Source: Methanoculleus formosensis (lineage in GTDB: Archaea > Halobacteriota > Methanomicrobia > Methanomicrobiales > Methanoculleaceae). Taken from it: DNA of 55,989 nucleotides. The position numbers were made by a program, and so were the translations under genes. Location: positions 1 to 55,989 of the forward strand of contig NZ_VHLL01000011.1 of assembly GCF_025384765.1 (NCBI RefSeq). The letters run 5' to 3'. The notes below the pieces were generated by a model that was given only the letters and a program-made list of their open reading frames with translations, was not told where the DNA came from and did not search any database. This document shows positions 1 to 55,989 of this stretch, piece after piece (position 1 is the first letter of the stretch; each line of letters starts with the position of its first letter).

Positions 1-681
1 CACGTTGTTGTTCTCGTTGCTCTCCGCCATGCGGTCAACGTCGTCGACCGTCGCGGTGACGGTATGCGTGCCCGCGGCCGCAGTCCAGGTTGCACCGGCG
101 GCACCGCCGTTCGCGGTCACCGTAACCCATTCACCCGGGCCGATCGGCGCCACGTGATTGTCTGACCATACCGCGGAGCCGAGATTCCCGTCCGTTGTGA
201 AGGCCACGCCGTGGATTACGCCGGCCTGCGTTGCACCGGTGCCCTGGTTCTTGATCGTCGCCTGCATCGTGATTGCGTCACCCGGTGCCGGGCTTGCCGG
301 CGCCCAGGAGATCTCGGTCACGACGAGGTCGGGTGTTCCCGGCGTCGGTGTTGCAGTGGGTGTCGGTGTGGGCGTCGGGGCAGGATTGGATACCCTGATC
401 TCAATGGGGCTCTGCAGGGCATATGTCCCCGCCTGAAGAACTATGATACCATCCCCGACGGCCTTCACTGCGGCCTGGACGACCTCGCCGTCATCGGTCC
501 CCGCGGTTCCGCTGTCGATCACCTGGCCTGTGCTGTCTTCTGCGATGATTGTCGTGCCGTCGGTGTACACGACGATGTCGTAGGTACCCTCCGTTGGCAT
601 CTCACTTTGCGCAGCCTGTACCGGTGCAGCAACTGCGAGCACCAGGCAGAGGACTATCGCAAGAAATAGGGGTCTCTTCAT
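1..681 (-). CDS. Secreted CARDB-domain protein, C-terminus cut by window edge
   Basis: An open frame runs leftward from ATG at 681 and leaves the window without a stop, so at least 227 residues are present and the C-terminus is missing. The first 23 or so residues (MKRPLFLAIVLCLVLAVAAP...) form a signal peptide. Residues about 30-97 are a small domain rich in D, T and G. A Pro-Thr linker (PTPTPTPTATPTP) follows, then a beta-sandwich domain starting PDLVVTEISW that matches the CARDB adhesion-like family, common in methanogen surface proteins. I infer an exported cell-surface protein; ligand unknown. An AT-rich region upstream probably carries its promoter. Confidence 0.85.
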   Translation of the reverse strand, partial: MKRPLFLAIVLCLVLAVAAPVQAAQSEMPTEGTYDIVVYTDGTTIIAEDSTGQVIDSGTAGTDDGEVVQAAVKAVGDGIIVLQAGTYALQSPIEIRVSNPAPTPTPTPTATPTPGTPDLVVTEISWAPASPAPGDAITMQATIKNQGTGATQAGVIHGVAFTTDGNLGSAVWSDNHVAPIGPGEWVTVTANGGAAGATWTAAAGTHTVTATVDDVDRMAESNENNNV

Positions 682-1161
682 ACGTAATCTCCTAGAGCCT
701 CCCCGGGAGGACCCCTTTTGGCCTCCCGGCAAGCAGGTGAGGGTGGAACCCTCAAAATTAATTTATTGCAATGACATATATACTAATTGGTTTTTGAAAA
801 TCTCGAAATTCTGTTAAATATTGTCATTGATAATTATATTTGCTTGGATTTCCATTAAGTCTGATTAAAATGTTTTTGCATCAATGGGTATAATTATATA
901 TATGATAGTTATTTTGAGGCTCAGCCCTTGCTCTAGAGGATGATGACATGGTGCGGTCTCCTGCGGGGATGCAAGCGTGGATGCCGGGGTTAAAAATGTT
1001 CCTTGCGGGATCCGTACCTTCTATGCGTGCCATGTTCTCTGGTTGTAACCGGCGGGCAGGCGCAACGCCGCGTGACGCCGCCGACGGCCTGCACCAGGGT
1101 GGTGATGGTGACGGAGACTACAAAATGGGAGTGCCAAATGTTCCGGCCCCGTCGGGGGGGC
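682..1161. other. Gene-free stretch with AT-rich island
   Basis: Between a divergently read surface-protein gene and the 3' end of the phosphoglycerate mutase gene. Bases about 755-905 are strongly AT-rich with several TATA-like runs (for example near 775-785 and 890-903), against a GC-rich background. The remainder to 1161 has only short overlapping open frames with no recognisable protein. I see no RNA gene here. Confidence 0.6.
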
Positions 1162-2316
1162 TCACGGCGAAAAGAGCAGGGAGAGGAGTTCCGGGGCCTC
1201 TATGAGCCCAAACGACCCTTTCGGCGCCTCGCGCTCGGAGAACGCGGAGACATCATCCCTCCCCTTCCCGAGCACCGCGAACGGCACCGGCTCCGCGGTG
1301 TGGGTCTTGATTCGTATCGGCGTCGGGTGGTCGGGGAGGACCGCGACGGTCGTCTCCGGGCGGTCGAGGACGATCCCGATCGCCTCGTCGAGCCGCTCGA
1401 TCGCCCGCACCTTCTCCTCCACGCTCCCCATGTGTCCGGCCTCGTCGGGGGCCTCGACATGCATGTAGACGAAGTCGAGACGATCGAGGGCTTCCACCGC
1501 GTACCGGGCTTTCGCCTCGTAGTCGGTGTCGATGAACCCGGTGGCGCCGGGGACACGGATCACCTCCATCCCGGCGAGGCGGGCGATGCCGGATAGAAGG
1601 TCCACCGCGGAGATCACGCCGCCGGCAAGGCCGTACTTCTCGCGGAAAGGTGCGATGGAAGGCTTCTTCCCGCCGCTCCACGGCCAGATATCGGTTGCCG
1701 GGGTCTTCCCCTCCCGCTCGCGGCGCCGGTTCACGGGGTGGTCAACAAAGACCTCCCGTGCCCGCTCCATGCAGTCGAGGAGGAGTTCGGCGTCGTCTCC
1801 GCGCGGGAGGTATCCAGCCACCGGCTGACCGACGATGTCATGGGGCGGGGTGGTGACGGCGCCGCGCGCCCGGGAAACGACCATCAGGTTCCGGTAGCTG
1901 ACCCCCGGGTGAACCTGGACGCTGCCGAGCCGGGCGTCAAGGTCGCGGAGGAGCTCGGCGCCTTCGGCGCTCGATATGTGCCCGGCGTTGAAGTCCTCCA
2001 TCACGCCGTCGCGGATCGCGACCAGGTTGCACCGGTAGGCCATCTCGCCGTCCCGGAGGGAGACCCCCATGCTGGCCGCCTCGAGCGGCCCCCTCCCGGT
2101 ATAGGAGGTCCGGGGGTCATAGCCAAGGATGGAGAGGTTCGCGACGTCGCTCCCCGGCTCGAACCCTGCGGGCACTGTCCGTAGCATCCCGCACCGGCCC
2201 TCGCGGGCGATCCTGTCCATATTCGGTATCTCTGCGTACTCGAGGGGCGTCCTGCCCCCCAGTTCGGCAAGCGGCTCGTCCGCCATGCCGTCCCCGAGAA
2301 TGATGATGTACTTCAT
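1162..2316 (-). CDS. apgM: Archaeal-type 2,3-bisphosphoglycerate-independent phosphoglycerate mutase
   Basis: The 384-residue product has the alkaline-phosphatase-superfamily layout of archaeal phosphoglycerate mutases: an N-terminal metal motif (LGDGMAD, D9), the nucleophile segment EPGSDVANLSILGYDP with S56, the conserved TGRGPLEAASMGV, and C-terminal metal ligands in HVEAPDEAGHMG and LPDHPTP. It would interconvert 3- and 2-phosphoglycerate in gluconeogenesis. The slightly short length and the N-terminal sequence also resemble a subfamily proposed to be an alternative homoserine kinase; a threonine synthase gene lies 8 kb away, so that role cannot be excluded. It lies downstream of the epimerase gene on the same strand with 30 bases between. 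Confidence 0.85.
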   Translation of the reverse strand: MKYIIILGDGMADEPLAELGGRTPLEYAEIPNMDRIAREGRCGMLRTVPAGFEPGSDVANLSILGYDPRTSYTGRGPLEAASMGVSLRDGEMAYRCNLVAIRDGVMEDFNAGHISSAEGAELLRDLDARLGSVQVHPGVSYRNLMVVSRARGAVTTPPHDIVGQPVAGYLPRGDDAELLLDCMERAREVFVDHPVNRRREREGKTPATDIWPWSGGKKPSIAPFREKYGLAGGVISAVDLLSGIARLAGMEVIRVPGATGFIDTDYEAKARYAVEALDRLDFVYMHVEAPDEAGHMGSVEEKVRAIERLDEAIGIVLDRPETTVAVLPDHPTPIRIKTHTAEPVPFAVLGKGRDDVSAFSEREAPKGSFGLIEAPELLSLLFSP

Positions 2317-2346
2317 GCGAACCCTGTGCAGTGATCCGGGGCGACG

Positions 2347-3279
2347 TCACCCGAGCATGGCGCGGACCGCTGTCCGGACGCTTTCTTCCGAAGTTGTCCC
2401 GCACCGCCACCCGAGACCCTTGAGTTTCTCGACCGAGAGCTGCATCTTCGGCACGTCGCCGACCCAGCCGCGCGCTCCGCCGGTGAAGCGGTAGCGGACG
2501 CCGGAGAGACCCATCTCCTCCGTGACGATATCGGCGATCCGGACAACGTCGATCCAGTCCTCGGAACCGATGTTGAAGGTGTTCACCGGGTCGTGGGAGT
2601 GCTCGATCCCGAACTGCACGGCACGGACGCACTCCCCGACCTCCAGGTAGGATTTTGTCTGCCTGCCGTCGCCGAGGATCTCGAGTTCCTGCGGGTTCTC
2701 GTGAAGTTTTCGGATGAAGTCGGTGATGACCCCGTGCCCGCTCCGCTCGCCGATGATGTTTGCGAACCGGTAAACCCAGGACGTCATCTCAAACGAGTGG
2801 CAGTACGACGATATGAGCGCCTCGCAGGCAAGTTTCGTCGCACCGTAGACGGATATCGGTTCGAGCGGCGTGTAGGTCTCCGGCGTGGGGATGACGGCGG
2901 CATCGCCGTAGACGGTCGAGGTCGAGGTGAAGACCAGTTCCGGCACGCCATGCGCCCGCATCGCCTCGAGCACCCGGTGCGTCGCGACGATGTTGTTCCT
3001 GATCTGGGAGTCCGGGGTCACGGCGCTCTGCCGGACGTCGGGGTCCGCGGCGAGATGGTAGACCCGGTCTGCGCCGGAAAACTGCTCCTGCCACCCATCG
3101 TCGAGCAGGTTCTGCCTGACAAGGGTGACCCGCCCGCCTGCCGCGTGGGGCGCAAGGTTCCTCTCGGTGCCCGCACTGCAGTCATCGATGACCAGCACGT
3201 CGTCTCCCGCCGCTACCAGGGCATCGACGACGTGCGAGCCGATGAAACCGGCACCGCCCGTTACGATACAGAACATCAT
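2347..3279 (-). CDS. NAD-dependent sugar-nucleotide epimerase/dehydratase
   Basis: A 310-residue short-chain dehydrogenase of the extended type. The Rossmann glycine motif TGGAGFIGSH is at residues 7-16, and the active-site Tyr and Lys are Y145 and K149 in VYGATK, with the TSTSTVYG segment before them supplying the catalytic Ser/Thr. This matches UDP-glucose 4-epimerase-like enzymes; the exact sugar cannot be told. It likely makes nucleotide sugars for surface glycans. It is the first gene of a minus-strand pair with the phosphoglycerate mutase. A paralogue is at 52615-53550. Confidence 0.85.
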   Translation of the reverse strand: MMFCIVTGGAGFIGSHVVDALVAAGDDVLVIDDCSAGTERNLAPHAAGGRVTLVRQNLLDDGWQEQFSGADRVYHLAADPDVRQSAVTPDSQIRNNIVATHRVLEAMRAHGVPELVFTSTSTVYGDAAVIPTPETYTPLEPISVYGATKLACEALISSYCHSFEMTSWVYRFANIIGERSGHGVITDFIRKLHENPQELEILGDGRQTKSYLEVGECVRAVQFGIEHSHDPVNTFNIGSEDWIDVVRIADIVTEEMGLSGVRYRFTGGARGWVGDVPKMQLSVEKLKGLGWRCGTTSEESVRTAVRAMLG

Positions 3280-3598
3280 AGATTAGTATCTCTCCGACGC
3301 TATAGGGTTACTGGATGGGCACCGCTCCGGGTCTCCTCTAAAGAGGTGGTGATCTCTCACCTCTCCGCGGCCCCGCTCTCTGTGGCGATCTCCTGCGACG
3401 GAGGGAAAAGTTAATACCTGCATGGGGGCTATTTTACAGATCGGCACCTGGGATTGAGCCATATTCTTCATGGGTGCTGTTGACGGAGATCGATCAAGGA
3501 GCAGTCGAAGTGAGGGCGGTATGCATCTGTTACAGGGCCGGCATCAACGTTCCGGCGTCCTCTGGGTGCCGCGATGAAGTCCGCGGGGGAGCCGGACG
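3280..3598. other. Divergent intergenic region
   Basis: About 320 bases between the divergent epimerase and DUF368 genes. It must hold promoters for both, but no TATA box stands out clearly; the best candidate is the AT-richer stretch near 3408-3416. No RNA gene or repeat is visible. Confidence 0.4.
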
Positions 3599-4471
3599 AT
3601 GAGTCCGCGTCCGGATCTCCGGGAATACGCCGGGATCTATCTGCGCGGCCTCGTGATGGGGGCCGTGGACGTCATCCCCGGCGTCTCGGGGGGGACGATC
3701 GCTCTCATCACCGGGATCTATGAACGGCTGATCGGAGCCATCGGCAGCATCGACCCCGCCTCGATAAAACACCTCGTACGGGGCGATTTTGCGTCTCTTT
3801 GCTCAGACATCGAGAAGATCGATCTTCCGTTCCTCGTCGTCCTTCTCGCCGGTATCGGTACCGCCTTCCTCCTGATGTCCGGGGTGATCCTCACCCTCCT
3901 CACCGAGCATACGGTAGCGACCTACTCCTTCTTCCTCGGCCTGATCATCGCCTCTGCGGTCGCTATATTCCTTGAGATCCGCTCCCCGAACGTGGTCACC
4001 GTCGCCTACCTCGTCGTTGGGGCCATCGCCGGTTACCTCATCGGGAGCCTCGGGCAGTTCGATCTCGGCCATTCCCTCCCGGTCATCTTCCTCACCGGGA
4101 TGGTGGCGCTCTGCGCCATGATCCTCCCCGGGATATCGGGAGCCTACATAACCCTCGTCCTCAACCAGTACGAGTTCATGCTCGCGGCGCTCCGGGCCTT
4201 CTCCCTTCCCGAGATCGTCGCCTACGCCACCGGAGGTGTTGTGGGCCTCCTCCTCTTCACGAAGGCTCTCAAGTACCTCCTCGCGACCCACCACGCGGCG
4301 ATGCTCGCCCTGCTCACCGGCCTGATGCTCGGCTCGTCGAGGACGCTCTGGGAGACGGGGTCCGCGGCCGGGGATATGGTTGCAGGCGGCTGGGTCTTCT
4401 TCATCATCGGCCTCGCCGTCGTCGGCGCGTTCGAGTACGCGAAGAGGCGTTACCAGGCCGGCACGGCCTGA
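3599..4471 (+). CDS. DUF368 membrane protein, probable polyprenyl-phosphate transporter
   Basis: A 290-residue polytopic membrane protein. The N-terminal signature GAVDVIPGVSGGTIAL (residues 21-36) is diagnostic of DUF368, and a second related motif ILPGISGAYITLVL lies near residues 180-193, consistent with the internal duplication of the family. About eight hydrophobic segments follow. Bacterial DUF368 proteins (PopT) are reported to return undecaprenyl phosphate to the inner leaflet of the membrane; by analogy this one may recycle dolichyl phosphate after surface glycan transfer, which is an inference. It lies upstream of methanogenesis marker 12 with a 67-base gap. Confidence 0.85.
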   Translation: MSPRPDLREYAGIYLRGLVMGAVDVIPGVSGGTIALITGIYERLIGAIGSIDPASIKHLVRGDFASLCSDIEKIDLPFLVVLLAGIGTAFLLMSGVILTLLTEHTVATYSFFLGLIIASAVAIFLEIRSPNVVTVAYLVVGAIAGYLIGSLGQFDLGHSLPVIFLTGMVALCAMILPGISGAYITLVLNQYEFMLAALRAFSLPEIVAYATGGVVGLLLFTKALKYLLATHHAAMLALLTGLMLGSSRTLWETGSAAGDMVAGGWVFFIIGLAVVGAFEYAKRRYQAGTA

Positions 4472-4538
4472 TCCTGGCCTTCTTTTATGGGGCGATCCGA
4501 AACCTTACTTCCACCTGGGAGGCAACGAGGTACCTATC

Positions 4539-5411
4539 ATGTTCATCGGCATCGACCACGGCACCACTGCGATGCGCTTCTCAAGCGGAGAGGAGGAGTT
4601 CAAGATCTCCCGCGAAGAAGCCAGGCAGTTCTCGGCCGGCGACCTTGCTCGCCTTACTTCTCTCGACGAGATCGAGGGTATCGCCGTCTGCTACTCGATG
4701 GGCGACGGCATCTCGGCCGTCACCGATATCAGGAAGGTCCGGGACCGCGGCGTCGTCTCCCGGGAGGGCGCCGGCAAGCACATCGGCGGCGGCACCAGGG
4801 TCTACGACGAGATCCTCTCAAGCGGTCTTCCCGCCGTCGTCATCCCCGGGCTGCACCGTGGATCCCCGACCGATCCGCGGTTCAAGGCCTACTCCCACCA
4901 GGCGAGCCCCGAGAAGATCGGGATCCTGTATGAGGTCTCACGCGACCTCGGGGACGACGTCGTGGTCTGCGACGCGAGTTCGAACACCGTCACCCTCCTT
5001 CTGACCGCCGGAAGGATCGCCGGCGCGTTCGATGCCTGCGTCTTCGCGCCCGGCACCCGGCACGGTGCCCTCGACGTGGACGCCATCCGCCGGATCGACC
5101 GGGGCGAGTCGACGGCAAACGACGCTTTCCTCCACGCGGGTGTGGACCATACCATGCCTCCTGATCTCAGGGTGGAGACGATGGCCATGTTTGCCGCGAT
5201 GGAGTGTGCCTCGATGCTCCTCCTCAATCCCGGCGCGAACGTCGCCCTCGCCGGCTCCATGGCGCCCGCCATCGCGCTGCGGGTGGAGGAACTCCTCTCC
5301 CGTGACATAACCGTCTACGACGAGTGGTGTGCGGCCCGGGGACTCGCCCGGATCGCCCGCGACGTCTTCACCGGGGCAACCGATATCCTCGGGCTCGCGG
5401 TTGAGCGGTAA
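4539..5411 (+). CDS. Methanogenesis marker protein 12 (DUF1464, ASKHA fold)
   Basis: I start at ATG 4539 because GAGGT sits a few bases upstream and the protein then begins MFIGIDHGTTAMRF, the phosphate-1 loop of the acetate kinase/Hsp70-like fold. The product is 290 residues. A glycine-rich stretch (AGKHIGGGTRVYDEI) and VVCDASSNTVTLLLTAGRIAGAFDA fit the DUF1464 family, called putative methanogenesis marker 12 because it tracks with methanogens. Its biochemical role is unknown to me. Longer upstream extensions in frame overlap the DUF368 gene and look noncoding. Confidence 0.85.
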   Translation: MFIGIDHGTTAMRFSSGEEEFKISREEARQFSAGDLARLTSLDEIEGIAVCYSMGDGISAVTDIRKVRDRGVVSREGAGKHIGGGTRVYDEILSSGLPAVVIPGLHRGSPTDPRFKAYSHQASPEKIGILYEVSRDLGDDVVVCDASSNTVTLLLTAGRIAGAFDACVFAPGTRHGALDVDAIRRIDRGESTANDAFLHAGVDHTMPPDLRVETMAMFAAMECASMLLLNPGANVALAGSMAPAIALRVEELLSRDITVYDEWCAARGLARIARDVFTGATDILGLAVER

Positions 5412-5509
5412 TCCGTGCCGGGATTGCAAAGATAGAGCCTCCCGTTTCCTACTCTTTTAAGTGACGCGGGGTAGTATACTGGACTGTGAAGAGTGGAGAG
5501 GCCGGAACT

Positions 5510-6127
5510 ATGCAGCCAGAATGCCCCAGTATCGCCGAACTCATGCTCCTGATGACGTCGCGCCTCGAAGAGACGGCGCGCATGGTGGATCAGGCGAATT
5601 CCGGCCGATTCCTCGAAGAGATCCTCAGTGCAAAACGGATTTACCTCGCCGGGGCCGGCCGCTCCGGCCTTGTCGCACGGGCGTTTGCCCAGCGGCTGAT
5701 GCATCTCGGGTTCGAGAGTTACGTCATCGGGGAGACGATCACGCCCGCGTTCGGCCCGGAAGATGTGCTCGTCGCGTTCTCGGGTTCGGGAGAGACCCGG
5801 TCGGTCGTGGACGCATGCGAGACCGCCCGGGAGATCGGGGGGAAGATCTGTCTCGTCACCTCGACTGCCGACTCGCGTATCGGCCGCATGGCCGATTGCG
5901 TCGTCGAGATCGGGAACAACCGGCTCAAAGATGCGGATATCCCGCAGGACTTCGAGATCCGCCAGCTCACCGGACAGTACCGATCGGTCTCCGGGTCGTT
6001 CGCCCCGCTCGGGACACTCTTCGAGACCGTAGCGCTGGTCTTTTCGGACGCGATCGTCTCGGCCCTCATGGAAGTGCGGCACTGCACCGCCGAGGATCTC
6101 AGAAGCCGCCTCGCAAACGTTCAGTGA
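5510..6127 (+). CDS. hxlB: 6-phospho-3-hexuloisomerase
   Basis: A 205-residue SIS-domain sugar isomerase. Key parts are AGAGRSGLVARAFAQRLMHLG and FSGSGETRSVVDACE, the phosphosugar-binding loops, and the C-terminal GTLFETVALVFSDAIVSALME typical of hexuloisomerase. It interconverts 3-hexulose 6-phosphate and fructose 6-phosphate, which in archaea makes pentose phosphates and formaldehyde in the reverse ribulose monophosphate route. The partner hexulose-phosphate synthase is at 37668. I chose ATG 5510, preceded by GGAGAGG; an in-frame GTG at 5486 would add eight residues. A TATA-like CTTTTAAG is near 5453-5460. Confidence 0.9.
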   Translation: MQPECPSIAELMLLMTSRLEETARMVDQANSGRFLEEILSAKRIYLAGAGRSGLVARAFAQRLMHLGFESYVIGETITPAFGPEDVLVAFSGSGETRSVVDACETAREIGGKICLVTSTADSRIGRMADCVVEIGNNRLKDADIPQDFEIRQLTGQYRSVSGSFAPLGTLFETVALVFSDAIVSALMEVRHCTAEDLRSRLANVQ

Positions 6128-6229
6128 GCGAGAGTCTCCGGCTTTCGCACCCTCTCCTCATGGCGCCGGCAAAAATTATCTCCTCTTGGGGGCAACAGGT
6201 GTTCCGGCCCGCCCTGTTGAGTGCCGGGT

Positions 6230-6241
6230 ATTTATATTATT
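6230..6241 (+). promoter_or_regulatory. TATA box of the por operon
   Basis: The run ATTTATATTATT lies 30-40 bases before the porC start, with a purine-rich ribosome site AAAGGGGG at 6256-6263. The ribosome site, seven bases ahead of TTG 6271, decides that start. Confidence 0.7.
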
Positions 6242-6270
6242 AATCATTAAGATTTAAAGGGGGTTTTTGT

Positions 6271-6816
6271 TTGAGAGAGTTACGCATTCACGGCAGGGGT
6301 GGTCAGGGTTCCGTGACCGCCGCCGAACTCATTGCTTACGCTGCATTCGAGGGAGGTGTCTTTTCCCAGGCATTCCCGGCCTTCGGCGTGGAACGCCGGG
6401 GCGCCCCGGTTCAGGCGTTCGTCCGGTTCAGTGACGAGAAGATCCGGCTGCGCAGCCAGGTATACGAGCCGGACTACATCATTGTGCAGGACCCGACCCT
6501 GATCGGGGATGTGGACGTCTTCAACGGCATGACTGCAGGCGGTATCGCCATCATCAACACCGAGAAGCCCGACTTCGATGCCCTGGTCCCGGAGGGCGTG
6601 AAGATCTACGCCGTCGATGCGACTACCATCGCGCTCGAAGAACTGGGCGTGCCCATCACCAATACAACCCTGATGGGTGCGTTCGCGGCAGCCACCGGCG
6701 AGATCAAACTTGATGCGCTCGAACATGCACTGCGCAGACGGTTCTCCGGGAGCATGGCCGACAAGAACGTCAGGGCGGCGGAACGTGCGTACAACCTGGT
6801 CGGGGGTGCCGTATAA
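6271..6816 (+). CDS. porC: Pyruvate:ferredoxin oxidoreductase, gamma subunit
   Basis: A 181-residue gamma subunit beginning at a TTG codon with a strong ribosome site just upstream. The family signature GRGGQGSVTAAELIAYA is at the N-terminus, followed by FGVERRGAPVQAFVR. It is part of the four-subunit enzyme that reversibly joins CO2 to acetyl-CoA to give pyruvate, using ferredoxin, the main carbon entry point in methanogens. Stop and start of porC and porD overlap by one base, so they are translationally coupled. It could be a ketoisovalerate homologue, but the C-D-A-B order and the alpha and beta sequences favour pyruvate. Confidence 0.92.
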   Translation: MRELRIHGRGGQGSVTAAELIAYAAFEGGVFSQAFPAFGVERRGAPVQAFVRFSDEKIRLRSQVYEPDYIIVQDPTLIGDVDVFNGMTAGGIAIINTEKPDFDALVPEGVKIYAVDATTIALEELGVPITNTTLMGAFAAATGEIKLDALEHALRRRFSGSMADKNVRAAERAYNLVGGAV

Positions 6817-7076
6817 TGGCGCTGCGAGTCGGTTGCGTCGCACCGCCGGGGAAGGCGCTTGACAACAAGACGGGCGCCTGGCGGGTCTTCAAACCGGTCT
6901 TTGATCCCGAGACGTGCTCGAGGTGTGGCATGTGCGCCACGGTCTGTCCGGAAGGGTGCGTCCGCGAGACGGAGGAGGGCACGTTCGAGCCCGACCTCGA
7001 CTACTGCAAGGGCTGCGGGATCTGCGCGGAAGTCTGTCCGAAGGACAGTATCCGGATGGAGAAGGAGGAGAAATAA
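6816..7076 (+). CDS. porD: Pyruvate:ferredoxin oxidoreductase, delta subunit (ferredoxin)
   Basis: An 86-residue polyferredoxin-type subunit. It has two complete CxxCxxCxxxC clusters, CSRCGMCATVCPEGC and CKGCGICAEVCP, each binding a [4Fe-4S] centre that carries electrons from the TPP site to external ferredoxin. Its stop TAA overlaps the ATG of porA by one base (TAATG). Confidence 0.93.
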   Translation: MALRVGCVAPPGKALDNKTGAWRVFKPVFDPETCSRCGMCATVCPEGCVRETEEGTFEPDLDYCKGCGICAEVCPKDSIRMEKEEK

Positions 7077-8230
7077 TGCTGGAATTTATGGAAGGGTCGC
7101 ATGCGGTGGCCGAGATCGTGAAACGGTGCCGCCCGCAGGTGATCTCGGCCTACCCGATCACGCCGCAGACGCACATCGTCGAGGATCTTGCCCAGATGGT
7201 GGCGAACTGTGAGATCGATGCCGAATACATCACGGTCGAGAGCGAGTTCTCGGCCCTCTCCGCCTGTCTCGGCGCGAGCGCGGCGGGTTCCCGGGTCTAC
7301 TCGGCAACGACGTCCCAGGGGCTTGCCCTGATGTTCGAGGTCTGCTTCAACGCTGCCGGGATGCGCCAGCCGATCGTGATGACGATCGCGAACCGCTCCC
7401 TCGGTGCGCCGCTCTCGATCTGGAACGATCAGCAGGACTCGATATCCCTGCGCGACTCCGGGTGGCTGCAGTTCTACGCGCAGGACAACCAGGAGACTGT
7501 CGATCTCCACATGATCGCCTATAAGGTCTGTGAAGACCACGACATCCTCCTCCCCGCATTCGTCTGTTTCGACGGGTTCATCCTCTCGCACACCTACGAG
7601 CCGGTCTCCCTCCCCATGCAGGAGGAGGCGGATGCCTATCTGCCGGCTTTTAACCCCTACCAGCGGCTGGACGCGGCAGCGCCGTTGAGTTTCGGGATGT
7701 ATGCGACGCCCGAGTACTACACCGAGTTCCGCTACGAGATCAATCAGGCGCAGTATCGCGCAAAAGAGGCGTTTGTCAGGGCCGGGCGCGAGTTCGGCGA
7801 GCAGTTCGGGAGGGACTACTCCGGGCTCGTCGAAGGCTACCGGCTCGATGACGCCGATATCGCGCTTGTCGCGATGGGCTCCATCTGCGGCACCGCAAAG
7901 GACGCCATCGACGAGATGCGCGCGGCCGGACGGAAGGTGGGACTCCTGAACATCCGCGTCTTCCGGCCCTTCCCCGGCCCCGAGATCGCGGATGCCTTGA
8001 AGGGTGTCTCGAAGGTGGCGGTGCTCGACAAGAATATATCGCTCGGCAGCGGCGGGGCGGTCGGCACCGAGGTGAAGGCGGCGCTCCAGGGTTCGGGCAT
8101 ATCCGTGTACGACTACATCATCGCCCTCGGCGGGCGTGATGTGAGGAAGAGGGACATCGCCGCGGTCGTCGACCTCGCCGAGAAGGGAGAAGGAGATATG
8201 TTTTATGGACTACGGACGGAGGTGCTCTGA
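7076..8230 (+). CDS. porA: Pyruvate:ferredoxin oxidoreductase, alpha subunit
   Basis: A 384-residue alpha subunit starting at ATG 7076, inside the TAATG overlap with porD; an upstream extension in the same frame only shadows porD. The segments SAYPITPQTHIVEDLA, EFSALSACLGASAAGSRV and TTSQGLALMFE are the pyrimidine-domain motifs that activate TPP, and NRSLGAPLSIWNDQQDS is the conserved substrate region. The C-terminal GSICGTAKDAID and VAVLDKNISLG belong to the domain II fold. GGAGG before the start is a strong ribosome site. Confidence 0.93.
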   Translation: MLEFMEGSHAVAEIVKRCRPQVISAYPITPQTHIVEDLAQMVANCEIDAEYITVESEFSALSACLGASAAGSRVYSATTSQGLALMFEVCFNAAGMRQPIVMTIANRSLGAPLSIWNDQQDSISLRDSGWLQFYAQDNQETVDLHMIAYKVCEDHDILLPAFVCFDGFILSHTYEPVSLPMQEEADAYLPAFNPYQRLDAAAPLSFGMYATPEYYTEFRYEINQAQYRAKEAFVRAGREFGEQFGRDYSGLVEGYRLDDADIALVAMGSICGTAKDAIDEMRAAGRKVGLLNIRVFRPFPGPEIADALKGVSKVAVLDKNISLGSGGAVGTEVKAALQGSGISVYDYIIALGGRDVRKRDIAAVVDLAEKGEGDMFYGLRTEVL

Positions 8231-9139
8231 ATGGCTGAGGTAGAGAAAGGATGCGAACTCTTCTCGGCAGGGCACCGGGCGTGCGGAGGGTGCGGCCCGG
8301 CGCTTGCGGCCCGACTCCTCCTCAAGGCGACCGGCGAGAACGTCATCATCTCCGCCGCCACGGGGTGCATGGAGGTCTTCTCCACGCCCTACCCGGAGAC
8401 CGCGTGGGGGGTCCCCTGGATCCACTCGCTCTTCGAGAACTGTGCAGCGGTTGCATCGGGCATCGAGGCATCGCTGAAGCGGCAGGGGCGAAAGGAGAAG
8501 GTCGTCTGCATCGGCGGCGACGGTGCCACGCTCGATATCGGGGTGCTCTGCATCAGCGGCGCCTTCGAGCGCGGCCACGACATCACCTACATCTGCTACG
8601 ACAACGAGGCCTACATGAACACGGGCATCCAGCGGTCGGGTGCGACGCCGTATGGTGCGAGCACCACGACGAGCCCTGCGGGGAAGTGTTCGCGGGGGAA
8701 CCCCCTTCCGAAGAAGGACATGCCTCGTATCCTCGCCGCTCACGGCGCGCCCTACGTCGCGACCGCCTCGATCGCCTACCCGAACGACTTCGTCCAGAAG
8801 GTCGAGCGGGCGATCAACACCCCCGGCCCCTGCTACATCCAGGTGCATGCTCCCTGCTGCACGGGATGGGGCTTTGAGTCCGGCGAGACGCTTAACATGG
8901 CCAAACTCGCCATCGAGACCGGTCTCTGGGTGAACTACGAGATGGTCGACGGCGAGGTTGTGAAGGCAAAGAAGGTACGGCGGAGACCCGTCGAGGAGTA
9001 CCTCCAGAAGCAGAAGCGTTTCCGGCACCTCTTCAAGCCCGCACGGCAGGACGACGTGATCGCGCAGATTCAGGCGATCGCCGATGCGAACGCCGAGCGG
9101 TTCGGCATCGACATCAAGAAAAAAGAATCGTCAGAATAA
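8231..9139 (+). CDS. porB: Pyruvate:ferredoxin oxidoreductase, beta subunit
   Basis: A 302-residue beta subunit carrying the TPP-binding domain: [17 protein letters not shown] at the N-terminus with two cluster-ligand cysteines, [11 protein letters not shown] followed by [10 protein letters not shown] as the magnesium-TPP motif, and a further conserved Cys in HAPCCTGWG. It starts directly after the porA stop. The operon ends here; no porE/porF genes follow, and the last 26 bases overlap the convergent LysE-family gene. Confidence 0.93.
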
Positions 9140-9689
9140 AGTACAGCCCGAAGAGAATCATGGCGAGTCCGCTCGCCTGCACAACTTTTTTGTAATGGGT
9201 TCCGAGGACGTTTGCTCCCCGTGAGACTGCAACGGCGAGGAGCCCGAGGAAGACGATGTCCGCACCGATGTGCCCGACGTAGAACTCGAGAAACGCCGGG
9301 TGGAGCGCGAGGAATCCGACGCCGAACGTGAGCCACCAGACCCACCAGTAGGGGTTGCCGAGTGTGCATGCGAGCCCGAGGACAACCGGCGCCCGGGTCT
9401 CCTCCTTCACAGCGACGCTCTCTCCCGCCTGGAGGAGCTGCACGGCGCCGAACGCGATCAGGACGCCCGAGCCGAGGAGGGCGACGAGGTTGATCTGCGG
9501 GATGTCGCGCACGCCGAAGGCTATGGCCGCAACCATTGCGGCCTCGGGGATGCCGTGCCCCGCGATCAGCCCTGCGACGAACCGCCCGGCCGGCCGCGCT
9601 CCGAGGCCGAGAACCGAAGCGGTCATGGGACCGGGCGAGGCGGCTCCGGAGAACCCGATCAGGAACGATGCGGCGACGATCTCGATCAT
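9114..9689 (-). CDS. LysE/RhtB-family exporter
   Basis: I start at ATG 9689, which overlaps the upstream stop as ATGA; a longer frame adds 20 non-membrane residues. The 191-residue product begins [22 protein letters not shown], the LysE family signature, and has about six membrane helices, with [13 protein letters not shown] in the middle. Such proteins export amino acids or other small molecules. It ends a packed minus-strand run that includes threonine synthase, so threonine or homoserine export is possible, but the substrate is not evident. Confidence 0.85.
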
Positions 9690-10297
9690 CCGTCCCGTCT
9701 CCGCGAGATGAGGATGGGGAGGATCAGGACGAGCGCGACCGCGAGCCATACGGTGCCGAAGGTGGTGAGCAGGATCACCCGCTCCGGTGTGTAGAAGCGG
9801 GCCTCGACGACGGCTATCCTCTCCCAGGCGATCTCCGTGGTGCCGTTCGGTCCGGTGGAGATCTCGGCGCCGGGGCTGACCATGCCGATGAGCGGGTTTC
9901 TGACGTCAAAGCCCTCAGGCAGGTCGACGGTCACGGCATACGGCGTATCGAAGGCCACGACAAGGTGGTTATCCCTCACGGGCGCCCGGTAGGTGATCGT
10001 GTAGTTCCCCTCCGGGAAGGTGATGACGCCCCTTCCCTCTTCCCGGTACTCGACCGGGCCCGCTGGCCCGAGCACCTCGAGTTCCTCGACCTGGAGCGGG
10101 ACCCGTTCCCCGAGCATCCCCGGCATCCAGAACCTGTGCTCGCTCCCCGTGACCGCGATCGAGGCCTCGTAGGCGGTGCCGTCGGGGAGCACCCGGACGA
10201 CGGCCTCCTGTGCCGCCGCCGGGGCAGCGATCAGGATCAGCGCAAGGCAGAGAGCAGCGAGGGCAGGTCCGCGTCGATCTCTATGGGGGGCTCGCAT
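9686..10297 (-). CDS. Secreted, C-terminally membrane-anchored protein of unknown function
   Basis: A 203-residue protein with a signal peptide (RRGPALAALCLALILIAAP, ending near AAAQ) and one C-terminal helix (VILLTTFGTVWLAVALVLIL) followed by ISRRRDG, so most of it lies outside the membrane. The external part is beta-rich with YREEGRGVITFPEGNYTITY. I do not recognise the family with certainty. Its first 61 bases overlap the end of thrC, an unusually long overlap, but no internal start would keep the signal peptide. Confidence 0.75.
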   Translation of the reverse strand: MRAPHRDRRGPALAALCLALILIAAPAAAQEAVVRVLPDGTAYEASIAVTGSEHRFWMPGMLGERVPLQVEELEVLGPAGPVEYREEGRGVITFPEGNYTITYRAPVRDNHLVVAFDTPYAVTVDLPEGFDVRNPLIGMVSPGAEISTGPNGTTEIAWERIAVVEARFYTPERVILLTTFGTVWLAVALVLILPILISRRRDG

Positions 10298-11442
10298 TGT
10301 CGCACCACTGTTTCGGGATCTTTCAAGAGATGCCCGGTCACCACGCAGACAATCCGCTCATCCCTGTCGATCAGGCCGAGTTCGGCAAGTTTTCGTATTC
10401 CGGCGACCGAGGCCGCCGAGGCGGGTTCTACCCCGATCCCCTCTTTGCGCGCGAGATCGCGCTGCATAGAAAGGATCTCCTCGTCGGTCACGGATGCCGC
10501 CGTCCCGCCGGTCGCCCGGATGGCGACGAGTGCCTTCTCTGCGTTCACCGGGGCGCCGATCCGTATCGCGGTCGCGATGGTCTCGGGCGCGGCCTCCGGG
10601 GCCAGCACCTCGAGGTTCTGCTCTATCGCCTTCACCACCGGCTGGGAGCCGGCAGCCTGGATGCCGGTCATCATCGGCAGCCGGTCGATGAACCCGAGAG
10701 ATTCGAGTTCCCGGAGCCCCTTGTAAACCGCGGAGATGTTGCCCGCGTTTCCGACGGGAAGGACTATCCGGTCGGGCACCTCTCCACCGAGCTGGTCGAT
10801 CGCCTCGAACCCGATCGTCTTCTGTCCCTCCAGCCGGTAGGGGTTGACCGAGTTCAGGAGATAGAGGCCGTGGGTGATGCAGAGTTCGTGTACCATCTCG
10901 AGCGCTTTATCAAAGTTGCCACGGATGGATATGACCCGGGCGCCGTGCATCAGCGCCTGGGCGACCTTTCCGAGCGCCACCTTTCCTGCGGGCAGGAGAA
11001 CGACGCAGGGGACGCCGGCCTTCGCCGCGTAGGCGGCAAGGCTCGCGGAGGTGTTCCCGGTGCTTGCACAGGCGACGCTCGTCATCCCGAGTTCGCGGGC
11101 CATGCTGACGCCCACGGTCATCCCGCGGTCCTTGAACGAACCGGTCGGGTTCATCCCCTCGTGTTTTGCGTAGAGTTCGGAGAGACCCAGCTCTTTGCCG
11201 ATCTTCTTCAAGTGGTAGAGGGGGGTGCCTCCTTCCTGGAGGGAGACCGGTTCGCCCCGAACCGGGAGGAGTTCGCGGTAGCGCCAGACCGAGAGGGGGC
11301 GCCGGTTCCATTCGTTTCGTGAGACGTCGATGCCGTCCATGTCGTATTCGACGGTCAGCAGGTGTCCGCAGCGGTTGCACGTATAGATGATCTGGTCCGG
11401 TGAGTAGGTTGCACCACAATGAACGCAGACAAGACGGTACAT
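10237..11442 (-). CDS. thrC: Threonine synthase
   Basis: A 401-residue PLP enzyme converting O-phosphohomoserine to threonine. A four-cysteine zinc ribbon (C6, C9, C22, C25) opens the protein as in archaeal ThrC. The PLP lysine is K104 in NPTGSFKDRGM, the phosphate loop is the VGNAGNISA segment, and ACASTGNTSASLAAYAAK is a second conserved motif. Length is normal for the family. It is internal to a minus-strand run that also includes a nitrilase and an amino-acid-type exporter. Confidence 0.95.
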   Translation of the reverse strand: MYRLVCVHCGATYSPDQIIYTCNRCGHLLTVEYDMDGIDVSRNEWNRRPLSVWRYRELLPVRGEPVSLQEGGTPLYHLKKIGKELGLSELYAKHEGMNPTGSFKDRGMTVGVSMARELGMTSVACASTGNTSASLAAYAAKAGVPCVVLLPAGKVALGKVAQALMHGARVISIRGNFDKALEMVHELCITHGLYLLNSVNPYRLEGQKTIGFEAIDQLGGEVPDRIVLPVGNAGNISAVYKGLRELESLGFIDRLPMMTGIQAAGSQPVVKAIEQNLEVLAPEAAPETIATAIRIGAPVNAEKALVAIRATGGTAASVTDEEILSMQRDLARKEGIGVEPASAASVAGIRKLAELGLIDRDERIVCVVTGHLLKDPETVVRQCEPPIEIDADLPSLLSALR

Positions 11443-11503
11443 AGAAAATCGTTGATCGCGCGGATACGTATAGATATGCTCTATTGGTTCGGGAAGGTTC
11501 GTC

Positions 11504-12247
11504 TCACCCCCGCCGCTCGGGCCGGACGCGGGAGACGAGCATGAAGAGGAGCCAGAGGGCGGGAGCGGCGACGAGCGCGAGGCATCCGAGTTCCTCAGCC
11601 GTCATGGCGGTCACGAACGGCGCGACGGCGAACCCTGCCGCTGCTACGACCAGCGCGATGGTGAAGGCTGCAGGGCGCACCTCAAGGAGTCCTTCGGCCC
11701 GGACACGGCCGGCCGCTCGCCGCCGGGAGAAGGGGTAGAGCCAGGCGACCCCGGCCGGGGTGCAGGTGTCCTCGACGAGGTGGAGGATGCACCCTGCAAA
11801 GAACGCGCACCCAAACGCGGGGAGGAGCGTGAGAGGCCGCCCTAACCAGGTGAGGATGAGGGCCAGATATCCGGAGAGAACGAGGGATGTCAGCGCGACG
11901 CCCGAGAACGAGTGGAGCAGCCCGCGGTGCCTGTGCCGGTAACTCTTCCGGAGGAGGAGCATGAAGACGAGGGAGATCGGGTAGTAGATGAGATACCTGA
12001 TGGTATAGCCGAAGATCGGGAGCACCACGGCAAAACCGTTTACGACCTGTCCTCTCTTCCCTTTCGCGCCGGCAATTCTGCCGTTGAATATCGCTGCATC
12101 GACGGCGTCTGCGTCCGGGGCAAGCGATCCGACGAAGACGCCGAAGAAGATGACGGCGATCGCGGCCGGGTCGATGGCGGTGGCCCCGGGAGCGAGAAGG
12201 AGCGCTGTCGTGGCGAGACTGAGCGATACATGCTGGTTACCCCGCAT
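11504..12247 (-). CDS. YdjM/DUF457-type membrane-bound metal-dependent hydrolase
   Basis: A 247-residue protein with about five membrane segments and the His/Asp motifs of the family: NQHVSLSLA, GSLAPDADAVDA, HRHRGLLHSF and GCILHLVEDTCTPAGVAWLYPFSRR. These residues form the presumed metal site. The physiological substrate is unknown. It follows the nitrilase gene by nine bases on the same strand. Confidence 0.85.
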   Translation of the reverse strand: MRGNQHVSLSLATTALLLAPGATAIDPAAIAVIFFGVFVGSLAPDADAVDAAIFNGRIAGAKGKRGQVVNGFAVVLPIFGYTIRYLIYYPISLVFMLLLRKSYRHRHRGLLHSFSGVALTSLVLSGYLALILTWLGRPLTLLPAFGCAFFAGCILHLVEDTCTPAGVAWLYPFSRRRAAGRVRAEGLLEVRPAAFTIALVVAAAGFAVAPFVTAMTAEELGCLALVAAPALWLLFMLVSRVRPERRG

Positions 12248-12256
12248 CAGAAATCT

Positions 12257-13054
12257 CTAAAATTTAGAGAGCAGACGGTGATAAAGGTCACTTCTGCGGT
12301 CTGAAAGTGAAGGGATGCTGGACCGGGCATCATAAACCGCTACAGGATCGACCTCGACGGTGAGGGCCTCTTCTCCGGCCCCGCACCGGCCGATGATGGT
12401 GCCGTCCGGATCGGCGGCGAGCGACCCCCCGCACCAGGGCGCGCCCGGCCGGCCGGCCGTGTTGATCCCGGCCACATAGTAGCGGTTCTCAAGAGCCCGT
12501 GCGAGGATCAGGGTCTCCCAGTGAGAGAGCCGGGAGCAGGGCCATGCCGCCGGGACCAGCATGCACTCCGCGCCGGCGAGAGCGTAGATGCGGAAGAGTT
12601 CCGGGAACCGCAGATCGTAGCAGACGGCAATCCCGAACTTCGTCCCGTCGACGGTGAACGTGGCGATGCGATCGCCTGCGGTGTAGTGCCGGTCCTCCGC
12701 CTCGGGGGAGAAGAGATGGATCTTCGCGTAGGCGGCGAGGAGTTCCCCATCTTCACCGAGCACCACGACGGTGTTTTTCGGACGTCTCTCTCGCCCCGCT
12801 TCGACGACCGATCCTGCGACCGCGATGCCGTTCTCCTCTGCTATCCGCGAAAACGCAGCCGTGAGCGGGCCGTCCAGGGGCTCGCCGGAGCCTGAGGGGA
12901 CTTTTGGGATCCATCCGGTCACGAACTGCTCGGGAAAACAGATGAGCGATGCTCCCGCCGCCGCGGCATCGGCGGCCATCCGGTCGGCCGCCTCAAGCCT
13001 CTCAAGAGTGCTGCCACGGCCGCCTCCAACCTGCGCAAGTGTTATCTTCGTCAT
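12257..13054 (-). CDS. Carbon-nitrogen hydrolase (nitrilase superfamily)
   Basis: A 265-residue enzyme with the complete Glu-Lys-Cys triad: E42 in ICFPEQF, K111 in YAKIHLFSPE, and C145 in AVCYDLRFPEL. The sequence around the cysteine and the length resemble omega-amidase/Nit-type amidases. It should hydrolyse a small amide in the cytoplasm; which one is not clear. It overlaps the upstream small membrane protein gene by four bases (ATGA). Confidence 0.9.
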   Translation of the reverse strand: MTKITLAQVGGGRGSTLERLEAADRMAADAAAAGASLICFPEQFVTGWIPKVPSGSGEPLDGPLTAAFSRIAEENGIAVAGSVVEAGRERRPKNTVVVLGEDGELLAAYAKIHLFSPEAEDRHYTAGDRIATFTVDGTKFGIAVCYDLRFPELFRIYALAGAECMLVPAAWPCSRLSHWETLILARALENRYYVAGINTAGRPGAPWCGGSLAADPDGTIIGRCGAGEEALTVEVDPVAVYDARSSIPSLSDRRSDLYHRLLSKF

Positions 13055-13257
13055 TCTTGAGACGGGTTAATCTCCCGGCCCTTGTCGGAGAAGATGAGCA
13101 TGGCGGCGCCGATGACGATGAGAACGGCGAGCGCCACCATGACGTACGGGGCGAACGGGATAACGACAGCGAACATCTGCGCCGCGATCAGGATCCCGCC
13201 TGCAATGATGCAGGTGCTGATCAGGGCGGCTCCGGGAAGCGTAAGGTTGTGGGTCAT
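13051..13257 (-). CDS. Small two-helix membrane protein
   Basis: A 68-residue protein starting MTHNLTLPGAALIST. Two hydrophobic helices, roughly residues 9-30 and 36-57, are separated by a short turn, and the tail FSDKGREINPSQE is charged. It overlaps both neighbours by ATGA junctions, MarC upstream and the nitrilase downstream, so it is very probably translated. I recognise no family; it may assist the MarC protein. Confidence 0.75.
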   Translation of the reverse strand: MTHNLTLPGAALISTCIIAGGILIAAQMFAVVIPFAPYVMVALAVLIVIGAAMLIFSDKGREINPSQE

Positions 13258-13925
13258 GCAGTACCTCCGGTGAGTATGGGGAAGGCGGTTTTGATGCCGA
13301 TGAGGATAAACTGGACTGCGATTGCGACGAGGAGCATCCCCATCAGTCGGTTGGCGGCGCGGTACTCCCGCTGGCCGATGCGCCGGACGATGACGTCGGC
13401 GTTCCGCATCATGTAATAGGTGAGCCCGATGGCCGTAACGGCCGCGAGCGGCACGATGGCGAGTGCGGCGATGTTCATGTTCATCGCACCGTTTGTGGCC
13501 ATCGCCTCGTTCATCAGCACGATCACGGAGGTGATGGCACCGGGCCCCGCTATCATCGGGATCGCGAGCGGCATGACGGCGATATCGTCCGCGTCCTGTC
13601 CTTCGTACTTCTCGGTAGCCGTCATCTTCGTCCGGGAAGTCTTGGCGTAGATCATGTCCATACCTATGCCGAAGAGGAGGACGCCGCCTGCGATGCGGAA
13701 CGCCTCGATGGAGATACCGAAGAGTTGCAGGATCCAACCGCCTGCAAAGGTGAAGAGCAGCAGGGTGACCAGGGCGAACCAGGTTGCGTCGCGGGCGACC
13801 TTGAGTTTGGCCGCCTGGTCCATCGTGCCGGTGAGGGAGACGAAGATCAGGGTGGCTGCGAGAGGGTTCACTACGATGAGGATCGAAGAGAAACTCAGCA
13901 ACGCAAAACTCAGGAGATCCACCAT
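13254..13925 (-). CDS. MarC-family integral membrane protein
   Basis: A 223-residue membrane protein with six predicted helices. The N-terminal FSSILIVVNPLAATLIFVSL and the mid-protein VMPLAIPMIAGPGAITSVI are hallmarks of the MarC/UPF0056 family, whose transported substrate is not established. It heads the minus-strand run down to the LysE gene. There is no clear ribosome site before the ATG, and the AT-richer stretch GCTAATATC on the minus strand (near 13950-13959) could be a TATA box giving a leaderless message. Confidence 0.88.
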   Translation of the reverse strand: MVDLLSFALLSFSSILIVVNPLAATLIFVSLTGTMDQAAKLKVARDATWFALVTLLLFTFAGGWILQLFGISIEAFRIAGGVLLFGIGMDMIYAKTSRTKMTATEKYEGQDADDIAVMPLAIPMIAGPGAITSVIVLMNEAMATNGAMNMNIAALAIVPLAAVTAIGLTYYMMRNADVIVRRIGQREYRAANRLMGMLLVAIAVQFILIGIKTAFPILTGGTA

Positions 13926-14130
13926 TTATAGTCTGATATTCGGGAGGTTTGATATTAGCACTTGTGGTTTGGGGGGAGGAAGGGCGATTCGTTGCTCCGG
14001 AAATCCTCTTTTGTGAAGGATTTTTCCAGCGAAGGGGGGCGGTGGTGCTGGGTTATTCCTGTGCGGGCCCTTTTCGTGGTCCGGGATGTTTGCGGCGTGG
14101 CTGGGGGGTGGGGTTATACAATGAGGAAAG

Positions 14131-14332
14131 CCTGGCACAGCAGACTGTGGGGCTATCGCCACGCACTGCCCCCGCCCCCCTTGGGGCGGGGGAGGAGGCC
14201 GGAGGCCGGGCGGGGTGGGGGCGAAGGGAATCTCAGGACGACTTTTGTGTGGTAGAGACAGGGGAGGGGGCACGCCCCCTCCCCGCGAGCCGCCACCCCC
14301 AATGGCGATACCCCCTTGAAATCCGTGCCAGG
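14131..14332 (+). repeat. Foldback repeat element, copy A
   Basis: A 202-base unit bounded by perfect 8-base inverted ends, CCTGGCAC at 14131-14138 and GTGCCAGG at 14325-14332. Inside these is an imperfect inverted pair, GGGGCTATCGCCA (14149-14161) and TGGCGATACCCCC (14303-14315). The core has two strong hairpins: CCCCCGCCCC/GGGGCGGGGG (14169-14192, four-base loop) and GGGGAGGGGG/CCCCCTCCCC (14261-14284, loop CACG). Copies B and C share this design. No coding capacity is seen. Confidence 0.85.
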
Positions 14333-14595
14333 TGCAACCGAAGAAAATTGTCAGGTGCGCAGGCCACCACGGTCTACCGCACGGGGTCTTTCCTCACATC
14401 GGCTACTTTGTCGCAACCGCATACCCAAAACTCTTCACAGCGTGGTAATTATCGTTGGACGTCCATTTGTGCCGTACACAACTCCAGCAACCCGACACTG
14501 TGCGGCCAAAGGCCCGGACTATATCCCGTAAGCCGCGCAAAAGCAAAATCCCCCCACACCGCTACGCAACAAAAGTTCAAGAAAAAGAAACGACT

Positions 14596-14612
14596 CCGCC
14601 GGAATCCGGCGG
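14596..14612 (-). terminator. Hairpin terminator after ndk
   Basis: Arms CCGCCGGA and TCCGGCGG around a single base form an 8-bp stem ten bases past the ndk stop. Read on the minus strand it is followed by a T-rich run (14571-14595). Confidence 0.7.
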
Positions 14613-14621
14613 TTTCCCCGT

Positions 14622-15071
14622 TCACTCGTAGAGGACGGGCTCGTCGATCCGGGAGTAGCCGATCAGTTCGCCCGGTGCGAAGTGGATGCCGAGTTCGCGG
14701 GCGGCGCTCTCGGGGGAGTCGGATGCGTGGATCACGTTCCGCCCGATATCGAGCGCGAAATCGCCGCGGATAGAGCCCGGTGCAGCCTCTGCGGGGTTGG
14801 TGGCGCCGACCATCATGCGGACGACCGCGGCGGCACCCTTCCCCTCCCAGGCCATCAGGAAGCAGGGTCCGCTCATGATGTAGGCCTTAAGGCCGGGGAA
14901 GAAGGGCTTCTCCTTGTGTTCACGGTACTGCTCGACGACCCGCTCCTCGGGGAGGCGTTCGAGTTTCGCCCCGACGAGTTTGAGGCCCTTCGCCTCGAAC
15001 CGGGAGACGATCTCCCCGACGAGTCCGCGCTGGACGCCGTCGGGCTTGACCATCACGAAGGTGCGGTCCAT
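14622..15071 (-). CDS. ndk: Nucleoside diphosphate kinase
   Basis: A 149-residue kinase from ATG 15071: [21 protein letters not shown] at the start, and [20 protein letters not shown] near the end, which holds the phosphohistidine (H in IHASDS). It equilibrates nucleoside tri- and diphosphates. An in-frame GTG at 15080 overlaps the L24e stop and would add three residues; the stretch GTGATCC ahead of ATG pairs well with the 16S tail, so I prefer ATG. It is the last gene of the L7Ae operon. Confidence 0.95.
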
Positions 15072-15076
15072 CGGGA

Positions 15077-15268
15077 TCACTCTTTACCGCGGGCTTTCCG
15101 TCCGGCCGCGGTCCACTCGACGCGGCGCGGCACCCGGCCGAGCCTGTAGTTGTTCTGACACTTGGCGCTGCAGAAGTAGTAGATGGTTCCGTCTTTCTTG
15201 ACGAACATCTTGCCGGTTCCGGGTTCCAGAGCCTCTCCACAGAAAGTGCAGATGTATCTGTCGACCAT
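15077..15268 (-). CDS. rpl24e: 50S ribosomal protein L24e
   Basis: A 63-residue zinc-ribbon ribosomal protein. The two half-sites CTFCG and CSAKCQ supply four cysteines for zinc, and the [18 protein letters not shown] region is characteristic. It sits two bases after S28e in the conserved archaeal order L7Ae-S28e-L24e-Ndk. Confidence 0.95.
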
Positions 15269-15270
15269 GG

Positions 15271-15480
15271 TTACCGCCTCGAGAGTTTCTTCGCCTCACG
15301 CTCGGTCTCGAGCAGCGAAAGGATGTCTCCCTCCCTGATCGGGCCCACCGTGTTGCGGGTGATGATCCGCCCCTTGTTCGGGCCATCGAGAACCCGGCAC
15401 TTCACCTGCTGGGCTTCGCCATGCATCCCGGTCATGCCGATGATCTCGATAACTTCTGCGGGCGTTCCGTCGTTTGCCAT
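15271..15480 (-). CDS. rps28e: 30S ribosomal protein S28e
   Basis: A 69-residue OB-fold ribosomal protein with the family signature [18 protein letters not shown] at the C-terminus. It belongs to the small subunit near the mRNA exit. Co-transcribed with L7Ae, ten bases upstream. Confidence 0.95.
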
Positions 15481-15490
15481 AATTTACCCC

Positions 15491-15859
15491 TCACGCTCTC
15501 AGTGCAGCAATCTGCTTCGCGATCTCATCGACGAGGTCCTTCGCCTTGCCGGACTTGACGATCGCGGCGGCTGCCGAGCCGACCTCGAGGCCGCTCGCAG
15601 AGCCGATATCGTTCTGCTTGCTGATATAGACGAACGGGATCTGCTTCTCCTCGCAGAGCAGCGGCAGATGCATCACAATTTCTTCTGGCTCAACGTCTGA
15701 TCCGATGAGAACCAGCTGGGCAATGTTGCGCTCAACTGCTTTCGTTGCCTCGTTCGACCCCTTCTTCACCTTGCCGGTATCTCTTGCGATCTCAAGGGCT
15801 TCAAGGGCCTTATTCTGGATCTCTTCCGGAATCTCGAATTTTACGTATGCCTTTGCCAT
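15491..15859 (-). CDS. rpl7ae: 50S ribosomal protein L7Ae
   Basis: A 122-residue kink-turn RNA-binding protein. [14 protein letters not shown] binds the kink-turn, and [20 protein letters not shown] is the conserved hydrophobic face. In archaea it serves the ribosome, box C/D and H/ACA RNPs and RNase P. It heads the operon, with a strong ribosome site GAGGTGAG two bases before ATG. Confidence 0.96.
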
Positions 15860-15953
15860 AACTCACCTCTTTCGGGTGCAGCTCTCTGCTGCTCCGTCAT
15901 CATTCATCAGTAGCGTAGCTGATCGAATGCGCTGTATTATGTCAATAAGAGGA

Positions 15954-15965
15954 GGGATAAATGTT
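15954..15965 (-). promoter_or_regulatory. Likely TATA box of the L7Ae operon
   Basis: On the minus strand the sequence reads AACATTTATCCC, about 95 bases before the L7Ae ATG, implying a leader of roughly 70 bases. Placement is plausible but not certain. Confidence 0.45.
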
Positions 15966-16041
15966 TGTCATTCCCCCTCCGGAGAGGGGGTGGAGTTCCG
16001 CAGTTTTCGCGCTGGCCCGCATGGACGTGGTCGCAAGCTGA

Positions 16042-18042
16042 TCATGCGGGGATCTGGTAGATCTGGACTCCTTCTCTGTCGTAAATGAGTTCGAGCGCAT
16101 CTGTGGGGATCGAGACGGTGTAGCGCTCGCGCTCTGCCGCACCTACGTAGAGCAGGGTGGCGTTGTATGCCCGCGCAAGGTCGACGGTCCGGGTGGGCTG
16201 CTCGTATATCGCCCGCACATCGGCGCTCCGCTCGCCGATACGCCCCTCGTCGCCCCGCCACATGTACTCGTGGAAGGGCATCCCGACGACGGCCGGGATA
16301 CCGGTGAATGAGGAGACCCTTGAGTAGTAGGTGTAGTCGCCGCCCTCCGCCTCGATGATGACGTGGTCGCCGGGAAGACCCCGGAGGAACGCGATCGCCG
16401 CTGCGTCGCCCGGGTGCGAGCCATAGAGGTATGCCGCGCCGTCGAGGGTGCGGCTCCCGTAGCCGAAATCGACGTTGATCGCGAAGGGCGCGACGAGAAG
16501 CAGAACGGCGGCCAGTGCCGGGAGCGCCTTCTCCATCCTCTCCGGGATCCGCCGGTCGATCCCGGTGCCCCGGAGCCACTCCCCGAGGACCACGAGGCTC
16601 GCCGTCCCCATCAGGAACCACGCGGGAAGATAGAACTTGAAGACCGTGTTCATCCGGAAGTAGGTCTCCCCCATGTTGTCCACGAGATAGATGAGTTCGG
16701 TGACGAGGACGATCGTGAGCCCGAGGATGGCAAGCGTGTCTGTGGCCGAGAACCGGCGGCGGGCGAGGAGGTAGACCAGCGGGACGGCGGCGATGGCCGC
16801 CGCCGGGTAGCCGGCGAGCACGAACGGCACCGCGGCGAGGAGGAGGTAGGGGCGCCTCCGGATATCCGGGGCGCAGTAGGCGACCAGCACCGCGAGGAAG
16901 AACCCGTGAACCAGCAGAAACTCCACCGGTGCGGAGGGCACGGGGACGGTTCCGACTCCCGCGACGCCGGGGCTGTTGAGCTGCAGGTAGAACGGGAGGT
17001 AGGTCAGGATCGCGAGCGGCGGCACTGTTGCAAGCACCATCCAGGAGTTCCGGCTGTCCGGCCGGAGGTTCCCGTAGCGCCACCATATCAGGAGGCCGAA
17101 GACCAGCGTGACCGGGGCATAGACCAGCACGTCCCAGGAGTTGAACCCGGGCATCGACCCGAGGGAGAGAGCGGCAAGCCCGCAGAGGATTGCCCTCCCC
17201 CGCATGGAGAGTTCTCCCCACCGCAGGTAGGCGAAGACCAGGAGAAAGAGCAGGAATCCCTGGTTGAAGAAACTCATGACGTGTGGGTGCACGTCGCCCC
17301 AGAGCATCGAGAAGATGGGGTACTCGTTGATGGTGTTCTCGATCGTCCGGGTACTCCCCCAGAGGACATCGAACCAGGCGTCCCCGATGAGGATGTGATA
17401 GAAGGCTGAGGGGTTCGGGAGGAAGAGCGCAACCACCGGGAGCCACCGGTGGCGGTCGAGGAGGAGGTGTCCGAGGGCGTAGAGCGAGACGACGGAGAGG
17501 CCGAGCACCGTCGGGAGGATGAGGTTGAACGTGACCGTCGAAGGCACGCCGGATACAAGCCCGAGCGCCCCGCCCGTCCAGTAGCCGAGGTAGTAATAGA
17601 CGTCCAGCGTCCCCCCCGCGTACCAGGGGTCGAGCGGCGGGACGGCGGGCATCCGCATGATCGAGGCGAGGATCGCGTGGTCCATGAACTTCTCGGCGTA
17701 GGAGATGGTCGGGTTGATCCAGCGCACCTCGAGCATGAAGAGGAAGGGGAGCAGGAAGGCGAGATCCCAGGTGAGCGCCGACCGCAGCCGCTCCCTCGTG
17801 AAGAACCCCCGTGCACCTGCGTACGCGATCGCGGCTGCGAACGGCAGAAGGGCGAGGACGATCGGAAGGCCCGAGAGGCCCAGGTACCACGTGCCGAGCG
17901 TGAAGAGGAGGACCGATGCCGGGTAGGCGGCCGCCGCCGCGAGGCTCCCGAGGGTGCGGTCGAGCGCCGGCCAGACGGCGAGATGGAGCATCTTGACGAC
18001 CGCGAGCCAGAACAGCACGGGAATGACGAACTCAATCGCCAA
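16042..18042 (-). CDS. DUF2298 polytopic membrane protein, probable GT-C-type glycosyltransferase
   Basis: A 666-residue protein with a dozen or more membrane helices and a soluble C-terminal domain from about residue 520. Conserved-looking polar patches are RWINPTISYAEKFMDH, WYAGGTLDVYYYLGYWTGG and INEYPIFSMLWGDVHPH, which lie in external loops as in the DUF2298 (YYY) family. The layout recalls lipid-linked sugar transferases, but activity is unproven. It overlaps the flippase-like gene by 11 bases and closes a four-gene operon with a glycosyltransferase and an FAD enzyme, suggesting work on a lipid-linked surface glycan. Confidence 0.85.
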   Translation of the reverse strand: MAIEFVIPVLFWLAVVKMLHLAVWPALDRTLGSLAAAAAYPASVLLFTLGTWYLGLSGLPIVLALLPFAAAIAYAGARGFFTRERLRSALTWDLAFLLPFLFMLEVRWINPTISYAEKFMDHAILASIMRMPAVPPLDPWYAGGTLDVYYYLGYWTGGALGLVSGVPSTVTFNLILPTVLGLSVVSLYALGHLLLDRHRWLPVVALFLPNPSAFYHILIGDAWFDVLWGSTRTIENTINEYPIFSMLWGDVHPHVMSFFNQGFLLFLLVFAYLRWGELSMRGRAILCGLAALSLGSMPGFNSWDVLVYAPVTLVFGLLIWWRYGNLRPDSRNSWMVLATVPPLAILTYLPFYLQLNSPGVAGVGTVPVPSAPVEFLLVHGFFLAVLVAYCAPDIRRRPYLLLAAVPFVLAGYPAAAIAAVPLVYLLARRRFSATDTLAILGLTIVLVTELIYLVDNMGETYFRMNTVFKFYLPAWFLMGTASLVVLGEWLRGTGIDRRIPERMEKALPALAAVLLLVAPFAINVDFGYGSRTLDGAAYLYGSHPGDAAAIAFLRGLPGDHVIIEAEGGDYTYYSRVSSFTGIPAVVGMPFHEYMWRGDEGRIGERSADVRAIYEQPTRTVDLARAYNATLLYVGAAERERYTVSIPTDALELIYDREGVQIYQIPA

Positions 18043-19012
18043 ACGTATCCTCCGTCTTGATCTCCCTGTTGAACGCTCGCTTCAAGAGGTCCATCGACCA
18101 GTCGCCGAAGTAGTAGATCGACCCGACGCCACCGACGAGCGTGACCAGGTTCTTGATCAGGTGGTCGATGACCGCGATCAGCGTCGCCGTGACCGCCGGG
18201 GTTCCCGCGAGCCCAAACGTCAGGGCGAGTGCGAGTTCGTAGGTGCCCACTCCACCTGGGGTGATCGGAACGGCCTTGACGAGGTTGCCGATGACGATCG
18301 CGAGGACGACGATGCCGAAGGGAACCGGGACCTGGAACATCAGGACGACCGCGTAGCAGACCAGCACGTCGACGAGCCATATCAGGAGCGATGAGCCGCT
18401 GAGCACGCCGAGGGCCCGGGGATTGAGGGAGGCCCGCTTCACTTCGTCGAGCATCCGCTGGACGGCGACGACGATCCGGTTCTCGGACTTCATCCGGCCC
18501 GACCAGAGGAGCACGGCGAAGAAGACGACTCCTGCAGCGAGGGGGACGATAATGACCGTAAGGAACCAGTCGGGGACGTCGAGAACGGCGAGGACGAACG
18601 GGAGTGCGACGGCCCCGAGCACCGCGATCATCAGAATATCGAAGACGCGCTCGACAACGAGTGACGAGAACCCCTGCGAGTAGGTGGCGTCATCCTCGTG
18701 CTTTAAGATGAGCATCCGCACGAGATCGCCGAGACGCGCGGGAACGATGAGGTTCGCCGTCTGGGAGATGAAGATGCAGGCGGTCGCAAAGCCGAGACTC
18801 TTCCTGATGTCAAGCCCCTGCAGGATGAACCGGTACCGGTACCCCCGGAGAACCCAGGCAACAACGCAGATCCCGACGGCGGCAAAGAGGAAGGGTATTA
18901 CGGCGTGCTCAAGCGTCAGCAGGAGGTCGTCCCATACGCGGTAGAGCATGTAGGCGACGATCCCGACCGCGATCAGGGTAGGGATGACGACCGCGCTAAC
19001 TTTTTTCCACAT
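18032..19012 (-). CDS. Flippase-like membrane protein (LPG-synthase transmembrane family, UPF0104)
   Basis: I start at ATG 19012 (MWKKVSAVVIPTL); a longer frame to 19054 runs further into the upstream gene. The 326-residue product has about eight helices with the signatures RGYRYRFILQGL, IVPARLGDLVRMLILK and VPITPGGVGTYELALAL, typical of the AglD/LPG_synthase_TM family. Family members are linked to moving or modifying polyprenyl-linked lipids. It overlaps GT2 upstream by 17 bases and DUF2298 downstream by 11, so the operon is translationally coupled. Confidence 0.85.
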   Translation of the reverse strand: MWKKVSAVVIPTLIAVGIVAYMLYRVWDDLLLTLEHAVIPFLFAAVGICVVAWVLRGYRYRFILQGLDIRKSLGFATACIFISQTANLIVPARLGDLVRMLILKHEDDATYSQGFSSLVVERVFDILMIAVLGAVALPFVLAVLDVPDWFLTVIIVPLAAGVVFFAVLLWSGRMKSENRIVVAVQRMLDEVKRASLNPRALGVLSGSSLLIWLVDVLVCYAVVLMFQVPVPFGIVVLAIVIGNLVKAVPITPGGVGTYELALALTFGLAGTPAVTATLIAVIDHLIKNLVTLVGGVGSIYYFGDWSMDLLKRAFNREIKTEDTFGD

Positions 19013-19715
19013 GGAGCCGCCACCAGAGACGAAGTATCGCCGATCCCATATCAACTACGTCGTTCCTCCGTACCGTCGTCCCCTCGCCCTGCCGCCATTG
19101 CACGGGGAACTCGCGTATCCGGTAACCGTTCTTCTGCGCCCGAACCAGCACCTCGGTGTCCCAGAACCAGTGATCTGCGGTCACCGACGGGAGCAGGGAG
19201 AGAATACGGTCGCGCCGGAACGCCTTGAACCCGCACTGGTGATCGCGGAGCGAACTCCCGAGGATCGTCCGGACAAGCGTGTTGTAACCGCGGCTTGCGA
19301 TCTCCCGCCCGCCGCTCCGTACGATGGTGCTCTCGGGGAGGAGGCGGGAGCCGGTTGCGATGTCGTGGCCATCGCGGATGGTATCGATCAGCTCGGGGAG
19401 ATGCCGCATGTCGGTCGCAAGATCCACGTCGTAGTAGCAGACTATCGATCCCGAGGCTGCGGTAAACGCGCGGTTGAGCGCCCGCCCCCGTCCGAGCCGC
19501 TCGTCGGAGTGGAGCAGGCGGACCCGGGGGTCTTTTCCCTCACACTCCCTGACGAACTCCGTGCTCCCGTCGGTACTCCCGTCCTCGGCGACGATGAGTT
19601 CGAACCCTCCCGGGGCGATCACCTCCAGGGTATCAAGCGACCGTGGTATGGCGGCCCTGAGTGCCTTAAGATCGTTATAGACCGGAAGGACGGCGCTCAC
19701 CTCGATCTCACGCAT
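18996..19715 (-). CDS. GT2-family glycosyltransferase (dolichyl-phosphate sugar synthase type)
   Basis: A 239-residue cytoplasmic GT-A enzyme. It opens MREIEVSAVLPVYND, has the nucleotide-sugar motif VAEDGSTDGS, the metal-binding DVDLATD (DxD-like), and CGFKAFRRDRIL plus DTEVLVRAQKNGY typical of dolichyl-phosphate mannose/glucose synthases. It probably loads a sugar onto dolichyl phosphate for the membrane proteins next to it. ATG 19715 lies inside the last codons of the FAD enzyme. Confidence 0.88.
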   Translation of the reverse strand: MREIEVSAVLPVYNDLKALRAAIPRSLDTLEVIAPGGFELIVAEDGSTDGSTEFVRECEGKDPRVRLLHSDERLGRGRALNRAFTAASGSIVCYYDVDLATDMRHLPELIDTIRDGHDIATGSRLLPESTIVRSGGREIASRGYNTLVRTILGSSLRDHQCGFKAFRRDRILSLLPSVTADHWFWDTEVLVRAQKNGYRIREFPVQWRQGEGTTVRRNDVVDMGSAILRLWWRLHVEKS

Positions 19716-20940
19716 CCGGGTACCTCGCGAGAACCCTCTTTGCCACTTCCTGCCCGGCAACGACCGAACCGTTCATGCTCCGCTCCGGGTAATTCGGGGG
19801 GCTGAACATCCCGGCGAGGAAGAGTCCGTGCTCTTCGTAGTCGGGCAGGCGCTTCCTGAGCCCTGTTGTGTAGACCGGGCCGGCATACGGGTCGACCGCG
19901 AGCCGGTGCCAGTGCACCTCGTCCTCGCCGACAGAGAACCGGCGGCAGAAGTCGGCAAGCATCGACTGCTCGAACCCCTCCGGGAGCCGGCCCGTGAAGT
20001 AGGATGCAAGGTAGACGATATGCTCGCCGTACCACTCGAATGGGGCGAAGTTGGTGTGCGAGACCACCGCACCGTAAGGAGCCGCATCCTTCATGTTCAG
20101 CCAGTATACCCCGTCGGTCACGTCCCGGTCGAGCGCGAGGGTCATGCAGGCGGCGCCCTGGTAGGGTATTTTGGCGATATCGAGACCGGAAAGGTCGGCG
20201 GTCACCTGGGGGGGGAGCGTCGATACGACGGCATCGTATGGTTTCCCGTTGACGATCCAGCCGCTCCCTTCCCGCCGGATCTCCTCGACGGGAGTGTCCG
20301 GCACGATCGAGGCCCCCCGTCGCACCGCCTCTTCCTCGAGCCGTGCTATGAAGTGCCGGAATCCCCCTTTCAGGTATCCGAGGCGCTCGCCCCCGGCACC
20401 CCGGTCGGATCGGATGGCGATGCGGGATATGAGCCAGGCCGCGGAGACCTCGCCACGGCGCTCCCCGAACTTGCTCTTTAAGAGCGGTTCGAAGAACGAA
20501 GCATAGATCCCGGAGCCGAGGTTGTCCAGGATGAACTCCTCCGCGGTGATCTCGTCGAGCGCCGAGACGTCGAGCCGCCGGGAACGCAGGGTCAGCAGGC
20601 CGAGACGGGCCTTATCCATGAACGTGAGATGGGGGTAGCGCAGGATCTCGGTCAGGGTGGTGAGCGGGTGGATGGTTCCGTCGACGTAATAGCCGGTGGA
20701 TCCTCGAAGCCATACCAGCCGATCGGCTACCTGCAGCGTATCGAAGAGATCGAGCAGGGCGGCATCGCCCGCAAAACAATGATGGTAATACTCCTCGATC
20801 CAGTAATCGCCGATCCGGTACGAACCGAGGCATCCGCCCGGAACGGGCCTTCGCTCAAAGAGATCTACCTGGTGTCTCCCGGCAAGTTCGAGAGCCGAGA
20901 CCAGACCGGACAGACCTCCCCCCACAACGCAGATCTTCAT
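19708..20940 (-). CDS. FAD-dependent oxidoreductase (protoporphyrinogen oxidase/amine-oxidase fold)
   Basis: A 410-residue flavoprotein. The dinucleotide motif VVGGGLSGLVSALELAG begins at residue 5, followed by FERRPVPGGCLGSY, and the C-terminal FAD segment is GLFLAGMFSPPNYPERSMNGSV. The middle contains the substrate domain with YYHHCFAGD. In this operon it may reduce or oxidise an isoprenoid or a sugar intermediate. It is read divergently from the CetZ-like gene and has a ribosome site GGGGTGAAGG directly before the start. Confidence 0.88.
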   Translation of the reverse strand: MKICVVGGGLSGLVSALELAGRHQVDLFERRPVPGGCLGSYRIGDYWIEEYYHHCFAGDAALLDLFDTLQVADRLVWLRGSTGYYVDGTIHPLTTLTEILRYPHLTFMDKARLGLLTLRSRRLDVSALDEITAEEFILDNLGSGIYASFFEPLLKSKFGERRGEVSAAWLISRIAIRSDRGAGGERLGYLKGGFRHFIARLEEEAVRRGASIVPDTPVEEIRREGSGWIVNGKPYDAVVSTLPPQVTADLSGLDIAKIPYQGAACMTLALDRDVTDGVYWLNMKDAAPYGAVVSHTNFAPFEWYGEHIVYLASYFTGRLPEGFEQSMLADFCRRFSVGEDEVHWHRLAVDPYAGPVYTTGLRKRLPDYEEHGLFLAGMFSPPNYPERSMNGSVVAGQEVAKRVLARYPDA

Positions 20941-21051
20941 CCTTCACCCCTATGTATGAAAATTATAAGAATCCTGGGTTATAATGTATGCATGGTCTTT
21001 ATACATAAGCGTGGATATAATTAATTAGTCATTATGAGGGTGTGAAGCTGA
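20941..21051. promoter_or_regulatory. Divergent promoters: FAD operon and CetZ operon
   Basis: This AT-rich 111-base gap has several TATA candidates. For the plus strand, TTTATA at 20998-21003 fits, with ribosome site GAGGGTG near 21036. For the minus strand, ACATTATAACCC (20977-20988) fits. Confidence 0.6.
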
Positions 21052-22218
21052 ATGAGGGTCTTCTTCATAGGATTCGGTCAGGCTGGGGGCAAAATTGTCG
21101 ATATGTTCATTGAACAGGACAAACGAATGCAGACCCAGAATTTCAGGGGGATCGCCGTAAATACGGCGCGTACCGACCTGATGGGACTGAAGAATATCGA
21201 ACTTAAAGATCGGCTCCTGATCGGCCAGACCGTGGTGAAAGGGCATGGTGTCGGGACCGACAATGTGACCGGTGCGCGGGTGACTGCCGATGAGATCGAT
21301 GCCATCATCAACGCCATTGATTCGAGGGGGACGCACGATGTCGATGCTTTCGTCATCATCGCCGGCCTCGGCGGCGGAACCGGCTCAGGGGGTTCGCCGG
21401 TACTCGCCCGCCACTTGAAGCGCATCTACCGGGAACCGGTCTACGCGATCGGCATCCTGCCCGCCCCCGAAGAAGGCCGACTCTACTCCTACAACGCAGC
21501 GCGTTCCCTGAGCACCCTGGTGAACGAGGCGGATAATACCTTCATCTTCGACAACAGTGCCTGGAAGAATGAAGGAGAGAGCGTCAAGGATGCCTACAAC
21601 CGGCTGAACGACGAGATTGTCCGCCGGTTCGGCGTGCTCTTCCGTGCAGGCGAGGTCGGCAAGGCCGGTATCGGCGAGATGGTCGTGGACTCGAGCGAGG
21701 TCATCAACACTCTCCGGGGTGGCGGCATCAGCTCTGTTGGATACGCCATCAGCGAGAAGATCAGCCCCCGTACGAAGCAGAGCCAGGGGCTCCTCTCCGG
21801 TCTGGTGCGCAAGAAGGAGAAGACCGAGGAGGTCCTGACCGGGGAGGACAAGTCGGCGAAGATCATCGCTCTTGTTCGGCGTGCCATGCTCGGGCGCCTC
21901 ACCCTGCCGTGCGACTACTCGACGGCCGAGCGCGGTCTTGTCCTCCTCGCGGGCCCGTCGGATGAGATGGACCGGAAGGGCGTCGAGAAGTCGAAGAGCT
22001 GGGTGGAGGAGAACATCGCCGGCGTCGAGGTGCGTGGCGGGGATTACCCGGTGCAGAGCGACTACATCGCCGCGGTGGTGGTTCTTGCGACGATCGGGAA
22101 CGCTCCCCGGATCACCGAACTCCTCGAGATTGCAAAGGCGACGAAGGAAGATGTCCTCAAGTCCAAGGAAAAACGCTCGACCATGTTCGATGACGGCATA
22201 GAACCGCTGTTCGAGTGA
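21052..22218 (+). CDS. Tubulin/FtsZ-superfamily GTPase, CetZ-like
   Basis: A 388-residue cytoskeletal GTPase. The tubulin signature lies at residues 105-113 (GLGGGTGSG), preceded by N-terminal GFGQAGGKIVD (nucleotide binding) and followed by the NTARTDL segment of the T3 region. Compared with FtsZ, it lacks the usual GNAT and has a longer C-terminal domain, which fits CetZ and non-FtsZ archaeal tubulins. In haloarchaea CetZ controls cell shape and motility; its role in methanogens is unknown. Nine bases separate it from a membrane-anchored coiled-coil gene. Confidence 0.88.
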   Translation: MRVFFIGFGQAGGKIVDMFIEQDKRMQTQNFRGIAVNTARTDLMGLKNIELKDRLLIGQTVVKGHGVGTDNVTGARVTADEIDAIINAIDSRGTHDVDAFVIIAGLGGGTGSGGSPVLARHLKRIYREPVYAIGILPAPEEGRLYSYNAARSLSTLVNEADNTFIFDNSAWKNEGESVKDAYNRLNDEIVRRFGVLFRAGEVGKAGIGEMVVDSSEVINTLRGGGISSVGYAISEKISPRTKQSQGLLSGLVRKKEKTEEVLTGEDKSAKIIALVRRAMLGRLTLPCDYSTAERGLVLLAGPSDEMDRKGVEKSKSWVEENIAGVEVRGGDYPVQSDYIAAVVVLATIGNAPRITELLEIAKATKEDVLKSKEKRSTMFDDGIEPLFE

Positions 22219-22227
22219 GGAGACGTT

Positions 22228-23313
22228 ATGAAGGCAAACATCAGCAGATGGTTCATTCTCCTGCTGGCACTGGTCTGTGTCGCGCAGGCGGTATCGGCGT
22301 TCGACGTCAAGACCGAGAAGGTCGATCCCGCAAGCGGTGCGCTTGAGCCCGGTCAGCAGGTGAACGCGCGCTATGTGCTCACCTACGACATGGATGAGCG
22401 TAACCAGAACGACGAGTCGTTCGAGTTCAGCACCGGACTATCGAACCCCGTCTGGGACTTCATTATCTACCGCGACGGGGTCGCTATCTACACCACTAAG
22501 AAGACCGGGTACTACCCGGTCCTGACGGAGTTTGAGCTCGCCTATGGTGACGGTAATATCGAACTTGATGCCCAGGTGCGCGGCGTTGTCCCCTCAAGCG
22601 CGAGCAGCAAGATCCTGATCACCAAGATCGATCACCTGCGGGATAAGGATGTGAAGGACACTCACTCCGTGACCCGCGACGTCGTGAACTCGGCCCAGAT
22701 CGAGGGTTCTCTTGCCGCCCAGCAGCAGCGCCTCAAAGACCTGAAGGCCGATCTCGATGAGAAATCCGCACAGGGCGTGGATGTCGCCGCTGCCCAGGCC
22801 AGGTACAACGCTGCGAGCCAGGCGCTCACCAGCGCTGCATCGGCAGGCCCGTCGCAGGCTGCGAGCTACATCGCCACCGCGAAGAAAGATATAGATGAGG
22901 GGATTGCGCTCCTCGATAAGGCATGGGCCGAGAAAGCGGTCGCCGACACCGGTGCGGCAATCGAGTCCCTCGATGGGATGATCACTTACTTCGTCGAGAA
23001 CCGCTCCATGGGTGCCGACCCGCAGGTGGTCGCCATCATGACCAAGCGCGAGAGCGCCGTCCAGTTCTACTCCCAGTCACAGGACAACCTGAACGGCAAG
23101 AACTACCCGCTGGCGCGCTCGAAGGCAACTGACGGTCTGAATAAGGCGAACGAGGCTTTGACCGATGCGACCGCGCTCAAGGAGAGGATCGGCGAAGGGT
23201 TCAACATCGGCGGCAATCTCCTCCTCTACATCGGCATTGGGGTCGTCATCGTCCTTATCGTCGCAGGCGTCGTGATATACCGGAAGAAGACTGGATGGGA
23301 TGAGCTCGGATAA
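22228..23313 (+). CDS. Exported coiled-coil protein with C-terminal membrane anchor, co-transcribed with CetZ
   Basis: A 361-residue protein. Residues 1-24 are a signal peptide ending near AVSA. A beta-rich domain (about 25-125) with FSTGLSNPVWDFIIYRDG is followed by a long helical region (about 150-320) rich in Ala, Gln, Asp and Lys (LAAQQQRLKDLKADLDEK and similar), likely coiled coil. One helix, LLLYIGIGVVIVLIVAGVV, precedes the short basic tail YRKKTGWDELG. So most of it is outside the cell. I recognise no named family. The 9-base gap to the CetZ-like gene suggests the two work together. Confidence 0.8.
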   Translation: MKANISRWFILLLALVCVAQAVSAFDVKTEKVDPASGALEPGQQVNARYVLTYDMDERNQNDESFEFSTGLSNPVWDFIIYRDGVAIYTTKKTGYYPVLTEFELAYGDGNIELDAQVRGVVPSSASSKILITKIDHLRDKDVKDTHSVTRDVVNSAQIEGSLAAQQQRLKDLKADLDEKSAQGVDVAAAQARYNAASQALTSAASAGPSQAASYIATAKKDIDEGIALLDKAWAEKAVADTGAAIESLDGMITYFVENRSMGADPQVVAIMTKRESAVQFYSQSQDNLNGKNYPLARSKATDGLNKANEALTDATALKERIGEGFNIGGNLLLYIGIGVVIVLIVAGVVIYRKKTGWDELG

Positions 23314-23329
23314 CCCTGGCCCCTCACTC

Positions 23330-23363
23330 TTTTTCGCACCTCCCCCCGGTTTCCCCATTTTTT
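23330..23363 (+). terminator. T-run terminators after the CetZ operon
   Basis: Two T tracts, five Ts at 23330-23334 and six at 23358-23363, follow the stop at 23313. Oligo-T tracts are the usual archaeal transcription stop. Confidence 0.5.
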
Positions 23364-23473
23364 GATCAGGTTTCTTTGGCCGATGCTTGCACATTCGGGT
23401 TGACTTCCGGTGCGCGTTCGATTGTTGCTGGGGAGGTCGCTCGAAAATGCCTCTGCCGGGAGGGGCAGCCACT

Positions 23474-23548
23474 GAAGACCTTCGGTCTTCTCAAACTCTG
23501 TGTCCGGTCACATCTCCCTGGTCTCCACTCGAAACTCTTCGAGTTTCG
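23474..23548. repeat. Cluster of short perfect hairpins
   Basis: GAAGACC-TTC-GGTCTTC (23474-23490) and CGAAACTC-TTC-GAGTTTCG (23530-23548) are perfect 7- and 8-bp stems with a TTC loop. Their sequences differ but their shape is the same. Confidence 0.7.
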
Positions 23549-23665
23549 GCCGGACTGAGGGCGTGTAGATGTCCGGAGTTTGAGCACCGTCAGGTATGAA
23601 GGCAGGAACTTGAGAAACTTGGGGCTTGTTGAAAACCTCTCAGGAGAGTCATTGATTGCATTTCA

Positions 23666-23851
23666 GACACGGATTCCGAGGGGATATCGCCATGACTGCC
23701 CCCGCCCCCTTGGGGCGGGGGTTGACGAGGAGTGTTAACACAGTGAGTTTGAGCATCAATGGTATGAGTTGGAGACAGGGGAGGGGGGCACGCCCCCCTC
23801 CCCGTCAGCCCCTCCCCCAATGGCGATATCCCCACAGTCCACTGCACCGTG
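23666..23851 (+). repeat. Foldback repeat element, copy B
   Basis: A unit of about 186 bases with the inverted pair GGGGATATCGCCA (23680-23692) and TGGCGATATCCCC (23821-23833). Hairpin one is CCCCCGCCCC/GGGGCGGGGG (23699-23721), and hairpin two is GGGGAGGGGGG/CCCCCCTCCCC (23778-23803, loop CACG). The outer ends are CACGGATTCC on the left and CACAGTCCACTG on the right, which is the reverse of copies A and C relative to the core. Confidence 0.85.
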
Positions 23852-23890
23852 ATATTTCTCCTATTTTGACTGCTCTGTTTGTCACAAAGC

Positions 23891-24024
23891 GAAGGCCTTT
23901 GGCCTTCTCTAACTCCTGTCGTTCTGACAGTCGCACCTCGCACCTACGGTGCTCGAACTCCGGCCCTTTGGCCCGTTCCGGCTTGCGCCTAGGGTGCTCC
24001 GACGACGCTCCCAGGAGCGTCGTC
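23891..24024. repeat. Second cluster of short perfect hairpins
   Basis: Stems here are GAAGGCC-TTT-GGCCTTC (23891-23907), CTGTC/GACAG (23916-23930), GCACC-TAC-GGTGC (23940-23952) and GACGACGCTC/GAGCGTCGTC (24001-24024). Confidence 0.7.
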
Positions 24025-24263
24025 TTTCGCATGAGTTGACGGTGGAGGCATTAACGAAGTCCCACGCAGACTTCGCATCTTCGTGCCTTCATGTGACCAA
24101 CCTGTCTACGGATGGCGACGAAATCTCACGCGAACCGCGAAGAAGAGTGGAGGGCATCAGCAGGGTGGGGTACACCCCAAATCTACACCTGTGGTGACTG
24201 TTGGGGCCTGCACCATCAGTGATGACGGTGCAACCTCCCGGGCTGCGAACGGCCTTGCGAGTG

Positions 24264-25946
24264 TCAGGCAGCCGCCCCCGCGGGGACCCTCGAGAAGATC
24301 TCAAGGTTTCTGCTCCCCATCTTCCCGTCCCGCAGGAAGTAGTACTCGAGCAGCCTGTCTTTGTTCTCCTCGTAGGAGAACCAGTAGTTCAGCCGGTAGG
24401 TCTCTTTCACGTAGCCGTCGAGAGCCGGGTAGGTATCGGCGTCGTGGGTGATCACGACGTCGAAATCTCCTCCGTATATCGTCGACTCGCTCACCTTCTG
24501 GCTGTAGTAGGCAAGCTTCGAGGCGTTCTCACCCCGGTAATACCACGGTAGCGGCCAGTAGTTGTCGGTCGCGATCGCCACCTTATCCGCGGCATCGATC
24601 TTTGCGAAGACCTCCCGCAGATCTTCGGAGTTCTGCACCTGCACGATGGGTTCGTTGATGTCCGCCGGGGTGAACGCCACGTGAAACGTCATGGCGATCA
24701 GGAAGATGCTTGCCGCGACGGCGATGACCGCCTTCTTCGTCGTCATCATATAGACCGCGACGAAGATCATCGGCAGGAGCTGGTGGAGGATCAGCCAGGG
24801 CACCTTCTCGCCGATGTAAGCGTAGACCGCCATCGAGAGGAGCATCCAGAAGATGGCGAATCGCATGAACTCCTTCTGTCGGTCGATCGGCCGGATCTCT
24901 CCCTCACCCGAGAGGATCTCGCGGAGCCGGTCCTTCCATCCCGGCGTCTGCCGGGCAGGGGGGGCTGTAACCGCTGGAGGCTCCTCGTCTACACTTTCAG
25001 CCCCTTCTGTCGTCTCAAGCCTCTCCCCGTGCCCTTCTCTCTTCTCTCTCCACCGGGAGACGGCACCGGGGATGTCGATGAACTGCAGGAACCCGACGAT
25101 AGCAAGGATCAGGATCGGCAACTCATAGAGGATGAAGAGCAGGATGTAGAAATACGGTGGCCCTCCGAGGCGCTGCATCTGGTGCATTGATGTCCAGTGC
25201 TCGATGGCCCGGAGCCACCAGGTTGTGATCAACTCCGGGTGGGCGCCGAACGACGAGTAGAAGGCCGCCATGATCCCGAACGCAACAAGGGCACCGAGCG
25301 CGAGATCCCGGATCCAGTGGGCCGGGAGCCGGACCTTCCTGGCCCAGACCGCGTAAAGGAGGTACGCCCCGAAGATCAGGACGATGATCGGCATGTTCTC
25401 CATCGTGGATATCCCGAGGCCGATCACCGTCCCGGCGAGGAGTGCATACCGCATCTGCCCTCGCTCGAAGTAATACAGGAGAGCGACGAGGAGCACCATC
25501 GTGAAGAAGATGATGAAGGGATCGTCCCGGAGGAACCGCGAGAAGTAGACCATGTTCGGCGATACGGCAAGGAAAAGCGCCGCTACCAGGGTCTGCTTCT
25601 TGTCGAGATATCCGAGTTTGTAGATCGGATAGACCAGCAGGACGAGCAGGGTGCCGAGCAACGCCGGGACGAGCCTTCCTACGAGATCCGAGTCGCCGAG
25701 GAGCGCAAACATCCCGGCCGTGACGTAATACCGTAGCGGCCCGTGGTACATGGGGTCGTAGATGTAGGCTCCCTCGGTCAGGAGTTTGTATGAGAACCAC
25801 GCGTGGATGGCCTCGTCGTGGTGATAGAGTTTCAGATCTAGAAAGTAAAAACGAAGAATAATTGTGACCAGAAGTATGAGGAGAAAAAGCCCCTCGAGTG
25901 AGAGTAGTCGTTCACGGACTCCTGCCGCGAACACGGCGGCCTTCAC
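24264..25946 (-). CDS. Agl23-like multi-pass membrane protein (TIGR03663 family, PMT-like glycosyltransferase)
   Basis: A 560-residue protein with around eleven helices. The N-terminal loop YFLDLKLYHHDEAIHAWFS contains the acidic motif expected for GT-C enzymes, and FLRDDPFIIFF and YMMTTKKAVIAV are further family features. A charged insert near residues 290-340 (SRWREKREGHGERLE) is cytoplasmic. The family was named for a flippase-associated role in haloarchaeal glycosylation. Its function here, likely in lipid-linked oligosaccharide handling, is inferred. It follows S10 by 12 bases but may be transcribed separately. Confidence 0.85.
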   Translation of the reverse strand: MKAAVFAAGVRERLLSLEGLFLLILLVTIILRFYFLDLKLYHHDEAIHAWFSYKLLTEGAYIYDPMYHGPLRYYVTAGMFALLGDSDLVGRLVPALLGTLLVLLVYPIYKLGYLDKKQTLVAALFLAVSPNMVYFSRFLRDDPFIIFFTMVLLVALLYYFERGQMRYALLAGTVIGLGISTMENMPIIVLIFGAYLLYAVWARKVRLPAHWIRDLALGALVAFGIMAAFYSSFGAHPELITTWWLRAIEHWTSMHQMQRLGGPPYFYILLFILYELPILILAIVGFLQFIDIPGAVSRWREKREGHGERLETTEGAESVDEEPPAVTAPPARQTPGWKDRLREILSGEGEIRPIDRQKEFMRFAIFWMLLSMAVYAYIGEKVPWLILHQLLPMIFVAVYMMTTKKAVIAVAASIFLIAMTFHVAFTPADINEPIVQVQNSEDLREVFAKIDAADKVAIATDNYWPLPWYYRGENASKLAYYSQKVSESTIYGGDFDVVITHDADTYPALDGYVKETYRLNYWFSYEENKDRLLEYYFLRDGKMGSRNLEIFSRVPAGAAA

Positions 25947-25958
25947 GCCGCACCCACC

Positions 25959-26267
25959 TCAGCTCTCCAGCACAATCTCAATGCCGATGTCTTTTGGAAC
26001 CTGAATGCGCATCAACTGGCGCAGCGCACGCTCGTCGGCATCGATGTCGATGAGCCTCTTGTGCACCCGCATCTGCCAGCGGTCCCAGGTTGCGGTACCT
26101 TCGCCGTCAGGGCTCTTCCTGGTGGGGACCACGAGTTTCTTCGTGGGCAGCGGGATAGGACCTGCCAGATTGACGCCGGTACGCTCTGCTATCTCTTTGA
26201 TCCTGTCACAGACCATCTCGATTTTCTCGAAATCGGTTCCGGAAAGACGTATTCTGGCCTTCTGCAT
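25959..26267 (-). CDS. rps10: 30S ribosomal protein S10
   Basis: A 102-residue protein, [19 protein letters not shown]..., with the conserved GPIPLPTKK loop that enters the ribosome and HKRLIDID. I use ATG 26267, with GGTGGT five bases ahead, rather than an upstream in-frame start. It follows EF-1alpha as is usual in archaea. Confidence 0.95.
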
Positions 26268-26297
26268 GTTAACCACCAAAAAATTATAGGTATCGTC

Positions 26298-27575
26298 TTA
26301 TCTCATCTGCTTGGGTGTGATGTCCATGCACACGCCTGCCGCAATGGTGGATCCCATATCACGGACAGCGAACCGGCCGAGCTGCGGGATCTCCTTGACC
26401 TTCTCGATGACCATGGCCTGGGTCGGCTTGATCTTGACGATCGCGGCATCGCCGGTCTTGAGGAACGTGGGGTTCTCTTCCTTGACCTGGCCGGTGCGGG
26501 GGTCGAGTTTCTTCATGAGTTCGATGAAGGTGCACGCGATCTGGGCGGTGTGGCAGTGGAAGACCGGGGTGTAGCCGACGGTCAGGGCGCTGGGGTGGTG
26601 GAGCACGACGACCTGTGCGATGAACTCGTCAGCGACGGTCGGCGGCACATCGGCGGGACCGCAGACGTCACCGCGGCGGATGTCACCCTTGCCGATACCG
26701 CGGACGTTGAACCCGACGTTGTCGCCGGGGAGTGCCTGCGGGATCTCTTCGTGGTGCATCTCGATGGACTTGATCTCACCCTCTTTGTTCGCGGGCATGA
26801 AGCTGACCTTCATTCCCTTCTTCATGATGCCGGTCTCGACACGCCCGACGGGGACGGTTCCGATACCGGAGATGGAGTAGACGTCCTGGATGGGGAGACG
26901 CATGGGGAGGGTCGTGGGCTTCTCGGGTTCAGTGAGCGCGTTGAGTGCGTCGAGCACTGCGGGTCCCTTGTACCAGGGGGTGTTTGCGCTGGGCTTCGCG
27001 ATGTTGTCGCCGACGAACGAGCTCATCGGGATGAAGTTGATGGAATCAGGCTTGTAGCCGACCATCTTGAGCAGCTGGGAGAGCTGTTCCTTGACCTCGT
27101 TGAAGCGCTTCTCGTCGTACTTGACGACGTCCATCTTGTTGACGCCGATGATCAGCTGGTTGATGCCGAGCGTACGGGAGAGGAAGACGTGCTCCTTGGT
27201 CTGCTCCATCACGCCGTCGGGTGCGGCGACGACCAGCAGCGCGGCGTCTGCCTGGGACGCGCCCGTGATCATGTTCTTGACGAAGTCACGGTGACCGGGG
27301 CAGTCCACGACGGTGAAGTAGTACTTATCGGTGTCGAACCGCTTGTGGGCGATATCGATGGTGATACCACGCTCACGCTCTTCCTTGAGGCTGTCCATCA
27401 CCCAGGCGAACTCGAACGAGCCCTTACCCTTGGTCTCTGCCTCCTTCCTGTACGTCTCGATGATGTGGGGCGGTACGGCTCCGGTCTCAAAGAGCAACCG
27501 ACCGACGGTGGTAGACTTCCCGTGGTCGATGTGTCCGATAACTGCTAAATTCATGTGGGGCTTCTCAGCTGCCAT
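26298..27575 (-). CDS. tuf: Translation elongation factor 1-alpha
   Basis: A 425-residue GTPase delivering aminoacyl-tRNA. The G motifs are all present: GHIDHGKST (P-loop), DCPGHRDF (switch II) and NKMD (guanine specificity), with GITIDIAHK in switch I. Start ATG 27575 is set by GGAGGAT eight bases upstream; further in-frame extension upstream is not homologous. The usual upstream genes (S12, S7, EF-2) are absent, as a plus-strand gene begins 180 bases away. Confidence 0.97.
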
Positions 27576-27650
27576 AGTTTGTATCCTCCACTCAATAGGC
27601 GTGTCAGCTCGAACAGCCTGCTTATGCGAGTATCTTATACGTAGGACGTC

Positions 27651-27663
27651 TTCCATATAAAGC
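27651..27663 (-). promoter_or_regulatory. TATA box of the EF-1alpha/S10 operon
   Basis: On the minus strand the sequence reads GCTTTATATGGAA, predicting transcription from about 27627 and a leader of some 50 bases. Confidence 0.7.
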
Positions 27664-27752
27664 ATTTCCATGCGCGCCAGTAGCGCGCACGCCTCAAAAA
27701 CCCTTGGTAATCGACAGAATCTTATTCTCGGGAAATCTACGTTCCTCTTACC

Positions 27753-28055
27753 ATGAAGATACTTGAGTTTCACCGTGACGGTTCAGGTGACCGGGTAAAG
27801 GTGGCGTGCGCAGATCGCGAGGTCTCGGTCCACTCCCACTGCGGCTACTGCAAACACTGTGCGGGTGTCCGTGTGGGCAAACGGACGATCCCGACACCGC
27901 AGCGCCAGGCATTTGCCGGTCTTTCGCAGGGTGGAAGTCCGGACGAGAACCTGCTCAACGCAGCCATGATGTTCAACACCCTTGTCCGGGACGGCACCGC
28001 TATCGAGTGCGACGACGACGCAGGCGAAGGGTTCGCTTCAATGTACCGCCGGTAG
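27753..28055 (+). CDS. Small Cys-rich protein of unknown function
   Basis: A 100-residue soluble protein. A CxxCxxC motif (CGYCKHC, C30, C33, C36), plus C19 and C86, suggests a zinc or iron-sulfur site. The C-terminal half has [17 protein letters not shown], a probable helix. There is no signal peptide. It stands alone between the EF-1alpha promoter and the 3' end of the convergent sulfite-reductase-like gene. I recognise no family. GC-rich codon use and the cysteine pattern favour a real gene. Confidence 0.7.
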
Positions 28056-28131
28056 ACCCCGGTGCCGGTTCTTCACCGGGGCGACCGTCGGCCTGTAGCC
28101 GCCTCCGGCGCCGGCGCGCCGGGCGATCCCT

Positions 28132-29013
28132 TCACTGCTCAGTTTCCGGGCATTTCGGCCCGAACTCTTTTCGGATCTCTTCTGCGAACTTTTCGTACCC
28201 GATCTCGTCCATCTGGTCCGCGAGGAGCCGGCCGCTCCATGCGGTGCGGTAGATCCAGTAGACGATGCGATCAACGACCTCGACGACCTCTTCTTCCGTC
28301 TCGACGGTGACGAGTTCTCTTCCCGCAGCGGGGGCGGCCCCGCGCCGGCCGCCGACCATGATCTGGTAGTGGGCGTACTCGGACTTCAGGAGGTGGTAGG
28401 GACAGGAGTGGACGCATATGCCGCACTGGACGCATCTGCTATCGTCGAGAACCGACGCGCCGTTCTTCAGCGCTATGGCACACTGCTTGCAGTACTCCAC
28501 GCAGGTGCCGCATCCCGTACAGAGTCCCGGGACACGCAACGGCCGGATCCTGCCGATGATCCCGATGTCGTTGAGGAGCGGGCTGTTGCACATGTAGGTG
28601 CAGCTGGATATGGCGATCCGGAGCCGTATCGGGAGTTCTTTCCCGAAGACCCGCTCATCGATCTTCCGGGCAAGGTCGATCGTCTCGCAGTTGGCGTACT
28701 TGCACCGTTCCGTGCCCGGACAGGCCATGATGTTGACGACTTCGTTCTGTTCCGCCCCGATCGGCGTCCCGTTCTCTTTGAGGGCTTTCGCGATCTTTCC
28801 AAAATTATCGGGGTCCACATGTGGGATCTCCACCGTCTGGCGCATGGTGAGGTGGAGCGACCCGTCACCGTACTTCTCGCTGATCTTTGCGAGTTGCCTG
28901 GTCTGTGCCGCAGAGAGCACTCCTGCCGGAATCCGCAGCCGTACCGTCGCATAGTCTGCGTTCCGCTCGGTGATGATCCCTCCCCGGGCGTGGAGGTTAC
29001 GGTCCTGTATCAT
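28132..29013 (-). CDS. Dissimilatory-sulfite-reductase-like protein with ferredoxin domain
   Basis: A 293-residue protein from ATG 29013. Residues 1-90 form a sulfite/nitrite reductase ferredoxin-like half-domain (VRLRIPAGVL...LHLTMRQTVEIPHV). The siroheme-[4Fe-4S] ligands are C98-x5-C104 (CPGTERC) and C138-x3-C142 (CTYMC). An inserted ferredoxin follows, with clusters at C165-C168-C171-C175 and C194-C197-C200-C204. Such small Dsr-like proteins occur in many methanogens, and their substrate, perhaps sulfite or a sulfur carrier, is unsettled. No clear ribosome site precedes the start; a longer frame upstream looks noncoding. Confidence 0.85.
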   Translation of the reverse strand: MIQDRNLHARGGIITERNADYATVRLRIPAGVLSAAQTRQLAKISEKYGDGSLHLTMRQTVEIPHVDPDNFGKIAKALKENGTPIGAEQNEVVNIMACPGTERCKYANCETIDLARKIDERVFGKELPIRLRIAISSCTYMCNSPLLNDIGIIGRIRPLRVPGLCTGCGTCVEYCKQCAIALKNGASVLDDSRCVQCGICVHSCPYHLLKSEYAHYQIMVGGRRGAAPAAGRELVTVETEEEVVEVVDRIVYWIYRTAWSGRLLADQMDEIGYEKFAEEIRKEFGPKCPETEQ

Positions 29014-29050
29014 TCTACAGTAGTAGCGGGTGCCGGGATAAAAAAGGTGA

Positions 29051-29761
29051 TTATAGAAGGGCGAGGAGAAGGATGATCCCTGTCCGGACGATCTCGTTCG
29101 TCGCGCCGACGACGTCGCCGTTGACGCCGCCAAAGAGCCGCCGGGAGAGGGCGAGCATCAGCGCGGCGATGATCGCCGTGGCCGCGAGCGCGAGCGCGAT
29201 GTGCATCTTCGGTACCGGCAGCAGGAAGAGCGGCAGCGCGAGCAGCGAGGCCGGGAGAAGGAACCACGGTTTTGCAAACCCATGAAGGTAAGAGTGGATC
29301 CCTTCCCGGAACGGCGCGCCGAGCGTGGTGAGCCAGGACATCGCGACCTTTGCCGAGACCTCGGCGATGAGGATGGCCGCCGGGAGGTATATGACTGTTT
29401 GTAGTCCGGCGAACGCAAGGAGTGTGACGACGATCCCCGCCGCGACCGCCCCTGCGCCGGTCGTCCGGTCGGTCATGGCCGCGACCCGCTTCTCCCGGCT
29501 CCCGTGGGCCATAAGCCCGTCGCCGAAGTCCAGCAGGCCGTCGAAGTGGTTGCACCCGGAGAGGAGGAGCACCACGGCGAGGGCGACGGCCGCACCCACT
29601 ACGGGGGATGCTATCCAGCAGGTGATGCTGGCCGCTATCCCGCCGATGACATATCCGGCGAGTGGATAGAGGTAGGAACGGCGGGCAAAGTGTTCGAACT
29701 CGACAGGTCTCCCGAGGGGGAGGGAGGTGCAGAACTGCAGGAGAGCGAGGACGGACTTCAC
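29051..29761 (-). CDS. cobS: Adenosylcobinamide-GDP ribazoletransferase
   Basis: A 236-residue membrane enzyme that joins alpha-ribazole (phosphate) to adenosylcobinamide-GDP in the last steps of cobamide synthesis. The signature FDGLLDFGDGLMAHGSREKR with an acidic metal site and MTDRTTGAGAVAAG is complete, and GVNGDVVGATNEI is near the end. About six helices. It overlaps cobZ by four bases. Confidence 0.95.
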   Translation of the reverse strand: MKSVLALLQFCTSLPLGRPVEFEHFARRSYLYPLAGYVIGGIAASITCWIASPVVGAAVALAVVLLLSGCNHFDGLLDFGDGLMAHGSREKRVAAMTDRTTGAGAVAAGIVVTLLAFAGLQTVIYLPAAILIAEVSAKVAMSWLTTLGAPFREGIHSYLHGFAKPWFLLPASLLALPLFLLPVPKMHIALALAATAIIAALMLALSRRLFGGVNGDVVGATNEIVRTGIILLLALL

Positions 29762-30201
29762 ACCGATCCCATCGACTCGCTGTAGAGGCGCGACGTGCAG
29801 CCCGCGATCAGCCCGGCGACGGCGTCGTCGAGGAACGGCCCGAGTTCTTTCAGGATCCCCGGTTTCTTCTGGTCGTACCGGGTGAACTCAAACCGCGCAT
29901 AGGTCCCACCGATCACCTCGGCGATGGCCATCCCGATGATCTCGTCGGAGAGGAGGAAGACCGGATCGTCGGCGATCTCGGAGTCTCTTCGCTTTACGTA
30001 GAGTTCGTCCTCGAGCAGGAGGGCGCCGAGGAGGAGCGATGAAATGTTTGGGTCCTCCAGTGCCTTCCCGATCTTTGCGTCAAGCCTGCGCGCGGCCTCA
30101 TCCGCACCTATTCCGTGGGGAACGTAGAGTTCCATCGCGGCAGCGACGATATCCCCCCTTTCGATGCCCTTCTCTTCCAGTCTGCGCTCTATCTCGAACA
30201 T
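29758..30201 (-). CDS. cobZ: Alpha-ribazole-phosphate phosphatase, archaeal CobZ type
   Basis: A 147-residue protein with the PgpA-like fold: MFEIERRLEEKGIERGDIV at the start and DEIIGMAIAEVIGGTYARFE as the metal/phosphate helix, then PFLDDAVAGLIAG. In Methanosarcina, CobZ removes phosphate from the cobamide intermediate; adjacency to cobS supports the same role here. The alternative, phosphatidylglycerophosphatase A, is less likely because the sequence is shorter and soluble. Confidence 0.88.
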   Translation of the reverse strand: MFEIERRLEEKGIERGDIVAAAMELYVPHGIGADEAARRLDAKIGKALEDPNISSLLLGALLLEDELYVKRRDSEIADDPVFLLSDEIIGMAIAEVIGGTYARFEFTRYDQKKPGILKELGPFLDDAVAGLIAGCTSRLYSESMGSV

Positions 30202-30341
30202 TATTCATGTATTAGGGTAGGGGGGTATTTTGGGGTTTTGGAATTAACGACGCTTCACCACGCCCGGCCACTGGGCGCCCCCTGCCTCCCGCATCCTCCG
30301 ACGGCAATCTCTTCTATCCTGCGGTGCCTACCCTGTACACA

Positions 30342-31358
30342 ATGTCTACCCCGTTCCTCTCACAAGACCCCGGGATCAGGCCGAAGCGCCCGATGCTGGC
30401 GCTCGTCCTGGCGAACACGATGCTCTCCACCGTTCCCGGCATATCGGGTGCAGGGCCGACCCCTGAAAAGACCCTGCTCACGCCGAACCTGGACGCGGAG
30501 CTCGTCACGACCGGCGCGATCACGAGTGTCGCGGCCCGGCCGAACACCCCGACGGGGTGCCCGACGCCGGCATCCATAACCCGGTCGATGGTGGAACTGA
30601 CCGGGCTAGCCCCCGTTATCATCAACGCAGGGCTCGCCCATGCCCCCACCGTCCCCTGCATCGACGTCTACGGGAGCCCCGGCGGCGACCCGAGGACGGA
30701 GGACGCGGTGCCGCAGGCGGCCGTCCTCTTCGAGCGGGGCGAGATGGTCGGGAGGCTTCTTTCGCAGTACAGCGATCTCCTGATGCTCGGGGAATGCGTC
30801 CCTGGCGGCACCACCACCGCCCTCTGTGTTCTCCGGGCGCTCGGATACGACGCCTCGGTCAGCAGCGCGTTTGCAAAGAACCCTCTTGGGCTGAAAGACG
30901 CCGTCTGCCGGGAAGCGCTTGCCCGGATCGACGCGACGGGTGCGCGCGAACCTCTCGATATCCTGCGTGCTGCGGGTGACCCCATGATGCCGGTCGCTGC
31001 AGGGATCGCGAGCACCTATGCCGGAGAGATCCTCTTCGCGGGCGGAACCCAGATGCTCTCCGTTGCGGCCGTCCTGAAAGCGCTCGGTAAACGGGTGCCG
31101 CACCTCGCGACGACGGTCTACGTCAGGGACGATCCCACGGCCGGATTCGTCCGGTCGGTCGCCGATCTCGGCACCACCGCATACTACGTCGACCCGAACT
31201 TCGGCGAGATCGGTCACGTCGGGCTCGCCCGCTACTGCATCGGCGAGGTCAAGGAGGGGATGGGAGCCGGCGGGGCGCTGACGCTCGCCTACCTCATGGG
31301 TCACGAGCCCGAAGAGATCTCCCGGAAAGTCTTCGATTTCGTCAGGAAGTACTCCTGA
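30342..31358 (+). CDS. cobT: Archaeal CobT-type nicotinate-nucleotide phosphoribosyltransferase (UPF0284)
   Basis: A 338-residue protein activating the lower-ligand base of cobamides. Glycine-rich segments PGISGAGPTPEK, ECVPGGTTTALCVLRALG and GEILFAGGTQMLSVAAVLKALG match the archaeal CobT/UPF0284 family. I chose ATG 30342; a GTG at 30324 in frame is also possible, and neither has a clear ribosome site, so the message may be leaderless. It is divergent from cobS-cobZ, making a three-gene cobamide cluster. Confidence 0.88.
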   Translation: MSTPFLSQDPGIRPKRPMLALVLANTMLSTVPGISGAGPTPEKTLLTPNLDAELVTTGAITSVAARPNTPTGCPTPASITRSMVELTGLAPVIINAGLAHAPTVPCIDVYGSPGGDPRTEDAVPQAAVLFERGEMVGRLLSQYSDLLMLGECVPGGTTTALCVLRALGYDASVSSAFAKNPLGLKDAVCREALARIDATGAREPLDILRAAGDPMMPVAAGIASTYAGEILFAGGTQMLSVAAVLKALGKRVPHLATTVYVRDDPTAGFVRSVADLGTTAYYVDPNFGEIGHVGLARYCIGEVKEGMGAGGALTLAYLMGHEPEEISRKVFDFVRKYS

Positions 31359-31363
31359 GGGAA

Positions 31364-31376
31364 GGGCTATTTACCC
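31364..31376 (+). promoter_or_regulatory. TATA box before guaAA
   Basis: GGGCTATTTACCC lies about 25-30 bases before the guaAA ATG, so the message should be nearly leaderless. Confidence 0.55.
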
Positions 31377-31397
31377 TTTTACATCCATCTATAAGCA

Positions 31398-31952
31398 ATG
31401 CTTCCACTCTATGTGGTCAACAATCATGGGCAGTTCAATCACCTGATCCTCCGGACGCTCCGTGACATGGAGATCGAAGCCACGATGATCTCGAATGAGG
31501 CGCCGCCGGCCGAGGTCGCCCGGGGCTGCCGGGGAATCATCCTCGGCGGCGGCCCGACCCTTGCGCGTGCCGGCGTCGCCTCTGCCTACCTTGATCTCGG
31601 TCTCCCCGTCCTCGGGATCTGTCTTGGGCTGCACATCATGGCGACGGCCCGCGGCGGTGCGATCCGCCGGGGTGCGAGCGGCGGATTCGGTGCGGTCGAG
31701 GTCGAGAACCTCGCACAGAATCCCCTCCTCCAGGGCTACCCTGACCGGATGCAGGTATGGGCATCGCACGCGGACGAGGTCTCGGTCGTGCCGGAAGGGT
31801 TTGTCCGGCTCGCAGAATCGTCCATCTGCAGCGTGGAAGCGATCGCATCCCTCGATGAACACCTCTACGGCATCCAGTGGCACCCTGAGGTCAGCCATAC
31901 CGTCAACGGGCGGCTTCTCTTTGAGAATTTTGACAGGATATGCTCGGAATAG
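31398..31952 (+). CDS. guaAA: GMP synthase, glutaminase subunit A
   Basis: A 184-residue class I glutamine amidotransferase. C75 in VLGICLGLH is the nucleophile and H162/E164 in IQWHPEVSH complete the triad; the oxyanion glycine motif is IILGGGPT. In archaea the ammonia produced is passed to a separate ATP-pyrophosphatase subunit, which is not in the window. It overlaps the next gene by 13 bases. Confidence 0.94.
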   Translation: MLPLYVVNNHGQFNHLILRTLRDMEIEATMISNEAPPAEVARGCRGIILGGGPTLARAGVASAYLDLGLPVLGICLGLHIMATARGGAIRRGASGGFGAVEVENLAQNPLLQGYPDRMQVWASHADEVSVVPEGFVRLAESSICSVEAIASLDEHLYGIQWHPEVSHTVNGRLLFENFDRICSE

Positions 31953-32482
31953 ATGACGTTGCGGCTCAACTCGGGTCGATTGGATTTTGCTGCCGGGGGT
32001 GCGGCGGCTGCTGCCGACGGGTCGCGGAGGACTCGAACCTCGTGCTGGTGAGTCCTGCCGAGGTCCGGGCAATCATGGCAGCGACCGGCATGGCCTGGAA
32101 CGAGGTTGCCGAGCCCTATCCCGACTTCATCGGTGCCGATGGCGGCGCCGAGTACACTCTCGCATGGTGCCTCAGGCGAACGGCCGATGCCTGTCTCTTC
32201 CTCCGGGACGGGCGGTGCTCAATCTATGCTCACCGTCCCTGGATCTGCCGCACCTATCCGTTCATGCTGGTGGACGACGACCTCGTGGCATCGGAGTGCC
32301 CCGGTCTCGGTGCGCCGCTCTCCCCCTGCGATGCGCGCGATGCGGCGGCCGACCTCTGCAGGCGGCAGGCTGCCGAGGCGATGGAAGAGGCCGGTATCCG
32401 CGCCGTCTTCCCGGGAGCGCTGGTGCCGCCGGGAGAGCGCGCCGTGATCGACAGCGAGGGCGTGAAGGTGCTCCATGACTGA
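31940..32482 (+). CDS. YkgJ-type cysteine-cluster protein
   Basis: A 180-residue protein. The N-terminal FCCRGCGGCCRR (C17, C18, C21, C24, C25) plus CSIYAHRPWICRTYPF is the CxxxCxxCC-type signature of the YkgJ family, thought to bind zinc or an iron-sulfur centre. Function is not known. It overlaps guaAA upstream by 13 bases and TraB downstream by eight, so these three genes are likely one transcript. Confidence 0.85.
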   Translation: MLGIDDVAAQLGSIGFCCRGCGGCCRRVAEDSNLVLVSPAEVRAIMAATGMAWNEVAEPYPDFIGADGGAEYTLAWCLRRTADACLFLRDGRCSIYAHRPWICRTYPFMLVDDDLVASECPGLGAPLSPCDARDAAADLCRRQAAEAMEEAGIRAVFPGALVPPGERAVIDSEGVKVLHD

Positions 32483-33674
32483 GATCCGTCTCGTCGGGAC
32501 GGCTCATGTCTCGCAGAAGAGCGTCGAGGAGGTCCGATCCGCCATCGAGGAGTTCCAGCCCGATATCGTCGGGGTCGAGCTCGACCGGGGGCGGCTTATA
32601 TCGCTCACTCAGGAGACGGCCGAACCCTCGGTGACGGAGATCCTGAAAGGCGGGAACTTCGGCCAGCTCCTCGTTCAGTGGGTGCTCACCTACATCCAGC
32701 AGCGGATCGGCGCAGAGGTCGGTGTGAAGCCCGGTGCCGAGATGCTTGTTGCCATCGAGGAGGCCGAAGCGCACCAGAAGCCCGTGGCGCTCATCGACCG
32801 GGATATCCGGATCACGCTTGCCCGGTTCTGGGGTAAGATGGGCATCTGGGAGAAGATCAAACTCATCGGCGCCCTGATCTACTCGCTTGTGAGTGTAGAG
32901 GGTGAGAAGATCGATGTCGACGAGTTCACGAACCAGGATGTCGTGAGCGCCGCGATGGAGGAGTTCCGAAAGTTCTCCCCCCAGGGCGCGCAGGCCCTGA
33001 TCGATGAACGGGATGCATATCTCGCTCACCAGGTTCTGATGCTCGCCGGTCGGTATGAGCGGGTGCTCGCGGTCGTCGGCGCCGGGCATATCCAGGGGGT
33101 GCAACGCTACCTGGACGCGCCGGAGACGCTGCCGCCGCTCACGGCCCTGACCGCCGAGGTGAAGAAGGGCCTGCCGTGGGCGAAGATCCTCGGGGCCGCC
33201 GTCACCCTCCTCTTCCTCCTCCTGATAGCCGCGATAGCCTTCTCGGGCGTGGGGCTCGACGTCCTGCTGGCCGCTCTCTTCTACTGGATCGTGATCAACG
33301 GCGTCTTGAGCGCCGTATTCACGCTTGCAGCCGGCGGGCACCCTCTCTCGGCCGCCACGGCGTTTGCGGTCTCCTGGCTGACGTCGCTCAACCCGCTGCT
33401 TGCGGCGGGATGGTTCGCCGCCATCGTCGAGGCGAAGATACGGAAACCCACGACGGGGGAGTTCCGGCAGATCATCGAGGCGGAGACGTTCGCGGAGATG
33501 CGGCGGATCCCGCTCTTTCGGGTGGTGCTGGTTGCAGCCCTCGCGAACGTCGGGAGCACGCTCGGGACGATCGCCTACTTCCTGTTCATCTTCCCGATCC
33601 TCGGGGTCGATCCGATGGTGGTCATCAGCGACGGCTTCTCGAACATGCTCCAGATGATGCTGGGCCTCTTCTAA
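32475..33674 (+). CDS. TraB/PrgY-family membrane protein
   Basis: A 399-residue protein. The N-terminal domain (about 1-230) has the family motifs LVGTAHVSQKS (GTAHVS near residues 8-13), VGVELDRGR and VVGAGHIQGVQR, with a Tiki-like predicted metal site. The C-terminal half has about five helices (ILGAAVTLLFLLLIAAIAF and following). Relatives inhibit pheromone signalling in Enterococcus; the archaeal role is unknown. Confidence 0.88.
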   Translation: MTEIRLVGTAHVSQKSVEEVRSAIEEFQPDIVGVELDRGRLISLTQETAEPSVTEILKGGNFGQLLVQWVLTYIQQRIGAEVGVKPGAEMLVAIEEAEAHQKPVALIDRDIRITLARFWGKMGIWEKIKLIGALIYSLVSVEGEKIDVDEFTNQDVVSAAMEEFRKFSPQGAQALIDERDAYLAHQVLMLAGRYERVLAVVGAGHIQGVQRYLDAPETLPPLTALTAEVKKGLPWAKILGAAVTLLFLLLIAAIAFSGVGLDVLLAALFYWIVINGVLSAVFTLAAGGHPLSAATAFAVSWLTSLNPLLAAGWFAAIVEAKIRKPTTGEFRQIIEAETFAEMRRIPLFRVVLVAALANVGSTLGTIAYFLFIFPILGVDPMVVISDGFSNMLQMMLGLF

Positions 33675-33718
33675 GCCGGTCTCTCTGCCGGAGCCCTCCC
33701 ATCCTCCGTTTCCCCAAG

Positions 33719-33727
33719 GTATTTAGG
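33719..33727 (+). promoter_or_regulatory. TATA box before nitroreductase gene
   Basis: GTATTTAGG centred 28 bases before ATG 33751 suggests a leaderless message. Confidence 0.5.
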
Positions 33728-33750
33728 CCGGGAGTGCCCATCATCGTTGC

Positions 33751-34278
33751 ATGAGTTCGATTGGTGGAACGGTCAATCTCGGTGTCACCGTGATACGGAG
33801 CAGGCATAGCGTACGGAAGTACAAGGAGAAGCCCATCGAGGAGAAGACCATCAAGGATGCACTGGACTGCGCGCGCCTTGCTCCGACCGCGCGAAACGAG
33901 CAGCCCTGGCTCTTCGGGACGATCCAGAGCCGCGAGACGCTTCAGGCGATCGCCGACCTCGCCGATAACGGCAAGTTCATCGCCGATGCACCCATCTGCT
34001 TCGCCGTCTTCGGGAAGCGGGACGCGAAGTACTACCTCGAAGACTGCTGTGCGGCGACGATGCAGCTCATCCTCGCGCTCCAGGCCTGGGGCGTTGGGTC
34101 CTGCTGGGTCGCGGGGGAGAAGAAGGATTACGCCGAAGATGTCCGGAAACTTCTCAATGTTCCGGAGGAGTACGCGCTCGTATCGCTCGTGCCCGCAGGA
34201 TATCCCGAGGAGCTCCAGATAAAAACGAAGAAGGCCATCGACGAGGTCGCGTTCTTCGAGCGCTACGAGGAAGAGTAG
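33751..34278 (+). CDS. Nitroreductase-family flavoprotein
   Basis: A 175-residue FMN enzyme. RSRHSVRKYKEKPIE (FMN phosphate contact), CARLAPTARNEQPW, and GVGSCWVAGEKK are the family's conserved blocks. It is on the short side of the family, as is common in archaea, and its electron donor and acceptor cannot be told. A monocistronic unit with its own TATA box and terminator. Confidence 0.9.
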   Translation: MSSIGGTVNLGVTVIRSRHSVRKYKEKPIEEKTIKDALDCARLAPTARNEQPWLFGTIQSRETLQAIADLADNGKFIADAPICFAVFGKRDAKYYLEDCCAATMQLILALQAWGVGSCWVAGEKKDYAEDVRKLLNVPEEYALVSLVPAGYPEELQIKTKKAIDEVAFFERYEEE

Positions 34279-34304
34279 GCGGATACGTCCGCACACCTTT
34301 TTTT
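34279..34304 (+). terminator. Hairpin plus T-run after nitroreductase gene
   Basis: GCGGA-TACG-TCCGC (34279-34292) is followed after five bases by seven Ts (34298-34304). Confidence 0.75.
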
Positions 34305-34477
34305 CTATCCCGGCGATATTCCACACGTTTTTCTCAGGTGTCGCTCTGCTCTGCCGTGCGGTGGGGGCGGGCGGGGGGAGGCCTGGTGAGGATCTCCCCT
34401 GCTCGTCGCATCGCCCGGTGGGGTTCGTGCCTGCAGGTGTGTCGGTTCTTCCACGTCGCGCGCACCCTTTAGTAAAA

Positions 34478-34486
34478 TTTATATTA
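34478..34486 (+). promoter_or_regulatory. TATA box of amt-glnK
   Basis: TTTATATTA precedes the operator at 34490 by three bases. Transcription would begin near 34510. Confidence 0.75.
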
Positions 34487-34489
34487 GAT

Positions 34490-34507
34490 GGAAGGAAAAT
34501 TCCTTCC
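34490..34507 (+). promoter_or_regulatory. Double NrpR-type nitrogen operator
   Basis: GGAAGGAAAATTCCTTCC has 8-base arms around AA. It contains two overlapping GGAA-N6-TTCC sites (34490-34503 and 34494-34507), the consensus operator of the methanogen nitrogen repressor NrpR. Its position between the TATA box and the expected start fits repression when nitrogen is plentiful. Confidence 0.8.
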
Positions 34508-34549
34508 GATGAGTGCTGAGAACGGTGTGGTTGAGCCAGGGGTTGGAGT

Positions 34550-35743
34550 ATGATCGACTCCGGCGCTACGGCGTTTATCCTGGTCTGTACGGCTATGGTC
34601 ATGCTGATGACTCCGGGAGTGGGGCTCTTCTACGGCGGGCTCGTTCGGCGGAAGAACCTCATCTCCATGATCGCGCTCTCTTTCATCGCGTTTTCTCTCG
34701 TCAGCATCCAGTGGATCGTCTGCGGCTACAGCCTCTCGTTCGGGCCCGATATCCTGGGGCTGGTCGGAGGTCTCGAGCATGCCTTCCTGCAGGGCATCGG
34801 GATGGATGGCGACGGCATTCCGGATCTACTCTTTGTGGCTTTCCAGATGGTCTTTGCAGGCCTCACGCTTGCGATCGTGACATCCGGGGTTGCGGAACGG
34901 ATCAAGATCAGTTCGTTCCTCATCTTCGGCCTGCTCTGGACGACGCTGGTCTACGATCCGCTTGCCCACTGGGCGTGGGGTGGCGGATGGGCCGCACAAC
35001 TCGGCGCGCTCGACTTTGCCGGCGGCACGGTTGTCCACATCAGCTCCGGGTTCTCCGCGCTCGCGCTTGCGCTCGTCATCGGGAAGCGTCTCGGCTTCGG
35101 CGGCCACGGCATGGAGCCGAACAACATCCCGCTGGCTCTCCTCGGCGGGGCGCTCCTCTGGTTCGGGTGGTTCGGGTTCAACGCCGGAAGCGCTCTCGCC
35201 GCCGACGGCCTTGCGGCAAACGCTTTCATCGTGACGAACATCTCTGCCGCTTCCGGGGCGCTTGCCTGGCTCTGCGCGGCCTGGATTCGCGGCAGACCGG
35301 GCTCGATCGGAATGATCAGCGGTGCCATAGCCGGCCTTGTCGCCATCACTCCGGCGGCTGGGTTCGTCGGACCCATGGCCGCGATCGCGATCGGTGCCGG
35401 TGCAGGCCTCTTCTGCTACGGCGCGCTGGTCTTCCGCGTCCGGAAAGGTCTTGACGAGAGCCTCGATGCGTGGGCAATCCACGGCATGGGCGGGATATTC
35501 GGGGCTCTCGCGACCGGGGTCTTTGCGGTCGCGGCAATCGGGGGCGTAGACGGTCTGCTCTACGGGAACCCGGGCCAGATCTTCATCCAGCTCGTGGATG
35601 TGGGCGTGGTCGTGGCTTACTCGTTCGGCGTGACCTACGTCATCGCGAGGGTCGTCGACGCGGCGATGGGGCTCCGGGTCACTGAGGACGAAGAGTATGT
35701 CGGACTGGACATCGCCCAGCACGGCGAGTCCGTGCGGGTGTGA
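34550..35743 (+). CDS. amt: Ammonium transporter
   Basis: A 397-residue Amt/Rh channel with eleven helices. [16 protein letters not shown], the [19 protein letters not shown] segment with the first twin histidine, and [17 protein letters not shown] with the second are all present. There is no signal peptide extension. GGAG just before ATG is the ribosome site. It is coupled to glnK ten bases downstream and to the nitrogen operator upstream. Confidence 0.95.
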
Positions 35744-35753
35744 GGTGGTGCGG

Positions 35754-36092
35754 ATGAAGATGGTCTGTGCAGTCATCAGGCCGGAGATGTTCGGCTCCGT
35801 TAAGGCAGCACTTGAAGCGGACGGCGTCTACGGCATGACCGTGACCGAGGTCATGGGACGGGGGGCGCAACGGGGCATCGCCCTCAAGTTCAGGGGGAAG
35901 GTGATGCCGGTCGAGCTCATCCCGAAGGTGAAGATCGAGATGGTCGTCAGCGATGCCGATGTCGAGAAGGTCATCGGCATCATCCGGGCGAACGGCCGGA
36001 CCGGCAAACCCGGCGACGGCAGGATATTTGTCCTGTCGGTCGAGAGCATCTACCGGGTGCGGACGGATCAGGAGGAGGCGGAGGAAGCGTAA
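35754..36092 (+). CDS. glnK: PII nitrogen regulatory protein GlnK type
   Basis: A 112-residue PII protein that would block Amt when ammonium is abundant. The C-terminal signature GRTGKPGDGRIFVLSVE and the B-loop are intact. In the T-loop (GRGAQRGIALKFRGK VMPVELIPK), position 51 is Met, not the Tyr that is uridylylated in bacteria, so control must be by effector binding alone. I chose ATG 35754 with GAGGTG upstream; the in-frame extension overlaps amt. Confidence 0.93.
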   Translation: MKMVCAVIRPEMFGSVKAALEADGVYGMTVTEVMGRGAQRGIALKFRGKVMPVELIPKVKIEMVVSDADVEKVIGIIRANGRTGKPGDGRIFVLSVESIYRVRTDQEEAEEA

Positions 36093-36209
36093 CTCTTTTT
36101 GGGCTGTATTTGGTGTTTTTCCCGGGGGTGGTTGGTGGAGACAGATGTTTGGCCTCTGAACATTCAATTTGCTGCCACTCGCGCTTGCGGTGCTTCAACC
36201 CCTGCCTTG

Positions 36210-36226
36210 GAAGACCTTCTGTCTTC
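36210..36226. repeat. Short hairpin near foldback copy C
   Basis: GAAGAC-CTTCT-GTCTTC is a 6-bp stem similar to those beside copy B. It lies between glnK and the repeat. Confidence 0.55.
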
Positions 36227-36321
36227 GCATGCTCTGGTTCTGCGAACCCTCGCATGTTTCGGCAGTCGTTACTTGCAACCTTCAGTACACTTATTCCTGT
36301 AGTTCGTGATCGCACAACCCG

Positions 36322-36505
36322 TGCACGGCTTTCCAGTGGATATCGCCACGCGGGGAGGGGCTGACGGGGAGGGGGAGCATCCCCCTCCCCTGTCTCCGCC
36401 TAATAATGGGATTCCCATCGCCCCCCCACCACCCGCGCTTCGCGCTCCTCCCGCCCCCAGGGGGGCGGGCAGTGCGTGGCGATGCTCCCACAGTCCACTG
36501 TACCG
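36322..36505 (-). repeat. Foldback repeat element, copy C
   Basis: A unit of about 184 bases in the opposite orientation to copy A. The inverted pair is GTGGATATCGCCA (36337-36349) and TGGCGATGCTCCC (36477-36489), with hairpins GGGGAGGGGG/CCCCCTCCCC (36366-36390, loop AGCAT) and CCCGCCCCC/GGGGGCGGG (36450-36469). Outer ends are GCACGGCTTTCC and CACAGTCCACTG. Confidence 0.85.
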
Positions 36506-36602
36506 GGTCTTGCACCGTTCAGAGGGGTGTGATTTGCCACGACCCGCGTAGGATGGCTTCCGCCATCTGCTGTTTGTAATCCCCTGGTCCTCCCTGCTGG
36601 TG

Positions 36603-37565
36603 TCACTTCGTGAGATGCGGCAGAACCTCCTTCGTATAAAACTCCATGAACTCCTGCTGCTGGTGCCCGATCTGGTGGATGCAGACGTGGTCGAATCCCT
36701 TCTTGGCGCTCTCCTCGATCTTTTTGATGTAGGGCTCCGGATCGGGGCCGCAGACGACGTGCTCCGCCACGTCCTCCATCGTCACCATCTTCGCTACCTG
36801 CTCGTAGTGGGTCGGCGTGGGGAGGAGCCTGTTGAGTTCCCCGGTGTTTGCGGGGATCGGCCACTGCTCGTATGCGGTCATCCGCCCCGTCTCCTCGGTA
36901 TCTGCCCAGCAGACCGAGATCTCGATGTATGCCGGTTTATCTCCGCCCCCGGAGTCCCGGAAGATGATGAGGTTCTTCTCCGCGTCGCTCCCTGCGTTGA
37001 TGAACCCCCCGCCGACCCGCGCGGCCATGGACGCGCTGATAGGCCCTTCCGACGCGATGTAGATCGGGGGGAGCTCTTCCGGGAGCGAGAAGACCTGTGC
37101 GTTCTCGAGCGTGTAGAAGGCGCCGTAATAGTCCTGCATCCCGCCCTTCCAGAGCAGCCGGATCACCTCCACCGCCTCCTCGAGCATCTCGATCCGGATC
37201 GGCGCCGCCGGCCAGGGATCGCCGAAGATGTGCTCGTTGAGGCTCTCTCCCGACCCGAGGCCGAGGGCAAACCGTCCCGGCATCATCATGGCGGCGGTTG
37301 CGGCGGCCTGGGCGATGATCCCGGGGTGTATCCGCACCGTCGGGCAGGTGACGCCCGTCACCAGCGGGAGCGTTGCCGTCACCTGCGAGATACCGCCGAT
37401 CACGCCCCAGACGAACGGGCTCTGCCCCTGCGTGCTCGTCCAGGGGTGGTAGTGGTCCGATATCATGGCAAACGCAAAGCCGGCATCTTCCGCCTGGCGG
37501 GCGTTGCAGACGAGTTCCCGGGGGCCATGCTCCTCGCATGCCAGTTTATAGCCGATCTCGACCAT
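36603..37565 (-). CDS. F420-dependent LLM-class oxidoreductase (TIGR03557 family)
   Basis: A 320-residue TIM-barrel enzyme of the bacterial-luciferase-like group. MVEIGYKLACEEHGPRELV, the DHYHPW substrate/F420 region and RFALGLGSGESLNEH (phosphate contact) are typical of F420-glucose-6-phosphate dehydrogenase relatives. The true substrate is unknown. Methanogens contain F420 in quantity, consistent with this assignment. It stands alone with repeats on its 3' side. Confidence 0.88.
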   Translation of the reverse strand: MVEIGYKLACEEHGPRELVCNARQAEDAGFAFAMISDHYHPWTSTQGQSPFVWGVIGGISQVTATLPLVTGVTCPTVRIHPGIIAQAAATAAMMMPGRFALGLGSGESLNEHIFGDPWPAAPIRIEMLEEAVEVIRLLWKGGMQDYYGAFYTLENAQVFSLPEELPPIYIASEGPISASMAARVGGGFINAGSDAEKNLIIFRDSGGGDKPAYIEISVCWADTEETGRMTAYEQWPIPANTGELNRLLPTPTHYEQVAKMVTMEDVAEHVVCGPDPEPYIKKIEESAKKGFDHVCIHQIGHQQQEFMEFYTKEVLPHLTK

Positions 37566-37635
37566 CCATCATCACATCCATCTCGCCGGCTACCTCCCGC
37601 ATCTCATGGCATATAGGTTTCCCCGGCCCGGCACC

Positions 37636-37645
37636 AGATAAATAG
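37636..37645 (+). promoter_or_regulatory. TATA box before HPS-RraA gene
   Basis: AGATAAATAG lies about 28 bases before ATG 37668, implying a leaderless message. Confidence 0.6.
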
Positions 37646-37667
37646 AACCCTCGCTATACTGTACTGC

Positions 37668-38957
37668 ATGGCAACGCCTACTCTCCAGGTGGCGCTCGAT
37701 CTCCTCGAGCTCGATCGTGCGGTTGAGATCGCAGGTGAAGCAGTCCGTGGCGGTGCGGACTGGATTGAGGTCGGGACACCCCTGATCAAGAGCGAGGGGA
37801 TGCAGGCTGTGAGGGTGCTCCGGGAACGGTTCCCCGGCCACGAGATCGTCGCGGATATGAAGATCGCCGATACCGGCGCCATCGAGGTCGAGATGGCGGC
37901 AAAGTCCGGAGCCGGGATCGTCTGCATCCTCGCCGATGCCGACGACACCGTGATCGTCGAGGCGGTGCGCTCCGCCCGCAAGTACGGCGTCCGTCTCATG
38001 GCCGATCTCATCAACGTCGCCGATCCCGTCTCCCGCTCGCGGGAACTTGCAGCGCTCGGCGTCGATTACATCAACGCCCATGTGGGCATCGACCAGCAGA
38101 TGATCGGGAGGTCGTCGCTCGATCTCCTCCGGCGCCTCGCAGGAGAGGTGGGCACGCCCGTCGCCGTTGCGGGCGGGCTCGACGCAGAGACCGCGTCCGA
38201 GGCGGTCGCCGCCGGTGCCTCGGTCGTCATTGTTGGGGGCAACATCGTCAAGGCCGCCGACGTTACCGGGGCGGCACGGCGTGTCAGGGAGGCGATCGAC
38301 CGGCCCGAGATCCGGCCGCGGGAGGAGGAGAGCCGGGACGCGGTTATCCGCCGCCTCTTCGAGGGGGTCTCCGCACCGAACGTCACCGATGCCATGCACC
38401 GGAAGGGCGCTATGGCGGGCATCGTCTCCCTCAGCGGGAGAGTCAGGGCGGTCGGCCCGGCGGTGACCGTCCGGACTGTTGCCGGGGACTGGGCAAAACC
38501 CGTCGAGGCGATCGACGTCGCCGGACCGGGCGACGTCCTTGTCATCAGTAACGACGGGAGGACGGACGTCGCGCCGTGGGGGGAACTCGCCACCCACTCC
38601 GCGAAGAACCGTGGGGTCAGCGGCATCGTGATCGACGGAGCCGCCCGGGACGTCGACGATATCCGGGCGATGGGGTTTCCTGTCTTCGCCACGGCGACTG
38701 TCCCGAACGCCGGCGACCCGAAGGGTCTCGGAGAGATCAACACCGAGATCACCTGCTGCGGGCAGGAGGTGCGGCCGGGAGACTGGATCGTCGCCGACGA
38801 GAGCGGGGTCGTGGTGGTCCCCCGGGAGCGGGCCTATGAGGTTGCCCGGCGCGCGATGGAGGTCCGAAAGACCGAGGAGCGGATCCGCGAGGAGATCCGG
38901 CGCGGAAAGACGCTCTCAGAGGTCTCGGAACTCTTGAAATGGGAGAGGCGGCACTGA
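37668..38957 (+). CDS. Fused 3-hexulose-6-phosphate synthase and RraA-like domain
   Basis: A 429-residue two-domain protein. Residues 1 to about 210 are hexulose-phosphate synthase: [36 protein letters not shown] and [12 protein letters not shown] fit the orotidine-decarboxylase-like barrel. Residues from about 220 carry the RraA fold, with [34 protein letters not shown] and [14 protein letters not shown]. The first domain condenses ribulose 5-phosphate with formaldehyde, or the reverse, supplying pentoses with the isomerase at 5510. The role of the second domain (RNase E inhibitor or aldolase in bacteria) is unclear here. Confidence 0.92.
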
Positions 38958-39007
38958 CCGCCGTGTCGCGCGGGTCAAAATGGTGAGAGTCCGGGAGTGT
39001 CCCTGGA

Positions 39008-39439
39008 TTAACGGAAAAGGGATGCTTTGAGGAGTTCCCCGCCGCGGCCGAGGATCTTCTGGACGGCATCCTCGGCCTGGTCTACACGCAGGATCAGGAC
39101 CGCCGCGTCCTTCCCTGAGTAGGCGTAGGCATACTCGATGTTGATCCCGGCATCCCCGAGGATCGATGCGATATCCGAGAGGCCGCCCGGTTCATCGCGC
39201 ATCTTCACGCCGATGACGTCGGTGAACGAGACTCTGAACCCGAGATCGGTCAGCGTCCGGTGGGCGTCTTCCGGCCGATCGACGAGTGCGCGAACGACGC
39301 CGAACCCGTCGGCCTCGGCAATACTGAACGCGAATATATTGATCTTCGCCTCCCGGAGCGCCCCGGCGATCGCTGCGAGGCGTCCGGGGCGATTCTCCGA
39401 GAAGATCGAGATCTGCTTGATGATATACGATTTTTCCAT
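39008..39439 (-). CDS. Tandem ACT-domain protein
   Basis: A 143-residue protein with two ACT domains, residues about 8-70 (QISIFSENRPGRLAAIAGAL) and 77-143 (GVKMRDEPGGLSDIASIL). Such proteins bind amino acids. It overlaps the CoA-ligase gene before it by one base (TAATG), so it may sense an aromatic amino acid and control the two ligases. It is the last gene of this operon. Confidence 0.9.
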   Translation of the reverse strand: MEKSYIIKQISIFSENRPGRLAAIAGALREAKINIFAFSIAEADGFGVVRALVDRPEDAHRTLTDLGFRVSFTDVIGVKMRDEPGGLSDIASILGDAGINIEYAYAYSGKDAAVLILRVDQAEDAVQKILGRGGELLKASLFR

Positions 39440-40740
39440 TACAATGACCTCCTGTCAACAACTTTCTTCGACTTGCCTTCGAACCGTGGAAGAGTCCCCG
39501 GTTCGACCAGTTCGACGTCCACGCCCACGTTCAGCGAGCTCCGCAGGCGGTGTTCCACGACCTTCTTGATCACCATCAGTTCGGTGATCTTGTCGGAGAA
39601 CGCCTCTTCGCTCACCTCCACCCGCACGAGCATGGAATCGAGCGCACCTTTGCGGTCGACGACGATCTGGAAATGTCTGCCGACCTGGGGGATCTCGAGC
39701 AGCGCGTGCTCCACCTGCGACGGGAAGACGTTGATGCCCCGGACGATCAGCATGTCGTCGACCCGTCCCTGGATCCGGTTTATGCGCGGGTGGGTCCGGC
39801 CGCAGGCGCAGGGGCTCTCCTCGATGGCGGTGAGGTCGCCGATCCGGTACCTGACCATGGGCAGCGCCTCTTTCTGCAGCATGGTGATGGTCAGCTCGCC
39901 CTGTTCGCCGGGCGCGAGCACCTCGCCGGTCGCGGGATCCACGACCTCGACGAGCGCGAGGTCGCCCCATATGTGGACGCCCCGCTGCTCGGCGCACTCG
40001 GTGAACATCGGCCCGGAGAGTTCGCTCGTCCCGTATATGTCGTAGGCGCGGATCCCGAGCCAGTCCTCGATCCGGCTCCGCATCTGCTCCGACCAGGGCT
40101 CGGCGCCGAGGAAACCGATCCGCAGTTCGGTATCGTTCTTGATCGAGACGCCCATCTTCTCCGCCACCTCCCCCATGTGGAGGAGGTAGGAGGGGGTGCA
40201 GGCGATGGCGGTGACGTGGAGGTCCTGCATCAGTTCGATCTGCCGCTCGGTATTCCCGACGCTCGTCGGAAGGACGGTTGCGCCGACACGCTCGGCGCCG
40301 TAGTGGGCGCCAAGGCCGCCGGTGAAGAGGCCGTAGCCGTAACTCACCTGGATGACGTCGCCCCGCCCAAGACCGCAGGAGGAGAAGCCCCGCGCCAGGG
40401 ACTCGCTCCAGTTCTCGATATCCCGCTCCGTGTAGCCGACGACCGTCGGCTTCCCCGTCGTCCCGGAAGAGACGTGGTACCTGACCAGTTCATTCCGCTC
40501 GGCGGTGAAGATCCTGTCCGGGTAGCCGTCCCGCAGGTCGTTCTTGTACATGAACGGGAGTTTCGCGACATCCTCAAGCGTCCTGATATCGTCGGGGTGA
40601 ACCTGATGCTCCTTCATCCGGCGCCGGTAGAAGTCGTTGAAGCTGTAGAGCCGATATATCAGGGACTTGACGAGTTTGAACTGGAGACGCCGCATCTCGT
40701 CGAGCGGCATCTCTTCCGCCCGCGGGTTCCACGAGGCCAT
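39439..40740 (-). CDS. Phenylacetate-CoA ligase family enzyme, copy 2
   Basis: A 433-residue AMP-forming ligase. The adenylation motif SSGTTGKPTVVGYT, YDIYGTSELSGPMF, and VDDMLIVRGINVFPSQVE are all present, as is the C-terminal lysine region. The product is likely an aryl-CoA ester. Methanogens use such enzymes with indolepyruvate oxidoreductase to salvage aryl acids for aromatic amino acids; relatives also make coenzyme F390, so the substrate is open. Confidence 0.9.
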   Translation of the reverse strand: MASWNPRAEEMPLDEMRRLQFKLVKSLIYRLYSFNDFYRRRMKEHQVHPDDIRTLEDVAKLPFMYKNDLRDGYPDRIFTAERNELVRYHVSSGTTGKPTVVGYTERDIENWSESLARGFSSCGLGRGDVIQVSYGYGLFTGGLGAHYGAERVGATVLPTSVGNTERQIELMQDLHVTAIACTPSYLLHMGEVAEKMGVSIKNDTELRIGFLGAEPWSEQMRSRIEDWLGIRAYDIYGTSELSGPMFTECAEQRGVHIWGDLALVEVVDPATGEVLAPGEQGELTITMLQKEALPMVRYRIGDLTAIEESPCACGRTHPRINRIQGRVDDMLIVRGINVFPSQVEHALLEIPQVGRHFQIVVDRKGALDSMLVRVEVSEEAFSDKITELMVIKKVVEHRLRSSLNVGVDVELVEPGTLPRFEGKSKKVVDRRSL

Positions 40741-42029
40741 CAGATCGCTCCCCGCCGGTCGATGACCCGTTTCGCCTTCCCCTCGAACCGGGGGAGCGTT
40801 CCCGGCTCGACCAGGGTCACCGCGGTCCGAAGGCCGAGCACGTTGTGGAGTTCGCCGGAGATCTTCTTCTGCATACGGGCGAGGTCCTGCAGTTCGCCGG
40901 AGAACCCCGCCCTGCTCATCTCTACCTCGATGGTCATCTCATCCAGATGTTTGACGCGATCGATATATACCATGAACTGCTCCCCGACCTCCGGGAGAGC
41001 ACGCAGCACGTGCTCGATCTGCGACGGGAAGACGTTGATCCCCCGGATGACCATCATGTCGTCGCTCCGGCCGGTGATTCGCTCGATCTTCTGCCCGCGC
41101 CCGCAAGCGCATCCATCCTCTATCAGCCGGGTCACGTCGCCGGTGCGGTAGCGGATGAGCGGCAGGGCCTCCTTGACGAGCGGGGTGATGACGAGTTCGC
41201 CCCGTTCGCCGGGGTCGAGCCGCTCGCCCGTCTTCGGGTCGATGATCTCCGCAAGGTAGCAGTCGTGCCAGAGGTGGAGGCCGTCCCTCTCCGGGCACTC
41301 GAACGCCACACCGGGGCCGTACATCTCCGAGAGCCCGTAACTGTCGTATGCCTTCACGCCGAGGCGCCGCTCGAGTTCTGCCCGCGTGTTCTCCGACCAG
41401 GGTTCGGCCCCGAATATCCCGGTCTTGAGGGTATCCAGGGTCTTTCCCATCGACTCGGCCACCTCGGCGAGGTGGAGGGCGTAACTCGGGGTGCAGTGGA
41501 TCGCGGTCACCCCAAAGTCCTCGATCATCTCGATCTGGCGACGGGTGTTTCCGGTCGCGCTCGGGAGCACGGTCGCCCCGATCTTCTCGGCGCCGTAATG
41601 GAACCCGAGCCCCCCGGTGAAGAGGCCGTAGTTGACCGCGTTCTGAAAGATGTCGTCTTCTCCAAGGCCGATCATCGTCAAATTCCGTGCGATCAACTCC
41701 GACCAGTTATCCAGATCCTGCCGGGTGTAGCCGACGACGGTCGGTTTCCCCGTCGTGCCGGAGGTGGTGTGGAGCCGGGCAATCTCTTTCATGGGTACCG
41801 CAAAGAGGCCGAACGGATATCCGGCCTGGAGCTCCTTCTTGTAGGTGAAGGGGAGTTTCTCCACGTCGTCGAGCGTCCTGATGTCGTCCGGCGAGATGCC
41901 CGCTTCCTTGAATTTTCTCTGGTACAGCCCTACTTTCTGTGCCTGAGCGAGCGACCATTTCAGCCGCTTCAGTTGCAGATCCGCGAGTTCGTCAGGCCGG
42001 ATCGTCTCCATCTCTCTATTCCAGAACAT
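40740..42029 (-). CDS. Phenylacetate-CoA ligase family enzyme, copy 1
   Basis: A 429-residue paralogue of the next gene, with TSGTTGKPTVVGYT, YDSYGLSEMYGPGV and SDDMMVIRGINVFPSQIE. It begins the operon and overlaps the next start by one base (TGATG). The two copies differ throughout, so they may use different acids, such as phenylacetate and indoleacetate. No indolepyruvate oxidoreductase genes are in the window. Confidence 0.9.
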   Translation of the reverse strand: MFWNREMETIRPDELADLQLKRLKWSLAQAQKVGLYQRKFKEAGISPDDIRTLDDVEKLPFTYKKELQAGYPFGLFAVPMKEIARLHTTSGTTGKPTVVGYTRQDLDNWSELIARNLTMIGLGEDDIFQNAVNYGLFTGGLGFHYGAEKIGATVLPSATGNTRRQIEMIEDFGVTAIHCTPSYALHLAEVAESMGKTLDTLKTGIFGAEPWSENTRAELERRLGVKAYDSYGLSEMYGPGVAFECPERDGLHLWHDCYLAEIIDPKTGERLDPGERGELVITPLVKEALPLIRYRTGDVTRLIEDGCACGRGQKIERITGRSDDMMVIRGINVFPSQIEHVLRALPEVGEQFMVYIDRVKHLDEMTIEVEMSRAGFSGELQDLARMQKKISGELHNVLGLRTAVTLVEPGTLPRFEGKAKRVIDRRGAI

Positions 42030-42381
42030 ATGTATCCCATCGGTTTTTTCGCCGGGTGGCGAGATCGTGCCTCATCCCGGCTATACTGCCCGGTATTGGT
42101 TGCGGTACTCTCCCGCACCGCCGGACATACTACTTTTATGTGGGTGGGCGGTGCGGAAAAGGTTTGTCAAAGCGTGGCATGGTATGCCGTGACAGTCCCC
42201 GGCCCGCCCCCCTCTCCCGGAGCGTCTCCGGGTCAGCCCCTGAACGACCCTCGCCGGATGACGGCGGCAGGCGACTGGTTGATCTGCCTGCCCTCTCCTG
42301 GTACTGAGTATTCCCTGTATCAGGGAGATTCGATGCATTAATCACCAAAAACAGCCCAATGTTCATTTCCAGAGTGATCAG
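42030..42381. other. Divergent intergenic region upstream of cas1
   Basis: About 350 bases between the divergent ligase operon and cas1. It includes a TATA-like CTTTTATG near 42131-42138 and a perfect hairpin TCCCTG-TAT-CAGGGA at 42312-42326, 55 bases before cas1. GAGTGATC before the ATG is the ribosome site. No CRISPR repeats or leader are visible. Confidence 0.6.
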
Positions 42382-43317
42382 ATGGCAGCGACGGAATCCT
42401 GGCTCCCCGTCTTCGGCTACGGGGGGCACATCAAGGCGACGACACAGGAACTCATCATCGCGCGCGGAAGCGACATCCGGCGCTACCCCATCCAGGCGGT
42501 GAAGCACCTCCTGATCGTCGGCGGGCATACCCTGCACACCTCGGCGGTGACGAACCTCCTCAAAGCCGGCGCTGCCATCACCATCTTCGACATCGACGGC
42601 ACACCCGTCGGATACCTCTACCCTTATGGTTACCGGCCGGACGAGGCGGTGCGCCTCGCCCAGGAGCGGGCCGGCCCTCACCGGTTCGCTCAGCCGCTCG
42701 CCCGGGCAGCCCTCCAGGCGAGGCTTCTCCTCCTTGAGGAACTCTACGATCAGACCGGGCACGATATCTTCTACGCCGGCGAGCTCGACTTCCTCCACCA
42801 GGCCCGGGAGGAGCTCTCGGTCTCGGTCACGATGGAGAATCTGCGGCGTCTCTCCCGCCTGACCGCCGATATGTACTACGAGATCCTCTCCCGCACACTC
42901 CCGCCGGAGCTCGGGTTCCGCCGCAGGACGGGCCGCCCTTACCTTGACCCCGTCAATGCAATGTTTGCGCTCGGGTATGCGATGCTGTACGGCAACTGCT
43001 GCGTCTCGGTGATCGGTGCCCACCTCGATCCCGATCTCGGCATGCTCCATGAAGGGGCAGGGAGTTTCGTCCACGACCTCATCGAACCCCAGAAACCTTC
43101 GATGGTGGACCGTGCCGTCATCCGGTTTGCCCGCGAAGAGATCTCAAGTGGAGATTACGAGTGCGGTGAAAAGAGGTGCTATCTTGGCGCGGATCTCTCG
43201 GCCCGGTTGACCGCGGCGCTCCGCGACTCCATCGACCAGGCCCGCATCGATGCGCAGGTGCGTATCGCGCGGGACGCGCTCCTTGCGAACGCCGAGTTTC
43301 ACGTGTTATACTGGTAA
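42382..43317 (+). CDS. cas1: Stand-alone Cas1-family protein
   Basis: A 311-residue Cas1 homologue. Early strands (KHLLIVGGHTLHTSAVTNLL, AAITIFDIDGTPVGY) and the C-terminal helical domain (RPYLDPVNAMFALGYAMLYG, then LGMLHEGAGSFVHDLIEPQ) match Cas1 throughout. Expected metal residues H223, D232 and E235 are present, but where active Cas1 has the conserved Glu the alignment gives S158 (LRRLSRLTADMYYE). So integrase activity may be lost or altered. There is no cas2, cas4, effector or repeat array in the window; it may belong to the solo-Cas1 groups reported in methanogens. Confidence 0.9.
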   Translation: MAATESWLPVFGYGGHIKATTQELIIARGSDIRRYPIQAVKHLLIVGGHTLHTSAVTNLLKAGAAITIFDIDGTPVGYLYPYGYRPDEAVRLAQERAGPHRFAQPLARAALQARLLLLEELYDQTGHDIFYAGELDFLHQAREELSVSVTMENLRRLSRLTADMYYEILSRTLPPELGFRRRTGRPYLDPVNAMFALGYAMLYGNCCVSVIGAHLDPDLGMLHEGAGSFVHDLIEPQKPSMVDRAVIRFAREEISSGDYECGEKRCYLGADLSARLTAALRDSIDQARIDAQVRIARDALLANAEFHVLYW

Positions 43318-43586
43318 CTGCCCCGCTGGATGGTGAACTCGGGGTAGGCGGCGTGCGGGATCTCCTGCTGGACGATCTCCCTGATGACGACCCGGGGGCA
43401 CCCGTACAGCATGGAGACGAACTTGTCGAGAATGACCGGGTCGGCGGTTGCGGTGATGAGCACCTGCCCGTCGGGGAGGTTCATCGCCTCGCCGCCGACG
43501 CCGAGGTTGGTGGCGATCCTCTTGATGCACGCGCGGAACCCAACGCCCTGCACCCTCCCCGTGACCCGGATCTCGATCGTCTTCAC
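43299..43586 (-). CDS. Acylphosphatase-like protein
   Basis: A 95-residue protein with the acylphosphatase signature GRVQGVGFR. Catalytic residues are R18 and N36 (AMNLPDG), 18 residues apart as in the characterised muscle enzyme (R23, N41). It would hydrolyse acyl phosphates. It starts at a GTG that overlaps the stop of the giant solenoid gene (GTGA), and its end overlaps the convergent cas1 by 19 bases. Confidence 0.88.
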   Translation of the reverse strand: MKTIEIRVTGRVQGVGFRACIKRIATNLGVGGEAMNLPDGQVLITATADPVILDKFVSMLYGCPRVVIREIVQQEIPHAAYPEFTIQRGSYQYNT

Positions 43587-46500
43587 AGCCAGTGCTCCTG
43601 GACGATCCGCATGGACATGTCCAGCTCGTCGTATACTTCATCCCGGATCGCCGAGTCGCGGATGTTGAGCGCCTCGCTCACGGCCAGATCAAGGATCTCC
43701 CTCGTACGGTCTTCGTAACGTTCCGCATAGATCCGGCACGCTATATCGCCGAGCACGAACGCCCGCCGCGAGAGCGGCCTGATGATCCGGGCCTCCTCGA
43801 GAGCACAGAGCAGCATCCTGTCTGCAACCTCCTGCTGCCCTGCGTTCCTGGAGATGAGGTAGAGTTCGGTGTAGTAGGTCGCCCGCTTCGCCCGATCAGG
43901 CGCCGCATGGATCGCCCGATCGAGCGTGACCATGTCCTTTGTGGTGTAATCGCCTCTCCGGATCTTGTCCCGGCAGTCCAGGATCCTGGCATACACGGTG
44001 TTCCTCCATGCCGGGGGCATCTCCTGTTCGAGCTGGACAGTCAGGTTGTACCGGATCCTGTCGTCATCGATTGCAGAGACGATACCGGCGGCGCGCTCCC
44101 GGGCAGCCGGTTTCCCGCTCGCCCGGTAGTACGAGAAGAGCATCTGTGCCATCCGCTGCTGTGTCATGGCGGTGATGAACGGGATCTGGATGTAACCGGC
44201 AGTCTGCTCCATGCCGTTCAACAGTTCGTCGATCTCCTCCTCGTCACCGTATGACTCGGCGTACTGCGCCACATCAAAGAGCATCGAGAGCCGGACGTAG
44301 GGAGAGGGGATGTTCACGACGGTGCGACACATCGACGAGAGGATATCTTTCCTCTGCGCAGGCTCGCTGACCATGTCGAAGACCGCCGCAAGCGCGTCCA
44401 CGTACTCGACCGGGTCACCGATCCTGCCGACCTGTTCAATCGCCCACTCGACGTCATTCTCCTGCCGGTTTACGGCACTGAGGTTTCTTGCAGCATAGAT
44501 CAGGTTCTTCCTGACGAACGCCTCCCGCTCGCCCCCTGCGGCGTCAAGCGTCTTCTGCGCCTCGAGAAGGTAGTCTCTGGCCGCATCGTGATCGATCCCG
44601 GCCATGAGACCGGCGAGGTCGGCGAGCATGATCGTGCGGACGGATGGATCGGAGAGGTCGCCGATGGTCTCGTGGAGCCTCCGGATGATCGTCTCGGCCC
44701 GCTTGACGTTATCGAGGGCCGAGTAGGCGCTCACGACCCGGTACATCCCGGTGTAGCGCGCATAGACGTCGCTGGTCTGTTCGAGGAGCCGATACATCAG
44801 TTCGAGCACCGGCTCTGCTGCCGCCCCTCCTTCGATCCCTTCGAGCAGGTAAGCCGTCACCTCATACGGATCGGCAGAGTCGAACTCTTTCGTGTAGTCG
44901 GTGAAGAACGTGAGGATCCGCTGGATCATGGCGGTCCTCTCGTATTCGCCGTCGATCTCCAGGGAGAAGAGCGACATGGGTGCCACAAGGGTCGGGCTCG
45001 CGTAGACCTGCGTGTACTCGAGCATGATATCGACGTAACTCGCTATCTTGATCGATATCTCCTCGCGCGGGGTGCTGGTCTTGAGGAGGTCGAGCGCGAT
45101 CTCAAACGGCTCCATCATGCCGTCGAAGATCTGCGCCTCCCCCCGGGAGAGGTGGTCCGCCACCTGCAGGCTCCCGACCCGGACGTAGCCTTCTACGAGG
45201 GGATCGGCAAGTTGCCGCTGCAGGGACGGGTCGACGATCTGTGAGAGGATCTGGCCCGCCTCGTCCAGCGCCTGAAGCGAGAGCTGTTCGATCCCGTACA
45301 TGATCAGGCCGTGGACGACCTTGCCCATCGCAAAGAGGCAGTAGTCCCGCTCTAAGAGGGACGTGGAGAGAACCCGCATCCCGTGGAGCAGGTCGAGGTC
45401 GCCATCCTCAACGGCGAGCACGGCAGCCTGGTCCACGATGCCCCCCATCGCCTCTGCCCGTGTCCGCTGGTCCACGATCTCGCAGGTGAGTCCGGTCGCG
45501 TGCCGGAGGAGATCCCGGTCTTTCCGGGCGACGCCGACCCGTGCCATCTCGACTGCGATGGTCGAGATGGCCTGCTCGCGGAGTTCCTGGTTGCCGATCT
45601 GGCTCACCAGGTCCACGAGAGCCGATGGGTCTTTCTGGCGGACGAATCCACGCTCGATCAGGATGGTGCTGGACTCGAGAAGCAGGGTGTCCTGCGTGCG
45701 GTGCGAGCCCGCGAGTTCCTTTATGGCCGGTATGTGCCTGACGACCTCGTCAAAGTCGTACTCCTTGCAGAAGTCGGTCACCGCCTGGTGAACCAGCGAA
45801 TCGGCGATCTCGATCTCCAGTGTGGCGAGGATGTTCTCGCGGACGAGTCCGATCTCGTCGCGCCGGACCCCCTCTTTGATCAGGCGGACACTGGTGTCGA
45901 AAAACTGAGCGTTGATCCTCTGTGCACTGCTGCTGGCCTTCTTCATGACCTCGATCGCGTGGTAGAAGTCGCCCATGCGTGAGAGTGCGTCGGTTATCTG
46001 CCGGTAGAGCTGGCCCGCTTTCATGGGATCGCAGGACTCGTCGATCAGCGGTGTGATGTCGAGGAGGATGGTCGGGTTGCCGCTCTTCTCGACGACCGCG
46101 ATCCCGGAGAGGACGATCTCTTCGATGGGAAGCTGTCCTTCTCCCTCGCGGCGGGCGTTGAACTCGAACGCCTTCTCGAGGAACCAGCGCTCCCCGCTCC
46201 GTTCGGCTTTCTTCAGGAGTTCGAGGACGAGGGTCTGGCCTGCCCATGGCTTCTCATCGTCGATACTGAGCAGTCTGGCGTATACCTGTTTTTTGTCTCG
46301 CTGGCGGTCGAGGAGGTGCTCGGTCAGGATCGCGAGAATCTCCGTAAGCCGCTCTTCGGGGATATCCGGGAGAGAGTCGAGGATATGTTCGATATCGGAG
46401 ACCTCCTTCTTCAGGGAGGATTTCCAGGCAGCGTCCACGATGTCGGCGATTGAGTTGGTGCGCCGGATCTTCTGGTTGATCTCGGCAGCGCTTGAAAGCC

Positions 46501-47149
46501 CGGCGGTCACGAGGTTGATATCGCCCGCCTCGATGCCGGCCCCGGCGATCGCCCGTGCCACGTCGGCGTGGAGTTGCGACTGCCGCGATATGTCGCCGAT
46601 CTCGGGGAGCATCTGGAGAGCATACTGCATGATCTCGGTGTTCCGGTGCTTCTGCCCGTACCGGATGAAGAGGGGGATAATCTCGGAGAGGATCGCCGAG
46701 CGGTATTTGCGGATGCTGATCTTATCGAAGGCCTCTCCCGCTTTTTCGATGTAATGGATGTCGCCGGTCTCTACTCCGGCCTCGACGAGGCCACGGGAGA
46801 TCCGGGCGAGGATATCTGATTGGTGGCTCTTGCGATCGAGTTTATCGACCAGCGTGAATATCGCGGAGAACCACGCTTCATCCTTCTTCTCGGTATAGAT
46901 AGCAGCAGCACGATTGGCGAGTTCGAATATCTCTTCTCTGCTCGGTTCGATGACCTGGCTCAAGAGTTCCGGCTGGCCTTCGCTGAACGCCGCTTCGACC
47001 AGAGCGGCATTCATCTGGTCGTAGAGCGATCTCTTCTCCTTCCTCGTCTGGGTCTCCGATATGTCCGAAGCCACCTTTTCAAGCTCACGCAGATCGCCTG
47101 AAGAGATAGCGGAGTTGATCTTCTGTTTTATCTGCAGTTTTCCATCCAT
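43583..47149 (-). CDS. Giant helical-repeat (alpha-solenoid) protein of unknown function
   Basis: A 1188-residue soluble protein with no signal peptide or membrane segment. It is built of many helical pairs of roughly 35 residues, such as KSHQSDILARISRGLVEAG and YRSAILSEIIPLFIRYGQK, resembling TPR/HEAT scaffolds. No catalytic motif is seen. I use ATG 47149 (MDGKLQIKQKI), with an upstream GTG possible at 47161. A TATA box sits at 47201. The downstream acylphosphatase is translationally coupled, so they form an operon that meets cas1 tail to tail. Confidence 0.85.
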   Translation of the reverse strand: MDGKLQIKQKINSAISSGDLRELEKVASDISETQTRKEKRSLYDQMNAALVEAAFSEGQPELLSQVIEPSREEIFELANRAAAIYTEKKDEAWFSAIFTLVDKLDRKSHQSDILARISRGLVEAGVETGDIHYIEKAGEAFDKISIRKYRSAILSEIIPLFIRYGQKHRNTEIMQYALQMLPEIGDISRQSQLHADVARAIAGAGIEAGDINLVTAGLSSAAEINQKIRRTNSIADIVDAAWKSSLKKEVSDIEHILDSLPDIPEERLTEILAILTEHLLDRQRDKKQVYARLLSIDDEKPWAGQTLVLELLKKAERSGERWFLEKAFEFNARREGEGQLPIEEIVLSGIAVVEKSGNPTILLDITPLIDESCDPMKAGQLYRQITDALSRMGDFYHAIEVMKKASSSAQRINAQFFDTSVRLIKEGVRRDEIGLVRENILATLEIEIADSLVHQAVTDFCKEYDFDEVVRHIPAIKELAGSHRTQDTLLLESSTILIERGFVRQKDPSALVDLVSQIGNQELREQAISTIAVEMARVGVARKDRDLLRHATGLTCEIVDQRTRAEAMGGIVDQAAVLAVEDGDLDLLHGMRVLSTSLLERDYCLFAMGKVVHGLIMYGIEQLSLQALDEAGQILSQIVDPSLQRQLADPLVEGYVRVGSLQVADHLSRGEAQIFDGMMEPFEIALDLLKTSTPREEISIKIASYVDIMLEYTQVYASPTLVAPMSLFSLEIDGEYERTAMIQRILTFFTDYTKEFDSADPYEVTAYLLEGIEGGAAAEPVLELMYRLLEQTSDVYARYTGMYRVVSAYSALDNVKRAETIIRRLHETIGDLSDPSVRTIMLADLAGLMAGIDHDAARDYLLEAQKTLDAAGGEREAFVRKNLIYAARNLSAVNRQENDVEWAIEQVGRIGDPVEYVDALAAVFDMVSEPAQRKDILSSMCRTVVNIPSPYVRLSMLFDVAQYAESYGDEEEIDELLNGMEQTAGYIQIPFITAMTQQRMAQMLFSYYRASGKPAARERAAGIVSAIDDDRIRYNLTVQLEQEMPPAWRNTVYARILDCRDKIRRGDYTTKDMVTLDRAIHAAPDRAKRATYYTELYLISRNAGQQEVADRMLLCALEEARIIRPLSRRAFVLGDIACRIYAERYEDRTREILDLAVSEALNIRDSAIRDEVYDELDMSMRIVQEHWL

Positions 47150-47200
47150 TTTGATCAGCACCCCCCCGTGGGTTCTGCATCATGGATATCCATCATCAGA

Positions 47201-47210
47201 TATATAGGTT
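47201..47210 (-). promoter_or_regulatory. TATA box of the solenoid/acylphosphatase operon
   Basis: On the minus strand CCTATATATC lies about 55 bases before ATG 47149, predicting a start near 47176. Confidence 0.65.
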
Positions 47211-47405
47211 GCCCCCCTCTCACAAAAATGTTTTTCAATGGATTTTGAGGGTTCCTCTAAAATATCAGGGATGAGGCGGGGGATAGCAGTCATCCCGGGC
47301 ATCCCGTGAGAAACTGCTTCATGGAGGGGTCGGCCCCGGAGTGGGGGCGGTGGGTTCTCGGGCCTGCCTGCCCGGTGGTGCCGCTGCTCTAACCCTGCTT
47401 CGGTT

Positions 47406-48764
47406 CTAACGACCCGTTGCAACCTTCATGATCTCGTGGTACATGGCGTCCGCGACGGCCGGATCCTTAGCCTCGATCATGACCCGGATCATTGGTTCCG
47501 TGCCCGATGCCCGCACCAGCGCCCAGACGTTCTCCCTGATTATCTTGATGCCGTCGATCTTCTCGATGGTCTCTCCTGCAAACGCCTCTTCGACGGCGCG
47601 GACGAGCGCTGCCGGGTCGGCGGTGTGGTGCTTCTCCTTAACCAGGTGGTATGCGGGGAGTTCGTCGACGATATCCGAGAGTTTCCTGCCCTTATGGCTC
47701 GCGAGCACCGCCACCATCATGGCGGCGGTCATGCCCCCGTCCCGGCAGAACTGGTGATCGGGATAGATCAGGCCGCCGTTCCCTTCGCCGCCAAACGAGA
47801 CCTTTCTGCCCTCGCCGATCAGCCCGAGCATCCTCCTCGCGACGTAGATGCTCCCGACGGGCGTATAGTCGACGGTGCAGTCGTGTTTCTCCGCGATATC
47901 CCGTATCAGCCGGGAGGTGGCGACCGGGGTGACGACGAGCCCGCCGCCGTTCCTCGCACAGATATAATCCTCGATGAGACCGAACTCGTAGTTCTCTTCT
48001 ATATAGCGTCCTATGGTATCGACGAAGACCGCCCGGTCGGCGTCGCCATCGTGCGCCACCCCGAAGTTGGCGCCCGTGGCGAGGACCATCTCCGAGAGGG
48101 GCTGCAATCCTTCGGCGGTCGGCTCAGGCATCCGGCCCGGGAAGGTGCCGTCGAGCCGGGCGTTGATGGTATGGACCCGGCACCCCATCCTGGAGAGGAT
48201 GATCGGGGTGGTGAGCGCCGCAGGCCCGGAGCCGGGGTCGACGACGACGGTCATGCCCGCGCCGATGCCCGCCGGGAAGTGTCCTACGATGGCCTCGATG
48301 TATTCCTCGAGCCGGTCGGGTGCAACGCTCTCGCTGCCGACGCCGTCCCAGTCGGCCACGTCGAACTCCTCGTTAAAGTACCGGCCTTCGAGCTGGACGA
48401 TCTCCTCATCGGCCATCTCGGTGCCGTCGGCCTCGATGATCTTCACGCCGTTATACTCGGGCGGGTTGTGGGACGCGGTGATCATCGCGCCGCCGTCAAA
48501 CCGATTTGTCTTGATGATGTACTGCAGGGCCGGGGTAGGAAGGATGCCCATGTCCACCACGTCGCACCCGGTCATCAGGAGCCCGGCCTTGAGGGCGTGG
48601 GTCAGGGCTTCGCCGGACGTCCGCGTATCTCTGCCGACCGCGATGCGGCCTCTTCTCATCGATCCGAGCGCGGCGCCAATCTTGAGGACGAGGGCCGGCG
48701 TCATCGTCTCTCCGATCACGCCCCGCACGCCGTTCGTCCCAAACATCTGTTTCTCGTTTCCCAT
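47406..48764 (-). CDS. glmM: Phosphoglucosamine mutase/phosphomannomutase
   Basis: A 452-residue phosphohexomutase. The phosphoserine is S98 in ITASHNPPEYNG, the metal loop is AHDGDADRAVF, the sugar loop is FGGEGNGGLIYP, and RASGTEPMIRVM binds phosphate. The opening MFGTNGVRG is typical of archaeal GlmM, which makes glucosamine 1-phosphate; phosphomannomutase activity is equally possible and would pair with ManC at 54267. Confidence 0.92.
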   Translation of the reverse strand: MGNEKQMFGTNGVRGVIGETMTPALVLKIGAALGSMRRGRIAVGRDTRTSGEALTHALKAGLLMTGCDVVDMGILPTPALQYIIKTNRFDGGAMITASHNPPEYNGVKIIEADGTEMADEEIVQLEGRYFNEEFDVADWDGVGSESVAPDRLEEYIEAIVGHFPAGIGAGMTVVVDPGSGPAALTTPIILSRMGCRVHTINARLDGTFPGRMPEPTAEGLQPLSEMVLATGANFGVAHDGDADRAVFVDTIGRYIEENYEFGLIEDYICARNGGGLVVTPVATSRLIRDIAEKHDCTVDYTPVGSIYVARRMLGLIGEGRKVSFGGEGNGGLIYPDHQFCRDGGMTAAMMVAVLASHKGRKLSDIVDELPAYHLVKEKHHTADPAALVRAVEEAFAGETIEKIDGIKIIRENVWALVRASGTEPMIRVMIEAKDPAVADAMYHEIMKVATGR

Positions 48765-48768
48765 TCGG

Positions 48769-49524
48769 TCACTTCTCCACGTCGTGTAGTTCCCGTTTCA
48801 GCCGGTCGATGGCGTTCGCAGCGGCGGCGAACGCCTCCTGCCTGTGCTCTGCAAGTATAGCAAGATATGTTATATCCTCTCCGGCATAGAGCCTCCCTTT
48901 CCGGTGGTAAAACCGGGCACCGATGATTCCCGGGACGGTCTCCATCTCTTTTCGGATGCTCTCCGTAACGTCATCGACGGTCTCATCAAAGTCCATGTAT
49001 TCCGTCCGGTCGTCACCCGACCACTCCCTGACGATTCCGTTGAACGTGAGGACCGCCCCGGCGTGCGAGACACCGCATTCGCGCTTCAGTTCCCTGACCA
49101 GCCCCTCGACGGTATAGTAGTCCTCGAACCGGTCGAGTGCGGCGACCGTCTCCTCGACTGAGGGGTTCCGGAGGACGATGTTCTCGCTCGGAAGGTCGCC
49201 TATCACGATCCGCGGGAACATTCTCGACTTGAACCCCTCGAGTATAGCGTATTCGGTCCCGGCGTTGCAGAGGACATCCAGGGTGGAGTCGAGATCGCTC
49301 TCGCGCCTGACGATGACCGACTTCTTTTCATCGACACCGCCGGATATAGCAGCATATGATTCATGGTATATGGTGGTGTCCTTTCCGGGCTCGAGCGAAA
49401 AGCCGTGGTGCCCGAGATGTTTGACTGCGCCGACGGTTCCGTGTTCGGAGAGCGCCCCGATCAGGCTCTTTATGAACGTGGTCTTCCCGGCGTTCGAGCG
49501 GCCGACGATCTGTATGATCTTCAT
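48769..49524 (-). CDS. Fused MobB (GTPase) and MoaE (molybdopterin synthase) protein
   Basis: A 251-residue two-domain protein. Residues 1 to about 140 are MobB: P-loop GRSNAGKTT (residues 8-16), LGHHGFSLEPGKDT and AILEGFKS. Residues from about 150 are MoaE: HAGAVLTFNGIVR, YHRKGRLYAGEDITYLAILAEHR and EAFAAAANAIDRLKRE. MoaE inserts sulfur into molybdopterin; MobB helps form the dinucleotide. Methanogens need tungsto- or molybdopterin for formylmethanofuran dehydrogenase. The usual WKKE end of MoaE is replaced by HDVEK, a point worth noting. Confidence 0.88.
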   Translation of the reverse strand: MKIIQIVGRSNAGKTTFIKSLIGALSEHGTVGAVKHLGHHGFSLEPGKDTTIYHESYAAISGGVDEKKSVIVRRESDLDSTLDVLCNAGTEYAILEGFKSRMFPRIVIGDLPSENIVLRNPSVEETVAALDRFEDYYTVEGLVRELKRECGVSHAGAVLTFNGIVREWSGDDRTEYMDFDETVDDVTESIRKEMETVPGIIGARFYHRKGRLYAGEDITYLAILAEHRQEAFAAAANAIDRLKRELHDVEK

Positions 49525-50108
49525 GGTTCCCCGTCTTCTCCCTCTTCGGTCTGCATCTCCCGGCTGCCCGCTTCCTGCGCCTCTTCTCCCTGGCTCCCTT
49601 CCTGGCCGGGCCGGGCCTTCAGGATGACCGAAGCCGCCTCGGCCACCCCCCGCATCACCTCGGTGATCCGGTCCTCGACGTCGATCTCGTCGTCGAGGTT
49701 CAGGCTCGTCCCTTCCACCTCCAGGAGGAACCGGGCGACCTCGCTCGCTTCAAAGAGGATCTCGTCGAGTTCCTCTGCGGTGAAAAAACCGCACATTGCT
49801 CCGTAGAAGAATGTGGCTCCTGCTTTCTTCACCTTCTTCTTGAACGAGCTCCTTGCCTGGTTGACTGCCTGCGGGGAGTAGGAGTCGACCATGAACGGGC
49901 AGAGTTCGGGGAGGTTCTCGCCGATGAACGTCATCTCTGAGCCGCTGGTGGTCTTGAAGTCTGCGCAGAGGCGGGCTATCGCCCACTCACGGGCGGTGAT
50001 GTGGGTGTGTTTGCGCAGGAACTGGTTGACCCGCTGGTAGGTGGCGCCGTCCACCTTCTTGAACTTCTGGTATTTGTTCGGGTCTTTGATGCTGTCTGGT
50101 CCTTCCAT
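49521..50108 (-). CDS. Conserved archaeal protein, probably DUF5806
   Basis: A 195-residue soluble protein, mostly alpha-helical, with basic early part (YQKFKKVDGATYQRVNQFLR), REWAIARLCADFKTTSG and an acidic Glu/Gly-rich tail (QEGSQGEEAQEAG). I recall a family of this kind (DUF5806) in haloarchaea and methanogens, but the family name is uncertain and the function unknown. It overlaps the MobB-MoaE gene by four bases, so they share a transcript. Ribosome site GAGGTAG lies before the ATG. Confidence 0.75.
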   Translation of the reverse strand: MEGPDSIKDPNKYQKFKKVDGATYQRVNQFLRKHTHITAREWAIARLCADFKTTSGSEMTFIGENLPELCPFMVDSYSPQAVNQARSSFKKKVKKAGATFFYGAMCGFFTAEELDEILFEASEVARFLLEVEGTSLNLDDEIDVEDRITEVMRGVAEAASVILKARPGQEGSQGEEAQEAGSREMQTEEGEDGEP

Positions 50109-50254
50109 TTTATCTACCTCTTGTTGGTTTTGCTATTTCAATAAGGCTGGTCGAGCGGTGGTGCTTCGGGAGAAGCCGGGTGCGCCGCAGGGATCGGTTG
50201 CTCTGCAGGCTACCGGCGTCATAATTGCCCCGGTTAATTATATAGCATCATATG

Positions 50255-50459
50255 GTTTATGCCTGTCCTTTTGTTCCCGGTGCGGGGCGGTATGATCCGC
50301 TCATCTGGGGCGGTGTATTGCACTATCCGGGCACAATACTCGGCGGGTATCGCTCCCGGATACTCCGGGGCCCGTCTGCGGCCGTTGGGATTCGATGCTT
50401 CCAGGGTCACTCGGGCTCTGGTGTGCCGCAACTTCCGGGGGTCTCCGGACTCAGTATTT
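50255..50459 (+). ncRNA. Candidate structured RNA 1
   Basis: Downstream of a strong TATA-like TTAATTATATAGC (50229-50242) the sequence folds into successive hairpins: GCGG/CCGC (50287-50300), GTATTG/CAATAC (50315-50339) and GTATC/GATAC (50347-50363). It does not carry the motifs of SRP RNA or RNase P RNA that I looked for. The 3' end is unknown; repeat D begins at 50460. Confidence 0.3.
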
Positions 50460-50620
50460 GAGGTCATCCCAAAAAGATCTCCGAACCTTCGGTATACCCT
50501 AATCGGAGCCCTTAATTCCTGGGTATCTGCCATCTGAGCCACGTCCTGAGCCGGGGATGAAACGGCTTCCCATTGGGTATCGCCACGCGGGGAGGGTCCG
50601 GGGGGGTGTCCCCCTCCCGG
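50460..50620 (+). repeat. Long dispersed repeat, copy D
   Basis: Copies D and E (55841 onward) agree over about 150 bases, including CCAAAAAGATCTCC, ATACCCTAATCGGAGC, TCTGCCATCTG and GAAACGGCTTCCCATTGGG. Both end in TATCGCCAC followed by a G-rich hairpin, the same terminus seen in the foldback elements. Copy D closes with CCGGGGGGGTGTCCCCCTCCC and has no second TGGCGATA end. Confidence 0.85.
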
Positions 50621-51024
50621 TAACAGCATTTTGGGACAACTTCTTTCGCTAAGACGGTTGAGGTAATCTTTGAGGGGGTCAAGCCCATCGACCTCTCTTC
50701 GCGTTCTCCCGCGTGAGATAATGGGTAAAGGTGGCACTATGCTCTCACGCGAAGATCGCGTTGCCGCGAAGTCCGGGTGCTGCCGATCTTGTTGTAGGTC
50801 GCTATGCGAGGCTGCATGGGTCGATTGCAAGGGCTGTTATGTGCGAAGTACTGGTACTGGGCGCTCTCCTTCGGGGCGGCCGCCGGGAATCCGGCACCCA
50901 CACATCGGACTTTTGGGCCACGATCGCGCTCGCCCCTATGGGTGAGGTTGTCTCCCGGGCCGATCGGGCGTTTATTCGCACCTGTGAGGGTCATTTATAT
51001 ATGGGCCGGAGGTGTGGGCTGCGT

Positions 51025-51192
51025 GGCACCTATGCTGCTCCCGGATCGTTCACTTTCATCCCGCGCGGTATGGGGTTCATATACCTGAAAGGGGATGTAT
51101 TCTGTAGGGTTTGCCACCCGCCCACCGGGGATGGGCAGCCCCGCATACCTCCGAACTCCGATATCGATTGCATCACCGAATACTCTTTTTTT
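51025..51192 (+). ncRNA. Candidate structured RNA 2
   Basis: TTTATATATGG (50994-51004) is a good TATA box, with transcription expected near 51025. About 160 bases on, seven Ts (51186-51192) form a likely stop, with further T runs at 51211 and 51236. The body contains hairpin GCCCA/TGGGC near 51120-51136. No conserved protein frame is convincing here. Confidence 0.3.
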
Positions 51193-51452
51193 ACGGATTC
51201 GGGTGAAGCCGGTCCCTTTTTTAATGCTCTGGCGCATTTTTTGAGTGATCTCAGGGGTGCGGCGTCGTCTGCTGCGGCTGCGGTTCTGACGGGTTATTCT
51301 CTTCTCCGGGCTCTCCTGCCTGTGTATCCGGTGCCCGGTTAGGTTCTTCCGTTGGGTCGCCCCCCTGTAGCGGCTCTTTCGGCGCAGATAGGTGCGGTTG
51401 GGGATCGGGAGCTTCTCTCCCGCCGGACGGGGTTTTTGGGTGATTGCAATTT

Positions 51453-51480
51453 ATTGCGGGGAATAGGCATTTACCGCAAT
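51453..51480 (+). promoter_or_regulatory. Inverted repeat upstream of recombinase gene
   Basis: ATTGCGG-N14-CCGCAAT (51453-51459 and 51474-51480) directly follows a TATA-like CAATTTATTG (51447-51456) and ends 33 bases before ATG 51514. It could be an operator controlling xerA. Confidence 0.5.
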
Positions 51481-51513
51481 CTTGATATGCTCCGTTATTT
51501 AATGTATTGTACA

Positions 51514-52428
51514 ATGGAAAATGCCTGTTTCTCGGAATGGCTGGATCGCTTCAGTAGTTACCTCCGGATGCGGAACTACTCGCCCCGGACCATCGAAAAA
51601 TACCTGCAGACCATCCGGCGTTTCGCCCGGTACGCCTGGCTCCGGCAGAACTCGGACGGGGTCTCGTTCGATGAGGCTGTGTTCGAGAACGCTCCGCTGG
51701 ATGCGGACGTCAATGTCTCGACGGCCCTCGTCACCGATTTCTTCTCCTATCTTACGGAGAAGCAGGATTACAAGCCCAAAACTCTCCATCGGATGATCTC
51801 GACGCTCTCCTCGTTCTACCGGTATCTCTACGTGCAGGGGGTCGTGGTCGCCGACCCGATGATCGGGGTGGAGCGGCCCCGGATCAAGAATCAGGAACTG
51901 AAATACCTCAAACACAGCCAGGTGGTCCGCCTGCTCAACACCATCGAGAGCGAGCGCGACCGGCTGATCGTCCGCCTGATCTACGCAACAGGTGTCCGTG
52001 TTTCGGAACTCTGCGCGATGTGCGTCGAAGATATCGATTTCGAGGAGCAGACGATACGAGTTAAGGGGAAAGGCGATAAGATAAGGACGGTATTCGTCGA
52101 CGACAAGACGCTTGAAGAGATCAACCGGTTTATCGGCAACAAGATCGAGGGGCCGCTCTTTCTGGGCCAGCAGGGCAATCATATCTCCCCGCGGACCGTC
52201 CAGCACCTCTTCAAGGAAAACGCTCCATCCGGGATTACGCCGCATAAAATCCGCCATTCTTACGCGAGCGAGCTCTATCGGCGGTCAAAGAACCTCCGTG
52301 TCGTGCAGGAGAACCTGGGGCACTCCTCCATCAAGACGACCGAGATCTACCTGCATACCGATATCGACGAGCGTAAACGCGTCTATCAGCAGTATTTCCC
52401 GCTCTCGAACGGAAAAAAGGAGGAGTGA
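51514..52428 (+). CDS. xerA: XerA-type tyrosine recombinase
   Basis: A 304-residue integrase-family recombinase. All catalytic residues are present: R162 (ATGVRVSELC), K186 (VKGKGDKIR), H244 and R247 (HKIRHSYASE), H270 (LGHSS) and Y279 (TEIYLHTD). The N-terminal SAM-like domain (NYSPRTIEKYLQ) is typical. Length and sequence fit archaeal XerA, which resolves chromosome dimers at dif. I chose ATG 51514; ATGs at 51487 and 51502 are in frame. No phage genes are adjacent. Confidence 0.88.
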   Translation: MENACFSEWLDRFSSYLRMRNYSPRTIEKYLQTIRRFARYAWLRQNSDGVSFDEAVFENAPLDADVNVSTALVTDFFSYLTEKQDYKPKTLHRMISTLSSFYRYLYVQGVVVADPMIGVERPRIKNQELKYLKHSQVVRLLNTIESERDRLIVRLIYATGVRVSELCAMCVEDIDFEEQTIRVKGKGDKIRTVFVDDKTLEEINRFIGNKIEGPLFLGQQGNHISPRTVQHLFKENAPSGITPHKIRHSYASELYRRSKNLRVVQENLGHSSIKTTEIYLHTDIDERKRVYQQYFPLSNGKKEE

Positions 52429-52614
52429 TCCGGCCCGGCGGACGATCCAAATAAACTGTATGATGCTATATGGGTGGCGGCCGACGTGGCACTCCATGGC
52501 GCAGGCGTGCGGGGGTATCCGCGGAGAACCTCCCCGTCTCTCCCGAAAGGGCACTCCCCTCCTTTCCCCCTCTCCCGGCAACGCTCAAATTACTGAAGCG
52601 CCTACCCTACTCAC

Positions 52615-53550
52615 ATGCGCTACATCGTCACGGGCGGGGCAGGGTTCATTGGGTCCAACCTCGCAGAGCAGCTGGTGCGCGACGGTCACGAAGTCGTAAT
52701 CTTCGACGACCTCTCCGCCGGGCGGCGGGAAAACATCGAGCATCTCCTGATTCACCCCCGGGTGTCGTTCTTCGAGGGGAGCGTCACCGACCTTGCCCTG
52801 CTCATCGACGCCTGCGCCGGGGCGGACGGTATCTTCCACCAGGCGGCCGTCGCTTCTGTTCCCCGGTCTGTGGCAAACCCCCTGGAGACGAACGAAGTGA
52901 ACGTGGCCGGAACCCTGAACGTCCTCTGGGCGGCAAAAGAGTGCGGCGTCCCGACGGTCGTGGCGGCATCCACCTCTGCGATCTACGGCGACGATCCGGT
53001 CTTCCCAAAAATCGAGACGATGGCGCCGGGGCCGCTCTCCCCCTATGCGGCCTCGAAACTCGCAGGCGAATACTACGGGAGCGTTTTCGCCGACCTCTAC
53101 GGTGTCCGGACGGTATTCTTGCGCTACTTCAATGTCTTCGGCCCCCGGCAGGACCCGAACTCCGAGTATGCGGCGGTGATCCCGAAGTTCATCACCCGCC
53201 TGCTCGAGGATAAGTCGCCAATCATCTACGGCGATGGGGAGCAGACCCGCGACTTCATCTCTGTCGCCGACGTGGCGCGGGCGAACATCCTGGCGATGGA
53301 GGGCGATGCCTCCGGTGTCTTCAACATCGCCGGGGGCAGCCGGATCAGCCTGAACCACCTTGCGTCCATTCTCATGGAGATCACCGGCATACACCGCCGG
53401 CCGATATACGAACCGCCGCGGGCGGGGGACGTGCGCGATTCGCTCGCCGACATATCCCGGGCAGGTGAGGCCTTCGGGTTCTCTCCACGCTCCACGCTTG
53501 AAGCGGGGCTCCGCGAAACCGTGGCGTGGTTCAGGGACGCTGATCGGTAA
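52615..53550 (+). CDS. NAD-dependent sugar-nucleotide epimerase/dehydratase
   Basis: A 311-residue extended SDR enzyme, MRYIVTGGAGFIGSNLAEQL, with TSAIYGDDP and PYAASKLAGEYYG providing the Tyr-x3-Lys pair. GDGEQTRDFISVADVA is the sugar-nucleotide region. It is most like UDP-glucose/GlcNAc 4-epimerases, and differs from the copy at 2347. No ribosome site precedes ATG, so the message may be leaderless. It begins the run of sugar genes ending with ManC. Confidence 0.9.
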   Translation: MRYIVTGGAGFIGSNLAEQLVRDGHEVVIFDDLSAGRRENIEHLLIHPRVSFFEGSVTDLALLIDACAGADGIFHQAAVASVPRSVANPLETNEVNVAGTLNVLWAAKECGVPTVVAASTSAIYGDDPVFPKIETMAPGPLSPYAASKLAGEYYGSVFADLYGVRTVFLRYFNVFGPRQDPNSEYAAVIPKFITRLLEDKSPIIYGDGEQTRDFISVADVARANILAMEGDASGVFNIAGGSRISLNHLASILMEITGIHRRPIYEPPRAGDVRDSLADISRAGEAFGFSPRSTLEAGLRETVAWFRDADR

Positions 53551-53618
53551 CCGCTCCTGTGAGAACCCGTCGGTCGATCCGGGGTCGCTACGCTCCCGGG
53601 CACGGGAGGTGCAGGAAC

Positions 53619-53628
53619 CTATATATTG
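53619..53628 (+). promoter_or_regulatory. TATA box before TPR gene
   Basis: CTATATATTG lies about 40 bases before ATG 53663, with ribosome site GAGGTGA at 53650-53656. Confidence 0.7.
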
Positions 53629-53662
53629 TTACTCCACAGTAAAGGGGGCGAGGTGAAGACGT

Positions 53663-54106
53663 ATGCCCCAATTGGTTACACCGGAGACGCCCCGTAAGGG
53701 CAATGGCAGAGATACGTCACGGGCGTACAGCCACGTCGCCACGGAGGGTCCGCATGACCCGGCCGCCCTGAACAACCGGGGTGTGGCGCTTGAGAGGCAG
53801 GGACGCTACGAAGAAGCGCTCGCTGCATTCAGTGCGGCAATACTCTGCGACAACGATGATGTCTATGCCTGGAACAACCGGGCGGTGATCCTCGCCCGGC
53901 TCGATCGCCCCCAGGAAGCGGCCCTTGCGTGCAGGCAGGCGCTCACGATCGACCGGTCGTGCATCTTCGCTCTGGTGACATACGGCATGGTGCTCGGGAG
54001 GCTCGGGGACTACCGTGAGGCGGAACACGCCCTTGCGGTCGCAGAAGACCTCGACCCGCAGGCCCGGGCGCTGTACCCCGGGAACTCGACGATGACACGG
54101 GCTTGA
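53663..54106 (+). CDS. Small TPR-repeat protein
   Basis: A 147-residue protein with about three TPR units: ALNNRGVALERQGRYEEAL, AWNNRAVILARLDRPQEAAL and ALVTYGMVLGRLGDYREAE. The first 30 residues are basic and disordered-looking. It should mediate protein contacts. It has its own promoter and a T7 stop (54123-54129), so it is monocistronic. Confidence 0.85.
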   Translation: MPQLVTPETPRKGNGRDTSRAYSHVATEGPHDPAALNNRGVALERQGRYEEALAAFSAAILCDNDDVYAWNNRAVILARLDRPQEAALACRQALTIDRSCIFALVTYGMVLGRLGDYREAEHALAVAEDLDPQARALYPGNSTMTRA

Positions 54107-54122
54107 TCGAGCAGGAACACTC

Positions 54123-54129
54123 TTTTTTT
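54123..54129 (+). terminator. T-run after TPR gene
   Basis: Seven Ts 17 bases past the stop codon. Confidence 0.5.
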
Positions 54130-54205
54130 CCGGGGTCCGGAGCCCGATATATTCCCGGGCGCGATACGGTCCGCCAGGTTCGTCCGAACTCCTGGAGAAC
54201 CTTAC

Positions 54206-54215
54206 GCTTTTATCC
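54206..54215 (+). promoter_or_regulatory. TATA box before manC
   Basis: GCTTTTATCC lies about 55 bases before ATG 54267, with transcription expected near 54237. Confidence 0.5.
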
Positions 54216-54266
54216 TCCCTGCTGCATAACGTACACAATCGAGTGCCTCCGGCACGGAGTCATCCC

Positions 54267-55619
54267 ATGAAGACGCTCATACTTGCAGGCGGGAGCGGCA
54301 CCCGCCTCTTCCCCCTCTCACGGGAACACTATCCGAAACAGTTCATCCCGCTCGTCGACGACGAGTCTCTCTTCCAGAAGACCGTGAAGAGGTCGCTCCT
54401 CTTCTCCTCGCCCCAGGAGATCGCCATCGTCACCAACACCGACCACAAGTTCCTGGTCAGAGACCAGCTCGCCGCCATCGGGTGCGACTGCCGTGTCCTC
54501 GTGGAGCCGGTGGGCAGGAACACCCTGCCGGCGATCTACTACGGCGTCCGCGAGATCGCCCGGGAGGACGGGCCGGAGACGGTCGCGGTTCTCCCCTCGG
54601 ATCACCTGATCACCGCGACGGGGCAGTTCCGCGACGCATTCCGCCGGGCGGAGCGGCTTACCAAGGACTACCTGGTGGTCTTCGGGGTGCGGCCGACCTT
54701 GCCCCACACCGGATACGGCTATATCCGCCCCGGCGAGCCTCTCGCGGACGGCTCGCTCGTGGACGCCTTCGTCGAGAAGCCGGACCTCTCCACCGCAGAG
54801 CGGTATGTCGCCGACGGCTACCTCTGGAACTCCGGGATGTTCTGTTTCGACGCCGGCCTCTTCCTCTCCGAGTGCGAGGCGTGCGCGCCGGAGGTGGCCC
54901 GGGCGTTCGATCTCCCCGTAGGGGAGGCCTACGGCGCAACCCCCGCTCTCTCCATTGACTACGGGATCATGGAGAAGACGCGGCGGGCGGCGGTCGTGCC
55001 GCTTGAGTGCGACTGGAGCGATGTGGGAAATTTCGACGCGCTTTATGCCGCTCTCCCAAAGAACGGTAACGGTAACGCGGTCAGGGGCGAGCATATCGGG
55101 ATCGACTCCTCCGAAAACCTGATCATCGCCGACCGCCTGGTCGCCACCGTCGGGGTCCACGATCTTGCCATCGTCGAGACGAAGGACGCGATCCTGGTTG
55201 CCGATCGGGACGAGGCCCAGCGTGTGGGCGAGATCGCAAAGGCTCTCCGCGAGAAGGGGGACTCACGTGCGCTCTTCCACACGCAGGTCCACCGGCCCTG
55301 GGGGTCCTACACGAACCTGGAGGAGGGGCAGTCATACAAGATCAAGCGGGTCACCGTTCCCCCGAAACGGCGCCTCTCCCTCCAGATGCACCACCACCGT
55401 TCCGAGCACTGGGTGGTCGTCACCGGGTGCGCCGAGGTGACGATCGGCGATGCGACCTACCTTCTGCGGAACGGCGAGTCCACGTTCGTCCCGGCGGGGA
55501 CCATCCACCGGCTCGCGAACCCCGGCCTCCTGCCGCTCGAACTGATCGAGGTGCAGATCGGGGAGTATACCGGCGAGGACGACATCGTCCGGTACGAGGA
55601 CGACTTCGAGCGAGCGTGA
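54267..55619 (+). CDS. manC: Mannose-1-phosphate guanylyltransferase/mannose-6-phosphate isomerase
   Basis: A 450-residue bifunctional enzyme. Residues 1-340 are the nucleotidyltransferase: LAGGSGTRLFPLSREHYPKQF at the start, LPSDHLITATGQF, and FVEKPDLSTAERY. The C-terminal cupin (from about 345) carries HRPWGSYTNLEEG, QMHHHRSEHWVVVTG and FVPAGTIHRLANPG, the isomerase metal site. It makes GDP-mannose for surface glycans. I chose ATG 54267 with GGAG upstream; an upstream start at 54243 adds eight residues. Confidence 0.94.
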   Translation: MKTLILAGGSGTRLFPLSREHYPKQFIPLVDDESLFQKTVKRSLLFSSPQEIAIVTNTDHKFLVRDQLAAIGCDCRVLVEPVGRNTLPAIYYGVREIAREDGPETVAVLPSDHLITATGQFRDAFRRAERLTKDYLVVFGVRPTLPHTGYGYIRPGEPLADGSLVDAFVEKPDLSTAERYVADGYLWNSGMFCFDAGLFLSECEACAPEVARAFDLPVGEAYGATPALSIDYGIMEKTRRAAVVPLECDWSDVGNFDALYAALPKNGNGNAVRGEHIGIDSSENLIIADRLVATVGVHDLAIVETKDAILVADRDEAQRVGEIAKALREKGDSRALFHTQVHRPWGSYTNLEEGQSYKIKRVTVPPKRRLSLQMHHHRSEHWVVVTGCAEVTIGDATYLLRNGESTFVPAGTIHRLANPGLLPLELIEVQIGEYTGEDDIVRYEDDFERA

Positions 55620-55744
55620 GCGGCCCGGGGCCGGTCCCCTTCCTCACCCCTTCTGCCTGCGAGCAAACCGATATAATCCCGCGGTACATAAAATATAGGA
55701 GCCGATGCCTGCAGTATCGGCGGTTCGAGTTCGTTTCTCTCGGC

Positions 55745-55817
55745 ACCCCCGTAGTGTAGTGGTCAATCATGCAGGACTTTGGATCCGGCGACGGCGGTTC
55801 GAATCCGCCCGGGGGTA
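55745..55817 (+). tRNA. tRNA-Gln (anticodon TTG)
   Basis: A 73-base tRNA without encoded CCA. Acceptor ACCCCCG pairs with CGGGGGT (55810-55816), discriminator A. The anticodon loop CTTTGGA places TTG at 55779-55781, and the T arm GGCGG-TTCGAAT-CCGCC is perfect. The anticodon stem has one A-G mismatch (55773 with 55787). A TATA-like ACATAAAATATA is at 55686-55697. Confidence 0.92.
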
Positions 55818-55840
55818 TCGGGTGCGGAGTTTAAATCCAT

Positions 55841-55989
55841 GAGGTCGCCCCAAAAAGATCTCCTGACCTTCAGGATACCCTAATCGGAGCGCTTAATCCC
55901 TAAGAGTCTGCCATCTGGACTATATTCTAGGTATTGATGGTGAAACGGCTTCCCATTGGGTATCGCCACTCGGGGGAGGGTCCGGGAGG
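55841..55989 (+). repeat. Long dispersed repeat, copy E, cut by window end
   Basis: Begins 24 bases after tRNA-Gln. It matches copy D closely, with GAAACGGCTTCCCATTGGG and TATCGCCACTCGGGGGAGGG at its end, and continues past the window. Confidence 0.85.

Follow-up and report, generated by a model that had tools for sequence, protein, structure and literature searches.

A single-pass membrane protein encoded next to the archaeal tubulin CetZ is a strong candidate for a link between cytoskeleton and cell envelope

The locus considered here raises the question of whether the membrane protein encoded directly behind a tubulin-like gene serves to connect the archaeal tubulin CetZ to the cell envelope. 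It lies at positions 21052 to 23313 of the window, i.e. the whole stretch of 55,989 nucleotides that was analysed (contig NZ_VHLL01000011.1 of Methanoculleus formosensis); all features of the gene pair and its signals are on the + strand. The first gene (21052..22218) encodes a tubulin-superfamily GTPase of 388 aa, which scored 243 bits with the Pfam family CetZ_C (PF21011; cut-off 21.6) and 110 bits with Tubulin. The motif GGGTGSGG, which marks a Tubulin/FtsZ GTPase domain, is invariant in the CetZ alignment A2, and the C-terminus DGIEPLFE is conserved. Among solved structures, 4b46 was the best relative with 412 bits, followed by 4b45 (CetZ2) with 259 and 3zid with 82 bits, whereas true FtsZ chains of the PDB reached at most 55 bits; the NCBIfam model ftsZ gave 79 bits and thus stayed below its cut-off of 295. 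Judged by these scores, the product is a true CetZ, closer to CetZ than to FtsZ. A second, divergent tubulin-like gene (L004:52-2049; G000:C1:530543) encodes a protein of 665 aa, whose long tail is of low complexity, and adjoins a mer-like gene. PDB entry 4b46 is Haloferax CetZ1 (PMC9856176). With 4b46 scoring far above 3zid, the CetZ of the window may fall into the Halobacteria-like group; the CetZ tree described below covered no deep-group CetZ that could have served as outgroup. This 'Halobacteria-like' group, comprising Methanomicrobiales and Archaeoglobales, was named by Brown and Duggin 2023 (PMC9856176), who also surveyed cetZ neighbourhoods; their analysis of non-haloarchaeal neighbourhoods considered only those cetZ genes that fall outside the Halobacteria branch, and the partner protein introduced below is not described in their main text. 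Nor did a literature search of partial coverage (without bioRxiv and with few subscription papers) find a name for it.

The partner gene (22228..23313) encodes 361 aa, which constitute a predicted exported single-pass membrane protein. An AlphaFold2 model based on 45 sequences had a mean pLDDT of 89.8 and showed an N-terminal hydrophobic helix (residues 3-17), a beta sandwich, five helices, a membrane helix and a short disordered tail. In agreement with alignment A1, the first helix belongs to a signal peptide (residues 1-24; 22228..22299), whose probable cleavage site is ...AQAVSA|F. It is followed by a presumably extracellular Ig-like beta sandwich (residues 25-152; 22300..22683), an extracellular helical bundle (residues 155-323; 22690..23196) with pLDDT values mostly above 90, and a membrane helix (residues 331-354; 23218..23289), which is also seen in the hydropathy of relatives. 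The protein ends in YRKKTGWDELG (residues 351-361; 23278..23310), whose cytoplasmic orientation is suggested by the signal peptide and the basic stop-transfer residues. Thus, model and alignment recovered the signal peptide, beta domain, single C-terminal membrane helix and short basic tail of the original prediction; what was read there as a long coiled-coil is more aptly called a helical bundle, in which a single helix reaches 51 residues.

This protein did not match any Pfam or NCBIfam family at curated cut-offs. Pfam searches with 33 relatives gave scattered weak matches, the commonest being DUF4398 (10 of 33, best E-value 9e-6), and the partner matched neither the SepF domain of Pfam nor the S-layer glycoprotein model NF041431. 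On the level of folds, the comparison assigned it only to a common class of beta sandwiches (pilins, adhesins, arrestin- and RhoGDI-like proteins); 3-D matches of the sandwich were mostly pilin and adhesin domains with Z-scores up to 10.1, and the RetS sensor domain was among the partner's matches. A weak similarity of the helices to the plasmid protein pT26-6p (2wb7; Z-score 7.4 over 87 residues) was discarded, being below the level reached by unrelated helical models. The same genome encodes an S-layer-glycoprotein-like protein (L224; G000:C1, about 29463-29870), which contains the partner's beta domain and scored 451 bits with the MEMAR_RS02690 family S-layer glycoprotein model (NF041431), below the cut-off of 600.

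The two genes are closely spaced. The nine-base gap between GTPase and membrane protein was found exactly as predicted, at 22219-22227, and both genes are in the same frame across it (TGA GGA GAC GTT ATG). The stop codon of cetZ runs into the Shine-Dalgarno-like TGAGGAG, which is followed by the rest of the gap (22216..22227); an arrangement of similar kind occurs at many Methanomicrobiales loci. Upstream of cetZ, CTTTATA at 20997..21003 may represent a TATA box, as far as its consensus match goes, and T-runs 3' of the pair (23330..23363; TTTTT at 23330 and TTTTTT at 23358) form a possible terminator. Between cetZ and the partner gene, a search for a TATA-box-like motif and for T-runs in the 9-nt gap found neither. 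Scans for bacterial promoters and terminators gave a signal near the level of shuffled sequences.

A sample of 150 Methanomicrobiales genomes from 35 genera and six families was compared; 108 of these have a completeness of 90% or more and a contamination of 5% or less. Within this subset, the partner was matched in 107 genomes and the CetZ query, which catches FtsZ as well, in all 108. The only one of them without the partner (G080) also has no corresponding CetZ: its best CetZ match had an E-value of 2.8e-39, compared to about 1e-170 or better where a near-complete copy is present. The genes are adjacent and co-oriented in 131 of the 133 genomes of the order in which both could be placed, and the two exceptions are fragmented assemblies. 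A synteny comparison showed that the flanks of the pair are conserved as well. Named from sequence, the upstream flank is a divergent block of FAD-oxidoreductase-like, GT2, flippase-like and large membrane protein genes, whereas a PMT-like gene, rpsJ and EF-1alpha follow the pair. In the window, this order-wide divergent block of surface-glycosylation-type genes occupies 16042-20940 and shares an intergenic region with cetZ. Since the flanks are conserved too, adjacency within the order does not by itself distinguish functional pairing from a gene order that has been frozen, and it was dismissed as sole proof of such pairing. Genomes of the Methanocalculus type (L083, L086, L171) have a second close copy of CetZ, which has no partner beside it.

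Outside the order, the same genomes were searched with a profile of 33 partners (A1) and with the CetZ query. The profile search identified adjacent cetZ-partner pairs in many families beyond Methanomicrobiales, and at these loci none of the flanking genes typical of Methanomicrobiales was found, yet the pair persists. A scan of named genomes with the CetZ alignment gave 80 loci; at 63 of these, a protein with a signal peptide and one membrane helix is encoded directly downstream. The 63 paired loci span Methanomicrobiales, Archaeoglobi, ANME-1, Methanocellales-like archaea, Syntrophoarchaeum and haloarchaea. About half of the 17 unpaired loci stop at or near a contig edge; those with enough sequence include Geoglobus, an Archaeoglobus and the second copy of a Methanocalculus, and at one haloarchaeal locus a cofC-like gene adjoins cetZ. 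Some haloarchaea possess a CetZ ending in ELEPLF or ELESLF with no partner adjacent. The pairing is phylum-wide and far beyond chance. A lack of conserved pairing, which would have refuted the original prediction, was thus not observed; of the methanogens, among which conserved pairing was to be looked for, it is seen in Methanomicrobiales, while the other pairs occur in mostly non-methanogenic Halobacteriota. Rooted at its midpoint, the CetZ tree divides into one half with haloarchaea, ANME-1 and Methanocellales-like sequences and a second half with Archaeoglobi and Methanomicrobiales. The presence of the partner in both halves suggests that its association with cetZ is old. Among named organisms, Methanoculleus species come closest to the window. 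In one Archaeoglobi genome, an extra divergent CetZ-like gene (L135:4786-5805) lies directly upstream of the pair.

The haloarchaeal loci include one with a near-identical counterpart of Haloferax CetZ1 (HVO_2204). CetZ of Haloferax denitrificans (L222) aligns with 4b46 over all 395 residues with a handful of differences (about 98% identity). Downstream, an open reading frame of 264 aa (6157-6951) overlaps cetZ1 by 32 nt, counted to the end of the stop codon, and its product terminates in SYDKLG; a cofC-like gene follows at 6958. Overlap of cetZ and partner gene is seen in haloarchaea, and the similar N-termini of the partners from three other haloarchaea (L214, L220, L221) support the overlapping start. 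In H. volcanii, its counterpart would be expected between cetZ1 and cofC.

In the 45-row alignment A3, the mean frequency of the commonest residue is 0.95 for WDELG (residues 357-361; 23296-23310), compared to 0.28-0.54 elsewhere in the partner, with means of 0.43 for the beta domain, 0.46 for the helices and 0.50 for the membrane helix. No other stretch of the protein comes close to WDELG in conservation, which strongly supports the earlier proposal that the short tail matters. Synonymous positions of the WDELG codons are free to vary; the constraint therefore acts on the protein. When 83 Methanomicrobiales genomes were scanned for the DNA pattern of WDELG followed by a stop codon, nearly all contained one site, and the listed sites are the ends of partner genes; matches outside the order, as far as they were read (L097, L098), lie inside a permease-type gene and were set aside as chance. 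Partners of Archaeoglobi terminate in WDELR, WDELK or FDEL[RK], those of haloarchaea mostly in [YH][DS][KR]LG, with two divergent endings (QTRLR and THKLQ), the Methanocellales-like partner in WERL, and the ANME-1 partner in RGIY or close to it; the WDELG motif is thus not universal. Where the partner gene of Archaeoglobi is unlinked from cetZ, a WDEL[RK] or FDELK tail was kept in all 14 cases examined. After an unlinked partner, some Archaeoglobi (L226, L228, L238) encode a second related membrane protein with a basic stretch and a DKW end. In a fold of the read-through CetZ-partner fusion, the tail had a pLDDT of about 36, but the model of the CetZ half was poor as well, so this fold speaks neither for nor against docking of the tail.

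The paralogues that were read and have no neighbouring cetZ all lack the tail motif; two of them (L085, L087) have lost the membrane helix together with the tail. In a further case (L088:2890-5289; G100:C56), the partner's ectodomain and membrane helix are followed by a Ser/Thr protein kinase (Pkinase, E-value 2.8e-43) in place of the tail, and the 5' end of this locus corresponds to the final 46 codons of cetZ. The retained 3' end of cetZ suggests that the kinase fusion originated from a duplication of the cetZ-partner operon. In a genome in which no CetZ was found at an E-value of 1e-20, a protein that resembles the partner but lacks the tail motif (L239; G155:C2) is encoded beside chaperone-type genes.

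These observations are best explained by a two-gene unit of an archaeal cell-envelope cytoskeleton. According to the predicted topology, the partner would be exported, exposing a beta sandwich on a helical stalk, cross the membrane once and leave a tail of about 11 residues in the cytoplasm. The last residues of the tail (WDELG, WDELR/K in Archaeoglobi, YDKLG in Haloferax) most probably serve to bind CetZ or its filaments, which may thus be tied to the membrane and to any structure that the ectodomain contacts. Since the tail is more constrained than the rest of the protein and is found with CetZ, the simplest reading is that this peptide binds CetZ or a factor acting together with it. We regard a functional link of some kind between partner and CetZ as highly probable and lean slightly towards direct binding of CetZ by the tail of this single-pass envelope protein. 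The RGIY ending in ANME-1 and the CetZ copies of some haloarchaea and of Methanocalculus that have no partner beside them speak against this reading. Coupling of CetZ to the S-layer via the partner can be envisaged; here, the one link is the recurrence of the beta domain in the S-layer-like protein L224.

Other readings of the same data have to be weighed. The partner could be a surface receptor that senses the envelope or a ligand and regulates assembly or position of CetZ through its tail instead of anchoring filaments. The kinase fusion, which kept ectodomain, membrane helix and the 3' end of cetZ while exchanging the tail, indicates that the ectodomain can be an input module, and the RetS sensor domain among the 3-D matches fits such a role; however, the fusion is a single case, no ligand site is known, and pilins and adhesins dominate the matches of the sandwich; we consider signalling of this kind unlikely. 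The partner might also be a cargo or client that CetZ positions, while its tail is bound by a different adaptor, e.g. a MinD-, archaellum- or chemotaxis-linked factor. Haloferax CetZ1 influences where motility proteins are positioned, and its own placement is brought about by MinD proteins (PMC11621097), and the tail is conserved even in partners unlinked from cetZ; but it is cetZ itself with which the gene is paired, and such an adaptor is not encoded in the two-gene unit. Positioning as cargo seems no more probable than the receptor function. Finally, the two genes could merely be co-expressed, the partner working alone in the envelope and WDELG being a signal for stability or sorting, such as a C-terminal degron or its opposite. 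Synteny of the whole block within the order makes adjacency there unspecific for the pair, which favours this reading, but outside the order the flanks differ while the pair stays, the genes overlap in haloarchaea, and the paralogues read without cetZ have no tail. Mere co-expression is quite improbable.

Returning to an anchor that binds CetZ by its tail, the more comprehensive proposal is that an unnamed single-pass family, inherited with CetZ since early Halobacteriota, constitutes a dedicated anchor or receptor of CetZ, which acts via a clade-specific C-terminal motif and links the tubulin to the envelope, Haloferax included; to this proposal we assign even chances. If true, an archaeal tubulin grips the envelope through a transmembrane protein. 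The partner is a strong candidate for the link that has been missing from CetZ cytoskeleton to cell envelope, and its overlap with a Haloferax cetZ1 gene makes the question genetically tractable in the best-studied model.

With respect to known systems, the partner would do for CetZ what SepF or ZipA does for FtsZ, although it is built like a receptor that passes the membrane once. ZipA-type anchors, too, bring a single membrane helix close to a tubulin-superfamily filament; the layout of the partner is the opposite, with a large part outside and a tiny tail inside, and no sequence relation was found. SepF is a cytoplasmic protein with a domain of its own, whereas the partner is exported, crosses the membrane once, carries a large ectodomain and has no SepF match. 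In archaea, SepF anchors FtsZ to the membrane (PMC8178401, PMC8187382), and the job proposed for the partner would also be to tie a tubulin-superfamily filament to the membrane. Haloferax CetZ1 belongs to the same Pfam family as the CetZ of the window and provides its closest solved structure, and the locus of a near-identical CetZ1 also has a partner gene, although the Haloferax partner comprises only 264 aa compared to 361 aa in the window. The contribution of Haloferax CetZ to motility structures has been described, with the mechanism left undefined there (PMC11621097). Cells of Methanoculleus are irregular cocci (PMC12008871); rod formation is thus not a shared outcome, and the role that CetZ1 has in forming the rods of Haloferax should not simply be assumed here. 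The beta domain relates the partner, by way of L224, to the MEMAR_RS02690 family S-layer glycoproteins, while the partner itself stands outside that family model (NF041431). A membrane partner for a tubulin-like filament is familiar as a kind; its protein family and topology appear to be new.
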